This document shows, piece after piece, positions 1-64,000 of a stretch of 64,000 nt of DNA (the stretch's first letter is position 1; each line of letters starts with the position of its first letter). The notes beneath the pieces were generated by a model that saw nothing but the letters and a program-made list of their open reading frames with translations, was not told the DNA's origin and made no database searches. This DNA comes from Antedon mediterranea. Lineage: Eukaryota; Echinodermata; Crinoidea; Comatulida; Antedonidae. A program made the translations under genes and the position numbers. Location: assembly GCF_964355755.1 (NCBI RefSeq), contig NC_092676.1:15978288-16042287 (forward strand). Direction: 5' to 3'.

Positions 1-178
1 ATTGATGAACGACGTCTGTTTGAAAATTTATGAAACCAATCATTATGTTTCCATTGTCTCTCACTTTTTTCTTGAAATATTTTCAAAGTGCATTCAATAT
101 TTAGAGTTTTTCCTTCTTCATCCTGGATGTTAGAAATGACCGGTACAGATTTCCGTCGAGCAAGTAACTTACGATTCA
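1..178 (-). CDS. possible partial coding exon, unknown product
   Basis: The minus strand is open from about position 345 to the left edge of the window. The first in-frame ATG is at 178-176. The 59 codons in the window start MNRKLLARRKSVPVISN and are charged and non-repetitive, with residues such as W, H and D that look coding rather than AT-rich noise. The frame runs off the window, so the 3' end is unseen. A GTAAGC donor-like site lies just upstream at about 215 on the same strand, so the real exon structure is uncertain. I recognise no domain. It could be a later exon of the same minus-strand gene as 26154-26453, but nothing here proves that. A chance ORF is the main alternative. Confidence 0.3.
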
Positions 179-1434
179 TAACGATTTGTGTTGAGCAAAC
201 ATGAATGCTTACCGTTTTTGTCTTCGTGAATGATGTGGACAAAGTTTTTGTTGTTAATGTTGAAAACCCTGAATATTCTATGTGCTGTGTTGTTCCTGTT
301 ATTCGATATGTTCGAAAGTTTCTTCTACTTTTTTCTATTACAGTAAATCATTTTGCAAGTATTTATAGTATAATTCCAAACTATTAGCAACTAAATCAAG
401 CAAACAGTACACCATTAGCATTCAAGATGATAAACTGTCTTGCAATAAAAATCATCAACTTATGACATTACCTATCAGAGTTAGCTGGTGAAATGCACAA
501 CTTTCAAAGATATTTCCACAGGTGTTTATTTATTGAAAATACGGTAATGAATACTATATTACAAGATGGTGAAAGTTAACACTTCAGCTGCATAAATCAA
601 TCAATCGATCAACTGTTTATGTAAATCATAAAGTATAATGTTCATGGACTTCTGCCAAAGACAACTTCATCAACAAAAGAATCCAATAATTAAATTGAGT
701 AAATCCGTAATTCTACAGTGTAAACAAATCTAATCATTATTTTGTATACAGTAAATTCAAAATAATGTTTAGTTTAACATGATTCCATGAAGAAATTTGT
801 AATAAATATTTACAAACTGACACATTCAGGTACAGAAAAGGTAAATAAACTGAAACTCACGTCATCATCATCAATATAATGGAACAACCCATCACAGCTA
901 TGTACTAAATATTCAAATTGTATGTTGAAAGACCAATCAACTAGTATAACCACACCTCTTAATTATTCAGATAATAAGAGGTGGTTATTGTAAGCTAATA
1001 AAATGATTGTGTAATTGAATTCAATGAAATGTACTTTTAACAACAATGAACACTATTTGTCTACAGAAATCCTTTAGCTTATTTTTATTTTTGTAGCCAA
1101 TTGTTCGGATTTTAATCATCCGTGATAAAAAAAAACAACCATGCTTCAGAATAAACTGAGGGTCAAGCACTCCTAACCAAAATTGTAATTGTTTTCATTA
1201 AAAGCTTTTTTTAAAACGGTACCTTGTGGTATTCACTGCAAAGTACAACATATTCCATTAAAAAAAGCAGTTTTTAAGTTATGATGTAAGATTTCAAATA
1301 AATCTTATATTAAATGGGAACTCACACTAATTATACATTGCAAGGAACTATGAATACTAATTAACGTATCTTATTAACTAATATCATTTTAAATAAATTC
1401 TAAAAAATCTCAGGACACTTTTTCAAATTATAAA
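179..1434. other. AT-rich non-coding stretch
   Basis: No supported gene, RNA or transposon end was seen. Long A/T runs and short ORFs only. It could be intron or intergenic sequence. Confidence 0.5.
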
Positions 1435-1860
1435 ATGTTATAGCGCCAGACATTAACTTAAAATGTCTTTAAAGCAGCAGACACAGAAAAACTTAAAATG
1501 TCTTTAGAGTAGGGAAAAACACACTTAAATATAAAATATCTTTAGATTAGATAAGAACACGGAAACATTTAATATGTCTTCAGAAAAGGGACACAATACA
1601 TTTAAAATATCTTTTAAGAGCATAAACACGTTTAAAAATAAAATATCATTAGATTAGATATTTAAAATCTCTAGAGTAGGGACACAGACATGTGCCTGTA
1701 GAGCAGCGACACAGGACATTTGAAATGTCTAGAGTAGGGACACAGACATGTGCCTGTAGATCAGTGACACAGGACATTTAAAATGTCTTTAAGAGTTAGG
1801 GACATAGGCATGTGCCTGTAGAGCAGGAACACAGACACATTGAAAATGTCTATTATAATT
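1435..1860. repeat. degenerate tandem repeat
   Basis: The words 'aaaatgtcttta', 'agagtagggacacagaca' and 'catgtgcctgtagagcag' recur in order with variable spacing. The units are about 30-60 bp. The best-preserved copies are around 1680-1850. This looks like an old, diverged minisatellite with higher-order units. Confidence 0.65.
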
Positions 1861-3821
1861 CTTAGATAATTTCTTAAACATGTAGGCCTACTGTACACAT
1901 TTAATACTGCACATGATCAGACTTTAATCATAGCAATTGCCTCATTATGTTGACATTCCAGTGTAAAAAAAATGTGCAACATAAGGTAAATATTCATATG
2001 TACAGTAGCCTGGAAGTCTACTAGCTTTTAATAATGAAATAAAATATGACATTAAACTGTTGAAATATTATAAGATGATGTATAGCTAAAAATACCCATG
2101 CAAATATACAGTGCATTCAGATTGCCTAAACCATCATTGGAATAAAGTAATAGTTGACAAACTTTATGAAATTTAATCTAATAATAAAAGTAAATGACTG
2201 GAATTACCAAACAAGTTAATAAGAGAGGTCAGAGAATAATTTCGCCAGTGTACAGTAGCATAGCAAAAAGCTATACAAAACAACCTTTTTGCTACACATT
2301 TTTAAAATTGTGTAGCAAAAAATACAATACAAAACTATGTTTCTCGACTCGAAAATCAGTTTTATTAGCAATATTGCTAAACAAAATTTAAAAATGAAAT
2401 TTCCCCCTGGAGGTTAGAACCGGAACATGAGTCTGGTGTAGGTGCAGCACTGATCACAGGAGCAGATTCAGCATGTTGAAATGGGGGGGGGGGGGGAGCG
2501 GGCACCACAGACCAGGTACACTCGCCACAACCTCCACCATGGGGTAAACCTGTGGTCAGAAATGGTACTCTCGCACATAAAAAAAAAAGAAGTGATAAAT
2601 GGCACCTCTAATTGGCTGTACATGTATTGCGCAGAAATCAGATATCAGCAATTGTAATTTGTGTAATCACACAGGTGACGAAACATTTTTGTGTGTTTTG
2701 TGGGAACCACCGATCGTTTGATTGTTTTGATCATTCTTCAAACAGAGTCAGTGTTTTGCATTCAATGCGTACTGTATAGCCTATAGACGCACTCAACAAA
2801 TTGATAAGTTAAAACATTTACTACAATAAATGCATTAATGCTGTACGCGGTTAAGTAGATATTTATACAAAGTTGTGCGGCTATGCCAATCTCCACCCCC
2901 TGCCACCCTTTGAATCCGGCCCTGGATTAGTCTAGAGAGACCATGTGCGAGATAAAATGTTCTGCTTATGGGTATTTGCGTCAAAAACCAGAATCCAAAA
3001 TCAATCAACCATGAACTCTGCCGATCATCATGGCAAAGCTCAGCTTTGATTGGCTTACAGTGAAATCATGGTTTTTGTAGTCGATCTCTCACAGGAATAT
3101 TCACAAAATTCTAATCTAATAGATTTGAATTATAAATGCCTGATATTGAGAAAATAACGTTTTTTAACACTTTTAATAAATATTTCACAGACATGGCATG
3201 CTTGGAACTTGGCGTATGAAAACATCACCGGGCAGGCGTTCAAAGGTTTTTTAGTAAACAAACCCTGTACACGCTGATGATAATTGATAGACGATATTTT
3301 AACAATATATCATTCACATGTTTGATGGTTGGAATGTTTGAAATAATAAATATTAAGGTACTAATAACAATGGACTCAACTCAACAACACTATAAAGTAA
3401 AAACCCATTTAGTAGGCCAGGCCCAGGCTGATTTTTTACACCGAAAATTTGATGATCATTCTGGAGTTGTCCCTGGAAAACTAAGTAATTAATCATTCCT
3501 TATGAGACAACAAAATGGATAATAATGTTATTACACAATTCCAACCACATACAACTTATATTTATTTTAAGCTGCAACATGGTCTTTGTTATAACAACTA
3601 AAATCGGTCTACTGCCATCTTATATGAACAATTAAATAAAACTCTCTCTGAAAATCTGTGTAAAAATGACCAGTGCTTTATTGGAAAATCAAATTGATTG
3701 ATTAAAACACATGAAATAAAACCAGTGTAATGCAACTGATGACTTTATTTGATCATTTTATTTCCTTAAATGATCCAGGGTAAATTAAGGTGAGAGCTTT
3801 GACCTCTAGATCTAAGTATTA
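1861..3821. other. non-coding stretch with a homopolymer G tract
   Basis: No supported gene. A run of 14 G lies at 2483-2496. The short ORFs at 2194-2391 and 3277-3492 are AT-rich and lack family features. Confidence 0.45.
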
Positions 3822-4008
3822 CTTATTTATTTATTTGTTCTTTCTTTAAACTGAAATACACTTTCAATACAAATGTACTGATTTCCAAAGTGGTTCAGTA
3901 AACATATTTACAACAAAAATAAAATATAAAAGAAAAACAAAAAGAAAGAAAACAGATATAAAACTATTTACAATTGTGAAGGCAAAAAGGTTAATACATA
4001 TATGATTT

Positions 4009-4350
4009 CTATAGTGAAGATTTAAAAGTTGCCAAAGACATATGGAGTTCTGATTTTATGTTATTTGGTAGAGAATTCCATAATTTAGTTGATCTATAAA
4101 CAAAAGTTCTTTTACCCTGAGAGTTATTCCATAGCGGAATAGATAAATCATTATTACTTTGGGAGCGAGTGCATTTATTATGGTTATCTACAGTAAATTG
4201 AAATAATATTGTTAAGTATCTTGGAGCTATTTCTTTTAAACATTTAAATAGCATTATAAGAATATTTTCATTCCATTTTTCTGTAAGTCTACTCCATCCA
4301 AGAGTATTTAAGATATCATTAATAGGGGTATACATGTCTACTGATAACAA
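4009..4350 (-). pseudogene. LINE ORF2 C-terminal segment, frameshifted
   Basis: About 113 codons continue the LINE ORF2 after a frameshift at about 4355. Conserved C-terminal words of CR1/L2-type ORF2 are visible: LGWSRLTEKWNENIL, LFKCLKEIAPRYL, HNKCTRSQSNNDL and FVYRSTKLWNSLPNNIK. It has no start of its own and would only be translated as part of ORF2. Confidence 0.85.
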
Positions 4351-4358
4351 TATTCTAC

Positions 4359-7022
4359 CTATAATCGGTTGATTAAAACCTGAAGAGAATCTGAAAAACT
4401 TATGTTACAATTGGACCAAACACAGCAACAATAATCAAATAATGGAATAATTAAAGCATTTGCTAACATTTTTAAAGTATACATAGGAAGATACATCTTA
4501 ATACGACGAATCACACCGATACGTTTAGCTATTTTACAAGACATTTTGTCAATATGTTCCTTCCAATTTAGTTGAGGATCAAACATGACACCTAAATACT
4601 TAAAAGAATCAACTCTTTCAATAGTATCATTATTATGAAGTAAAGTTATATTCTTAAATGTTGCCGTTTTCTGATTTGTGCTGAAAACCATAAGCTTGGT
4701 CTTATTAAGATTTAGTGTGAGTTGATTATGATCAAACCATTCTATAATTTTGTTTAGATTGATATTGAGTTGATTCTGAAGTATTAAAGGGTCAGATGAA
4801 CTACATAAGAGTGTTGTATCATCTGCATACATCACACATTTACATGATAAAAATTCAGGAAGTGAATTTACGTATAAAATAAATAGTAAAGGTCCCAGTA
4901 TTGATCCTTGTGGGACACCAATATTAACATTCATAGTTTCAGATTTTGTTGAATTTATACAAACAACTTGAGATCGTCCACTTAAGTATGATTTAAACCA
5001 GTGAAGTGCAATATCATTTAAGCCATATTTCCTTAATTTGGTAAGTAATATTTCATGGTTAACTGTATCAAATGCTTTCTTCAAGTCAAGAAATAAAGCA
5101 GCAGATGAAATACCTTTATCAAAGTTATCTAAAATATAATCAGTAACATCTAAAAGAGTAGTTTCTGTAGAGTGACCTTTTCTAAAGCCCGATTGGGAGG
5201 GATTTATAAGGTTGTTAGTTCTTAAATACAAGTATAATTGATCATGCACAGCACGTTCTAAGAGTTTTGAAAGTATGGGTAAAACAGAAATTGGGCGGAA
5301 ATTATAAGGGTCTGACATATCCCCATCTTTATATACAGGTGTTACCTTAGCTAGTTTCCATTCATCTGGAAATCTAGAACTGAACATAGAAAGATTACAA
5401 ATATATGAGAGTGAGTCACAAATTATCGGAGCAGCTAGTTTAAGAAGTTTGCAATCAAAGTTATCAACACCCATAGCTTTATTAGTTGACAATTTACATA
5501 ACTGGTTAAAAATGTAATCAGGGGTAAGAAGATCAAATTCAAATTTGTTACCCGCAAAACAATTTTCTGAAGTGTTACTAGTATAATTATTGGAGTTAGT
5601 ATTATTGGAGTTAGTATTATTGGAGTTAGTAAATTGATTTGCTAAAGAACTTCCAATTGAAGTAAAATGAGCATTGAAAACATTGGCTATGTCCTTATCA
5701 TTGGATGTATAGTTTTTATTATTATCTTTATATACATTATTTATACTGGGTTTAGTTTTAGGTATTAATTTATTTATTGTATTCCATAATTTCTTGGGAT
5801 TTTTAGCATTTTCGTTAATAGTATTTGTACAATATTTTCTTTTTAAATTCCTATTTAAATTATTAACTTGATTTCTCAGTTGTTTCGCTTTGTCCCAATC
5901 TACAGGTTCATTAGTTTTGTGAGCTTTCTTATAATAGTAGTCTCTGTCTTTTGTTAATCTTATATAATCAGTGGTTATCCATTCAGGAAGTGATCCTTTC
6001 ACTCTCTTTGTCTTTAAAGGGGCATGCCGATTACATAACTCACCAAATAAGTGTTTCCATAGCAACCAGACAGTGTTAACATTAGAGTAAAGCTTGATTT
6101 GATCCCAGTCAATACATTTTAAATCTTCTATAAATTTGTTTTGGTCAAATTTTTTAAAAGAACGAGAGGTTATAAACTTTGGAGGAATATGTGTTTTTTT
6201 AGTTTTTCGAATTAGATATATTAAGGAGTGATCACTTATTCCATGGCTTGATACTCCTGCTGTTGAAATATTACAATTAGTGACAAAAATCAAATCTATA
6301 ATTGTTTTACTAGTGTTAGTTATTCTTGTAAATTCATTAATTAGTTGGTTAAGATTACTATTTTTAGCTATTTTATTAATTTTTCTTGCGTTAGTATTAT
6401 TATTTATATCTAAGTTAAAGTCTCCCAAGATCACATCATTATATAATGATGTACTTTGTTGGAACATGTTGTCAAGTTCATTTAAATATTCAACTTTAGC
6501 ATTAGGTGGTCTATAAATATTACCTATAAGTAAAGGTTTAGAATATGTTAAATTTTTTTCAATCCAACAAAGAGCTTCAACATTTTCAGATCTCAGCTCT
6601 TGGATTTCTTTAAAGGCAATACCACTTCTAATATAACATAGAACTCCACCGCCAGCTTGAGTATTTGGTCTATCAAGCCTACAAATTTTGTATCCGTCTA
6701 CTAAAATCTCATTGTTATCAATATTGGTGCTTAGCCACGTTTCGGTTATACAAAATATATCATAGTTATATTCATGGAGAAGTGTTTTGACATTGTCTAA
6801 TTTGTTTCTAAGTGATTGTATATTTAAGTGGGCAATTTTAAAGCCCTTTTTACTACTTATTTCATAATTAAAATTGTTAAAGTAATTACAAAAAGGTAGT
6901 TCCATTAAAGCGTTTTGTATAAAACAATTGTCGCACCACCAATTATTAAGTCTGATTGAAGGATTAGGAAAACAAGAAAAATCATAAGATAATAAACAAA
7001 TTTGGCAAGTACTGTAGTACAC
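4359..7022 (-). CDS. LINE ORF2: endonuclease-reverse transcriptase
   Basis: Nicks target DNA and copies the element RNA by target-primed reverse transcription. The frame is open for 887 codons (it starts at a GTG because an in-frame TAA lies just upstream; translation may begin elsewhere). Residues about 6-33 hold CQIC...WWCDNC, a truncated RING/PHD-like zinc motif. The endonuclease (about 55-270) shows LNIQSLRNK, ITETWLS, GDFNLDIN and ISDHSLIYL, the expected catalytic blocks. A linker carries three tandem 15-bp repeats encoding NTNSN. The RT domain (about 520-780) shows LDLKKAFDTVNH, GVPQGSILGPLLF and the catalytic YADD in MYADDTTLL, all intact. The ORF stops at LQVLINRL, and the missing C-terminus follows in another frame at 4009-4350, so one frameshift separates them. 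Confidence 0.93.
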   Translation of the reverse strand: MYYSTCQICLLSYDFSCFPNPSIRLNNWWCDNCFIQNALMELPFCNYFNNFNYEISSKKGFKIAHLNIQSLRNKLDNVKTLLHEYNYDIFCITETWLSTNIDNNEILVDGYKICRLDRPNTQAGGGVLCYIRSGIAFKEIQELRSENVEALCWIEKNLTYSKPLLIGNIYRPPNAKVEYLNELDNMFQQSTSLYNDVILGDFNLDINNNTNARKINKIAKNSNLNQLINEFTRITNTSKTIIDLIFVTNCNISTAGVSSHGISDHSLIYLIRKTKKTHIPPKFITSRSFKKFDQNKFIEDLKCIDWDQIKLYSNVNTVWLLWKHLFGELCNRHAPLKTKRVKGSLPEWITTDYIRLTKDRDYYYKKAHKTNEPVDWDKAKQLRNQVNNLNRNLKRKYCTNTINENAKNPKKLWNTINKLIPKTKPSINNVYKDNNKNYTSNDKDIANVFNAHFTSIGSSLANQFTNSNNTNSNNTNSNNYTSNTSENCFAGNKFEFDLLTPDYIFNQLCKLSTNKAMGVDNFDCKLLKLAAPIICDSLSYICNLSMFSSRFPDEWKLAKVTPVYKDGDMSDPYNFRPISVLPILSKLLERAVHDQLYLYLRTNNLINPSQSGFRKGHSTETTLLDVTDYILDNFDKGISSAALFLDLKKAFDTVNHEILLTKLRKYGLNDIALHWFKSYLSGRSQVVCINSTKSETMNVNIGVPQGSILGPLLFILYVNSLPEFLSCKCVMYADDTTLLCSSSDPLILQNQLNINLNKIIEWFDHNQLTLNLNKTKLMVFSTNQKTATFKNITLLHNNDTIERVDSFKYLGVMFDPQLNWKEHIDKMSCKIAKRIGVIRRIKMYLPMYTLKMLANALIIPLFDYCCCVWSNCNISFSDSLQVLINRL

Positions 7023-7207
7023 ATTAAATTAAGAGTTTGCTTACATTTAGAAGAGCTATTGTTATAATTATATATACTAGTAACAATATTTTTATCAGGT
7101 TTAACATTTGCATAATCCTTAGATAATGGAACAGAAGTATTAAAATTGGTTATATTAGTATTTGCACTTTGTACAGCTGTTCCGGCTTCAACTTCTTCGC
7201 CTACTTT

Positions 7208-7885
7208 TCATTGATCTTTGACATGTTTTGCTTTACAGTATTTCATTTTGTGTCCAAGTTGTTCACAGATATAACAAAACACTGGTTGACCATGACGGCA
7301 ATTACTGCTAATATGTCCGGTTTCGCTGCAAAAATGACATCTAGGTGATTTCATTCTTTGCTGTTTCTTGCTGTTCTTCTGAAGGATTTGGATACTGTTG
7401 TTTATACTCTTGATGAGAGTTGATGTGCCACGTTGGTTCAAGTGTAGGCCATGAGATGTGAAGTTAGACCTAGAACTTTCTTTCAAACCAATGGTATATG
7501 AATGATCGATAAAGTATTTTCCGTACATTTGCTTTAATGAATCATTGAGCTTTTCCACTTGCATGTTGTAGTGGGCATTGTCAAAACGAGGGCATACTGC
7601 CGATACATACACATTTCCACCGGAAACTTTTGTCCACAACTCTGTTACAAGGTCAGTAAAGTCATTCTCTAGGCTTGTAAGATTAATGTCTGGAACAGCA
7701 CAATCATTTGTACCTACATGTATTATGACATTTTCGATACCATTAAAATTTACCTCATCCAACTGCTCATAAACTTGCTTAGTTGTAGCCCCTCTCATTG
7801 TTTTGACAGATGTTTGATGGAGGCCTCTAGTTTTAATATGCTTTAGCATTGAGTCTCCGATGATTAAATTCTTGTTGGTATTTGA
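7208..7885 (-). pseudogene. LINE ORF1 C-terminal part: SGNH/GDSL esterase plus zinc knuckles
   Basis: ORF1 products of CR1/L2-type LINEs bind element RNA. Many carry an SGNH-hydrolase (esterase) domain of uncertain role in retrotransposition. Here the frame upstream of the first ATG (7849) already encodes LIIGDSMLK, the GDS nucleophile block. It is followed by VIIHVGTNDC (block III with the GxND motif) and HGLHLNQRGT (block V with DxxH-like H). The C-terminus has two CCHC knuckles: CHFCSETGHISSNC and CYICEQLGHKMKYC. A -strand frameshift near 7890 separates it from the preceding segment, hence the pseudogene call. It stops at 7208, about 190 bp before ORF2. Confidence 0.88.
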
Positions 7886-8175
7886 TGGCTTTTGATAGTA
7901 ACAGTTTCATTCATGATATCTGTCTTACGTTGTTTAGTTTCATTAGATCTAACCAGCTCACATTTTGCATCGTCTGATTGATCTTGACAGTTATTTTCAC
8001 TGGACTCGGTGTCAAGAATTACGAAATGATTTGTTGGTTGTAAAATTGCATCTTGAGTAGTGGTTGGTGCACTAACATTGGCAACTACATGTTTTGGTTG
8101 AACAAATTCATTGTTTGATTTTTCCTGAAAGCTTCTGAGTTGTATTTCAAGACAGGAGTTTCGTTCGTTCCGCAC
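7864..8175 (-). pseudogene. LINE ORF1 middle segment, frameshifted
   Basis: This low-complexity linker of LINE ORF1 is rich in N, Q, S, T and acidic residues (e.g. FVILDTESSENNCQDQSDD). It sits between the coiled-coil N-terminus and the esterase domain. It overlaps both neighbours in different frames, so one indel lies at each end (near 8170 and near 7890). Confidence 0.7.
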
Positions 8176-8555
8176 AGTTCATTAAAAGCTGATGTCAGCT
8201 GTACAAAGTTTGTTTGTACTTTCTTAAGTTCATAAACTTGTTTTTTAAGGTCAGCAATTCTGTCTTCTTGACTCCTGAGTTTTGATTTCAGTGTAGGTGA
8301 TTCTTCCCATTGACCAGGGGTTTGAGAGGCAGCATTAACTTGTTTAGTTCCAGTTGAGAAGTCTGTAGAATTTGATTTGGGAGTAGGGGTAGATGTGACA
8401 AAGGAGCTTTTAGATTCCAGAACCTTACATACACGTGCAACTTTGAAGTAGAGTAATTCCTTCTGTAACTTGATGCTTTCATCGGTAAAGCCATAAAAAG
8501 ATGGCTGGCAATCACTACTGAGGCTTGTTGTTAGGCTCATGTCTGAGTCATTCAT
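8085..8555 (-). pseudogene. LINE ORF1 N-terminal segment with coiled coil
   Basis: The likely start is the ATG at 8555 (MNDSDMSLTTSL). The upstream in-frame codons to 8636 are hydrophobic and unlike ORF1. A heptad-like stretch, LRSQEDRIADLKKQVYELKK, predicts a short coiled coil, typical of multimerising ORF1 proteins. After ...FNELCGT the reading shifts frame, and the remainder of this frame to 8085 is probably out-of-frame translation. Confidence 0.7.
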
Positions 8556-8640
8556 CTTAAACAATTGAATGTAAGGCAAGCAGGAAGGGCAGATAAACAG
8601 TGTTAAAAAGCTTTGTATTGAGGCTTTACCAAGCACACAT

Positions 8641-9240
8641 TGGGCCTAGAATATATTAACTTAAGATGCTAAAAATAATAGTAATCACCTTTAAAGTCCA
8701 CACAGAAGTGTATTATAATAAACTCCATAGCATCAGTAATTGAATATACTTATCAGAAGAAGGGTGAGGGGTTTTTGTCCTAGGAACATTTCCTTCTAGA
8801 TGGCTGGAAATCATACATTTCCAGCTATTTGCAGAGGAAACAATAGCCACAAGATATGGATGTAAGATGCTGAAAATAATAGTAGTGCAATTTGGGAATA
8901 GGAACTCAACTATAAAAAAGAGTCACATTTTTGTTTGTCACATAAAGTTTGATAGTGTAGACAGAGCTTTATAGGCTATATACAGTAGTATGGCTACTGA
9001 ATCAGTTGCAGAGTATGGATTCTGTAGAGCCAGTGTGTAGCAATATCATGATTCAGAATACCCAGGGTTGGCTTTTAGGTCCAGTGAAGGATCAACACTA
9101 GGCTACTCTTGATCAGTGGCGTATAGGGGCCAAGAGGTCAGAGAAATTCAACATAAACGGGTAACTCATTAAGTAGCAGCTGTGTAAGTTTCATTAGGGT
9201 ACTAGCTTATGCCATGTTGAGGGTGATATTTGACTGGACT
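8641..9240. other. LINE 5' flank with short repeats and a TIR fragment
   Basis: A 20-bp word 'taagatgctaaaaataatag' at about 8662 recurs with changes at about 8862. At about 8937-8972 'cacataaagtttgatagtgtagacagagctt' matches one end of the TTAA-flanked MITE at 19858-20147. No gene seen. Confidence 0.5.
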
Positions 9241-9246
9241 ATAATA

Positions 9247-9725
9247 CAGTTGAACCTTCTTAAGCAGCCACCTCCCGTTAGCGACCACACTTTCAAAAGC
9301 CTGTTTGTTCTTCCTATCCTATTAGTGCATTTGTTATCTCCTGTAAGTGACCACCTCTCGAACAATTTGTATTAACTTTTGACAACAAAAATACAATTTT
9401 GATACTTATTGTGCTTTATATATTAGCTTTATTTCGAAGCAGTTATAAAAACATTTCTGTGAAGAACATTTCTGTGTTTTTTTAGATGAGATGAAAACTA
9501 CACATATTTTGACTGACCATTTTCATGATAAAGCTTTTAAAATGTGTCTGAAAATCATAAATAATACTAAACCACCTAATCATAAACAATAAAATACAAA
9601 TAGCTGGAGAATTTAAAGGCCCGTCTCGTTATGAACGTTGAAAAATATCATACATAGTCATAATACGTAATTTTGGCGGAACCTCCCGTAAGCGGTCACC
9701 TCCTGTAAGCGACCACATTTCCTGA
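9247..9725 (+). mobile_element. Tc1/pogo-like DNA transposon relic
   Basis: The start TA|CAGTTGAACCTTCTTAAG followed by 'ccacctcccgttagcgaccac' resembles pogo/Tigger-type terminal repeats. A second block with the same words ('cctcccgtaagcggtcacctcctgtaagcgaccac') lies at about 9678-9717, but in direct rather than inverted orientation. The copy is therefore incomplete or rearranged. No transposase ORF. Confidence 0.5.
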
Positions 9726-10139
9726 TCCTGAGGGTGTATATTGAACTTTATATTAATGATATCATGAATGATATTCTGAATGATATTCTGAGGGACATCA
9801 CTTTTTGCCAATCTTAATAATAAAGGGCAGCACACACATTTCTAAATATCACAACCAATCTGAAATTTACTTTTTGCCAATATTAAAAATAGAGGGCAGC
9901 ACACAAATTTCTAAAAATATCACAACCAATTTGAAATTTATATCCTATGATTGTCTTCATCAACTATCGTTTCGAAACTGACCAATTAATAACAGGCATA
10001 ATGATGACCAGTAATGATGCTTTCTCAATTTGTTGTGTTCATGAATGAAAGTAATTTTATTTACAGTAATACCAGTGAACTTTCACACACAATTATACAT
10101 TGTGAACAGGTGCAACTAGAATATAAACCCTTTCTACAT

Positions 10140-10510
10140 ACCATATTTATTTGAATAAACCTCCCCCCATAAGACATCATTTTGAATAAACTCCCCTTTG
10201 AATAAATGGATGCGGGTGTTTATTTATTTTTCCTTGAATAAACGTCCCGCAAATTGCATATACACAATACTGTTTTACAACACATTTCTATTTGGATTAG
10301 AATTTATTGATTGACATGATCTACAATTTACAAAGCAATTTTAACTGTATTTATCACTTCTTAATATTAATTGAGCTGTATTTTTTAATTTCTACGTGTG
10401 TATTTATTTGATTATACATGTTACCATATTACACCCAAAAAATAAACGCCTCCTGAAACTCCTCCCTCCAATAACAATAACGCCCAAGAGCATTTTATAT
10501 ACTGTAGTTT
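10140..10510. mobile_element. MITE-like repeat, (G)AATAAACG(C)CCC family
   Basis: The words 'tgaataaac' plus C-rich runs occur five or more times (e.g. at about 10152, 10182, 10232 and 10439). The same pattern appears at 20925-21030, so this is an interspersed family. Clean terminal repeats were not resolved. Confidence 0.45.
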
Positions 10511-13500
10511 AAAACTCTATTTTATGATTACTGGTTGTTGGTTCTTGCATAGTACGTCGGCAGAGAATTATAGACTGTACTTCTATTCAATAAAGTAGCT
10601 TAGATCAAAACTAAAGAGATAATCCAATTTAGTGTATGACAGTCATTCCTTGTATCTAATGATTAGGCTTTAGTGAATTGAAATAGTTATGACAAGATAC
10701 ATAATTCATAACATAAATTTTCTTTGTTGGCAGCCGATACAGTTTTCTAAAAGTAACTGCTAGTCAAATGGGTCATACCTATCCTAAAATTTTAGTTTTG
10801 CTCATCCAAATCTGGCCCCTGTACTTTTCACAGTCTTCTGCTAATTAAGTAAATCCTTGTTGGTTGGGACATACTTGCATTCTTGTGGTTTCCACTTAAA
10901 CAGATTGAACTAGTCTTTAGCTGATGCAGTGAATTTAAGACAGAAACTAAAAATCAAATGAACCAAAACACCAGCTAGGGTAACCCTACTATTTCTGAAA
11001 CATGCACACAAGCTAATGTGTATACTACTAGACCTACAGTTAAGTAACTATGCCAAGACAAACAATAAAAACTATTTATCTAACTATATTGATACTTTAA
11101 AAGTTTGCATACACTGAGACGTATAAATGACACATTTATTGTTTACCATGTTTTATAGTTTGTACACTATAAATAATATTATCACTTAAAGACCCCTTCC
11201 CTACAATTTGTGACGTTTTGTAAAAATAATACATATACAGTACTGACTACAAATCATGTACCATAACCCGCGTTTGTCGCGCGTGTAAAATATGTGTAAT
11301 TGCCGTGTGCCTGTATTTGCCGTGTGGACCATGACGTCATCACTTTGTAGCTTTTTACTGGTAAAATATGGAACTCCCGGTACGACGCCCGCGACAACAC
11401 ACACGTGGGTATCAGTTTGTTTTGTTTCTATTGTTTAGGCCTCTACCATCATATTTAGGTAATCTGAACCCGCCCGTTACTGTATGTAACAAAGTTTATT
11501 TTTTCTCTATTGTTTAGGCAAACAATAAATAAGAAAGTTTATAGAATTCATGTAAATTGTTTTTCATCGGGGTTTTGTTTAGAGTTCACGTCGTATTATT
11601 TTATATAATGTGAGGCGTACAGTGAGAAGTGTACAACAGGGAGGCTAGAATAGAGAGCTACTGTACCTAAGCCCCCCACAAAAAAAAACATATTTAGCGA
11701 TCTTTAATAGGTCAATAAATAGCCTAATAATAGTAAAATTATAAAATGATGTTTCCTTGTATTTTCGTAACCGTAAGCCAAATATTTAAATTAAAATACA
11801 GCGCTAGTGTTTTAGGCCAAGTACAGTATTCGCTCAAATAACTGTGACTGTGAATGGGTTTTCCGCCGCTCGGTGTAGAAAGTACAATTATTACGTTCTT
11901 CTAACACGTTTATTACATGTCTTTTAGTATATTTCTATCTAACATGTCTGCATTGTATACTTGCTTTATACATTCTCTGCTTATGAAACGACTTAATAAG
12001 TTGCTAAATTGACGTTTAAAGCAGATATTTGTCTGACATCAGCCCATGTTTATAATGAAAACAAAACAAGGTTCCGAAAATGGTACAGTCCAAAATGAGG
12101 TGTGCAATTAAATAATATCAACGTAAACATATGCGCACGGTATCGGGGCTGTAATTATAAGAGAACTGATTTCCCCTGGACGGGAAATGGTAAAAACTTG
12201 TATTTATTCGACCTCGCTTCTCTCTCGCAGCTTCTCGCTCTGGCTGTGTGCGGAGGAGAATCGCTCCAACGTGGTTTCGTGGAGCGATTAATGGTCCAGT
12301 CCGTAACAGGGGTGTACATTAGTTACCGCGCTAAATACATGCATGTCAATACTGGCGTTGTAATACTATATAAATGTTTTCCTCCCCGACGGGGAATGGT
12401 AAAACCTTTGTTATTATTTGGCCTAGCAATTACTGTGTGTACTCAATGGATGAACTCTACAACGTGGTGCGTACAGAAAGTACGTCATTCGGCCACCAGC
12501 AACGATCGTGTTTTGAAAGATATTGTTGGGTCTTTTCTACCTTGTTTTTTTTAATGAGTTTTCTCAAATACTTAATAAATATGACTTAAAAATATATATA
12601 AACAAACCCTGAAAGCAAACTAGGCCTAGAATAGTAGTACTGTACTCCGATCCCGGTAGTAGGCCTACTAACTAGGCCTAGTATTTTCAATCACAGATTG
12701 CATCATGATTCATGGAGGTTTTTACCTCCATGATTGCACTATGATAAATAAATCGATTTTTTATTTCAAATAGGCCTATATTTTGTTATATAAAATGCTG
12801 TTATCCTGTACTGTAATTCCAGTTATTGTCTGTTTGATGATAATAATATATATGAACAAAACATCAACAAATTATAAATACAGTTCGCTGCAGTTGAATT
12901 ACTCAATGCAGTAATGCATGAGTGAATATGGACAGTATTGTTAGTACCTAATTACACGCGAGTCACGCGTTTTTCACACCCGTGTAAAATGTGTGGGCTT
13001 GGTATATGATATGTATTCAGTACTGTATATTACTTTAAAAACATTAAACCATGTCATTCCTTGTCTTAAATGTACGTTTTATGGTAAATTATGATAAAAA
13101 GTGAGAAACAATGCACTACCTACAGTAAGTAGCTCGCGGCGATCTCGTGGACGGTCTTAGGCCTAGCCTAGCTAGGCTTAGTTTTGTAGGCCTAGCTGGT
13201 AAACATCGGTAACGTACGAACATCGTACGCTAGCTATATACCTAGCCAGACTCCGTTGATACAAATTGGGGAAAACCCGGTATTTTCGCTGAAAAGTTAG
13301 GAGTCTTCCATTTGTTTTGGCCTCACGATCGATCGAAAAGTGGGCGAATTACAGGTGAAAAACAAAAATATCAATCCGCGCGCAATGCATTTTGGGATTT
13401 ATAGCGGGCCGCTATAATTATTAGAATCGACTTATTTTTCACATTTTGAACCGTTTAAAGACGAAAAAAGTTATCGCAATAGGACCATATAGTATTATTT

Positions 13501-13630
13501 TTACATTAAATATAGTTTGTGATCTTAAATTAGATCTAAAAAACGCAGGGAAGGGGGCTTTAAACACTTAAATATCAGCTAAATTTATCTACTACAGTGC
13601 TATAGCCTTTTTTCGCAATGGATTTGAAAA
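10511..13630. other. long stretch without a supported gene
   Basis: It contains scattered TAGGCCTA palindromes (12620-13260) and CpG-richer patches around 11270-11400 and 12100-12500. The ORF at 12102-12554 shows no domain or repeat-family hallmark. Two loosely similar blocks containing 'gggaatggtaaaa' occur at about 12180 and 12390. It could hold introns or promoters of unseen genes. Confidence 0.4.
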
Positions 13631-14010
13631 ATGGTAAATTTAACCACGGTTAACTATACCAATGTCATCGCACTTGCATATTTTCATGCAGTAAATTTAT
13701 TTATGTTTGATTTAACTTTACTGTAAAAAAACAAAGAGTCACACGTTCCGGATTGGACTTTTAGCCATCGTGGTTAGTTTACTGAGACTAGAGAGACTCT
13801 GGTAAGTTCTACTGGGTAAAATGGTAAATTTAACCACGGTTAACTATACCAATGTCATCGCACTTGCACATTTTCATTCAGTAAATTTATTTATATTTGT
13901 TTTAACAGAATTTAACTTTACTGTAAAAAAACAAAGAGTCACACGTTCCGGATTGGACTTTTAGCCATCGTGGTTAGTTTACTGAGAGAGACTCTGGTAA
14001 GTTCTACTGG
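13631..14010. repeat. 190-bp direct tandem duplication
   Basis: The block from 'atggtaaatttaaccacgg' at 13631 to 'actctggtaagttctactggg' at about 13816 is repeated from 13821 to about 14010. The offset is 190 bp and the copies differ by small indels (e.g. 'ctagagag' versus 'gagag'). 'Attggacttttg' at about 14058 starts a shorter partial third copy. Confidence 0.85.
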
Positions 14011-14357
14011 GCAGAAAGTGGTCGGTAAAATTAACCATTAGAATTGTAGCCAGTATTCGGATTGGACTTTTGTTGGTAACTTTAGCTGGTGACTCGGTTA
14101 ATTTGACCAAATGTCCAATGTGATCAAAGTTTACAATACAAAGTTACAAGCCACACATCATCCAGTGCAACTTCAAGGAAGAAAGATAAAATTATGAGAA
14201 AGGTACTGTAACTACAGTACTGTACTATTAATGACCTAATGTATGAAAACAAATGTAGAAAGAAATGTGTGGTAGCTAGGGTATGCATTTCACAACCCTT
14301 GTTGATAACCACAGCACTAATTGGTTAAATTTGATCTACTGTACAAAGTTAAAGTGA

Positions 14358-14650
14358 TAATTACTTTATTCACAATTCAATTCAATTCAATTTACAATTT
14401 TTACAAATTACAATTTTACAACATCACCCAACAGTACACCAAAAATAAGCGAGTACTCTTCAGTTTGGTGACTATTATTTAAATACATCTACATAACAAC
14501 AATATGTACAAAAAAAAAGTAAAAAGTAATAATCATGCTCAAGATAATCAAAATATTTCACGAAATCCGCACAAAATAACATGTTCCAAATGAGACTAGT
14601 TCACATCATAAGAAGTAAGTTTATCTAATTATGTATTTTTATGCATCTTC
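14358..14650 (-). mobile_element. possible LINE 3' end with TTCAA-type tail
   Basis: 'cacaattcaattcaattcaattt' at about 14370-14392 looks like the short tandem tail of a minus-strand retroposon. The adjoining sequence to about 14650 has no ORF and could be its 3' UTR. This is weak evidence. Confidence 0.3.
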
Positions 14651-14678
14651 TTTTACTGTTTACTTTTCTGATTGTTAA

Positions 14679-15725
14679 CACTTTGACTGCCAAACACGAA
14701 GATCTTCGTTTTTGGAAACACAACGCTTGACTGCCAAACACGAAGATCTTCGTTTTTCACGTTTTTTTACGAAATCCGGTAGATAGGTTAATTATTGGTA
14801 TATACTATAGATATGGACACTAAATTCGGTCTGGACCGTGAATATTTTACTTTTTGAAAGTAACTAATCTGGTTACGAACGATTGTCAAAATGGTACCTG
14901 TCGAAATAACATACACCGCGCATCACAGTAGCGCGTACAGCGATGGTTTGGCGCATTGTGTATCGGTCGCGCGCTAGCTATGCCGCCGAAGCATTTACAA
15001 AGGTTTATGTGGATTGGCATGTTTGTTTGTTATCTGAATAAAAAATAATGGATGAATTTTCAATAAGAAGTCTTTAATTTTATTATTGTATGTATACCCT
15101 AAATTGTTTTGGTGTTTCACTGTAAGTGGCCGAGTTTCACGCAACAAACTTGTTTAGAAATGGTATGAATATTATCATCAGTTTACTAGCTAGGCTATAG
15201 TAAAACTAGGCTATAGCCTAGGCCTAGTCGGAAAACGGTTCCGGACCAACTTTAGGCCTAGTTAACCAGGCCTGGTGTCTTTACTATGTGGATTTTGGCG
15301 AAACATTGATGTAAGATTTATGATTTATAAAATGTAATACATTTTTCGATAGTGATAACTTGTTTTTATAGGCCTACCGGTGCCGTGTAAGTAACTTTTT
15401 CGTTGTTTGTTGATCTCACCGGGCGATATTTTCATATTGTGATGTCTTGCACAAAATCGCGAATATCTCGACTTTCTTGCGCGAAACTATGAAAAACTAA
15501 AAAAGTGCGTTACTTTCATTTTACTATTACGATTTACATATTGCGATTTGAAAATCGTTCTTGGTACCATTGTAAAGCTAAAATCTTTATGATTATTTTA
15601 GTCTAAATTACATGTAAATCAGATCACATACATAGTTTCAATCAGCTTTAATAAAAACATCGAATTGGGCTATAAACGCTGGCGGTGGCAGTTTCTAACT
15701 GGAAAAACCTCTGGCAGTCAAAGTG
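14679..15725. mobile_element. TTAA-flanked DNA transposon (piggyBac/Kolobok-like), non-autonomous
   Basis: The left end reads TTAA|CACTTTGACTGCC (TTAA at 14675-14678) and the right end GGCAGTCAAAGTG|TTAA (15726-15729). This gives a 13-bp perfect TIR and a TTAA target duplication. TTAA duplications are known for piggyBac and Kolobok superfamilies. Just inside the left end a 29-bp block containing the palindrome CGAAGATCTTCG occurs twice in tandem. The 1047-bp interior has no transposase ORF, so the copy must rely on a partner element. A related end lies at 25697. Confidence 0.85.
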
Positions 15726-15729
15726 TTAA

Positions 15730-16082
15730 ATCTGTTTAAAGCAGCACTAATAACAGCAGTCCTATCAAATAACACAAAAGACGAATTTAAATACTTTAAA
15801 AAGAACATAAATTTTGCAAAACGTCAACATTTGTGTGGGAGGGCGGTATTTAATTGAATTATATTATGCCATGGATGTATTTTTGGTACTGTACTATATA
15901 CTGTAAGGTTACATGTGCGAGTGTTCAGCGTATTTTACCGGCGATAGAAGGTAGAGTAATAGAAGGTTATTGGTACGTTGAAATATATTGTAGATAAAAT
16001 GCATTGACATCATTATAGAATACTTTAAGATTCTGTGATTGATTGATAATCCTATTATACTTATATTTACCATGTTAATTAA
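15730..16082. other. no feature seen
   Basis: AT-rich sequence between two mobile elements. No ORF, no recognisable repeat end. Confidence 0.4.
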
Positions 16083-16790
16083 CTATTTATTTATTTATTT
16101 ATTTATTTGGAATTGCACTTTTAGATCGGTGGCACACAAAGGTGCATCCTTCACAATAACAATATAAAATATAACATTAACAATTAACAGAAAAGTAAAA
16201 AGGCAAAAGCAACTATCAGCCCCTATCCTACCCCCCCCCCCCCCCCCACCAATTTACATCGATACATACAGTAGATCATTACTTTACACAAATGAATACA
16301 AAACAAAATATAGTAAAAGTGTATTAAATAAAATCACCTGACTAAACACAGGTTATTACGTAAACCCACAAACCCCCTCACCCACCCCTTTTCAATTTAC
16401 TTAATGTAGCAATGTAGATAACATAGTTTATTGAGTCATGGAATTCAGTGAATCATTTCAAAATTTCCATGCTTGTTTTAGGTATCTTTTACAAAAACTA
16501 TCCAAAATATTTTCACACTCTTCATCAATTAAATTATCTGAGTATCCCAAAATATATTTAAGTTTGTCATTTTCATGAGAAGTATAAAAAGTATCAAACA
16601 TATCTTTGCTGCAATTTCTATACATATCCACATATAAATTAAATAATTCCTGATTACGTATATTATTTAAAGCTGGACAATTAAGGATGAAATGATGGAT
16701 GTCTTCGTTCGAATTTGTACCGCATAATTTACATTTTTTATTATTATCAATATTCCAATTTGCAGTTCTATCATTCAAAACTAGTGAAAT
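16083..16790 (-). mobile_element. 5'-truncated LINE copy
   Basis: It consists of the last part of a LINE ORF2 on the minus strand (16458-16778), a 3' UTR and a tail that reads (TTTA)n on the plus strand at 16087-16110. A 17-C homopolymer lies at 16231-16247 in the UTR. The rest of ORF2 is missing, as expected for incomplete reverse transcription. Confidence 0.75.
16458..16778 (-). pseudogene. LINE ORF2 C-terminal zinc-binding fragment
   Basis: About 106 codons with the motif CKLCGTNSNEDIHHFILNCP, i.e. C-x2-C...H-x4-C. This is the C-terminal zinc-binding region found after the RT domain in many non-LTR elements (zf-RVT type). The frame ends QAWKF, followed by the 3' UTR. No RT domain remains upstream, so it is a dead fragment. 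Confidence 0.75.
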
Positions 16791-16892
16791 GATATTGTAT
16801 GTTGTTTATTATTATTATTATGGTTATTATGATGTATGGTCATTCACAAGTATGTGCATACCGTAGGTATGCTAGTTACAAAACATGGCGCA

Positions 16893-17880
16893 AAAATGGG
16901 ATGTCCCTGTTCTTGTAATGGATAATGTTTAAAATGGGATGTCCCTGTTCTTGTAATGGATAGTGTTTAAAATGGGATGTTCCTGTTCTTGTAATGGATA
17001 GTGTTTAAAATGGGATGTTCCTGTTCTTGTAATGGATAATGTTTAAAATGGGATGTTCCTGTTCTTGTAATGGATAGTGTTTAAAATGGGATGTCCCTGT
17101 TCTTGTAATGGATAGTGTTTAAAATGGGATGTCCCTGTTCTTGTAATGGATAGTGTTTAAAATGGGATGTTCCTGTTCTTGTAATGGATAGTGTTTAAAA
17201 CGGGATGTCCCTGTTCTTGTAATGGATAGTGTTTAAAATGGGATGTCCCTGTTCTTGTAATGGATAGTGTTTAAAATGGGATGTTCCTGTTCTTGTAATG
17301 GATAGTGTTTAAAATGGGATGTCCCTGTTCTTGTAATGGATAGTGTTTAAAATGGGATGTTCCTGTTCTTGTAATGGATAGTGTTTAAAATGGGATGTTC
17401 CTGTTCTTGTAATGGATAGTGTTTAAAATGGGATGTCCCTGTTCTTGTAATGGATAGTGTTTAAAATGGGATGTTCCTGTTCTTGTAATGGATAGTGTTT
17501 AAAATGGGATGTCCCTGTTCTTGTAATGGATAGTGTTTAAAATGGGATGTTCCTGTTCTTGTAATGGATAGTGTTTAAAATGGGATGTCCCTGTTCTTGT
17601 AATGGATAGTGTTTAAAATGGGATGTCCCTGTTCTTGTAATGGATAGTGTTTAAAATGGGATGTTCCTGTTCTTGTAATGGATAGTGTTTAAAATGGGAT
17701 GTTCCTGTTCTTGTAATGGATAGTGTTTAAAATGGGATGTCCCTGTTCTTGTAATGGATAGTGTTTAAAATGGGATGTCCCTGTTCTTGTAATGGATAGT
17801 GTTTAAAATGGGATGTTCCTGTTCTTGTAATGGATAGTGTTTAAAATGGGATGTTCCTGTTCTTGTAATGGATAGTGTTT
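16893..17880. repeat. 38-bp minisatellite, 26 copies
   Basis: Exactly 26 contiguous 38-bp units start at 16893, 16931, 16969 and so on to 17843. The unit starts AAAATGGGATGTCCCTGTTC and ends TGTAATGGATAGTGTTT. The only frequent difference is TCCC versus TTCC at unit positions 12-15, with rare changes in copies 1 and 4 (ATAATG) and 9 (ACGGG). Near-identity indicates recent expansion or homogenisation. It has no spacers, so it is not a CRISPR. Confidence 0.97.
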
Positions 17881-18889
17881 AAAGTTATTTTACTACTTTG
17901 TAAGAATAAATGAATTCGTTTATGATATTGTAATGTAATACTAGGTTTATGGATAGATTTCTTGTAATGCTATGAAGAATTTGAGATTGGTTTGCTCGGA
18001 GCCGGTAAACTGCCATTTAATTTACCAGACGACGCAATGGGTTTGAATGTACATTTTTATGTTTTGTGCATATTTCTTTGTGTATGCTGATTGGTAAACA
18101 TCTGAGTATATGAATGTGAACCGATGATGTTGCAGGTGTAATTATATTGAACATGTATGTACAGTATGAATGTGACTTGATGTTCCAGATAATAATATAT
18201 ATCGAATGAAGCAAAGAACCCGTCTGTGATTTTATTTGTATGCAGTCTCTAGCTACCACATTTGCAAATATTGAAACTCTTTAAGCTACAAATTAGTGTA
18301 TTCTATTCTTTGTATGAATTTGATTCTGCCAGTGTTATCCTAATACTAGAAAGAATTTCCAGTAAATCAAGCAAAGTATGAATTATTATACTATTTAACA
18401 TGTAATTGTTATTGCTCTTTATAGTCTATGTTTTTAATGGCTCTAGGCCTAACCTACCAGTATGCGATAATGGTTTATTTCATGTGTAATTTTCTGAAAC
18501 CATACCGGTTAGAGCCAAAAAAACCTGTTAATGTTATTTAAAGTGTTTTTACAATGAATACCAAATCCCATTTCTAGTCCAGTTCAACATAGGTGTCCTT
18601 GTCCTACAAGTTGGAGGTCTCTTTTGTTGTGGAAAATCAAATTTTTGAATTGAAACAAAATGATAGAAATTTATATTTATTGTGTCTAGATGGTTTATTT
18701 ACAAGGTACACTCAAAATAAAAGAAGTGTAAACTTGCTTGTAAAGTGAAAGAATTTTGTAGTTTCATTCAATAAATCATAGCCTGACACAATTCCATTCT
18801 CATGTTGCTATAAATTTACCAATAAAACAAGATTAATTCAGAGGTCAGGAAAGGGTCACCAATCCAAAGAATTATAATACAGTCGACTC
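17881..18889. other. no supported gene
   Basis: Non-coding AT-rich stretch. The short minus-strand ORF at 18017-18259 has no recognisable feature. Confidence 0.4.
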
Positions 18890-19660
18890 CGCCTAAGTCG
18901 AATCTAATTAATGGGACCGGTATAAAAATTTGAGTTACGCGAACTTCGACTTACAGATTTGCAAAAAAAAATGCTAGGCCTAGGTTCACTCACTAGCTGC
19001 GCTATGGCTAGGCCTAGTGGACCCTGTCCTGTTGCGATCGCGGCCCACGCGATGAGCCTTCTTGAATTGAGTTTGCTTAGCTAGCTAGCTAGGCCTAATA
19101 AATGCTAAGCCTCTTTATCGGCAATGATAAACTGTATTTTCTTTTATGGTTTAAGCCCGAAACAATACAAAAACGTATATTAAATACATTTCGGTTCTTA
19201 TTTGAAATCGGTATCCATTGTTTATTGCCATCTGTCTAGCACAAAATAGGTACCCACAAAACACCGCTCAAGTTCTCAACTCTGAAAAACAACTCATACA
19301 CTATACACTAGCGCGAGTTGTAGGACGCCGCCTATACTATACAACCTGCTTGAGAGAACCGATATGATCCCACATTATCCCCTCTGTCGTTTGTTTATCG
19401 AATTACATACGTTTCATCGGCTTTTTTAGCGCGTTGTTGCCGCGTAATTTGTGACTTCGTCTTACACGATATAAATCACTAAAGAATGTGTCTATTCGAA
19501 CCGCAAAAAGACGTCGACTTAGACGAATTTCGACTTAGAAAAATTCGACTTACAAATAAAAATTACACAGTAATGTATAGGAAAGAATTGGGACTTTCCT
19601 AAAAATTCGACTTTCGTGATTTTTTGACTTACGCGAATTCGACTTGCGCGGAGTCGACTG
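18890..19660. mobile_element. pogo/Tigger-like MITE
   Basis: The ends are TA|CAGTCGACTCC...AAGTCGAA at 18890 and TTCGACTTGCGCGGAGTCGACTG|TA at 19660, giving TIRs of about 25 bp and a TA duplication. The words 'ttcgactta' and 'gacttacgcgaa' are repeated in the subterminal parts. TIRs starting CAGTCGACTC with TA duplication are characteristic of pogo/Tigger elements (Tc1/mariner superfamily). No transposase ORF in 771 bp. Confidence 0.85.
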
Positions 19661-19857
19661 TACATTCAATTCTTACTTTACTGTCACAAAACAAAGTTTT
19701 CTCAGATATTAAAAAAAAAGATGAAAGTTCAAATAGTGTCAAACGATTAGAGAAAAAAAGTAGATTGGGTTGGGTTGTCTGAATATTAGTCTGCGTGCCA
19801 CACAACAAATATGTGCTGTAGATATATACAATAATACGAATTGTGACTAAAGGTTAA

Positions 19858-20147
19858 AGCCTTGTCTACACTATCAAACTAGTTTGACAAAAAAAGTTTG
19901 ATGCACCCATGGTAGTGGTATACCCAAATATGGTACGGTAGTGATATGATCATCATGTCCATATATAATATGGGCACATCACATTTTTTTTTCACATACA
20001 GTTTGATAGTGTAGACAGAGCTTAAACCTCAAACTTTATGTGACAAAAAAATATGATGTGCCCATATGGACATGATGACATCATATCACTACCACTAAGG
20101 CACATTACATTTTTTTGTCAAACTAGTTTGATAGTGTAGACAAAGCT
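19858..20147. mobile_element. TTAA-flanked MITE, two units in tandem
   Basis: The outer ends are near-perfect inverted repeats containing CTACACTATCAAACTAGTTT and its complement, flanked by TTAA at 19854-19857 and 20148-20151. In the middle, a third end ('gatagtgtagacagagct') reaches TTAA at 20022-20025. The block is therefore two adjacent units sharing the family end. Another solo end is at 8937-8972. Non-coding. Confidence 0.8.
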
Positions 20148-21662
20148 TTAAAAGATATAACAGGTATTTAGTACAGTATAAATTACATTTGTATGAGTTG
20201 AATGGAGAGAATATCAATACCATTCATTGAAAGGGGATAATACAAAATCCTTAATGCAACCAATCCAATGGCAATGATACACTTGATATAAAATAATAAA
20301 TATGAAATTTTATGTTTGAATGTATACACGATGACAGTTATCGGTCATGGGTTTTTTCTTTCTTTTTTTCTAAATCTAAGGCACTTATTTAGTGGGAATA
20401 TCAACACAGCGTAAAATATTGTACATAATACACAAAATAAACATAATGGTTTATACATTTCTTTTTTTTAGGTCTGATATATTTTGGTAAGAAAAAGCTC
20501 TTAAAACATTTATTTTTTCTGAAAATTCATGCTAAACTAGACATGAACTTTGCCATGAAATACTATATTGACCTAATATTAAGTAACTTATAAAGGAGGG
20601 CATTTCTGAATGAAATTTAGTCTATAGGGAAATCAACTAAATTGAACATGTGAATTACATGGTATTTTGAATGAACTTAACTGGTCCACTGGGACAAACA
20701 CCAAATGAGTCCAGCCTGAGATTTTATTGGGTCATGAAGTTCTTGGATAAAGGGAAAAGCCAAGTATATTAAGACAATATTTTTTAAATAGTTTGAAATC
20801 ATTAAACTTGAATGAATAAAATAGAGGCTGGAATATCAAATTTAAACATTTTGATATAAAGTTTGTGGTACTGTACACGACGTTATATAATTTTGAAAAG
20901 AGTTGTAAAGCTTCTCTATTAACATCCTGCGTTGAATAAATGCCTCCCTCGATTAAACATCCCCCATGGAACATTGTGCAGAATAAACGTCTCCTTATCT
21001 TACTTTTCCTTGAATAAACGTCCCCACCACATTGATTACACAATAATATAACATATTTATATTTGAACAGTATAGAATGTACTGACTGCAGATGATCTAA
21101 CATTTTATTTATCAAGCCTTTGATATAATTTGTACTGTATTTTATAAATGTTTGGTTTTGTTTTTATATCAAAACATGTTTATAATATTATAGTTACTAT
21201 TTTTAATAATAAAGCAGAGCCTTCATATATTCAGTATCGCTTAACAACTGCCACCAATACATTTATTCACATGGGAATATCAAAATAAACATGAAATATG
21301 AATGTTGATAGATACACATGTTTACAAACATGTGTGTTATTAAAATAAAAATATACTTTTCATCCCAAAACTGACCTAATTCTCACACATAAACCATTTT
21401 GGTGTCAGAATTTGGAAGAATGCCAATAAGTACTAAATCTACTTTTAGAAGAATAGAAGAACACTGTGAGTGTGATTAAGTTTGCTTTGAAAAATAGTGG
21501 AACTTTCAAATAATTGTTTAAATTGAATAAAGTATGACACTACAGTTGAGATAGATTAGGTGGATTGGACATTCCATAACGTTAAGAAATCTTAGCCCAT
21601 TTAAAGTTAAACTGGACTGTCCAATCCCCACAAGCAATTACAGTAGGTTGATCGGTATCCTA
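20148..21662. other. non-coding stretch with one MITE-like fragment
   Basis: 20925-21030 repeats the 'gaataaacgtc(t)cc' words of the 10140 element. A 10-bp inverted repeat (ACACATGTTT/AAACATGTGT) lies at 21314-21335. No supported gene. Confidence 0.4.
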
Positions 21663-22434
21663 GGGCCTGTTTCTGCTGCAACTGCTCAAAATATGGTATA
21701 AAATATGGTATTTCTTATACTGTATTATTTAGTACCCCGTTTCTGTTAACAATACTTCTTGGGTGGTCGTGTTAAATTTCATCCTTTTTACCCAAATTGC
21801 CATTCATTTATTTGGTCGATAATTCAAAGTCGCAATAAAGGAAGTTACGCCTCACTTTCAACACGATAGCCCTAGTATTAGTAAGTTATTGTCTTTTGCA
21901 ATGTTGTACTGCTTTCGCAGGCTCTTCAGCTTTGAGTTTACTTGCTTTTGAGACAAGTCTATTCCGTACTCCTGCTTTATTTTTTTAGAAATGTCTTTAT
22001 AAATGTGGTTGTCCCTTTTATTACCTTTTAGGTGGCCGGACATTTAGCTTCCCCTTCCCCTCCTTCCCCACACCCTCCTTCCCCACACAGATTTATATAG
22101 TAAATACTGTGACGTTTTCGCTCCACATTTTCGCCAAATATATCTATACACGTGTGTAAAACAGCTGACAGCGACAGAAAATAAAAACTTGATGTTGACC
22201 TCATGTCGCAGGTAAAAAAAAATACGGTATTTTTTATTGGCATCAGAAAAGGGTACAAAAAATACGGTATAAATTTGTAAATACCGTATTTTATCCACGA
22301 ATTTTGTGGGGAAAATACGGTATACAAAATACGGTATTTTTTTTATAAGCGCAGTTTCTGCTGCCAAAAAAATACGGTATACAGGTATGAATACCGTATA
22401 AAATACGGTATTTTCTTGGCAGCAGAAAAGGGCG
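21663..22434. mobile_element. Myb/SANT-carrying DNA transposon, ATACGGTAT family, copy 1
   Basis: It starts GGGCCTGTTTCTGCTGC and ends GGCAGCAGAAAAGGGCG. The sequence just inside both ends is packed with ATACGGTAT/ATACCGTAT palindromic words. It has the same organisation as the copies at 23080-24882 and 42821-43642. The interior encodes a small Myb/SANT-like protein on the minus strand, a protein type associated with PIF/Harbinger elements. The superfamily is not proven, because target duplications are inconsistent between copies. Confidence 0.75.
21858..22043 (-). CDS. Myb/SANT-like DNA-binding protein fragment
   Basis: It starts MSGHLKGNKRDNHIYKDISK and continues with QEYGIDLSQKQVNSKLKSLR, a tri-helical Myb/SANT-like pattern in which the ...SKLKSLRKQY helix would contact DNA. 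In PIF/Harbinger transposons a separate Myb-like protein partners the transposase. Here no transposase is present. Compared with the copy at 43046-43291 it loses the frame after AKDNN and ends early, so it is probably decayed. Confidence 0.55.
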   Translation of the reverse strand: MSGHLKGNKRDNHIYKDISKKIKQEYGIDLSQKQVNSKLKSLRKQYNIAKDNNLLILGLSC

Positions 22435-23079
22435 CTACATTACTTTAGAAATATTGAACAAAATAAATGCTTGCAATTTCAATATAGGCAGGCTCCTACT
22501 TTTGATCAAACCTACATCACACAGAAGACAATTGGTCCAGAAACAGATGTGGACTACAAATCAGATCTGGGCCCTCCTGACGTACTTTTTGTTCATTGTT
22601 GGTAAAACCAGACTACCCCAAAGAGGATTCAGATTGAGAGAGAGGAAGCCACCAATATGAGGTTGTTTATGTAATTTTGTCCCTTCTTTTATTAATTTTC
22701 CATATAAGGTCAAGGAAAGAGTTCAAACTCATTGTATCAATTGGGAAGGAAGGAAGGAAATATTGAAAAGAAATTATTGTTAGGTTAACAAATACGGTAC
22801 CTATAAACTGCATCTCATTAATATTATATTACAGGTTATATTTCATGCTTTTTATCTTCACAGATAAACACCATTTAAAGTAATTTGAACTACCATATTG
22901 TGTCTAATAAATTACACCAACTACAAATTGAATTATCCGACAGTTACACCTTGTGTATGTAGGATGGTGGTAAAACCCAATGTTCTGAAAATGGTATAGT
23001 CCGTTGTTAGGGATAATGTCCATTGGTATTACACTTACAGCAGAGTTATTATTATTCAGAAAGAATTCAAGTTTCTACA
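22435..23079. other. no supported gene
   Basis: Short ORF at 22454-22660 only, with no recognisable domain. AT-rich spacer between two copies of the same transposon family. Confidence 0.4.
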
Positions 23080-24882
23080 GGCCTGTTTCTGCTGCACAAA
23101 GTACCCTCAAAATACGGTATAAAAATACAGTATATTTTATACCGTATTTTTGGGTACCTGTTTCTGCTAGAAGTACTATCTTGGGTGGTTGTGTTAAAAT
23201 TCCTCTTTTTTACCAAACCTGCCGTTCCAGTGGCGGATCTAGAGGGGGTGAATAGGGTGGCTAGCCACCCCCCTTAATTCTCAAAAAAAAAAAAAAAAGA
23301 TGCAACCTAATCGCGATTGACCGTCGCTAGACGTGGATTAATCTTTTAATTAAGAAGAGTAGGCCTAGCTAGGCCCTACTAGAGCTAGGGTTAGCATTAA
23401 TAGTTGTGTGTAAATAGGCCTACACAGTGAAAGAGCTAAGAGTTCAATTAGGCCTACTATTATGAATTCAAGAGTTTAAAAAGAAAACACGATTTACAAT
23501 CTTCGGAAAATACCCATTTTCAAAACACACGCACTCCTAAAACTACCAGCGTCACGTTGTCAAGCTCGCTCCTCGTGTGAATGCTGACGTCATCACTCTC
23601 CAAAATACACCATTTTCCATTGCAGTTAATTTCCGCCGCCCTGGTCCGTGTGTGCACAAGCGTTAGCGTGGTATATTTACACCCCTGAGTGGAGTGTAAT
23701 ATCGGGAACTTTTTTCTCGCGCATGAAAGTTTTTTGTATAATATTATGGTATGCAGTATAAACGATAAAAATAAACGAGAAACATGGTGTTCTTTTATTA
23801 TTTTATAGGCATAAAATAAACATGAAATGTCTTGTATGTACACGGGACGGCCGAAAAAAGTATGTGGCGTATTTGGCGTTTTTTGATTTGTGTTATAGAC
23901 ACGGCGATTACTGCAATCATTGTATACCAAATTACATTGAGTTATTCACCCGGCTGTAGGGTATATATCTCTGAGGTTAACAGACCACCAAAACACGGTA
24001 CACAACACATGCACTCTATCGAGGCATTTTCGGAGTACCGCATTACCAAATGTTCATTTTGTTTGAAGGTTTTTCAATCAAAGTTTATTATTAGTTCGTC
24101 GAAAAAGATCCGTACAGTATTTAGGAAGGATGTATTTAAATTTACATTATGTAATATTTGTTATTAAGTGTGATGGAAACAGTTTCTCTAGCCTATTAAA
24201 CAGTGTGTAAGCATCTATTTTTTCAAAATTTTTTGGAGCCTCGGCAGGGGGACACCCCCTCCCAAACCCTCCCCCGCTCGGTGCTACGCACCTCGTTTCC
24301 CACTTTCGTGGCCACCCCCGCTCGTCAGATCCTAGATCCGCCACTGCGTTCGATTCCTCCAAAATGGGGACAAGTTATTCCTTCCTTGCCTGAATTAGAA
24401 TTTGTTATCTTTGGCAATGGTGTAGCCTGTGCTTTCACAGTCTCTGTCTGTTTTGTTTATTGACTTGTTTCAACGACAAGTTTGCACACCCCATACTCTC
24501 CTTTAATTTTTGCTAAATTTCTTTCTGATCTGGCTGTCCTGTTTGTTCCCTTTTAATTTTCTTGAAATCTTTGTTTCCCCAACAGATTATTTGCAAGTGT
24601 TGTGATGTTGTTCCTTACTTTTGTTGACTACTATAGGTTATCCATCCAATGTAAAAAGCTTACAGAAAATCAAAATATACAGTATTTTTTATTGGTAGTA
24701 GAAAAGGGTAACCAAAATATGTAACCAAAATACGGTATAAATTTATAAATACTGTATTTTATCCACAAATTTGATGGGGGAAAAACGGTATACAAAATAT
24801 GGTATATTTTTTATGAGCACCGTTTCCGCTGCAAAAAATATACCGTATACAGTATTAAAAAAATACCGTACAGAAACAGGCC
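23080..24882. mobile_element. ATACGGTAT-family transposon, copy 3, interrupted
   Basis: Ends GGCCTGTTTCTGCTGC and CAGAAACAGGCC are flanked by TACA on both sides (23076-23079 and 24883-24886). Subterminal ATACGGTAT words are present. A second element (23228-24346) is nested inside. After it, the family sequence resumes with 'aaaatggggacaa', matching 'aatggggacaa' at about 43083 of copy 2. The Myb-like ORF is not recognisable. Confidence 0.75.
23228..24346. mobile_element. nested DNA transposon with CAGTGGCGGATCTAG ends
   Basis: The left end is CAGTGGCGGATCTAG and the right end its complement CTAGATCCGCCACTG, a 15-bp perfect TIR. Both flanks carry CGTTC (23223-23227 and 24347-24351). CAGTGGCG-type ends are widespread in hAT-like elements, but the visible duplication is 5 bp and not 8, so the superfamily is uncertain. 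The 1.1-kb interior holds ORFs (e.g. 23520-23930, minus) without recognisable transposase motifs. Confidence 0.75.
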
Positions 24883-25696
24883 TACAAGAACTGAAGGATA
24901 TTTTGATTAGTGGTTCACTGGTGGTTTTATATCACCCACATATTTATTTTGAAATTAATTTTGGATGATGGATGAGTTTCTGTTTCTTTTGCTACGAACA
25001 GATTGAAACAATAAATGAATAAATTAGTAATTACCTACATTTTTTCTACAGAAATTGGATAAAATTCAAACACATACACTATTTAATATAAGGTTTACAG
25101 TACCTTGAAAGTAAAAGTGACACTTTTGACCACTCACTAACACCAGTTAATTGTTTGGGAGAAAACATCAGCATTGAAAACTAGTATTATTATTTGATGC
25201 CCTCCCAGTCATTTAGTAATAGATTTGGAAGATCTGACATTGACAAATTAATTAAACTATTACAATGCATTGATGTATAAACATGTATTGTAATATTTGT
25301 CTGTTTGACCTTTTGTTTTCATAGCTTTTATTATCATTTGTTGTATAATATAACTCTATTTCAAGAGTCTTGATGCCCAGGGGTGTTTAAATAGTTGAGG
25401 TCACTTGCACTATTTCCAGGTCAGTTTTAAATGTGTGGATGCCTGTTAAAATAATACAACCATATTGATATTGACTTCACTTGCTGTTTTATAATTGTAG
25501 AGCTTTAAAAAACAATTACCTCAGTAGTTTTTCCGCCTGACTACATATTATAGTTGGAATCATTATTCATAATGTTGAATATGTGTACTAAAACATATTT
25601 ATTTGTTTTATCTTTCTATTTTCATGAACTCGAACCTCCCTGTTTGAGCAGGTTTGCAAACCCCTGAATTATAGGGGACACTACCATCCCTTAACA
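24883..25696. other. no supported gene
   Basis: AT-rich non-coding sequence, no repeat ends seen. Confidence 0.4.
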
Positions 25697-25800
25697 TTTT
25701 GACTGCCCGAGGTTTTCCCACTAGAAACTGCCACTGCCTGCCAGCGTTTTTAGCCAATTTTAATGTTTTTACTAAAACCTAAATAATCCATTTTTGTATT
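25697..25800. mobile_element. solo end of the 14679-15725 transposon family
   Basis: 'ttaacattttgactgcc' followed by 'gaggttttcc', 'tagaaactgcca' and 'gccagcgttt' matches the reverse complement of the right end of the TTAA element at 15660-15729. Only about 100 bp is conserved. Confidence 0.65.
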
Positions 25801-26153
25801 AATAGCGATTTACATAATCATTATTATTTGGTCTTTTTTGTTGTTTTTGTGATGGGAAAAATAGGGGTTGAATCAACCAATTGGCACACTCAAAGGTGTC
25901 GTCGTCACCTTAATTAATAAGGGGGCCTCTGTATGTATGGGTTGGCCGTAGTCGTAACAAATATTTCCCCCTGTTTGACCATTAATGAGGGTATCCCCTG
26001 AATAGGGGTGTACCAAATGAGGGGTTCAAATGTAGTGTGATGGTCTTTGTTAATTTGTCTGTTTTTGTGTATATTTCTTATCTTTTAGACTCAATCAGCA
26101 TTTTTTTCGTATACAGGTACTTTACATATAATACGAAACAATTTAGTACTTAC

Positions 26154-26453
26154 CAAAGTTTGCTTTCCATCTGGTAAAGTTGCGCTTACAGAAAATGAAT
26201 TGGCAGAGGCCGAAGCAGAGCGTACTCTTCTTTTGCTTCCAAACTTAGTATGTGATGGCAGTTTCTGCCAATCATCAAAGCAGGTATTGTCATCCTCATC
26301 AAATAGATCAATATCATCCAGTTCAAGTCTGTGAAGTGCTTTTGTATCAGATTCTGATTGTGTTCGTTGTCTCTGTTTGCCTGTTCGGACAAACAGTCCT
26401 CTCATTGAGCCTAGCATCGGCTTGGCTTTCTCAACTGGTTTGCTTGTGGGCAT
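26154..26453 (-). CDS. coding exon of an unrecognised gene (N-terminal)
   Basis: ATG at 26453 opens a frame starting MPTSKPVEKAKPMLGSMRGL. At 26154 the frame meets a strong donor (G|GTAAGT on the minus strand, GT at 26153-26152), so the exon encodes 100 residues and the downstream codons to 26091 are intron read-through. The protein part is Ser/Arg-rich (KRRVRSASASANSFSVSATL) with an acidic patch (LDDIDLFDEDD). It looks disordered and rich in potential phosphosites. Upstream, an acceptor-like 'atattcag' lies about 25 bp before the ATG, so a 5' UTR exon is likely. I do not recognise the family. Later exons must lie at lower coordinates or beyond the left edge. Confidence 0.6.
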
Positions 26454-27031
26454 GGTTCACTGGCATTCTATTATCACTGAATATTATACATAACTCTTCA
26501 ATTCATGGATATTCTTTAAAAATAAACAAAATGATTTTTCATTTTAAGCAATCTAGCAAATTATTACCTTAATTTATCATTCTATTGAAAGATAGTCTAG
26601 AATAAATTATACATATAGTTATCTATACACCTTTTAATTTTAAAAGAAACAATCCTTGGTGAATAGACAGGAAAGGCAGGATGCAAAAAAGAAAAAGTAC
26701 ATATGCTTTATAGTGTTAGTTAGTATAGAAACGTGGTGCGGGTTGTAACTATTTTGCTTTGTTGGGGGTTACCCATAATTTTAGTCCCAATTTTGCTAAT
26801 TTCTATGTATTTATGTAGTATTTATCTCCATTCCCATAATTAAATTTTCATCATGATGGTTATGTGTGCATTCCTTATATATAATAATACCTGCCAACTT
26901 TTTCAGTCGAAAATGTGTGAGACAATAAATAACTGAAAATGTATGTTTTTTTGCTGTGCCTAGTATTTAGGTATTTAGTATTTAGTAATTAGGCCTACCT
27001 AGTATATTAAAATTATTATTATTAAACAAGT

Positions 27032-27948
27032 GGTACTGTCACACCAAAATCAGTCCGGGCCAAAATCGGTCCGGCGGACCAGTTTTGGCTGCCAAAATCA
27101 GTCCGGGGGACCATTTATGGCTGCCAAAACCTGTCCGGCCGGACCAATTTTGGCCGCCAAAACTGGGCCGGCCTGGATGAAATCGGTCCGGGCAGTAGGA
27201 CTGTTTTTGGCCGCCAAATATGGTCCGGTCTTACAAATATATGGTGCGCAAAATGAGTCATAATGTATATATCATTAAAAAAAAGGCCATGAATAGTCAT
27301 TATATTGAAAACTATGGGGTTTTATTTGTTATTTTAATATTATAAATTAAGCCTGTTTTTTTAATTCTCATTATTAGTAATAACTCATCAATAATAAGTA
27401 CTAAATGTTAGGCTTTTTGTATACAATGTATCTCTGCCTGTTTTTAATCCATTTTGTTCTTTTTTAACATCTTTCCCCATGATGTTAAAAACAATTTAAT
27501 TTATTAATTATTTATGGTTAATCAATCAACATATCAATTCAATACAATTATTAGAAAAAAATTATCCAATATTGATTAGGCTGAGGAAGGAAAAAGGCCT
27601 CAATCATAAATCAAATCTAGCTGGCAATATCAGCGTCTCATACCTGTTCATGTGAGTGTGTGGCAGGCCGAAATATGAGTGAACACCTAAGTCATGTTTT
27701 TAGATAAAATACATTTATTTATAGTATTTATCCGACAAGATAACTTACTAATATATATCATGGGATATTTTTCTAGCCATAAACAACTTAAAACAGCATC
27801 ATATGCCTAGTAATTCAATTAAAATCGACAGAAGAAAAGCCCGGACCGATTTTGGCAGTGGCGGACTGCTTTTGGCCACAATTTTAGAGCCAAAACTGGT
27901 CCGGCCGGACCGATTTTGGCCCCAGACCATATTTATTGTGACAGTACC
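27032..27948. mobile_element. DNA transposon with GGTCCGG subterminal repeats
   Basis: The ends are GGTACTGTCACA (27032-27043) and its complement TGTGACAGTACC (27937-27948). Inside both ends there are many 'ccaaaatcggtccgg' units, directed inwards on the left and inverted on the right, including the perfect 12-bp palindrome GTCCGGCCGGAC. No transposase ORF. I could not define the target duplication. Confidence 0.75.
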
Positions 27949-28004
27949 GTATTTTTTGATGGATTTTAAGCAGTGATTTTTGTAATTTTTTTCAATCATA
28001 CAGC

Positions 28005-28215
28005 CTACCTCCTAGCTGGGCTAGTACTAGGCTAGGCCTAGTAGTACAGTAGGCCTAGCTAGGCCTAGGGCTAGTAGTAAGGGATACTAAAAAGGCCTAG
28101 GCCTAGCTAGCTAGGCCTAATTTTTATTAATATTATTTTATTAACTAAAACCTTGATTTCAACCATTTTAGGCCATCCTAGCCTACTGTAGTTAGGTCTA
28201 GGCCTGGGCCTATAT
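28005..28215. repeat. AGGCCT-palindrome cluster
   Basis: About ten overlapping TAGGCCTA/CTAGGCCTAG words lie within 200 bp. Low-complexity sequence of the same kind as 34690-35420. Confidence 0.7.
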
Positions 28216-29870
28216 GCATCTGAAATTATAAGAATATAATATGTTCAAGGACTTACCAAAAAAAGTACAGCAAATCATTTTTCATCAAGGGAAGTAGTCT
28301 AAGCCTAGGCCAAGCCTAACAACATGGTTTGATGCTGTTTTACGAGGACAAGTACCGCACACATTGCACGTGTAGTGCAATCCACACTCACACACTGCTG
28401 CTGCATGCACTGATAGTTTTGACTCAGCCGCCGAAAAAACTTTGTGAACACGCATGGTGGCGCTATTGCATTTTTTGTCATCATCTGTCTAAAAAAGTGT
28501 GCACGATCCACACGTACACACGTCACACACACACAACAAAACGAAGATTTAAAGTTCTCGCAATTACTACCGCCGCAATTATTACCACACAAAACATTGA
28601 ATGTCATATAGCATTAAAGAATTAACTATTTAATGGATTTAAGTAATAACCAGTCAATGACGAGTTTGAACATGACTCAGCCGCCGCGCAAACTTTGATA
28701 ACATGATGCAGAGCAGTGTTCTACTACAGAGCTACAGTATTATAATATATAATAATATACCTAAATAAATTCCTGTCATTTGATTGGACGATTGTGGGTC
28801 ACATGGCGTGCAATAGTACGCACTATTTACGCACTATCAGACGATCGTTTAATAGTACTTTTTTGTGTACGAAAAAAATCTTTTCGCGTACTCTATATTT
28901 GTTTTGAAATACAACAGCGCCACATATTTTGTATTTTAGCCGCGAAAATTGAATGTTATTACTGGTTTCGCGGTGGTAGTACATTTTTAGATTTGCAAAT
29001 TAGCTTTAGATCGTTTGTATGATTTTGCTATTATTTGTAAATTACACTCATAAACATTCATTATTTGTATAAATTGCTCTGGTAGGCCTACTGTATGTAT
29101 TTTTATCATCAGAGACAAACAAAAATCAAGATCCACTGATTACATCGTAGGCCTAAATAAAAAAAAATAAACAACATGGTATCCAATGGTGGTTTTCGTT
29201 AACCACCAGTCAGGTCATTGTTTCAGCTTCTACCTTTTTTCGTAATATTCTGTTTTTTTTACTTAAATATTATTTAGATTTTTAACACATCATACTTATA
29301 TTAATACTATCAACCCATTGAACATTATTTATATTAAATCATCATTTAGGTATATTTATTCATAAAAAGACATCAAAATACAACGGCAGCCAAAAGGCTG
29401 AAAAGTAGTATTTTACAAAATTTGATAAAAATATATAAATACATTATGTATAAAAGGTAAAACTAGTTTAAAAAAAAAAAATAATAATAATTTACCACAT
29501 TAAAATCATATTTATATATTCTGTCTATCACATTACAGTGATGCTAACAAATTGTAATATATATAACAGTCATCTATAACGACATATCTATCTATATTTC
29601 CCCCTTAATTTGTTTAGTTATCTTTCCTTATCTATCATAAATTATAACACATATATATATCATATAACATGTTTTTATATTTTTAATATCACAATATAAA
29701 TTATCACATTGTAACCTTTACATTTTAGCATACAGTATCTCCATATTTGTTTCTCTCTTTAAGGTCTTCACTCACTTTATTTCAGTATAACAAAACGATC
29801 TAACATAAAAGGTTTGATCATTTTCTTAATGAATATATTTATAACTTTAAGATAAAATCTAATGACAAAA
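28216..29870. other. non-coding; CpG-richer patch, possible promoter
   Basis: 28270-28990 is richer in CpG and less AT-rich than its surroundings and contains two copies of 'gactcagccgccg' (about 28421 and 28674). It could be a promoter for the minus-strand exon at 26453, but no TATA box or transcript start is evident. 29000-29870 is AT-rich with nothing recognisable. Confidence 0.3.
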
Positions 29871-29879
29871 AAGATCGAC

Positions 29880-30105
29880 GTTTCGGAGCCATCATGGAAC
29901 CAATTCTCAATAACAAAGAGTGTTTCCAATCTATCAAATGTCGGGGTAACACTGGTGTTTTGGCAAAGTTTGAATCTGAGCAGGCCTGTCGATTTTCTAC
30001 AACTTTGCCAAAACATCGGTGTTACCCCGACATTTGCTAGATTGGATCATAACAAATCCAATAGATGGAAGAATTATTTTGTTCTTGAGAATGGTTTCAT
30101 CTATT
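29880..30105. repeat. imperfect long inverted repeat
   Basis: 'ccaatctatcaaatgtcggg' at about 29928 and the following 'gtaacactggtgttttggca' reappear inverted at about 29998-30045. The outer arms ('accaattctcaataaca' versus 'tgttcttgagaatggtt') also match. Arms are about 95 bp with a spacer of about 30 bp, enough to fold into a hairpin RNA. Confidence 0.75.
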
Positions 30106-30120
30106 AATTGTCTTAAAGTT

Positions 30121-31413
30121 CAGGGGTGGCGCCAGGATCTTCCCGACGCGGGGGCTACATTCCCCGACGAGGGGGCTATGCGAGCGAAGCGAGCATCACT
30201 AGGCTGGGGGCCAGGGGGCCGCCAAGGGCCCCGGTGGGGGTCGAGGGGGCGAAGCCCCCGGAAGCAACGCGTTCTAGCGTCATTTGAGGTCATTTTAATC
30301 AGATTTAGGGTAGCCATTTTTTCCATTTTTTATAATGCATAAATAAAATACTGCGTGCAAAAAAACGATGCGCGATGACTGTTTCAATCCATATTTTTCA
30401 ATTTAAAAAATAAAAGTTCAAAGAAAATTTAGAAAAATAGAGTTGGAGGTACTTATTATACTTCAAAACATGAAACAAAATATATAAGTTCCTCAGTATC
30501 AAGGTTGTGACTGAGCTAAGAAATGTTTGAAAAATAGAGATGTTAGGTCCCGGAAAATGGACTTCTTGTACTTCGAAATATGACCAGCTTTATTGTTGGG
30601 GCTGAGCTAAGAAACTGTTTAAAACTAGAGCTGCAGGTCTTCAAAAAATTGCATTTTATACGTTGGAAACATCAGGCCTAGAGGCTTAAAAAACGCAAGC
30701 GTAGACCTTTTTCAGTCGGGGAAATAAGTTTATTCCTCCCAAGTGTATGCGTGCGTACCATCTGGACTTCCGAGTGGTGAGAAATTCATGACATACAGGA
30801 CATTGAAAATGTAATAACTTAGCTATAATAAGATGTTGGCTAAGCGAAAATGGCATGTTTTTTGTTTAGTAATGGATGAAAAATTTATTTTAGGTGCCCC
30901 ACGGTACAGAAGGTTACTTGTAAATTAAAAAAATTGGTGAACATACGAACAATTAATTCGTTTTTGCTGTAGTGTAGCGTACGTCGACGCAGTACACGAC
31001 GTAACCGTCAGTAAACTTCGCCTGGAAAATAACTACAGTACACATTTTGGTCCCTGGATGGACCATGATATCACGCGTCTCGACCCAACGTTGAACGATT
31101 CGTATACAAAGGGATACCGCCAGACAAGTGCGAACCTAGCTAATGTTTAGTAGTAAGTTAGATCGCTGGCAATAAATGAATGCATAAAAGTGCATAATAG
31201 CTCTCTGACGTACTCTTACGGTCAATGGAACGTCGTGGTTTTCTAGGCGCTGAAGCTATATGAAGTGAACGCGAACGTTTTTTACTGTATATTATATTCC
31301 CCGACAAAAAGTACCCGTGTTCCCCGACGGGGGGGGGGGGGGGGGGGGGCTAGGCTTCTCGACGAGGGGGCTAGAGCCCCCGTAGCCCCCCCCCCCCGCT
31401 GGCGCCACCACTG
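30121..31413. mobile_element. hAT-like DNA transposon with 8-bp target duplication
   Basis: It starts CAGGGGTGGCGCCAG and ends CTGGCGCCACCACTG. The flanks are a perfect 8-bp direct repeat TTAAAGTT (30113-30120 and 31414-31421). An 8-bp duplication and a CAG-N-G TIR are hallmarks of hAT elements. The ends are GC-rich, including a 20-plus G tract at about 31331-31350 and a C tract near 31386-31397. No transposase ORF in 1293 bp, so it is non-autonomous. Confidence 0.88.
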
Positions 31414-32010
31414 TTAAAGTTAAGTTATTCGTAATATATTTTTAGTGCATAATTATAATTTCTTCTGACAATTGTTCAACTTTGATAATTTTTGCTTCTA
31501 ATAATTTATATAGGCATAGGCAAATCCACTTTATATATACCAATTTTTGTTAAAGAATGCTTATAGTTTTTAATAATTATTACGGTTAATGTTATTGTTA
31601 TGAAGAAATTATTTTTTAAAGTTGTATTATAGTCCCTCAAAAGTATAATTAATGAAGATTAATCAAAATCAGACTTGTAATTATTTTGCTTTAAATTGCA
31701 GTTTTTAAAGATGTATTGTCCCCCTGAAAACATTTTTTTTTTTAATATTTTTGTTGAATAGGCCATTTTAATTGCACATAAAAGTTATTCACTTTGAACT
31801 GAAATTGGATCGAAAAAAAAAATGTTTTACTCGAGAAAATCGTAATTTAAAGCAAAAATTAACCAACCGGAAGCTATTTGTCTGGAAGACAAACGTGTTC
31901 CGGTTTAATTTAACCCTTGACCTGAGTTAGCTCATAAATATTCATATTGTATGGATACATCTTGTGGATGATGGTTCTCTCAACAAACAGCCAACAACGC
32001 GACGATAGCA

Positions 32011-32132
32011 ATGCATAGAGAGAGTCGAGTAGTGACGCGAGACGATCTTGAAGAAAACACGAAAACTATAGCTAGCAGAATACTAAGTAGAACTGCAGTT
32101 GGTAACTTTGATGTTGAATCTTATTCATTTAG
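32011..32132 (+). CDS. exon-like ORF ending at a splice donor
   Basis: ATG at 32011 follows an in-frame TGA and opens 40 codons (MHRESRVVTRDDLEENTKTI at the start), rich in charged residues and unlike AT-rich noise. It ends exactly at AG|GTGAGT (donor GT at 32133-32134). A good acceptor ('cttcttttttttcag') lies at 32582-32597; joined there, the frame would stop after two codons. The true downstream exon is therefore unknown. No family recognised. Confidence 0.3.
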
Positions 32133-33496
32133 GTGAGTTTTTGTTTCGCTAGCAGGAGAGGCCTAGCTAGGCCTAGGCCCGAGTTTTCTGCTACTGTATA
32201 CTAGTCTACTACATACTAGTAGGCCTAGTACTAACTAGCACAACCACATGGCAGGCAGTCTCGAGTAGCCTTACTGCTGCCTCCTGTTTCTATAAGTAGA
32301 GGTAGTAGGCCTAGGCTAGGCAGTACACTACTAGCTAGGGCTAGACCACCACCAGGAGGGATGTATTTTTTTTTTATAATTTTGTTTGGCATCCTGATAA
32401 ATTGGTTTAATTTGTTAGGATTTCAACTATCTATTCTGCAGAGAAAATTACCAAATAAATCTAAATATTGTTTTGAATGTTTACTGTACAGTATTTTAAA
32501 AATATTTTCTGCATCAAATGCAATAGGTTCAAATCAACATTTGCACAATTAACCATTTTATGCAGATATTTGACACAATTTTCTTCTTTTTTTTCAGGTA
32601 TTAACATTGATTGAACAATAAGAGCAAGTGAAGTAGTGAGAAACACAAAATGTATCGGCAACATTCACAATTTATTGAAACATTTCTTACTATTAAAATG
32701 ACACTTTGTAATGGATATGAGCGATCTTAGAAGACTATAGCTGCCGTAATTACTGCCACAATCAACACATTGATATTAGTAGACAAATTGACACAAAAAA
32801 CAATACAGGAATTCAATAAGATATACTGTAACTGTATATAGGCCTATATATATTTTTTATTAACTCCTTTTGCAATGTAATATTTACAGTAACATTATGA
32901 AGTGTAAGTAAAATTGAAGAATTTATTCTGTGTACTGTTGTAGTAGTATTTTTTATTTATTGAATGTTATGTTTACAAAATAATATACTGTACAAATATT
33001 ATTGCTTTATAAAAAAAATTATACAACATTTTACAAGCTGAACAGGAACATATTGGCCGAATGCAGCATCACAAATATTTTTCTTGCAATATCCAATCAT
33101 ATACAGAGTCTATCATCAGTTGTCTTTATGAAGTACAAATGTGACCTCTGTTCCAGTCTTCATCAGCTCAACGTCTTTAAATAAAAATGTTTAAATAATG
33201 ATGTATAAATAAGTTAAATATTTCACAAAATCTAAAGTTTTTAATTTCGGCAAAGTACGAAAACCTGGAATTTGGTATTTATAAATAGGTCTAGATCATG
33301 CACATTTAGTGCAAAATGTGGGCTAGTGAAATTGCTTGCTTTGACAAATAAGTACACTAACTTTCTACGGTAAAACACATTACAACTAAGACTTAATAAA
33401 GAGAAAACAAATATTTGACTTACTACAGTACAGAGTTACATGGTAAAGAACAGTAGTTTGTGTGGTAAAATGGCTAAGCTGGCTTTTCCCCTCTGT

Positions 33497-34031
33497 CTAC
33501 TTGTACAGTGCTGCTGGAGGAAGGTTCTCAACTTCAGGCTTGTAAGTTGTATTGTAACCATTTTCCCTGAAAAAATGTTTGTTTTATTTTTATCATAAAA
33601 ACTAGTTAAACAAGATTCAACTGTAAATTATGTATATGGTACAGCAGGCTGGCTGTATTTTCGGATTGATGGCCTAGCCTAGGCCAGTCTATGAAGAGTA
33701 CAATGTATAGGGCCTAGCTGGGCATTTTCTGCAGAGACCCGATTGTCCCAGCAGCCTGCCTCCTCTACTACTACTACTACTAGCCTAGGCCTATGCATGT
33801 ATTATTCTAGGCCTAGCCCTGAAAAAATCCCAGGCTAAGTTAATTAATTACCTTCCTGTTATTACAAACGTCTGTCTAGTTTGCGTTATATATATAATTA
33901 TTATATTTAAAATAACCGTCTAGGCCTACTTACCGACAAATTAACAGCTTAGCTTTACATACGATCAGGGGAAACCCCCAGTCGAGTCGCGTCGATCTGG
34001 CTGTGGGTGTTGTGTACACAACGTGCATCAT
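33497..34031 (-). CDS. possible two-exon small ORF
   Basis: A terminal exon at 33566-33497 follows a good acceptor ('acattttttcag') and encodes ENGYNTTYKPEVENLPPAAL...stop, which looks like a natural protein end. The nearest upstream donor on the strand is CG|GTAAGTAGG (exon end 33934). Joining the two keeps a frame open from ATG at 34031, giving about 55 residues. The N-terminal half does not look like a known protein, so the real upstream exon may be different. Not recognised. Confidence 0.3.
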
Positions 34032-34301
34032 CCATGTTTGTTAGATCAGATCCCAGCTGTGTCGATGCTCATTAACATATCATGCATATTTATGAGTTAG
34101 CTCTATCGGCCTAAATTTTGAGCTGACAAGTTGGGAAAATTGATTAACTTATTTTGCTTTTTTCTTAGCGAAATTAATAATTTTTTTCGGATTTTTTTTC
34201 GGCGAAAGTGAACAACTTTATTATAGCTACAATATGGTCTATTCAAAATTTGATTTAATTGATCTTCATTTTTCATGTTTTGGGGGACAATACAACTTTA
34301 A

Positions 34302-34689
34302 AGGTAATTTTTTTTCGATCTAATTTTTGGTCAAATCAAAGTAAAGCCAACGCCGGAAGGCAAAGATAGTGTGTGAGTAGGGTTAAGGCAGAAACTATAG
34401 AGGGCTTGAATCCATACATGAATATTCATGATGTGACAGAAAACCCGGCGGGCCAGCTTTTCCACGAAAAACGTACGACACGCGCGTACCGTACGCGTAT
34501 GATCATCACAAAACTTTTTGTGCCAATCATATCACACCAAAAATCGAGGCGAGAAAATGGTTGTTTGTTGCATGCTTTAGTTTTACTTTTTTTTTATACC
34601 GTATCTTTTTAAAATTGTTCATTCCTAATCGTAAGTACCTACCACCATATTTAATTAATAAATTAATAAATTAAATTGTTGTAGTCCTT
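34302..34689. other. no supported gene
   Basis: A short ORF (34373-34612) without recognisable features. CpG-containing words around 34440-34500. Confidence 0.35.
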
Positions 34690-35420
34690 GCCTAGCCAGG
34701 CCATTAGGTAGGCATGTGGAGAGGCTCCAGAGAATAGTGTATTTAAGCCCTACTAACAGTAGGCCTCCTACTAGGCCTAGGGCCTACTAGGCTAGCCTAG
34801 CCTACTAGCTAGGCCTAGCCTTGTTTACCCTCTAGCTAGGCCTAGCCTAGCCCTAAGGCCATTTAGGCCTAGCCCCCTATGCCTAGTAGCAGGCCTAGGC
34901 CTAGCCTAGTAGTAGGCTAGATAGAAGGCCTCTAGACTAGTAGGCTAGGGCCTAGAGGCCTACTACTAGCCTATTAGTAGCCTAGACTATCTAGGCCCAG
35001 GGCCTCTAGTTAGGCCTACTAGAGGCTAGGAGGCCCTAGTTAGGCCTACAAAATGGGCCCACCCAGTAGGCCTACTACTACTAGGCCTAGCTAGTTTTGA
35101 CCTACCTACAGACTAGGCCTAGGCCTAGTAGGCACAGTAGTAGTAGGCCTAGGCTAGACCTAGTACCGCAGTAGAAAAAGTGTTGTCACAACGGTTTTTC
35201 TTTATAGTAGGCCCTATTTATATATTATTAATATTACCTACCAGGCTAAACTAAACCTTCCTAGCTAGGCTAGGCCTAATTTAGATAGGTTCTAGTGTAT
35301 AGTAGACTAAACGGTTAGGCGACTGGGAAGGCTACTGTAGTAAGCCCTAGGCCTAGCTAAAATAGCAGCAGTTGTATCGAAACGTATTCTTCTTTATAGT
35401 CTACACATAGGGCCTATACT
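34690..35420. repeat. dense CTAGGCCTAG low-complexity tract
   Basis: Dozens of overlapping AGGCCT palindromes with 'tagcctag', 'ctactag' and 'taggcctac' variants, densest at 34740-35170. They are built almost entirely from CTAG and GGCC words. It lies directly upstream of the secreted-protein gene. Confidence 0.85.
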
Positions 35421-35460
35421 ATAGGATAGGGCTATATAAATGTTGTTTGTATTGTTCAAC

Positions 35461-35470
35461 GTATATAAAA
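35461..35470 (+). promoter_or_regulatory. putative TATA box of the secreted-protein gene
   Basis: GTATATAAAA lies about 95 bp before the start codon, so transcription would begin near 35490. However, 'cttgtttttcag' at 35518-35529 also looks like a 3' splice site. In that case the TATA word would be intronic and the promoter further upstream. Confidence 0.35.
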
Positions 35471-35559
35471 CAGAATATTTTATCAGTTACACTGTCAGAT
35501 CTGAACAAACTAGACTTCTTGTTTTTCAGTAAATACAAATGTGATGAAATGTTTACGAC

Positions 35560-36864
35560 ATGCTTAAACATCTGGTTCTGTGGACGTTGTTGTTGTGTTG
35601 TCTTTTTGGCAAGTTAAACACACGAATATTGTTTTGTTGCCAAGATGGTCATTGGATATATCATAATACGTCAGTACCATGTAATCTTTTAACAGATGGA
35701 GCAAAAAGTAGTTACAGTCAGATGATAAAGTGGGCTGAAAACCAGTACCCCGCTGATGATATTGCTAAAGTTTTCAACAAAAGCATGTTAAACTTCATGA
35801 TAAATGAGCAACTTTGGGCGGAAGTGGAAAAATCAGAAGACATTGATGTTGAGATGTTTTGGATGGGAATGAAGTTGAAGCCAGAAGATCTTGAGAATTT
35901 TCATCAAATTTCAAGTGCTGGGACTCCGCTCAGCAGTTTCTTTCGAGATCGTTTACTTAACAGACAAGCAAATGACCAAGTTTGTATTGATACTACATAT
36001 GCTTCTAACACTTCAGCAACATATTCAAAAGTTTGTTGGGACGCATATATGGAGGTTTTATCAACTAAAACGGTGGAATGCACTAACCAATGGAGCAATT
36101 GGACAGAATGCATAGATGGAGAAAGATCAAGAGAACGAGCATGCGCTGTTGTAGAACCAGGATGTATAGTATTTCCCGAAAAAATTACGGGAGATTGTGA
36201 AATACTTGATTTAATCTTTCCAGAGAATTACACAATCCGAGCATTTGCAGGAGAAAGTTTAAGAATTCAATTTGTAAATGAGATTTCGTCATTACCAGTG
36301 ATGTTTCAATTCGTCAATGGACCTTCGCTTTCTTCAATTACAACAAATGGCAAATTTATTTGGACTGTTCCCAATGATAATTACATCGGTGAAAACATGT
36401 ACATTCAAGTTTTACTTTATAACACCGAGGGACACCAGCGTACCATTAATTTGACTTTAGAAATAATTAATTGTCTGTGTGAACCGTTTGGAATATGTAC
36501 ACAGCCAGCTAACCAAAAACAAGGCTTGGGATTATTCACTTGTAATTGCCAAGAAGGACGGTTCGGAACGCTATGCGAAAATGATATAAATGAATGCGAA
36601 TCTCACCCTTGCTATCCGTTGGTTGATTGCATTAATTTACCTAATATGTATTGGTGCACGCAATGTCCGGAGGGGTACACAGGGGATGGTATTACGTGCA
36701 CTGCTGATGATGGTGATAAGAACAAAGCGACGGAGTCGACAAATACAGGATCAATTAGTAGACCTAGTAAACCACAGACATGTAACACAGGAGGATCTGA
36801 AATTATTAAATCAATGCATATCATAAATATGATTGCTATTTCTATAGGCATTATTGTACTGTAG
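35560..36864 (+). CDS. secreted TSP1/EGF protein, probably GPI-anchored
   Basis: A single-exon 434-aa extracellular protein. Residues 1-21 form a hydrophobic signal peptide (MLKHLVLWTLLLCCLFGKLN). A Cys-containing N-terminal region of unknown fold follows, then a thrombospondin type-1 repeat at about 173-215 (CTNQWSNWTEC). A beta-rich, cadherin/Ig-like segment lies at about 218-308 (ends in FIWTVP... and LTLEI). An EGF domain (about 309-345, CNCQEGRFGTLC) and a calcium-binding EGF (about 346-383, starts DINECESHPC) come next, then a Ser/Thr-rich stalk and a short hydrophobic C-terminus without a cytoplasmic tail, as in GPI-anchored proteins. Several N-glycosylation sequons are visible. A seven-codon upstream ORF (35544-35567) overlaps the start. 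The domain mix suggests cell-surface adhesion or matrix recognition; the exact family is not recognised. Confidence 0.88.
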   Translation: MLKHLVLWTLLLCCLFGKLNTRILFCCQDGHWIYHNTSVPCNLLTDGAKSSYSQMIKWAENQYPADDIAKVFNKSMLNFMINEQLWAEVEKSEDIDVEMFWMGMKLKPEDLENFHQISSAGTPLSSFFRDRLLNRQANDQVCIDTTYASNTSATYSKVCWDAYMEVLSTKTVECTNQWSNWTECIDGERSRERACAVVEPGCIVFPEKITGDCEILDLIFPENYTIRAFAGESLRIQFVNEISSLPVMFQFVNGPSLSSITTNGKFIWTVPNDNYIGENMYIQVLLYNTEGHQRTINLTLEIINCLCEPFGICTQPANQKQGLGLFTCNCQEGRFGTLCENDINECESHPCYPLVDCINLPNMYWCTQCPEGYTGDGITCTADDGDKNKATESTNTGSISRPSKPQTCNTGGSEIIKSMHIINMIAISIGIIVL

Positions 36865-37316
36865 TAGAACATTAGTACATGTCTTCATTTTACCATGAAT
36901 CACAAGCGACAGTTCCGATGACCCATTACTTAATGTGTTAAACTTGGTTTTGACTAACTTTCTTTGCTTTGAAAACAGTTTCCGAACACTAACGACATTT
37001 TCTCTTTATTTATTTCATTATTACCAACTAAACCACTGTAGTTTATTTACCACTATTTTAGTTTGAATGTTTGAATTTAAAACGTACATATTCTTCAAAA
37101 GAAAAACATTTCATAGACTATTTTTAACGTAATGACAGCGTAGGTTTGTCTGCGGATGAATATATTATACTGATTATTTGCTTTCGTATGAAAATGTAGA
37201 AAATGGTTCATAATTATTAATTAAATAACGAAAACCAAAGTTAATGATCATTTAATGCCAATTTTGTGTTTTATCAAAGTGTTACACTGTTCTTTTCTCG
37301 CTTTGTTGTTAATTTA

Positions 37317-37322
37317 AATAAA
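37317..37322 (+). terminator. polyadenylation signal AATAAA
   Basis: AATAAA lies about 450 bp after the stop of the 434-aa gene and is followed by T-rich sequence. Another AATAAA occurs at about 37426. These mark the likely 3' end of that transcript. Confidence 0.6.
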
Positions 37323-37799
37323 GATTTTAACAAATTTTTCCATTAAAATAGTTGTGTTTAAATTTCAAACTGTATGCCTACTACAGTAATGTTTTGCGAT
37401 TGGTAGTTTCGAATAGAAACATTTAATAAACAAGAAACCCTGCACCAAAGACGTTATACATTCAATGGATTGTATAAGCAAAAAAAAGCAATATAATTAT
37501 ATCGATATCAACATTGTTTTATTCAATTTATTTTATAGTATCCCTATAAGTCTTAAAAGTGCCAGTCTGGGAAAAGAATTAGAAACAAGTGTTTCTCAAC
37601 TGCTTTGTGTTATATGGAGTCTATCCATATTAAACAAAATAATTGAAATTACATTATTAATATCTTATGCTATATATGCCTATCTATAAAAATTAGAATT
37701 AATTCGTGCTCTTAATCATCTGTGCTCTTAATCATATGTGCTACGTTCCATCGTCTAACTAAAAGTTATAATTGTGTTGTTGATTAATTTTAAATCCGT
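37323..37799. other. intergenic region between convergent genes
   Basis: The secreted-protein gene (+) and the cupin gene (-) converge here. The short ORF 37465-37689 is hydrophobic and AT-rich, with no recognisable features. No clear AATAAA for the cupin gene was found. Confidence 0.4.
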
Positions 37800-38204
37800 T
37801 TATTTTGCCATCTCAAGATCTTTATATTCAAAGGCCGGGCTAACAGTGCAGCCAAAGAATGTCCATTCTCCACCGGCCACGCATCTTGCACTCTGCCAGT
37901 GATCTGCTGGAATCAACAGCTGGAACTTATGACCTTTCTCTATGTCTGGTCCTAATATATACTGTTTGTAATGGTCTTTTCCATCAGGTTTCAAAATGGA
38001 AACTTCGATAGGGTCCCCAGTATAGTAATGCCAAAGCTCGTCTTTGCCCTTTATTCGATGCAAAGCAATGCTATTATCTTTTGATACCAGGTAATATATA
38101 GCTGTGCTATGCTCAGTCCGGTATGTCTCTCTGTAGTATCCTCCTTCAACATGTACTTGAAGTTCAAAATGTTTTATCATCTCACTTGCTGTTTTCTTAT
38201 TCAT
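37800..38204 (-). CDS. Cupin_5 / DUF985-like cupin protein
   Basis: A 134-residue single-domain cupin. I choose the ATG at 38204 (MNKKTASEMIKHFELQ). The in-frame codons further upstream (to 38330) cross an acceptor-like 'ttaattacag' at about 38227 and read as hydrophobic noise. Family words are EGGYYRETYRTE, STAIYYLV, LHRIKGKDELWHYYTGDP, YILGPDIEKGHKFQLLIPA, HWQSARC and FFGCTVSPAFEY. The H, E and H of HRIKGKDELWH are the usual positions of cupin metal ligands. The length fits the bacterial and yeast members, and the domain is complete. The biochemical role of the family is poorly defined (sugar- or nucleotide-type ligands have been proposed). The upstream 5' UTR is probably spliced. Confidence 0.88.
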   Translation of the reverse strand: MNKKTASEMIKHFELQVHVEGGYYRETYRTEHSTAIYYLVSKDNSIALHRIKGKDELWHYYTGDPIEVSILKPDGKDHYKQYILGPDIEKGHKFQLLIPADHWQSARCVAGGEWTFFGCTVSPAFEYKDLEMAK

Positions 38205-38230
38205 TATCTTGTTTGATATACAACTGTAAT

Positions 38231-38780
38231 TAAAAAAAACGAAATAAACACATTTTACTTGGAATATAATCATGTACCAGAATGTACATGTATAAATGGA
38301 AAAACAACAATTGAGTAACTTTAATATCACCTAAAGTTAATGTTAAGCTTTAGTAGGTACCGGTGATCTTTTAAAAGTGATAAAGACGAAATGCTGAACA
38401 TATACGGGAGAGCGGAGAGGAAGCTCTCCAAACATAGTCACTGATACTTTTCCAAAAACAGTAAAACTGAATAAAACGAAGAACTAAGCTAATAAATATA
38501 TGTAAATTAAATGTACACAATTTAAATTTAAGGTAAATAAAACTAATTTAGATTTTCTAAAAATTAATGAGATCGCAGAAAAAGAAAAACATTTTAATTG
38601 TAATGGGTGGTATGGATTTAGGCCTATATACATTTCAGACCTAAATTGTGATGCACACAGTGATACATTCTAGGAAACTGTCGACAGTTCCTCCTATTGT
38701 GATGTTATAATGTTCTGTCATGTTTACCTATATTTTTGTGAAATTATCTAAAATAACTGGTTTTATATCATTTGCTACAG
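38231..38780. other. no supported gene
   Basis: Upstream flank of the cupin gene. It probably includes the first intron and a 5' non-coding exon, which I cannot place. Confidence 0.35.
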
Positions 38781-38819
38781 TTAAAGGTGTATTGTCCCCC
38801 ACCTCTAAAAAAAGATTAA

Positions 38820-39260
38820 AGATGTATTGTCCCTTGAAACACAAAAAAATGAAGGTCAAAATATTCTAAATTTAAATTGGCCATATCAAAGTAATATTAA
38901 AATTATTCACTTTAAGTGGAAAATTCGTGACAAAAACAACAATTTTACGTAATTAACAGGTAAATTAGTTTGATTACATTTCGTCTGGAAAATCGTCACA
39001 AGCGAAAGTAAACAAAGATTTCAAACCAAGAGTATGCATTATGCATGATGAGATATGTTTTGATCAAAAACGACTGGAAGTCAAAGTTATTTTGTGAACA
39101 AAAAAACGTCTGTATTTCAGTCAAATTATTTTTTTTCGACTAATTTTTGTTGAAAGTTAATAACTATTAATATGATACTTCAAAATGACCCACTTTTTTT
39201 CGAAATATTCTAATTTTTATTTTTTATGGAATTTGACAAAGGGACAATAGGCCTACATCT
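38820..39260. mobile_element. TTAA-flanked MITE, AGATGTATTGTCCC family
   Basis: TTAA|AGATGTATTGTCCC at the left (TTAA 38816-38819) and GGGACAATAGGCCTACATCT|TTAA at the right (39261-39264). A second family end ('ttaaaggtgtattgtccccc', 38781-38800) lies immediately to the left, and family-like sequence ('ttgaataggttattttgtagttattcat') resumes after 39264. This copy therefore appears inserted inside an older copy of itself. Non-coding. Confidence 0.78.
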
Positions 39261-39264
39261 TTAA

Positions 39265-40660
39265 TTAAATTAAACTTTGAATAGGTTATTTTGTAGTTAT
39301 TCATTTCCGTTGAAAAAATACGAAAACAAATAATGTTTTTACTTATAAAATAGAAAAATAGATGGTTCCATCCCCATCTTTAACAGTAAAATACTGGCCA
39401 TCGTTTACAAGCATTATCGTTAATGGCCCATGATTGTTTCTACCGAGTGGGGAAAAATTGAAAATAATGAGGTCACATTTGAGGTCAAATTAGCTCACAT
39501 AATGTGCATAATGAGACTATAAGACAATATCAAGTATCATTATGCTCAGGCAAAATATATTTGTGTAAACCAGGGAGTTACAACTCCCTGGTGAAACCAT
39601 CTTTTGTGAAAATGTGATTATTTTGAATTTACGAATTGCCATTTATGAATATGAAAATGAGAAATATGCGGTTAACGGTGGAAACTGTAATCATCGCGCC
39701 GCTCCTTTAAATAGAACAAAAGCAATATATTAGACATTTTTGTAAGACACACTTTTTAATCTTAAATTCTTTGATCCGTCCATGAAAGAATTACAGTAGT
39801 AATTCTAAATAATTCATCTCCTGCCGCAAATCGTTTGTGGTTCCGTGTTGTACACACCACAAGTCAAGGTTAGATTAATTTAAATTGGCTGCATTTTCTA
39901 ACAATGGAAGCTTTTTTACTCATGATTTAACAATTTCGTGTTGGGTATAATGTGTATAATAAAAATCAAGTGTTTTAGCACATTCCTCGAAATACGGTAG
40001 CCTTCATTGATCCCGTGACTTGAACAGGACTTATCGCACTGTTTTAAAGTACTACATTAGTGTACAGTCATTGCAGTAGAATACGTTTTTAAATGATTTA
40101 ACTCACAATTCCATCACGATGGATGCATTATACAGTAATAAAGTGTACATAACGTTTATATAGGCAGATTTTGGCAGTTTTTATGTTCTATACTGTCATG
40201 TAAAACCATTAGTATGTATCCGTTTAAAACACATCGCGTAAATATCGCATACATTGTTATGTAAGGTTTTCCCTGGAGACACCACACCCACATTCCAAAC
40301 CCCCACCACGTTGTGCATGATCCCCCCTCTTTTGTAAAGAGTCCTTTCTGGTTGTATAGCCGCCAACCAGGCCTTCTGTTATCTACTATTACTGGGAGCC
40401 AGAAAGGATGCACCCTCTAGCAAACTATGCTATGGTTTTTTGCTTCCTTTATCAATACGAATCCATTTTTTGCTATTGGCCAAAAAAATATTGGGATGCT
40501 TGGTCACTACAGGGGTCAATATGGTCAAAGTTTTTGCGTAAATTGGTAACTACTGGGTGTATTGGAATTGGAAAAACTACTCAGAAGACCATATTTATAT
40601 TCATTCTAATATGAAACTTTTTCCCAAAGTGGACGGAAACCCCTTTCTGACCACTAGTCA
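39265..40660. other. non-coding; perfect 11-bp hairpin
   Basis: Remnants of the older MITE copy occupy about 39265-39400. ACCAGGGAGTT/AACTCCCTGGT, with a 2-base loop, lies at 39569-39592. No supported gene; the ORFs at 40156-40614 show no family feature. Confidence 0.4.
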
Positions 40661-40664
40661 AGAA

Positions 40665-41600
40665 ATTGGCCATATGAATATCTCGGTAACCACTGGTCAG
40701 AAGTGATAAGTGTGGTCTCAACAAACTCGCAAAGTATACAGTATGTTAATATTTGTTCTAATATAATAAAAATCATAAACTGTCAATATACCCCTAATTT
40801 TGACCTTTGACATATAGCCGGCACAAACATTTTTAGCATAGAGCACACTTTTCATATCTCAGAAATTGTTAGTCGTAGTTAGTGTCAAAATACACAGATA
40901 ATTTTTTTTATTCACATTCACATTTATCTCATGGCATTAATATCATAGTATTTAAACATTTTTGTTACAGTCAAGGATTCATAAATTCTTCTTAGAAAAT
41001 TCAGCAACCTAACCTAATCCATTAGGTACCAAACAAAAGTTGATTTTTGAGTGAACAAAAATACAATTTTCTAATGATTTTAATGGAAACGACTTAAATA
41101 ATTGCAAAATACACATACTTGTGATATTTTTTTTATAAACAAGAGTTTGATATGTTAAAGATTAGTGTTTAATAATTATAGTATCGTTTTTTATTGAAAT
41201 TTTTAAATTGGTAGGTTAGACCGTTTTTCACATTCTGAACTTCAAGGCTAAATATCTCAAAAGTTCGGGTTGCGACTCTGCGCCGCTTTTGTGATGCCAG
41301 GCCTCATATTTCTATTCACTTTAATCATGGAAATAAGTTAACTAACTTATTTCTCCATGCTTTAATGGACAACTTTTGCCAAAAATGAACGTGACACTTT
41401 GGTCAAGAAAATAGCCATATTAATATCTCAGCAAACACTAGTATTTTAGTCGCAAATTACTCGCAAAGGAGTATTTATATTTGCTCTAATACAATAGAAA
41501 TACACAAAATGTTTAAAAAACACATTATTTAACCTATAGCTGGTATAGGCCTACAAACATTTTTGCGTGGAGCACATGTGACATTTTTAATAACTAGCGA
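40665..41600. repeat. two diverged direct repeats of about 210 bp
   Basis: 40665-40875 ('tggccatatgaatatctcgg...atttgttctaatataata...aaacatttttagcatagagcacac') is matched in order by 41400-41590 ('tagccatattaatatctcag...atttgctctaatacaata...aaacatttttgcgtggagcacat'). They are old copies of one repeat of unknown class. A similar style recurs around 56760-57090. Confidence 0.6.
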
Positions 41601-42475
41601 ATATTGTCTTGCTTGACATATTGATATCACCTTAATGAATAAGTGCCAAAAAACATATCATGGTGTTTGAGAAGATGGTGGGGATTGGCTAGGGTAGTAG
41701 GTTATCAAATTGACCAGAATTGTAATAGGAAATTATCCCTTACCCTAATAGGAAATTGTTTGTTTGGGGTGGGGATGTAGGCCTATCACCATGTACGACC
41801 GAAACTGTACTGGAAATGTTTTTAACTAGGCCTAGTTTTATGAACTTACCGTAAACTACAGTGTAGGCCTACACCTTTCCAAAACTGTGAATACTCGTTG
41901 AAAAAGCGGCTGTCCAATGAAAGTAAAATACAGACAAATAATATGCGTTATGAAAACAATCAAGGGTGGTGGAGTTAACAGGTGATTGAGGTTATATAAC
42001 ACATTAATCACATCGTTGGCCTCGACAATCAGCTGAGGTCAATGTCGTCAGGATAAAATACTGTATTCAGTAATGATAAAAAAGCTCAAGTGGTTGTTCG
42101 AAGTGGTGAAGTTACAATTAATTATAAAAATGGTCGAGGCATACAAAATGTGTTTGAATTAGTCAGAATCAGTCATACTCTTTATAAGGAAGAATGATAT
42201 ATACCGGTGCATATTGGTTTCATGTCATGGAACAGATACTGTCTCTTGTCAGAAATATAATAAAGGTGCCACATGCTAACGGGCTCAGTATATTAGCAAC
42301 ATTAGGAAATGAAAATTCTCAAAAACAAATGTTGACGAAACATTTTATAATTGTTACTAAACTAAAGTGCAACATCTATATTTACTTCTCTGTTATTTTC
42401 CTCACATAATATTTATCAATGTAAAATTGTCAACAAAATGAATGATCGCAACTGGAATCGTGGTTGTAACCTACG
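41601..42475. other. no supported gene
   Basis: AT-rich flank of the transposon-like region. The ORF at 42194-42409 lacks features. Confidence 0.35.
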
Positions 42476-42820
42476 TTACATGTTTTATTTTCGACTTTCA
42501 ATGTAAACGATTATAAAGGCAACATTATATTTCTATGAATATGAAACTATAAAATAGTGTATGTAATCAAACAAAAACATGTAGGCCTATAATAACTTAC
42601 ATATTGTTACATTCACTAGTACATATTGTATTTTATAGTTTATACTTTATTACCATCCATAATAAAATGAGTCGTCAATCAAAGGTTGTTGTTGATTTCT
42701 TGTATGTCCGCATACATTCCTGTCTTAAATTCACATAAAATAACACTCATTATTGTACTCTATTAAATAGTCATAATTATGACAAAACTGGTGTAATCTT
42801 TCTTAGAAAATGTATACTGT

Positions 42821-43642
42821 GGGCCTGTTTCTGCTGCAACTGCTCAAAATACGGTATAAAAATACGGTATAAAATACGGTATTTTTTATACCGTATTTTT
42901 TAGTACCCCGTTTCTGCTAACAATACTTATTGGGTGGTCGTGTTAAATTTCATCTTTTTTACCCAAATTGCCATTTTATTTATTTGATCGATAATTAAAA
43001 GTCGCAATAAAGGAAGTTTTACGTCTCACTTTCAACAGCCTAGCCCTAGTGATAGAGATGTTGTGAGAGCACAGAAACATCGTAATGGGGACAATTAATT
43101 CGTTCCCTCCCCGAGTTATTGTATTTTGCAATGTTGTACTGCTTTCGCAGGCTCTTCAGCTTTGAGTTTACTTGCTTTGGAGACAAGTCTATTCCATACT
43201 CCTGCTTTTTTATTTTAGAAATGTCTTTATAAATGTGGTTGTCCCTTTTATTACCTTTTAGTTGGCCAGACATTTTAGCTTCCCCACACAAATTTATTTA
43301 GTAAAACTGTGACGTCTTCGCTCCACATTTTCGCCGAATATATATATACACGTGTGTAAAACAGCTGACAGTGACAGAAAACAAAAACACGAATGTTGAC
43401 CTTTTGTCATGTAAAAAAAAATATGGTATTTTTTATTGGCAGCAGAAACGGGTACAAAAAATACGGTATAAATTTGTAAATACCGTATTTTATCCACAAA
43501 TTTTGTGGGGAAAATACGGTATACAAAATACGGTATATTTTTTATGAGCGCAGTTTCTGCTGCCAAAAATATACCGTATATATACGGTATTCAAAAAATA
43601 CCGTATAATATACGGTATTTAGTTGGCAGCAGAAACAGGGCC
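42821..43642. mobile_element. ATACGGTAT-family transposon, copy 2
   Basis: It starts GGGCCTGTTTCTGCTGC and ends GCAGCAGAAACAGGGCC. Dense ATACGGTAT/ATACCGTAT words sit inside both ends, and a Myb/SANT-like ORF lies in the middle (43046-43291, minus). It is the best-preserved of the three copies. It is inserted within the array of GTAACGTAAGTTAC motifs, so it is younger than that element. Confidence 0.8.
43046..43291 (-). CDS. Myb/SANT-like DNA-binding protein of a transposon
   Basis: The likely start is the internal ATG at 43273 (MSGQLKGNKRDNHIYKDISK), conserved with the copy at 21858-22043. Residues QEYGIDLSPKQVNSKLKSLR form the Myb/SANT-like helices. It continues with YNNSGRERINCPHYD, absent from copy 1. 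In PIF/Harbinger-type systems such a protein recruits the transposase to the ends. Here the dense ATACGGTAT words near the ends are the obvious candidate binding sites (inference). Confidence 0.6.
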   Translation of the reverse strand: MCGEAKMSGQLKGNKRDNHIYKDISKIKKQEYGIDLSPKQVNSKLKSLRKQYNIAKYNNSGRERINCPHYDVSVLSQHLYH

Positions 43643-44040
43643 TTAGTTACAATTGAGTAACGTAAATTACGTATTCAGTAACGTAAATTACTGAATTGAA
43701 AGATGAATTCGTCATCAAAATAGTTAAATAAAAACAACATTTGTAACTTTTAACAATAAACCTCATTGGTATTTTAGATCATTGCCATCACTTTTGTAGG
43801 CAAACAGATTATATGTTCATTAAATCATCCTTTTTTTATTTTCTTTTAATTCAATGCATATTTTATTAATTATAATTATAAAAACTCCCATATTAAAATG
43901 TAAATTAGTGAGTTTTATAATGCTAGTGTACATACTATTGTTTTGGTTAATATGATTATTATTATTTATTATAATTCTGTGAACTTTACAGTTGCTTGGC
44001 CTAATGCTTATATCAGTCTCAACTTTCTTAGTAACGTAAG

Positions 44041-45983
44041 TTACATTTCCTTTAATGTTTCAACATTTTGATTTATCCGTTCCCTCTCCTGGTCTGAAAT
44101 GTAGAACAATCTACCCGTACAACCCTTTGTTTCAATTTCAACACGGCAGATAACTTTATCAATAGGAATCCATATTTCATCCTTACTATTTGGCCACTGA
44201 AATATGTTCTTGTTAATTCTGCTGCCAGATTTAAAAAAAGACACCAACGCATCTTCATCATCTATATCAACAACTTTGCCGATGTACCATTCTTCATCAT
44301 ATAATGCCGATACCCAATCATCAACATGGAATTGAATTTTGCTGCTTTGCTTGGTATTTTGCTTTTGACGTTTCGTTAAGCTATGGACTATCCATCCGGG
44401 GCACATGTTATCAGCTAGCAGAAGAGGTTTCTTGACACGCTCTACAGTAGCAAGATACATCGCGTACCATCACTTCTCCACTGATGCCTCTCACTGCATG
44501 GAGATTTGTAGTCCCGGGAACAGGTCTTATGTTTGGCCATTTCATTTGTATTTCCGATTCTGCAGCCACACATTCCTCATTAGTAACAAAAAAGTACTCT
44601 GTGCGTGAGGTTTTCTCTTTCTTGACAAGCCCAAGCAAAGAAGTCGTGGGCATCTTGGATCACTGCCGCACCACGTTTTACGGCTTCGTCCGCCAAGCGT
44701 TTTACTGTTCCGCCAATGCCGTCGCATGGCCCTTTTCCATGCCCAGCTTCGAAGTAGTCCCAGCTGGCATTAATATTATGGAAAAGTATGTTGTGATTAG
44801 ATATGATGGAGAATATTGTTTTATTCCGGTATTGTGATGTTGGACTATCGGTCCAATAATGGATAGTCTTTAATTCTGGCAAGATCCCTCTCAATTTTGG
44901 CACCAGCTTCTTTAAAATTGCAAACACAGTAGAAGCGTTGTGTGCGCGGGTGTCTGAAACCGCTACCATGCTATGATGCTTAATTTCGCCATCATGAAAG
45001 TAAGCAACTATAGGGTGTAAAGTAACACCGGTCTGATTCCAGTAGGCGCTTTGCACTTCTTCCATCGGCACACATGTGTAATTCTGAGAAAAATCCATAT
45101 GTATGACGCATTCTCCTTCTTGCAGGTTTTCTTTACACTCTCTTATAGCAGTGTATTGTGCTGTAACCCGTTGTGCATGTTTTCGGAAATCAATAGTTGT
45201 AGTTACAAATAAGTCTGCAAATGTGCTTTTGTCGACTCTTTGTTGAACAAGTTTAGTTTTCTTCTTACCGAAATTGTCCGGGACACGTTTCCATTCTTCA
45301 TACTGGATCTCTTGATCTGGTATACGCTTGGCAAGATCAGATATCTGTGTGTCGGTGATTGATTTGATTGCTTCATCGGGGCTTGTGATTGTGATCACAC
45401 CTAGAGATTTTAATACCTTTAACTGAAGGGCAAAGTTCTGATGTTTTAGGCAAAGACTTGTGTTTCTTGCTGTGAATTTGACAAGTTTAATATTAGCATT
45501 TCTTTGTCGGATTTTCTTAAACGAGGAAAAAGAAACCTTCCGTTGCTCGGGATTTTCACTTTTGTACTTGGCAAACAAGTTCATCATGTAATCATTGAGG
45601 TATCTTATCTGGCGTTTTTCTTTGGTAGAAGATGTTTTGCAGGCATCTCGTTTTCCTGGCATCATCCTGGAGTTGTCATCTCTTTCCATGAAGCCTAATA
45701 CTTCATTATAAAGAACTCCCCACCCCTTTTCTACATACTTCGCAGCTGTGATTCTTTGCTTTTTCGTCTTGGATAGGTTACGTTGACCAAGGCCCGACTC
45801 CATTGAAACACGCGCGATTAACCTGTATTTCTTGATTATCTTTCCAGATAGAACATTGCTAATCATTCTTCTGGCCTTCTGCCCTTGATTTATCTCTGTG
45901 CTCTCTCTTATTTCATCAAGCAGTGCATGTGAAAGCAGGAGTTGTTTTTTTCAACCCTTTGGGTACTGATCTTGGTGACATAC
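44041..45983 (-). pseudogene. DDE-like transposon protein, exon 2, with Tudor/Agenet-like tail
   Basis: Exon 2 starts after the acceptor 'ccaattttctag' (exon start 45983). A first frameshift at an A7 run (about 45950) leads into the long frame ending at 44580. It contains SLCLKHQNFALQLKVLKSLG, then the core with VIHMDFSQNYTC (first acidic residue), IHYWTDSPTSQYRNK (second), and WDYFEAGHGKGPCDGIGGTV with a conserved HGKG-x2-DG-x-GG signature. The continuation (EYFFVTNEECVAAESE..., DVSCYCRAC) is at 44653-44411 in another frame. The last part (44424-44041) has VDDWVSALYDEEWYIGKVVD and FQWPNSKDEIWIP, a Tudor/Agenet-like barrel. Three indels in exon 2, all in A-rich runs, mean decay or assembly error. 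I recognise this type only as DDE-like mobile-element proteins of unsettled family. Confidence 0.7.
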
Positions 45984-46267
45984 CTAGAAAATTGGAAATT
46001 ACATCAATACTAAATTAAGTACGGTTTAGAATATTTAAATATTTTCTCAATTGATATGTCCAGGAAGATAATGGTTTAAGCGGCATGTAATGGGCAGAAA
46101 AAGAAAATACGTATATTCACATCACCATACACGACATGGAACAAGTTATCATTTATAAGGCCTTGAGTACATTTTGTGGATATTTGCTCTATATTATAAA
46201 TAGCCAATATTGTCATTATTAATAATAATTATGCGTGAATAAAACAGTACATTCATTCGTGACCTAC

Positions 46268-46836
46268 CTGCATTTCGTAAATCCTGATTTGCTTCGATCT
46301 TGGAGAGTCAGTACTACTCATGGACGAGTCATGACTGGTAGATGGGATGCAATTCTTATTTACTTTCTTCAGAGCTCTTTCATAGCGCTTGTTTATGGTT
46401 TTTTTTTTTGTCTGGTCATTTTCTGTAACTCCAGATTTAATTTTTCGATGCGACGATGGGCTCGACTTAGTGCTCTGCCAACACGTTTTCGAGTAGAAAT
46501 ACGTCTCTTAAACGACATCTTGATGCGTAGAGGAGAAGTTGGTGAAACCACATCGGAAGATATGGCTGAATCATCATTACTACTACTAGGTTCGTCAGCT
46601 TCTTCTGGGTGTTGTACTTGTAGTTGGGCTTGAACTTGCTTCACGTACCTTCGATGTTTCTGTACTCTTCTTTTCACCGTCGCTCTCCGTGCATTTCTAT
46701 CTTTTGTTGTAAGTTCTGCTGACGGAACATAGTATTTCATTACACGTCTTGCTTCTGCTTGCAAGTACTCTGCTCCTCGCTTCTCTTTTTGTCGTTCCCG
46801 ATACGCTGCCTGAATCTCGGCTCGTGACTTTACCAT
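46268..46836 (-). pseudogene. DDE-like transposon protein, exon 1 (basic, coiled coil)
   Basis: ATG at 46836 (MVKSRAEIQAAYRERQKEKR) opens a very basic region with AAYRERQKEKRGAEYLQAEA, an N-terminal pattern common in transposon-encoded DNA-binding proteins. A Ser/Asp-rich linker (SSSNDDSAISSD) and a basic coiled coil (RVGRALSRAHRRIEKLNLEL) follow. An A11 run at about 46402-46412 shifts the frame. Beyond it the frame continues (KNCIPSTSHDSSMSSTDSPR) to a donor CAG|GTAGGT (exon end 46268). The 284-bp intron to 45983 is GT-AG and its splice keeps the frame. Likely role: specific DNA binding and multimerisation of the transposase (inference). Confidence 0.65.
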
Positions 46837-47368
46837 TATCACCAGTGTCACCTAGTGTTTAACAAAATGTATTAGTATTAAATCAAAATAAACAAATATT
46901 AAATTATATTTTTACATTTTAAATAACCATAATGTAAAAAAATACATTGACTTTGTATGTAGTAAATTATGTAACTTACGTTACCATGAACAATACTATT
47001 AATACTTGTGAGTATCGATATTACAAAGACACAAGATGTATCCAGGTACATGACATACGTTTGACAATGAATATTCATAAACATATATACACAGATATTA
47101 TCTTAATATCACTATGTTCGGTAATGTTACAACAACATAGACATACAACATCAATGTGAAACTTACGTTACCATAGTATCAAGGGCAAAGAAACTTCCCA
47201 TAAAATAACCCTAAATAAAATCAACTCCGGTTGGAGGTAATGTTCATTATTGCCTGTATAATATAACTTAAATTATTTGAATATACTGAGTAGAAAAAAA
47301 ACAAGACGTCTTAGAAATGAGGTATATAAAATGGTAACCTACGTTACATGTAGTGTAATTTACGTTAC

Positions 47369-47716
47369 TTTGTTGCCTATGCTAGCTTACTAGTGTAAAT
47401 TGTACAATGTAATAACATACTTGCATATCTGTCTAATTTCCTAAATTATAAACATTAGGAAAGTTGTTCTAAATGATCTTTAGTGAATTAAGCATTTGAA
47501 TACTTACTAAAATATACTCGAAAATCTGATATATGACGAATAAACTATGAAATTGTGAAAACGTATTTATAAAAACGTGGTCAAAATTGCCGCTGTCTGC
47601 CGAATCACGTGGTTAAAACTTTTTATTGTGTCAGAGGGCGTTTTCTTGATCATAAGAATATCTGTATTCCTTAGAAATGTCCACAATATTAAAACTCATC
47701 AGTAACAATATATATG
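47369..47716. other. centre of the mirrored motif array, no gene
   Basis: This segment separates the minus-oriented motif copies (46971-47368) from the plus-oriented ones (47717-48086). AT-rich, nothing else recognised. Confidence 0.35.
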
Positions 47717-48086
47717 GTAACGTAAGTTACCATAACGTAAATTTCAAATGAACTTCAAAGGCTCAAATAATTAAATCTTAAAACAACAACAAAATAATCA
47801 GTTTAAAATTAAACTTGACGTAACTAATCTTATAAATTATTATAACATGTGTGTGCACAAACCGGATCCTAAGAAGAAATGGGGTAACGTAGGTTACATC
47901 GCTTAACCAATCGTTTTTCATTAACACTTTCCAGGCAATTTTATAACGTATTTACATTATATTTCATCCGCGCAAGCAATATAATCGTTATCAAGAGTAC
48001 AAATCACATAATACGAAGAAAAACACTCTTATAGGTAATTATTAATTGATATTTAATGCATTTTTAAAGTCTGTAACGTAAGTTAC

Positions 48087-48674
48087 GTCATTTGTGCGAC
48101 ATATTTAATTGAAGAATTTTTAAAAATAAAACTAATTTTTTGTCAAAATGTCACTTACATGCGTTAAACGTATAGGTAAGGCTCCAAAATATACAGTATT
48201 TACAATGATAAATGGGATTATATTTAATTTTTACACTAGAGAATATTATGAAATTGGCCGGTGACAGGCGGTTTTGTGTCATATCATGAAGTTTAAAGTG
48301 ACATTATTTTTTAAGGGCAAGGATTTTCAAAATAAAACTTGGCCAATACAAAGAATAACGTTTCCTGTACCGTCATAACGCTTTAAAACACACTTTTAGT
48401 GCATAGTTTTATATATATAACACAGTAATTATAGGCGACATTGGTTTTTCATATTCGTGTTGGTATAGTGAGCCTGAGCGTGGTAGATATTAGAGATATA
48501 CCTTGGTGTTTTTTATTTCGAGATAAATAAAAACTTGTTAACATTTGGTTTGGTATGTTTGTTAAAAAGAGTGTGTAAATTATGTATGATTTTCAAAAAA
48601 CCTATCATGCTTTATGCTTAAATTAAAAGTGTTCTAGTATGGAACGCCTCCTCTGCCTTCAGTTCACATTTACC
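48087..48674. other. no supported gene
   Basis: AT-rich stretch between the last GTAACGTAAGTTAC motif and the 21-bp minisatellite. Confidence 0.4.
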
Positions 48675-49125
48675 ATGCAGTACACACCAATCGTCATGCA
48701 GTACACACCAATCGTCATGCAGTACACACCAAACATAATGCAGTACACACCAAACATAATGCAGTACACACCAAACATAATGCAGTACACACCAATCGTC
48801 ATGCAGTACACACCAAACATAATGCAGTACACACCAAACATCATGCAGTACACACCAATCATCATGCAGTACACACCAAACATAATGCAGTACACACCAA
48901 TCGTCATGCAGTACACACCAATCGTCATGCAGTACACACCAAACATAATGCAGTACACACCAATCGTCATGCAGTACACACCAAACATAATGCAGTACAC
49001 ACCAATCGTCATGCAGTACACACCAAACATCATGCAGTACACACCAAACATAATGCAGTACACACCAATCGTCATGCAGTACACACAATGGTCATGCAGT
49101 ACACACCAATCGTCATGCAGTACAG
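48675..49125. repeat. 21-bp minisatellite, about 21 copies
   Basis: Units of ATGCAGTACACACCA plus a variable six-base end (ATCGTC, AACATAA-type, AACATCA-type, ATCATC). The period is a multiple of three, so long ORFs appear on both strands (e.g. repeated QYTPNIM or CVLHDVW), but these have no other coding evidence. One unit near 49080 is a base shorter. Confidence 0.96.
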
Positions 49126-49209
49126 ACAGAAGAAGAGATTACCTTCCTAAATGTACTTAACCTAACCCTCTAAATAATCTCTCTCAACTATTAAAAAAAA
49201 ACACGCTAT

Positions 49210-49275
49210 TGATAGACCTCGAACCCAGGGGTTCCAGTGTTTTAGAGTAAACCCTTTACCACTCGACCAAACATT
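49210..49275 (-). other. tRNA-like sequence (SINE head or tRNA pseudogene)
   Basis: On the minus strand, TGGTCGAGTGG (A-box-like, 49269-49259) is followed after about 33 bases by GGTTCGAGGTC (B-box-like, 49225-49215). Both are close to the RNA polymerase III consensus. The acceptor and T stems do not pair well, so it is not a functional tRNA. It is more likely the head of a tRNA-derived SINE or a decayed tRNA. Confidence 0.5.
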
Positions 49276-49614
49276 TTGGTTGGGATAGTCACGTCAATTG
49301 ACTCTGATGGCATAGTTGTTCAGTCTAGTGTGACCGTGTATTCAAATGAGGCAAATGTGACCGAGGAAGAATAACTTACCTTTGAGAAAGTCAACTGATA
49401 GTTGGCGAAACGTCAGGTAAATAATAATCGTTAATTATTTACTATTACAACCTACGGTTGAGATAAAATTAATTATTATATTTCAGTTTCTTTGACTTCA
49501 CAATTTGCCAAAGTAGGGGAATTGTATACAGCCTCGTGATAAAAGATATTTGACCGAATATGGACACTAGCCAGTATGGGTGCACGAAAAGATGCTCTAC
49601 ATCCCACTATCTGA

Positions 49615-50312
49615 TTGACAAGCTCAACCTTCTTCAAAGGAACTGACAAACCGCGCAAAAAAGGGCGCTTGGTTATAACTGATTTCGCTAAAGCATTTAA
49701 CGGTGTAGGCCTAGACAATACAGTTGCAGCAAGTAATCTTATTGCGCTTAGTGCCGAGTCCTGGATTGTTGATTGGATATGTAACGTTTTTTCTGAAAGG
49801 CGTCAACGAGACAGATACCAATCGACTTGGTCCGACTGGGACACTTTATCCTGTGGTGTACCACAAGTTACACAGCTTGGAGAAATTGTGTTCCGGTCCG
49901 CCATCATTCGTTGATGATTTTTCACTGGGTGAGGTAGTTAACCCTAATGCAATGTCTCAATACGATGTTGACGATTTAGTCGAATGGGCAACCATAAACA
50001 AATTTCAATTGAACCCATCGAAATGCGAACAACTCGCATTTTGTTTCATGAAGTCGTCACCCTATATGACACCTATATTACTGGCAGTAAATGAGAACTA
50101 ACTATGCAAAAATCATTGATGTTTTCATTCAGGATTATTTAAAATGTGATGTCCAGGTCGACTATACCCTTAGTAAAGGGGGAAGACGTCTTCACATGCT
50201 TAGTCTTCTAAAACAGTTTGAAGACCATGCCCAAGTTTACATCACATCTACTAGACCAATATTCGAGTATGCAATGATGATCGCCGCAAAACTATGTCGT
50301 AAATTTCATTAA
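49615..50312 (+). pseudogene. reverse-transcriptase relic of a non-LTR element
   Basis: RT motifs are spread over three frames: RLVITDFAKAFNGVGLDNTV (catalytic block A), LSCGVPQVTQLG (block B, with the usual G after PQ changed to V), SFVDDFSLGEVVN (catalytic FVDD), LVEWATINKFQLNPSKCEQL and IDVFIQDYLKCDVQVDYTLS. About 15 residues seem deleted between block B and FVDD. Inactive. The upstream 'gttggcgaaacgtcaggt' (49395) also resembles LINE sequence. It is a different family from both large LINEs in the window. Confidence 0.8.
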
Positions 50313-50409
50313 CCACTAACGTAACCAAATTTTACTACTAACATAACAAACAGTAGAAAATGTTATTTTTTAAGATATTTCAAGATATATTGCCCCTCTG
50401 AAAAAAATA
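50313..50409. other. short spacer with a MITE-like word
   Basis: 'agatatattgcccctctgaaaa' at 50383-50404 resembles the AGATGTATTGTCCC family end. Otherwise nothing recognised. Confidence 0.3.
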
Positions 50410-50729
50410 ATTTGTTCATTTCAACAACATTTATTTCAACAACATTTATTTCATCAATGGCTCAGTATAACTAACAAGTAGTAAAAAGATATAAAATATA
50501 TTTGATGTAAAGGAACCATAATAGGATCATTACTATACTAGAAGATAAAAATCTTGTCACGTCGTAAGACCCTTTTAGAGTAAAGAATATTTACATTGTT
50601 GATTTACAGACTAAACAAAAATAAGATCAATAAACTCAATAAAACAAAAAACAAAATATAATGGTAAAAATTCATGAACACTTTAATACAATGATAGATA
50701 ATATCTTTTTAATTTGTTACGAAAGGTAA

Positions 50730-51570
50730 AAAGAGAAGTTAAACTTTTGATAGTGACATCCAACTCGTTCCAGAGTCTGGAACCCGAAACGGAAATAAAC
50801 AATTGCGAACTTCTCAAGTCTTCTAAAAGGAATATTTAACTGGAAGTTACAATGCATGTTACAAAGTTTATAATCATGATAATGTACGACATTATTAAAT
50901 AAATTAATTATAGAAGTTGGTAGATTGTTGTGAATATATTAAAAAATAATAATAAAAGAGGCCACGTGGCATTTATGTATGTCAAATAAATTTAGCAACT
51001 TAAGTTCTTTGAAAAAAGGTTTAGATGGGGTTTCATAAGTGGAAAGTGTAATAATTCTAATAGCACGTTTAAGCAGTTTGTTTACTTTGTTAATATTTGA
51101 AGGGTAATCAGCACACCAAATTATATTACAATAATGAACGAACAATAAAGAAAGAAGAACACGTTGTGGGAAAATATATTTGAGTTTGTTAATAATTCCT
51201 ATTATTTTAGAAACCTTTTTTGCTACGTGAGTTTGATGATAGGTCCACCTCAAATGTTCTTGAATATAGACACTAAGGAACAGTGTTTTAGGCATGCGTT
51301 CAATAATTTTTTCATTTATGGTGATAAATCGATTTGAATAATTAGCCTTTCTTTGTTGTGTATGAAAAAAGATATAATTTGTTTTTTGTGAGTTGATAAT
51401 AAGTTTATTTGAGATGACCCAGTCATTTATACATATTAACTCATTATTCACTGTAGCATATAAAACATTTAAATCAGGATGGGAATAAAAAAAAGTGTAG
51501 TGTCATTGGCAAAGGAAATCACCCGAAGGGTGTCACTGGCTCTGGATAAATCGTTCACATAAATTAGAAA
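50730..51570 (-). pseudogene. LINE ORF2 C-terminal part including mutated RT motif
   Basis: The stretch just after GVPQGSVIGPL reads, through stops, to VISFANDTTLF at about 51508: the YADD catalytic motif is FAND, with the first Asp replaced by Asn. The frame at 51451-50939 continues with CINDWVISNKLIINSQKTNY, HLRWTYHQTHVAKKVSKIIG and LLFVHYCNIIWC. A further segment to about 50730 shows GSRLWNELDVTIKSLTSLFT. It could not support polymerisation. Confidence 0.8.
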
Positions 51571-52215
51571 TCACAATGGTCCAATGACAGAACCTTGTGG
51601 CACCCCACAAGTGATTTCCTCCTCCGATGAAACACAGTTACCCAAAGAAACATATTGTTTCCTATGTTTTAGGTAACTTGTAAACCATTCTAAAGCAATA
51701 CCTCTAATACCATTGTTATGTAATTTACTAATAAGAATCTTATGATTAATAACGTCGAATGCTTTAGATAAGTCAACAAAGACTGATAACAAAAATTCTC
51801 TTTGTTCAAAAGAAGAAGTTACATTGTTAACAAAACCAATAATCGCATGAGATGTAGAATGATTTTTACGGAAACCATATTGATGTGTAAAAAGAATATT
51901 ATAGCAGTCAAGAAAGTCATAAAGACGCACGTACATTAAATTTTCTGTTATTTTTGAGAAAACACTAAGTAAAGAAATTCGTCTATAATTTGAAAGTATA
52001 TCTTTGCTGCCTTTTTTAGAAGCAGGTATAACTTTGGCGAGCTTCAAATAATTTGGAAAATTGCCAGTCAAAAAAGAAGAGTTAATAGAAAAGGGTAAAT
52101 GTTTGACATTGTAAGGGGAAGCTATTTTAATAATACGTGACGTAATTTTGTCATGACCACCACCTTTAGTGGAATCTAAATCATTAATTGTTTGTAAAAC
52201 TTTATATTCGGTCAC
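51571..52215 (-). pseudogene. LINE ORF2 reverse-transcriptase domain, N-terminal part
   Basis: 214 open codons include GGHDKITSRIIKIASP, LAKVIPASKKGSKDILSNYR, VFSKITENLMYVRLYDFL, HQYGFRKNHSTSHAI, FVDLSKAFDVINHKILISKL (catalytic block A intact) and ITCGVPQGSVIGPL, where a stop follows. The class is jockey/CR1-like by these words. Confidence 0.85.
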
Positions 52216-53640
52216 TGAGGATTAATGAAAAATGATTGTAAATCTGGGTTTGGAAGATAGGACATAAAATCAATTTGAGAATCTGACATAGAATTGCAAA
52301 GAGAAGAACCGATTGAGGAAAAATATTTATTAAAAGAGTCGCAAATGCCTTGATCAGATTTAATGGTTTTATCATTTGTTTCAATGAGTGTGGGGTAATT
52401 TCTATTAGACTTATTTGGATCAGAATTTATCACAGACCAAGTTTTTTTAAGATTACCTTTGATAGCGTCAAATTTAGAAAATTAATCATTTCTTTTCTGT
52501 ACGACAAAGTTTATTGAACATATTGTTATATTTATTATATATTGATTTGTGATTGGGATTCTGAAAGAAAATAGGTTTGTTGTACAGTTTATGTTTCCTT
52601 CTACTACTTGTTATTAAATCAGGTGACATCCACGGTTGTTTGGGTATTTTCCTGGAGGGTATAGTGTTATGAGAAGTATGCTTATCATGAATGTTATACA
52701 ATTAAAAAAAAAAGTATCAAATGCCGATTTTGAATCACAATTGTACATTTTCGACCAGTCTTCAATAACTAACTCATTGCAAAATGCATTTATATCTTTT
52801 ATGTGAGGAGAAAGTTTATCATCAGGTTTAAGTGGGTGGTATGTGTCCCCATCAATGATTTGGAAGATTGGAAGGTGGTCAGAAATGTAAAAAATAAGTA
52901 TACCAGAACAAATATTAGAATCAATTATGTTGGAATAAAAGTGGTCAATGAGTGAAGCACTCGTTGTCGTTATTCTGGTGGGTTTCGAAATGGTTGGATA
53001 AAAAGAATTTGAAATAATTGTGTCAAGATAATTACTGGTACAGTGATGATTTTGATATTTAATTAAATCAATATTGATATTACCCGTAATATGACATTGT
53101 TTATTTTCATAGTTATTTGATTTAAAACATCATTGAAGGCCATGGTAAAGTGGTCAATTGTGCCTCCGAGTGGACGATTATAATTCCAACAATGGATTTT
53201 TTATTTGGTTTTATTATTTCAACAAAATTAGATTCAAATGGAAAAGAAAGCGAAATATCATGTCCAATTTGAATATTTAAATCATTACGTTCAAATAATG
53301 CAACCCCACCACCATTTCTAATCTATCTATTTTTAGAAAAGTAGGAATAGTTTTGCAAGGAAGGAATTGGCGAGTCATCATTGAGCTAAGTCTCAGAAAA
53401 ACCTATAATGGAGAAATTAATACATAAATTATCTACAAAAATTCAAGTGAGTCCATCTTCATGTTTATATTTCTTATGTTAAGATGGAAAAGGAAGAGCT
53501 TGGAAGAATTAAGATCAGATCTGATATTAACTTAATTAAACAAATCTGTTGATTGATTATCAAATTTATCTAAATCTTCAGTTAAAGGATTGAAGTTTAA
53601 GTTAGATGTATGGTTTATAAAATCGGAGTCCATGCAGATA
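52216..53640 (-). pseudogene. LINE ORF2 endonuclease and linker, decayed
   Basis: Fragments in several frames show YRP (about 53180), ITGNINIDL at about 53085 where GDFNxDL is expected (catalytic Asp changed to Asn), SKPTRITTTSASLIDHFYSN and FYISDHLPIFQIID (about 52870, the SDH block). The linker to the RT (52701-52212) includes PWMSPDLITSSRRKHKLYNK. Stops and frameshifts throughout. Confidence 0.75.
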
Positions 53641-53670
53641 TCATGAAACGGTAAATGCAAAAATAAATTT

Positions 53671-55610
53671 TCAATTACCATAATAATACATTTTTAGTGT
53701 GGAGTGAACATGAAATATACCAAGACTGTGATAAATGTAACATAGGTAAAAGTTAGTAACAAAACATATTGAATTAAATAATAAAATGCAATTAATAATC
53801 TTCTTAACAATGAAGGTCATACATAAATCGATATTTGCAGTCTCCGCCAAGTATACAATGTTTATTTTTTGCGTCAACGTATAAGACAAGTCCTCGAAAA
53901 AGAAAAATGATTTAGTTTTAATAGATCTCGCCTTCTTTAATAATTCATCTTTGGGGTCTGTAGAAAAATTTTGCAATAATTTTACGAGGTTTAGTTGACT
54001 GTGAGTTCGGCTTACCTGTTCTGTGAGCGTTCTCAATACAGATCACCTAGTGCAAGTTCATTCTTAATGATATCCTTTATTTTTTGCATTGAGTTTTCAC
54101 CCTTTTCTTCGGGCAATCCTCCGAAACGCAAGTTATAACCACGCGAATTCAGATTCAAGTACATCGATTTTCCGTTGCTTATCATTCAATTCGGATTCCA
54201 ATTTTTCCATGTTGGTAGTAAGGCTGTTTACCGCGGCTTTATTTTCCATAGATGTGTCAGCATAGAATTCCAATGAGTTATCCCCATCTTTTTGTTTATT
54301 TTCCACAGATTCCATCCTTAAATTCAGGGCATCTTGACATTTAATAATAGCAGCTAGGGGTGTCACGAAACTTAAGACCACGAAAGCTAAGACCCCCTAA
54401 GACCTAAGATCACGAAAGCTAAGACCCAAGACCTAAGATTGCAAATTCTAAGATATACTACAGCTTAAAAACAATACTTGTTTATCCATACATAATTTTA
54501 AACATAGTAGATTTCATTTACTACCATAAATATAATTAAATACTACCGCAAAACATAGATAAACTCACATTATTTTCGCCCGTTGAGTAAATGTATATTT
54601 TTCCTTTACAACAAACAAACTTGACTGGTTGTTTGTTGGTATATATTTACTCCATTGTGTTGGTTCAGAGGATGTTTTTCTTTCGCACCTGTCTTTCTTG
54701 TATTTTGACTCCAAATTTGTTAACTGACTTTATTCTGAATATCAAACTTTAAAATTAGGACTTATATAAGTACTTTCAGAAGGAGAAACACATAAAAACA
54801 AATAAATAAATCCTTTAAATTGACGTTTTTACAGACGTGTTTCTTTGTATACTGTAACTCCTAATGCTCAATGTTTTTGTTTCTATGAAGCGCCAAAAGA
54901 GCAACAATAATAGTACAAGTATAAAAACAGAAAGAAAACGAAACAAAAAAACTTATTATCATGATTTTTAAATTAAAATTTATTTGCGAGTATTTATTTC
55001 TTCGTACTAGCATGATTATACTATTATTATTACAATTTTAATTTCACATTGTTCCATCCACACTGTAGATGGACTCCACAGAGTTTTCAGCCCTCTATAT
55101 AATTTTTGCTCTATTGACGTTCCATAGAAACAAAAACATTGAACATGATGTAGGCCTAACTGTAGTGTAGGCCATGCGAAATTCGCAAACAGTATGTGTG
55201 CGAGAAAAACGTCTGTAAAATCATCAATTTGAAAATGTATTTGTTACTTTTTATGTGATTCTTTTTCATAAAGTGCTAATTCTAAGGTGTGGTATTTAGA
55301 ATAAATGTTGGGAGTTAAAGTACAAGGCAGGTGCGAAAGATAAATATTTGTAATCTTAGGTATTGGGTCTTAGCTTTCGTGATCTTAGGTCTTAGGCGGT
55401 CTTAGCTTTCGTGGTCTTAGGTTTCGTGACACCCTAGCAGCTAGGCCGGAGTCAATGCGGGTATAAATATCCGATACCTTGTCTTTAAGCTCACGCCTCA
55501 GTGCGTTGATATCGCCGGTATCCGCTGACGTGGCACAGCTGGCGGGAATTTTGAGTTGTTGGTGCAGGCTTAGGCGTTGGCTCCGCTGCTTTTGATTTCG
55601 TTACGCTCAT
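53671..55610 (-). pseudogene. LINE ORF1 (L1-type coiled coil/RRM), split by insertion
   Basis: The start ATG at 55610 encodes MSVTKSKAAEPTPKPAPTTQ. After a frameshift the frame reads KDKVSDIYTRIDSGLAA, is cut by the insertion 54358-55434 and resumes AAIIKCQDALNLRMESVENK with a coiled coil (MEKLESELNDKQRKIDVLES). NSRGYNLRFGGLPEEKGENS then resembles the RRM start of L1-type (Transposase_22) ORF1 proteins, and FSTDPKDELLKKARSIKTKS its C-terminal part. ORF1 of this class binds RNA as a trimer. No longer functional. Confidence 0.8.
54358..55434. mobile_element. foldback (MULE-like) transposon with 10-bp target duplication
   Basis: The ends GGGTGTCACGAAAC.../...GTTTCGTGACACCC form TIRs of about 93 bp with few mismatches, made of tandem 'cacgaaagctaagacc' units. 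Weaker inverted similarity continues almost to the centre ('ctttcgcacctgtcttt', 'aatgtttttgtttctatgaa'), so the whole 1077 bp is a large palindrome. Flanks are TAGCAGCTAG (54348-54357 and 55435-55444). A 9-11-bp duplication with long TIRs is typical of Mutator-like elements. No transposase. Confidence 0.88.
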
Positions 55611-55789
55611 TTTAGTAGTGATAATCAAATTATTTCACAAAGACAAAGAAAACCACTGGGAATTACAACTTAAAACCACAAAACCTTTTGGACTTAACAT
55701 TAGGAACATACTCCCAGATCGGTAAAATTATTCCATTGACTACCAAAATTTAAGTTTCAATATTAACCACTATTTAAGCTGTTTTTAGT

Positions 55790-56478
55790 CGCGTGGACGA
55801 CTCTATAGTTCACTATGTCGGTCGGTCGGTCTGTCTGTCTGTCGGTCCGGTATCACTATGCGTTTTATCGCTTTCTGACCTTATCTTGATATCAGTTTAA
55901 TCTAGCTAAGTCAATTTTTCACAGTATATTCCTTATGGCCAGGAATCGATGTGGTTATGTTTTTACGGTGCGCAATAAAAAATTACGCGGTGTACGCACG
56001 ATTTCACGAAATCACGTTTGTAATCATATCTTCACAACCATGAATCACAATTGAATAAAATTTGGTACTCATAAATTTCAGGGCATAAATCATCATATGG
56101 CAATACAATTACGTGCGTAGCGCATGTAACGCATGCGTACGCGCGCTTAAAATTTTCAAAATTTATTTTCGATGAAATAAGAGTACGTTTCAGGCAATTT
56201 TAAGCGTTTACAAAATTGCCATGAGTGCGCAGAATTTTGCGCGCGCACTGCGCGTTAAATGTTATTGCGCACTCTTTTTGCCCGATTTCTGTTTTCTTGA
56301 CTTGCTTTTCAACTCGAAATTACGTTATACGAGCACGTCAAAAGTGACAGGCTACGCACGTGTAAATTAAAAAAATATAAATGTTTTTAAACATTTCAAC
56401 ATTTTTAAACATGTTCAGTAATTTCGGTCAGTTGGTAGGTTGGTCGGTCAGTCGGTAAACACTAATGAGCACGCGACT
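55790..56478. mobile_element. repetitive element with AGTCGCGTG/CACGCGACT ends
   Basis: It begins AGTCGCGTG followed by tandem GTCGGTCG/GTCTGTCT words and ends with ggtcggtcagtcggtaaac...CACGCGACT. The interior is full of alternating purine-pyrimidine words (gcgcgc, acgcatgcgtacgcgcgc), able to adopt Z-DNA. Non-coding. Class unknown. Confidence 0.5.
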
Positions 56479-56500
56479 GCAGCCATCTATATGGCTTTGT

Positions 56501-56564
56501 TTTCAGTAATTTGCCTTTGGATTTATATATATATATATATATATCCAAAGGCAAATTACTGAAA
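56501..56564. repeat. perfect 22-bp inverted repeat with TA loop
   Basis: TTTCAGTAATTTGCCTTTGGAT (56501-56522, first 20 shown: TTTCAGTAATTTGCCTTTGG) and its exact complement at 56543-56564 are separated by a 20-bp (TA)n. A hairpin or cruciform is expected. Confidence 0.92.
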
Positions 56565-56592
56565 AAAATGACAATGCTGTGGGTATCAGTGG

Positions 56593-56593
<1 letters not shown>

Positions 56594-56672
<79 letters not shown>
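56594..56672. repeat. (TA)n microsatellite
   Basis: About 39 TA dinucleotides without interruption, ending in 'tttatttatattcg'. The ORF running through it is a composition artefact. Confidence 0.97.
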
Positions 56673-56674
<2 letters not shown>

Positions 56675-56679
56675 TTATA

Positions 56680-58732
56680 TTCGCTGTAATAGAACATTTT
56701 TACTAAATGTAACGGGAAATGCTATTTTTCTGTACTATTTCCCCTTGACCCGTACTGTATATTATCTTAAAAACGGCTGGTCATAGAAATTTAAATATGG
56801 TCTCAAACTGCTTAGACCTTATATATTTAAATTTGTTGTAAATGCAATATTTTGTTTAAAAATTTCCGGAGGCAAAGTTATTGACCTTGGACATAGAGAA
56901 GTAGCTTTCAGGATTTGTATTCAGTTGTCTCTGGTCATATCTCCATTACTCCTTTGTCTATTGACAAGATATTTGTATTTAAATACTCGAAATATATACA
57001 ATTTTGACTAAATGTTTACTAGTTACCCTTGACCTTTATCGCACTATATCTAAAAACGGCTGGTCATATAGAAAAAAGTTATTGACCATTGACATAGCTA
57101 CACACAAATCCTTCACGATTTCATAAAATACATTCATAACAAAATGAATACTTTTCTAAACATTGTCTCAAAATAAATCAAGAAATACATCTTAAACAGA
57201 GATGATAAAAAAAATGAGTTGAAGCTTGTTGAAGTTTGTGAACGTCTGGTTGTGGACGTAAAACGAAAATGAAACTAAAAACATATAGTAGCTTGACAGT
57301 CAAGGCGTGTGTGTCTAGAAAGAGATAAAATCATAAAACTTCTCACTCCTTAAAGTGATTCCTTGGCTTGGCGACGATGAATACAAAATGGCAGTCAATG
57401 TTACAATTGGAAGATTGCTTCTCATATCTCGAAACATCCAAGAAGCAAAACAAAGGAACGTCTAACCAAGCAACTGAACCAACCACCCAAATTGTCATCT
57501 ATGACCACGTACAGTAATAGGCCTAATGTAAGGCCGGCAGTAGTTCAATGTATGAGAAACTTCTATATATGAAAATGTTTCAAGAAAGAATTTATAGCAA
57601 GTACAAAGGTAGAAGAATCATCCACTTTTACTCCTTGACTTTCTTAATGGCGACGACGATGCTGACAAAAAAGTATAGCAATTAACAGTCCAGGAAAAGT
57701 GCAGGAAGAATCTATTGGAATACGTCATTTTAGTGAAGTGAATGGGATGAAAATAGTGCAATGATTTCCTACTGTAACTTTTACTATCGTCCGAAGTTGT
57801 TTACATAGATAAATGTGTTTACTTACACCACAAAGTACAGTATATAATATTTATAAAATATATAAAAACTAAATATATGAATTAAATAAGATAATCAAAT
57901 GATAGTAATATGTATAAACGCATTTTTTAATCCCTACCAAAAATAATTTCCGATACATGCTCAAATAAATAAATGCTTATACTTACGGGTTACTGCTAGT
58001 TCGTATTATTTACAGGACTAATTTCAAAATTAGAATTAATACAATAAATAATAACTACTCTAAGAAAATATACTTTGTTGACATATTGAAAGATATCAGT
58101 GAAGTAACTTTATGACTGAAATAGGTCTAAAGATACCTTGATATAGTTATTATTTATATAAATAATTGAAACGAGCCATTTTAGAGAGGGTACTCTGGTT
58201 ATTTTTAACAGATAATTATGAATTAGGTAATACTCATATCATTATGAATGAATATGATACGTGATTTTCATTATCAGGAGCAACAATGTCAGCAACAATG
58301 TCATCGACGTACTTTCCCCCTTCGTAAATCCTGCCGTGCAAAAAAAGATGTAAATCATAGATAATATAGTCATACTTGTGATGACTAACGTAGCTTAAAT
58401 GAATATCTCTACATTTAAATGATATTACTGTTAAATCAACCACAATAACTACCCAAGACACATTTTCATTCTCTCGTACCATTTACAATAAACAAACCTA
58501 AGCTAAAGCCTGTGTAACGTCAGTGTGTGCGTAACTGAATTAAGGGATTACGTAATTGTCGTTGATGCTAAGTTAATCTGGAATACTTTCATGAAGGAAA
58601 AATAAATATTTTATTGTCCTCGATATGGCATGATTACAAGCTTTCCATTTTCTTTTAGACGCGTTATCTCAACTAAAAGAGGTGGCCAGTGAGACCGCAG
58701 TTATAGCTTGAATACTATGTATTCCATGATCT
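56680..58732. other. non-coding flank with weak repeats; one possible exon
   Basis: 'taaaaacggctggtcata' occurs at about 56767 and 57050 with related flanks ('gttattgacc'). On the minus strand, after 'ctttttttgcacggcag', a frame near 58330-58234 encodes IYEGGKYVDDIVADIVAPDN and then stops. It could be a further 3' exon of the GPCR gene or chance, and it is not in the phase left by the last GPCR exon. Confidence 0.3.
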
Positions 58733-58830
58733 TTATTCTGGTTGCATCGTATATGATGGTGGTCTGTTCAACATCGCTTCGCCATTCGTGTATGGATAAT
58801 TACCACTATTTCTTGAGTTGTAGTCGGAAG
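58733..58830 (-). CDS. last exon of the GPCR (spliced form)
   Basis: Acceptor 'cattttccag' precedes 58830. The exon completes a Thr codon with the A left by exon 59803-59663 and encodes SDYNSRNSGNYPYTNGEAML then ...SYTMQPE and a stop. It would also be in phase if joined directly to the exon ending at 60045, allowing a third isoform. Confidence 0.65.
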
Positions 58831-61800
58831 CTGGAAAATGAATTTTAGATTCTAGTGACGATTTAGGTAATACAATTCTAAATTGACAATAGATAAACCA
58901 ATATTCAGATTCAGAACAAGAAAGACATCGGTGTATGCATTTTAATACATAAACATTATTACATTTGAAATAGATAAACATGTATCTTTTAGAGGTATCA
59001 TTAATATTTGAGAATTTTACACAAAAGTTCAACGTTTGTTTGATTGAAAGACTTTGTATCTCCAGAACATTACGAAAAATATTAAGTTGATTCGTTAATG
59101 GTTCCCAAAATCCCTACTTGGTTGTATTTTATATTAGAATAATAGAAGTTTGTATGCCTATACCTGGACAAACATAATACAAGCACTGACGTAACAATTA
59201 CCTTAACTAAGCTAGAAACATGAAAACAAAACGATGTTCTGCAATAAGCACATAAAAAGTTTAAAATAAATGTTGAATAGACATAACATTAAGAAGAAAA
59301 ATGTATACGTACGAGACACATATCCTAAATAAAACAAGATGCATATTTCTAAAAAATTATTTTTTTTTACATGGGTATGTACAAAATTAGCTTTAGCCTG
59401 GCATATTGGTTACAGAAGTGCGACACAATCTCCTTTTTACAACACTTAACGTAAAAGTATTCAACGTAGAATAGCATTATGCTTACAAGGCATAGGCCTA
59501 CGCATTGAAAATAAAAGAAACTTAACACTAAACATAATAACTATGACATTAAAAGCAGAAGACACTTTTTAGTTTAGCAAAGACAATATAGCCACATATA
59601 CTGCATGAACAAAGAACATCTACTTCTTCTACGACTCCGTTATACAGTAGTTGATAACTCACTGTTAGTGTTATGCGCCGACGCAGACGAACCATTTGTA
59701 TGAGCAGATGGTAATCCCTTCTTCGTCTGATTTCGAGCATCAGTAGACCATGTGATTCTTTGCCGCTTGGTGCCTGAGCGAAACTTGCCTGACGAACCAA
59801 AACCTGGCATGGAAACATAACCATGGGAAATAAAAGCTTTGTTAAAACCAAAAGCCAAAAACCAAAACCACTTCAAATCCTTTATCTTAGGCCTACTGTG
59901 TATAATTTCCGTTGGATGAGTTGCCAGAACACTCCATGGACGTCGATAGCACCGATCTCACAGAGATCTTACTCAATTTATAGTCTGATAATTTTGGTTA
60001 ACGTTAATTAACTATAAATAAATTACTGTATTTATGTCTCTCACCTGACGATAAATCATCACCTCCACAGCATGGACAACAGAGTCTCCGCCAGTGTTGA
60101 CGAATGTCTTTCTTCGCGAGGCAATGGAAAATGAATATGCTCAAACCTTGAAAGGTATTTAATATAGCAAATAAATAGCTAAAAACTAGGCTGGCCTCAC
60201 TAACAGCAAATATTGCTACTGCCCAGGTGAGACCTAACAAAACCATTAAGCTAATTGAACCACGAAGGTGGGCCCATGCCGTGAAACGCTCCGTTTTGGT
60301 AATTTTTGTGTGACGTAGATTACAAAGTTGTTTCATAACCATTGTAAAGATTACAAAGTTGAATATTAATATAATCAAAGCCGGTATCATAAACGCCCAG
60401 TAAAATGCCGTTCGATCCAACCAGCATCTGAAGAAAAAAGAAATTGCAGTATAGTAAGTATATCTACTGGTACTGAACTTAGTATTTTAAAATTTAAATT
60501 AGTTTAGCTTCAGTTTGCGGGGTAGGCCTACTTTGATGTTTTTGATAATTTAAAAGATACTATAATAACGAAATAATTATTTAATAATTAAATATTACTT
60601 ACGCTCCACTGTATAATCCATAGTGGTCAACATCAATGGATACCGTGACAATAACGAATAATAATGGTACGCCTGGTGATAAAAAAAAAGACAAACATCA
60701 TTTAATATGATGCATTAACCAAACAGAGGGTCCGTTGGTTACAGGTATTTCTGGCACGCCATCTGGCTAAGGCGTGCTTGGGAATCTTAAAACATTATGA
60801 ATATGAACAAGATTATTATAATAAAATATAAATATACAAATTAAGACGTACAGAACAAATTTTGTACAACCTGGTTAATTTATAAATGATAAAGATAAGG
60901 ATGTACAAAATAAACTTAAAACAACTTTAATATATAAAGAGAAGAGAGAGTATAGTTTTGAAAAAGATTCGTTGAAGGGATTTATAGAATTTCAAAAATT
61001 TGAGAGTATAGATTAGGGAACATATCTAACAATTTCAGACAACTAAATAATTGTCTTACCCCAACCAAATATCATTTGTTTTAGAATAAAGTGTGAATAA
61101 TATTGCTCAAACACTTTGACCAATGACAGATACATATTGAAGGCTTCAAGAGCCATCCACGTCATGGTTGATAGTAGAAAGTAGTGCAGGAATATTGCCA
61201 TAAAACGGCAGACTTCATCCAGTTCCTCAAACTCGACTGTCAATGATGCCATGATGAAAAAGATGTTTGCCATTAGTAACGACAACACGAGGTTTAGGAG
61301 AATCTTTACTCGTTTATCAGCTTTAGTTTTTCTATAAAAAAAGAAAAAGTTACGGCATGTTTTTAAAAAAGAAATCAAAAATAAAGATTAGGTTTGTGGT
61401 ACACCATGTGTTGCCAAAATAAAAAGGAAGAAAAGTATGGTTGAGAATGTCTCACAATCAAGTAAATGAATGAGGAGGATAGGCACGTTAAAAAACAAAC
61501 AAAATGTCTGATAAATACAAAAATAAAACAAATGCTATGTTTTAATTCTATAGTATAATCAGTCTCACCTTCGTGGATCTCCTTTTGGATAATGTAAGCT
61601 TGTAAATAAAATGTTGATTACGTTATTATTCATACAGAATGCAAGATAACGATAACAAAACCAGCCACTACAAAGCCAACATTACCTTGTTACTATTATT
61701 GCCATAACAGGCACAGCGTCATTTTTATTGTGTCTTGAACCACAACAGTGTGGAATATACTATTTAGTATAAGAAGATTTGAGAATTGTTTAATTATTTC

Positions 61801-62980
61801 GTTCAAAAATAGAGCTACCAGCTTCTGAACGTCGTTTTAAACTTTTAATTAATGTTAACCCCGTAAAACCATAGTTCGTCATTCAATAAATTTTGCAATT
61901 ACTAACATAATAAATTTGATGTTTTGGTGCTTATCTTATTTTATCTTCCATCATGCATAGCGAGGCACGCATTTTTCGATTTTGGCCAATGTCTCACCTT
62001 TTTTCAAACATTTTTTTCCTTTTATTATTTGATAAAATTATACAGAGAATGTTGAAATACATAATTGTTTTGAAAGTGCTGTTGTCATTATGTAATAATT
62101 ATCTAATAAATATAGTCTATATTTTTGTAATATTTACATATAAGTGTAACTGTATTTGTTGTCCGTTTATTTAAAATTCGGGTAATTTTCTTAAAAGTGA
62201 GATATTATGAAACACAGGAGGCATTGGAAATTTCAAAAAGGGTTTACAGAAAGAATACAAACGTTATACCCAACATGCACCACCAACATTACACAATCTG
62301 GCCTTTAACCACGCAAGCAATTTGAATAATACAGCTCTAGCACATGGCTATGTCAAAGGTCAATTCAAGTAAGCATTATTTTGATATGCGTTACAAACAA
62401 GTAATATTAATGATATTAGATTGTGTATCAGCATGTTCATTTATTATTTTGCACTGCAATTATTTTTTAGCACTATGTTTGTACCTTGAACCATTGTGGA
62501 TATTTCCAATAATGACATTAGTTTTGGGGAAAATTGCTGATTGATTCAATTCAAATATATCGTAAGACGATGAACGATTCGAACAGAACAACGAATACCT
62601 TAAGAAATACGTAGAAAATGCAAATAAAGAAAAAGAAGAAATGTAAATTTAAGTATTATACAGAAGAGTAAAAATAAAAGGTAACAATTTCTTTCTTTCT
62701 ATGGTTGCAAATTTAAGACAATTAAACATCAGTTACGAACACATTTGTATCACCAGCCATTTAGATTTTAATTGAAATTTGTATTGAATTACCAAATAAC
62801 ATAATACGTACACATGGTATTTTGATTTAATGTGTTGGATTAAAATAGTTACCTGCAACAAGCATAAGTCAGGAGTGTCAGTGACAAACCAAGAATGGAA
62901 AGGCCACATCCAATATACGAAATGTAAGAGAGGGCTAATTGATGCTCCTCGGGCAGCTCTGCCGTATCACCATATACATC
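58733..62980 (-). CDS. adhesion-type GPCR, TM1 to C-terminus (partial gene)
   Basis: Exons in transcript order: 62980-62853 (TM1, LSYISYIGCGLSILGLSLTL), 61598-61569 (30-bp microexon, LHYPKGDPR), 61331-61060 (TM2 to start of TM4, with VCRFMAIFLHYFLLSTMTWM and MALEAFNMYLSLVKVF), 60672-60603 (FGWGVPLLFVIVTVS, TM4), 60427-60045 (ACWLDRTAFYWAF, TM5-TM7, with FAILNTFQGLSIFIFHCL), 59803-59663 and 58830-58733 (tail). All introns are GT-AG and phases match; the sum is 1122 nt, 373 codons plus stop. These words are diagnostic of family B2 (adhesion) receptors, including the Cys of TM3 and the C-W of extracellular loop 2. The preceding exon phase is 0. The GPS/GAIN and extracellular domains must lie beyond the right edge, past the satellite. 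Confidence 0.92.
59640..59803 (-). CDS. alternative terminal exon of the GPCR (read-through form)
   Basis: If the donor A|GTGAGT at 59662-59657 is not used, the exon continues through ELSTTV to a TAA at 59640. The coding total is then 1047 nt (348 codons plus stop), also in frame. The C-terminal TTV fits a class I PDZ-binding motif (S/T-x-hydrophobic), absent from the spliced form. Confidence 0.6.
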
Positions 62981-63103
62981 CTAGAAAACAAAATGCATTT
63001 ATATTTCTCTGGTAAAGAAAATTGGTAGAAATTCATAATAATCAAGCAATATAAAGAGGACAATTGAATAAGCTTTGACGGGTTTATAACTGGAATGGAG
63101 GAG

Positions 63104-64000
63104 CCAAGATATCAGCTGCAATATACGTAGCTAGATGTCTATAAATAGCATCAGACACGGACTAATGCCTAGATATCTATAAATAGCCAAGACATCAGCT
63201 GCAATATACGTAGCTATAAGATGTCTATAAAATAAATAATAAACAACAGTATTTATATAGCGCCTAATGGATCACTGACCCCTCTAGGTGCATTACATTA
63301 GACCTTAACTAATGGTAATAAACTATCCCCCGCCGGTTCTATACATAGCATCAGACACGGACTAATGCCTAGATGTCTATAAATAGGCAAGATATCAGCT
63401 GCAATATACGTAGCTATAACATGTCTATACATAGCATCAGACACGGACTAATGCCTAGATGTCTATAAATAGGCAAGATATCAGCTGCAATATACGTAGC
63501 TATAACATGTCTATACATAGCATCAGACACGGACTAATGCCTAGATGTCTATAAATAACCAAGGTATCAGCTGCAATATACGTAGCTATAACATGTCTAT
63601 ACAGAGCATCAGACACGGACTAATGCCTAGATGTCTATAAATAGGCAAGATATTAGCTGCAATATACGTAGCTATAACATGTCTATACATAGCATCAGAC
63701 ACGGACTAATGCCTAGATGTCTATAAATAGGCAAGATATCAGCTGCAATATACGTAGCTATAACATGTCTATACATAGCATCAGACACGGACTAATGCCT
63801 AGATGTCTATAAATAGGCAAGATATCAGCTGCAATATACGTAGCTATAACATGTCTATACATAGCATCAGACACGGACTAATGCCTAGATGTCTATAAAT
63901 AACCAAGATATTAGCTGCAATATACGTAGCTATAACATGTCTATACATAGCATCAGACACGGACTAATGCCTAGATGTCTATAAATAGGCAAGATATTAG
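63104..64000. repeat. 86-bp satellite array running off the right edge
   Basis: Units start at 63387, 63473, 63559, 63645, 63731, 63817, 63903 and 63989, an exact 86-bp period, with two older units from 63104. Words are GCAAGATATCAGCTGCAATA, TACGTAGCTATAACATGTCT and CATCAGACACGGACTAATGC. Copies differ by a few bases. The array continues past the window and lies in an intron of the GPCR gene or upstream of it. Confidence 0.96.
63230..63337 (-). mobile_element. 108-bp retroposon insertion in the satellite
   Basis: 'aaataaataataaacaacag' marks the tail of a minus-strand retroposon. Next to it 'tatttatatagcgcctaatgg' and 'ctaggtgcattacat' match the typical 3' end of a LINE/SINE family. The insert is flanked by TCTATA (63224-63229 and 63338-63343), a 6-bp duplication of the satellite unit. 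It is a strongly 5'-truncated copy. Confidence 0.75.

Follow-up and report, generated by a model that had tools for sequence, protein, structure and literature searches.

Repeated motifs inside the element ends are already known in hAT and CACTA transposons. To our knowledge, little is understood of the way in which a transposase recognises element ends that extend across a kilobase of chromatin. The target site duplication (TSD) of hAT elements is 8 bp long, and the Sola superfamily of DNA transposons, reportedly described by Bao et al. in 2009, is defined by a DDD transposase and a 4-bp TSD. CACTA (En/Spm) elements carry family-specific subterminal repeats inside both ends that are bound by the element-encoded TNPA, and a co-evolution of the repeats and of the binding protein has been proposed (PMC2613891); the hAT element Hermes has short subterminal sites, one pair of which is quasi-palindromic, bound by the N-terminal BED domain of its transposase (PMC10368747); the P element has internal sites distinct from its terminal inverted repeats (TIRs), with one 10-bp site per end, and an 8-bp TSD (PMC7776569); and Kolobok and piggyBac elements have a TTAA target duplication (PMC9587614).

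The locus studied here, within a 64,000-nucleotide stretch of Antedon mediterranea DNA (the window), is one copy of a cut-and-paste DNA transposon, 5.4 kb long, that we call family A (Table 1). Family A has the ends GGCTCGGGCTCA.../...GTGAGCCTGAGCC. Alignment of genomic copies, as suggested in the initial annotation, revealed both TIRs and 4-bp TSDs, the latter perfect by eye in 10 of the 12 copies with two ends (TGTT, TGTA, TTTA, TATT, TATA, TACA, ATAT, TACT and TTGA; L016 and L025 were scored together as a single interrupted copy, each providing one end), with one mismatch in L019 and no TSD in the window copy. The window copy is dead: it is frameshifted, its outermost bases are altered, it has no target duplication and it contains a nested Harbinger-type insert. 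The open reading frame of this insert contains a Myb/SANT domain (PF13837, E 2.2e-10 in Pfam), which, together with the ends, suggests the PIF/Harbinger class.

Table 1. Features of the family A copy in the window.
Feature	Position	Strand	Sequence or remark
Family A copy	42276..48480	-	alignment to other copies starts at 42280 and stops at about 48480; interrupted by nested insert
Left TIR	42280..42300	+	CGGGCTCAGTATATTAGC...; most other copies start GGCTCGGGCTCAG
Array site 1	42466..42479	-	GTAACCTACGTTAC; pattern scan and comparison of copies
Nested insert, putatively PIF/Harbinger-type	about 42821..43642	.	ends GGGCCTGTTTCTGCTGC; missing at the same place in L014
Array site 2	43657..43670	+	GTAACGTAAATTAC; pattern scan and comparison of copies
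Array site 3	43678..43691	+	GTAACGTAAATTAC; 21 bp after site 2
Array site 4	44031..44044	+	GTAACGTAAGTTAC; contains stop codon of transposase frame
C-terminal part of transposase	44041..44460	-	other frame, frameshifted in window copy
Transposase reading frame	44580..45866	-	428 aa; Asp258, Asp340 and Asp382 invariant in alignment
Probable first exon, basic N-terminal part	46393..46851	-	ORF; candidate DNA-binding part
Array site 5	46971..46984	-	GTAACTTACGTTAC; upstream of exon 1
Array site 6	47158..47171	-	GAAACTTACGTTAC; variant, relaxed pattern
Array site 7	47334..47347	-	GTAACCTACGTTAC
Array site 8	47355..47368	-	GTAATTTACGTTAC; 21 bp after site 7
Array site 9	47717..47730	+	GTAACGTAAGTTAC
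Array site 10	47884..47897	+	GTAACGTAGGTTAC
Array site 11	48073..48086	+	GTAACGTAAGTTAC
Right TIR	48458..48480	-	other copies end ...GTGAGCCTGAGCC

The three aspartates of the transposase frame and an HGKxxxDGIGG block are invariant across the five distinct families aligned (A, B, C, D and L028); by eye, the aspartates are also present in families F and S, and the E frame lacks the second one. These residues would be catalytic, making the protein a putative DDD transposase. Its frame, lost near the end in the window copy, is open over 655 aa in L013, L014 and L015 and over 651 aa in L018, and the exon 1 frame is also open in L014, L015, L018 and L025 (218 aa, stop to stop). For the transposase, the Pfam search returned no family above cut-off and no BED domain, the PDB sequence search no convincing family, and the phage and viral contig searches no relative. 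Structure models were of low quality, with a mean pLDDT of 43 for the window frame and 35 for L042 (two-row alignment); by eye, it is only the predicted order of strand-Asp, strands, helix, strand-Asp and Asp-helix that is as expected for an RNase H fold. The N-terminal exon of family A showed no detectable similarity to the N-terminal domain of families B, C and F (rank 388 of 2001 against shuffles), which lends no support to a DNA-binding domain common to them.

Both features that define Sola are found in family A, and the initial statement that no named superfamily could be assigned is superseded to that extent: family A is Sola-like, a placement by features. Its length is close to the mean of 5445 bp given for Sola1 in a curated bivalve set (PMC10294476), and its TSDs are like the 4-bp TSDs of Sola2 elements (PMC3627910). 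No description of a spaced palindrome array for Sola was found in the portions of literature searched. Family A differs from CACTA elements in its termini (GGCTC...) and in having a 4-bp instead of a 2-3-bp TSD, from hAT elements in lacking the 8-bp TSD, and from Kolobok and piggyBac in that its TSDs are not TTAA.

Scanning the window with the motif pattern GTAACNTANNTTAC gave 17 strand-matches, all inside 42466-48086 (shuffle expectation 0.09), and a relaxed pattern gave the 11 array sites. Each site is a 14-bp interrupted palindrome, and the initial observation of at least eleven clustered copies is confirmed; the left limit of the cluster moves from 42476 to 42466, and the whole element reaches beyond the 5.6 kb first delimited. 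When orientation is assigned from the site centre, the proposed order - + + + (gene) - - - - + + + holds, as does the presence of the gene's stop codon in site 4 (44041-44043, minus strand, C-terminal frame). The mirror symmetry that had been claimed extends in part to the distances. Left-arm sites of copy L014 start at 0, 359, 380 and 737, and those of the inverted right arm at 0, 360, 381, (557) and 746, read inward from the third outermost site in a register picked after the sites were known, with no partner for the two outermost right sites. The sites lie at or before position 3004 and at or beyond 5924 of L014, flanking the frame (3004-4968) and exon 1. One left inter-site distance in the window is inflated by the nested insert.

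The left and inverted right arms of L014 align with a score of 4.5 (20 shuffles: mean -27.8, sd 8.4). This in-register alignment, somewhat above shuffles, and the 520-bp TIRs of family D are what speaks for the sites being functionless remains either of former long terminal repeats or of duplications in tandem. We find such an origin scarcely credible: the sites are better conserved than the other non-coding columns (1 of 154 columns variable against 137 of 2724 in 14 rows, about eightfold less; permutation p 0.003), and the flanks of the sites within one element are unlike (mean identity about 0.29-0.43 across the arrays compared).

Genome-wide (354 Mb), GTAACGTARRTTAC has 133 matches and its reversed control 32. 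Among the 100 matches listed of these 133, 94 sit in ten family A copies and the other six are isolated. The motif is not evenly distributed but clusters at copies of the gene, and copies that retain their flanks retain the sites; neither of the outcomes that the initial annotation had named as refuting its reading occurred. This clustering at elements argues against binding of the sites by a transcription factor or chromatin protein of the host, and so does the variation of the motif between families of one genome, since a single host protein would need a single motif. A host factor, for which the TTACGT-like core of the sites is a point because it presumably recalls bZIP sites, therefore seems very improbable.

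Related transposons carry similarly spaced arrays. Arrays on both sides of the gene are also present in families B, C, E and F and, in another organism, in family S, each with its own motif, different from that of A but alike (B, GTAATGCGAGTGAC; C, GTAATTCCGTCAC; E, GTAACGCGAGTTAC; F, GTACGTCCGACAC; S, GTACGTCCAACAC). The B/E pattern is found 144 times genome-wide against 3 for the control; the C/F pattern is only weakly above control (61 against 43), the L041 motif gave 16 matches against 14 and so does not exceed its control, and clusters are visible for both. The right-hand array of B, C, F and S comes to within 12-13 bp of the right end, its outermost site adjoining the TIR, and the left-hand array has its first site 359-364 bp from the left end, whereas in family A the outermost sites stand away from the TIRs, at 190 and 394 bp from the element ends. 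Further loci have the TSDs ATAT (L029), TCTT (L031), CATG (L027), CAGT (L033) and AACT (L036); the TSD has one mismatch in L034 and L045, and no TSD was seen in L042. The array scan found none in D, L028 and L039, which have the same kind of transposase, nor in the 9.2 kb examined at L038; L033 and L034 were scanned by 9-mers only.

An element protein bound to its own array could act on transcription, repressing or activating the transposase promoter without any direct role in transposition. Site 5 is upstream of exon 1, by eye about 135 bp from its first ATG, and 7 of the 11 sites are on the promoter side. However, the sites flank the gene on both sides in family A and in the five related families, the last site adjoins the TIR in four of these, and the six deletion derivatives that lack the catalytic core, and with it a working gene (L019-L024), have kept all 11 sites, which makes a purely transcriptional role unlikely. 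We consider it likely that the locus is a disabled Sola-like transposon whose palindromes form an internal cis-acting array of putative binding sites for its own transposase. The transposase with a multi-site recognition array proposed initially is borne out as regards the putative DDD gene, the multi-copy element, its TIRs and TSDs and the motif clustering, while the recognition itself is what we infer from them. A dimeric DNA-binding part of the transposase would probably bind each GTAAY-(N3-4)-RTNAC-type site, and the bound sites on the two arms would draw the element ends together for excision. Points against this reading are the array-less D, which has its 520-bp TIRs instead, L028 and L039, the position of the outermost family A sites away from the TIRs, and the dissimilar N-terminal exon. 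Bound sites may also damp the element's promoter; a self-regulating locus, the other initial suggestion, is possible as an additional role.

With one locus per family (L014, L029, L032, L036, L037 and L042), all 33 distances between neighbouring sites fall in three bands of 14-31, 152-197 and 307-360 bp, which were derived from those very distances. The spacing period is 189 across the six loci (p 3e-4) and 187 in family A alone (p 6e-4). Sites would thus be close together or one or two nucleosome lengths apart, and it is tentatively conceivable, though on balance doubtful, that this layout acts as a nucleosome ruler kept across families and two organisms while the 13-14-bp motif has changed. 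The transposase would then assemble on fixed linker positions of the nucleosome-wrapped element, selection would be stricter on spacing than on spelling, and the motif would change in concert, presumably with the transposase. Later-found families and the second C copy, L031, fit in part. All distances of the other B copy, L030, are within the bands (31, 16 and 165), as are the 4 of a family H copy beside L040; the fraction is 6 of 8 in L044 (32 and 134 outside) and 4 of 7 in L043 (42, 134 and 362 outside), both of family H, and, for the motif GTTACGAACATCA, 4 of 7 on the left side of L041 (216, 51 and 64 outside) and 5 of 8 in L046 (41, 51 and 227 outside). Two of the four distances of L031 (165, 686, 108 and 171) are outside, which we read as an insertion plus a deletion; L031 is a duplicate stretch that shares its flanks with L032, and adding its distances slightly lowered our confidence in the nucleosome ruler. 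Base composition gives it no support: across 17 intervals of 150-200 bp, mean G+C rises from 23% in the middle to 27% at the edges, with no G+C-rich nucleosome centre.

Compared with known systems, family A is like CACTA in having a family-specific repeated motif inside both ends, but with few sites, about 1 kb per arm and a ruler of about 187 bp. As in hAT elements, the sites are short and inside the ends, but every one is itself an interrupted palindrome; as in the P element, they are internal and separate from the TIR, but number six to eleven in the elements studied here instead of one per end. On our best reading, the sites resemble the subterminal repeats of CACTA and hAT elements, from which they differ in extending over about a kilobase along a conserved ruler. 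Several families in one genome with a similar layout and different motifs constitute a natural experiment on the co-evolution of transposases and their sites, and the array system is a good test case for the recognition of DNA by transposases, with a clear and testable spacing prediction.

Some loci were reassigned or set apart. L035 was rejected as an array-less family, the tree and the positions of the F motif identifying it as a family F copy with a large insertion. L026 contains a broken copy of the D frame and lies among numerous Harbinger-like repeats. The array beside L040 does not belong to the gene of L040 but to a separate element family with the motif GTCATTTCCGTCAC, which has 75 matches genome-wide against 3 for the control, mostly in inverted pairs 840-970 bp apart.

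The palindrome array is a feature of the family-A element, a cut-and-paste transposon whose copy in the window holds it. The initial annotation had described at least eleven palindrome copies in mirrored order around a gene and restricted to its surroundings, and both points were borne out: all 17 strand-matches to GTAACNTANNTTAC in the window (both strands, 0.09 expected) fall within 42466-48086, and relaxed variants bring the number of sites to 11, ordered - + + + (gene) - - - - + + +. The gene's own stop codon does lie in one of them. Genome-wide, GTAACGTARRTTAC has 133 matches vs 32 for the reversed pattern, and among the matches listed (100 of the 133 places) ten family-A copies account for 94, the other 6 being isolated, so that the suspected clustering at copies of the gene holds. 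Nor do other copies of the gene lack the motif, since all aligned sites are identical in 14 rows (13 copies), save one base in locus L025; six derivatives without the catalytic core retain 11 of 11 sites. With approximate coding limits, 1 of 154 columns is variable in the sites vs 137 of 2724 other non-coding columns (p 0.003 for substitutions, 20,000 random placements; approximate, since rows share ancestry), despite the 14 CpG that the sites hold.

The copy alignment that the initial annotation had called for revealed a single element with inverted ends, GGCTCGGGCTCAG... and ...GTGAGCCTGAGCC, 5.37 kb long in copy L014, whose first base deviates. Perfect 4-bp target site duplications (TSDs), read from the aligned flanks, were found in 10 of the 12 copies showing both ends (TGTT, TGTA, TTTA, TATT, TATA, TGTA, TACA, ATAT, TACT and TTGA); one of these ten is split by insertions and has its ends in L016 and L025. 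The TSD of L019 has one mismatch, and L017 is a truncated piece. Because copies are 97-99% alike, family A appears to have moved recently. The window copy is dead, as it has no TSD, its outermost bases are altered and it is interrupted by an insert, of PIF/Harbinger type judging from its Myb/SANT domain and its ends. Like family A, this insert is a transposon with clustered palindromes in its interior: its roughly 0.8 kb, bounded by the inverted ends GGGCCTGTTTCTGCTGC, contain 12 copies of ATACCGTAT. In L026 (1827-8253), too, several Harbinger-like repeats with GGCCCTGTTCAGACC ends carry a recurring TTAGCGTACGACG motif.

Features of the window, in window positions
Feature	Position	Strand	Remark
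Probable first exon	46393-46851	minus	
Transposase frame	44580-45866	minus	428 aa
C-terminal piece	44041-44460	minus	frameshifted; stop within an array site
Nested insert	about 42821-43642		Myb/SANT domain PF13837
Minisatellite	48674-49124		21 bp, 21.5 copies (CATGCAGTACACACCAATCAT); just past the right end of the family-A element
Cupin_5/DUF985 protein gene	37800-38330		PF06172, E 1.2e-38
Fragment resembling reverse transcriptase of a non-LTR element	51571-52215		by eye

The protein has six other near-complete matches at 97-98% identity in the 354-Mb host genome, besides shorter and more distant ones. Three Asp and an HGKxxxDGIGG block are invariant across an alignment of five distinct families (A, B, C, D and L028); by eye, the three Asp are also present in the F and S frames, and the E frame is without the second. 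No convincing match to the transposase was found among Pfam and PDB sequences. Sola elements are defined by a DDD transposase and a 4-bp TSD. Since both features are present here, the element can be called Sola-like by its features. The TSD and element length agree with PMC3627910 and PMC10294476.

Sixteen further loci were fetched around distant matches, and 14 of them together with L014 were scanned for 13-mers repeated with at most one mismatch, no further than 3.5 kb from the gene. A both-sided array ranked top in families A (L014, 11 sites), B (L029, TGTAATGCGAGTGAC, 8 sites), C (L031 and L032, GTAATTCCGTCAC, 6 sites each), E (L037, GTAACTCGCGTTAC, 6 sites) and F (L036, TGTACGTCCGACAC, 6 sites). 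In L030, a second B copy, an array of 5 sites was outranked by a CTAGGCCTA repeat (6), and L041 has a seventh, one-sided motif, GTTACGAACATCA. The 13-mer scan found no array in D (L027), L028, L039 or the fetched part of L038; L040 was counted with neither group. Genome-wide, the B/E pattern has 144 matches vs 3 in the control, the C/F pattern 61 vs 43, with clusters, and the L041 motif 16 vs 14. The single relative found beyond the host genome, S (L042), is a 4-kb record (34.5% G+C, open 705-aa frame) in which a TACGTCCAACAC motif occurs at eight sites, four per side. It is filed as a bacterial MAG yet carries a relative of an animal-type transposon, and is probably a eukaryotic contaminant.

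An unrooted tree built on 11 rows (without L038 and L041, which yielded no frame; A and L040 on long branches, L040 only 32% filled) separates A, L040, D, L028 and L039 from C, B, E, F, L035 and S. Array-bearing families stand on both sides of this split, and arrays are therefore either old and lost, or arose twice. The related D transposons (L027, L033, L034) have 520-bp inverted repeats beginning GGGTCATTCCA, with 4-bp TSDs in L027 and L033 and one mismatch in L034; L033 and L034 are among tens of genome places with matches to a fragment of the transposase, roughly 100 residues long.

The spacing of the sites stayed while the motif changed among families. The 33 neighbour distances, taken from a single locus per family (A, B, C, E, F and S), comprise 12 at 14-31 bp, 17 at 152-197 and 4 at 307-360, in bands drawn from these same distances and from homologous families, which are thus not independent draws. 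Clustered distances have a period of 189 (R 0.83; best of 3000 random sets 0.71), and family A alone one of 187 (R 0.97, p 6e-4). Right-arm distances are 15/197/178 in B, 14/196/179 in C, 21/192/167 in F and 21/188/169 in S, where 12-13 bp separate the last right site from the right end; the left end lies 360, 359, 360 and 364 bp, respectively, from the first left site, the F left end being an imperfect match backed by its TSD. The second C copy and two later-found motif families fit the bands partially. A nucleosome-length ruler is an idea that the distances suggest, and base composition gives it no support.

Within a single genome the motif varies from one family to the next, and in four families the last site adjoins the terminal inverted repeat. 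The protein encoded by the element itself is therefore the most probable binder; it would bind the sites as dimers and might thereby pair the ends and control the promoter. The sites have parallels in the TNPA sites of CACTA, whose co-evolution with the protein has been proposed (PMC2613891), and in the BED-bound repeats of Hermes (PMC10368747). In the literature searched, with Repbase and the larger part of subscription papers outside its range, neither arrays of this kind in Sola elements nor a ruler-like spacing within the ends of transposons were seen to be described, which is weak evidence of absence. Elsewhere in the host genome, at L043, L044 and other places, a further element family carries two copies of GTCATTTCCGTCAC in inverted orientation, separated in most cases by 840-970 bp; the motif has 75 matches genome-wide vs 3 in the control, and about 31 such pairs were counted.
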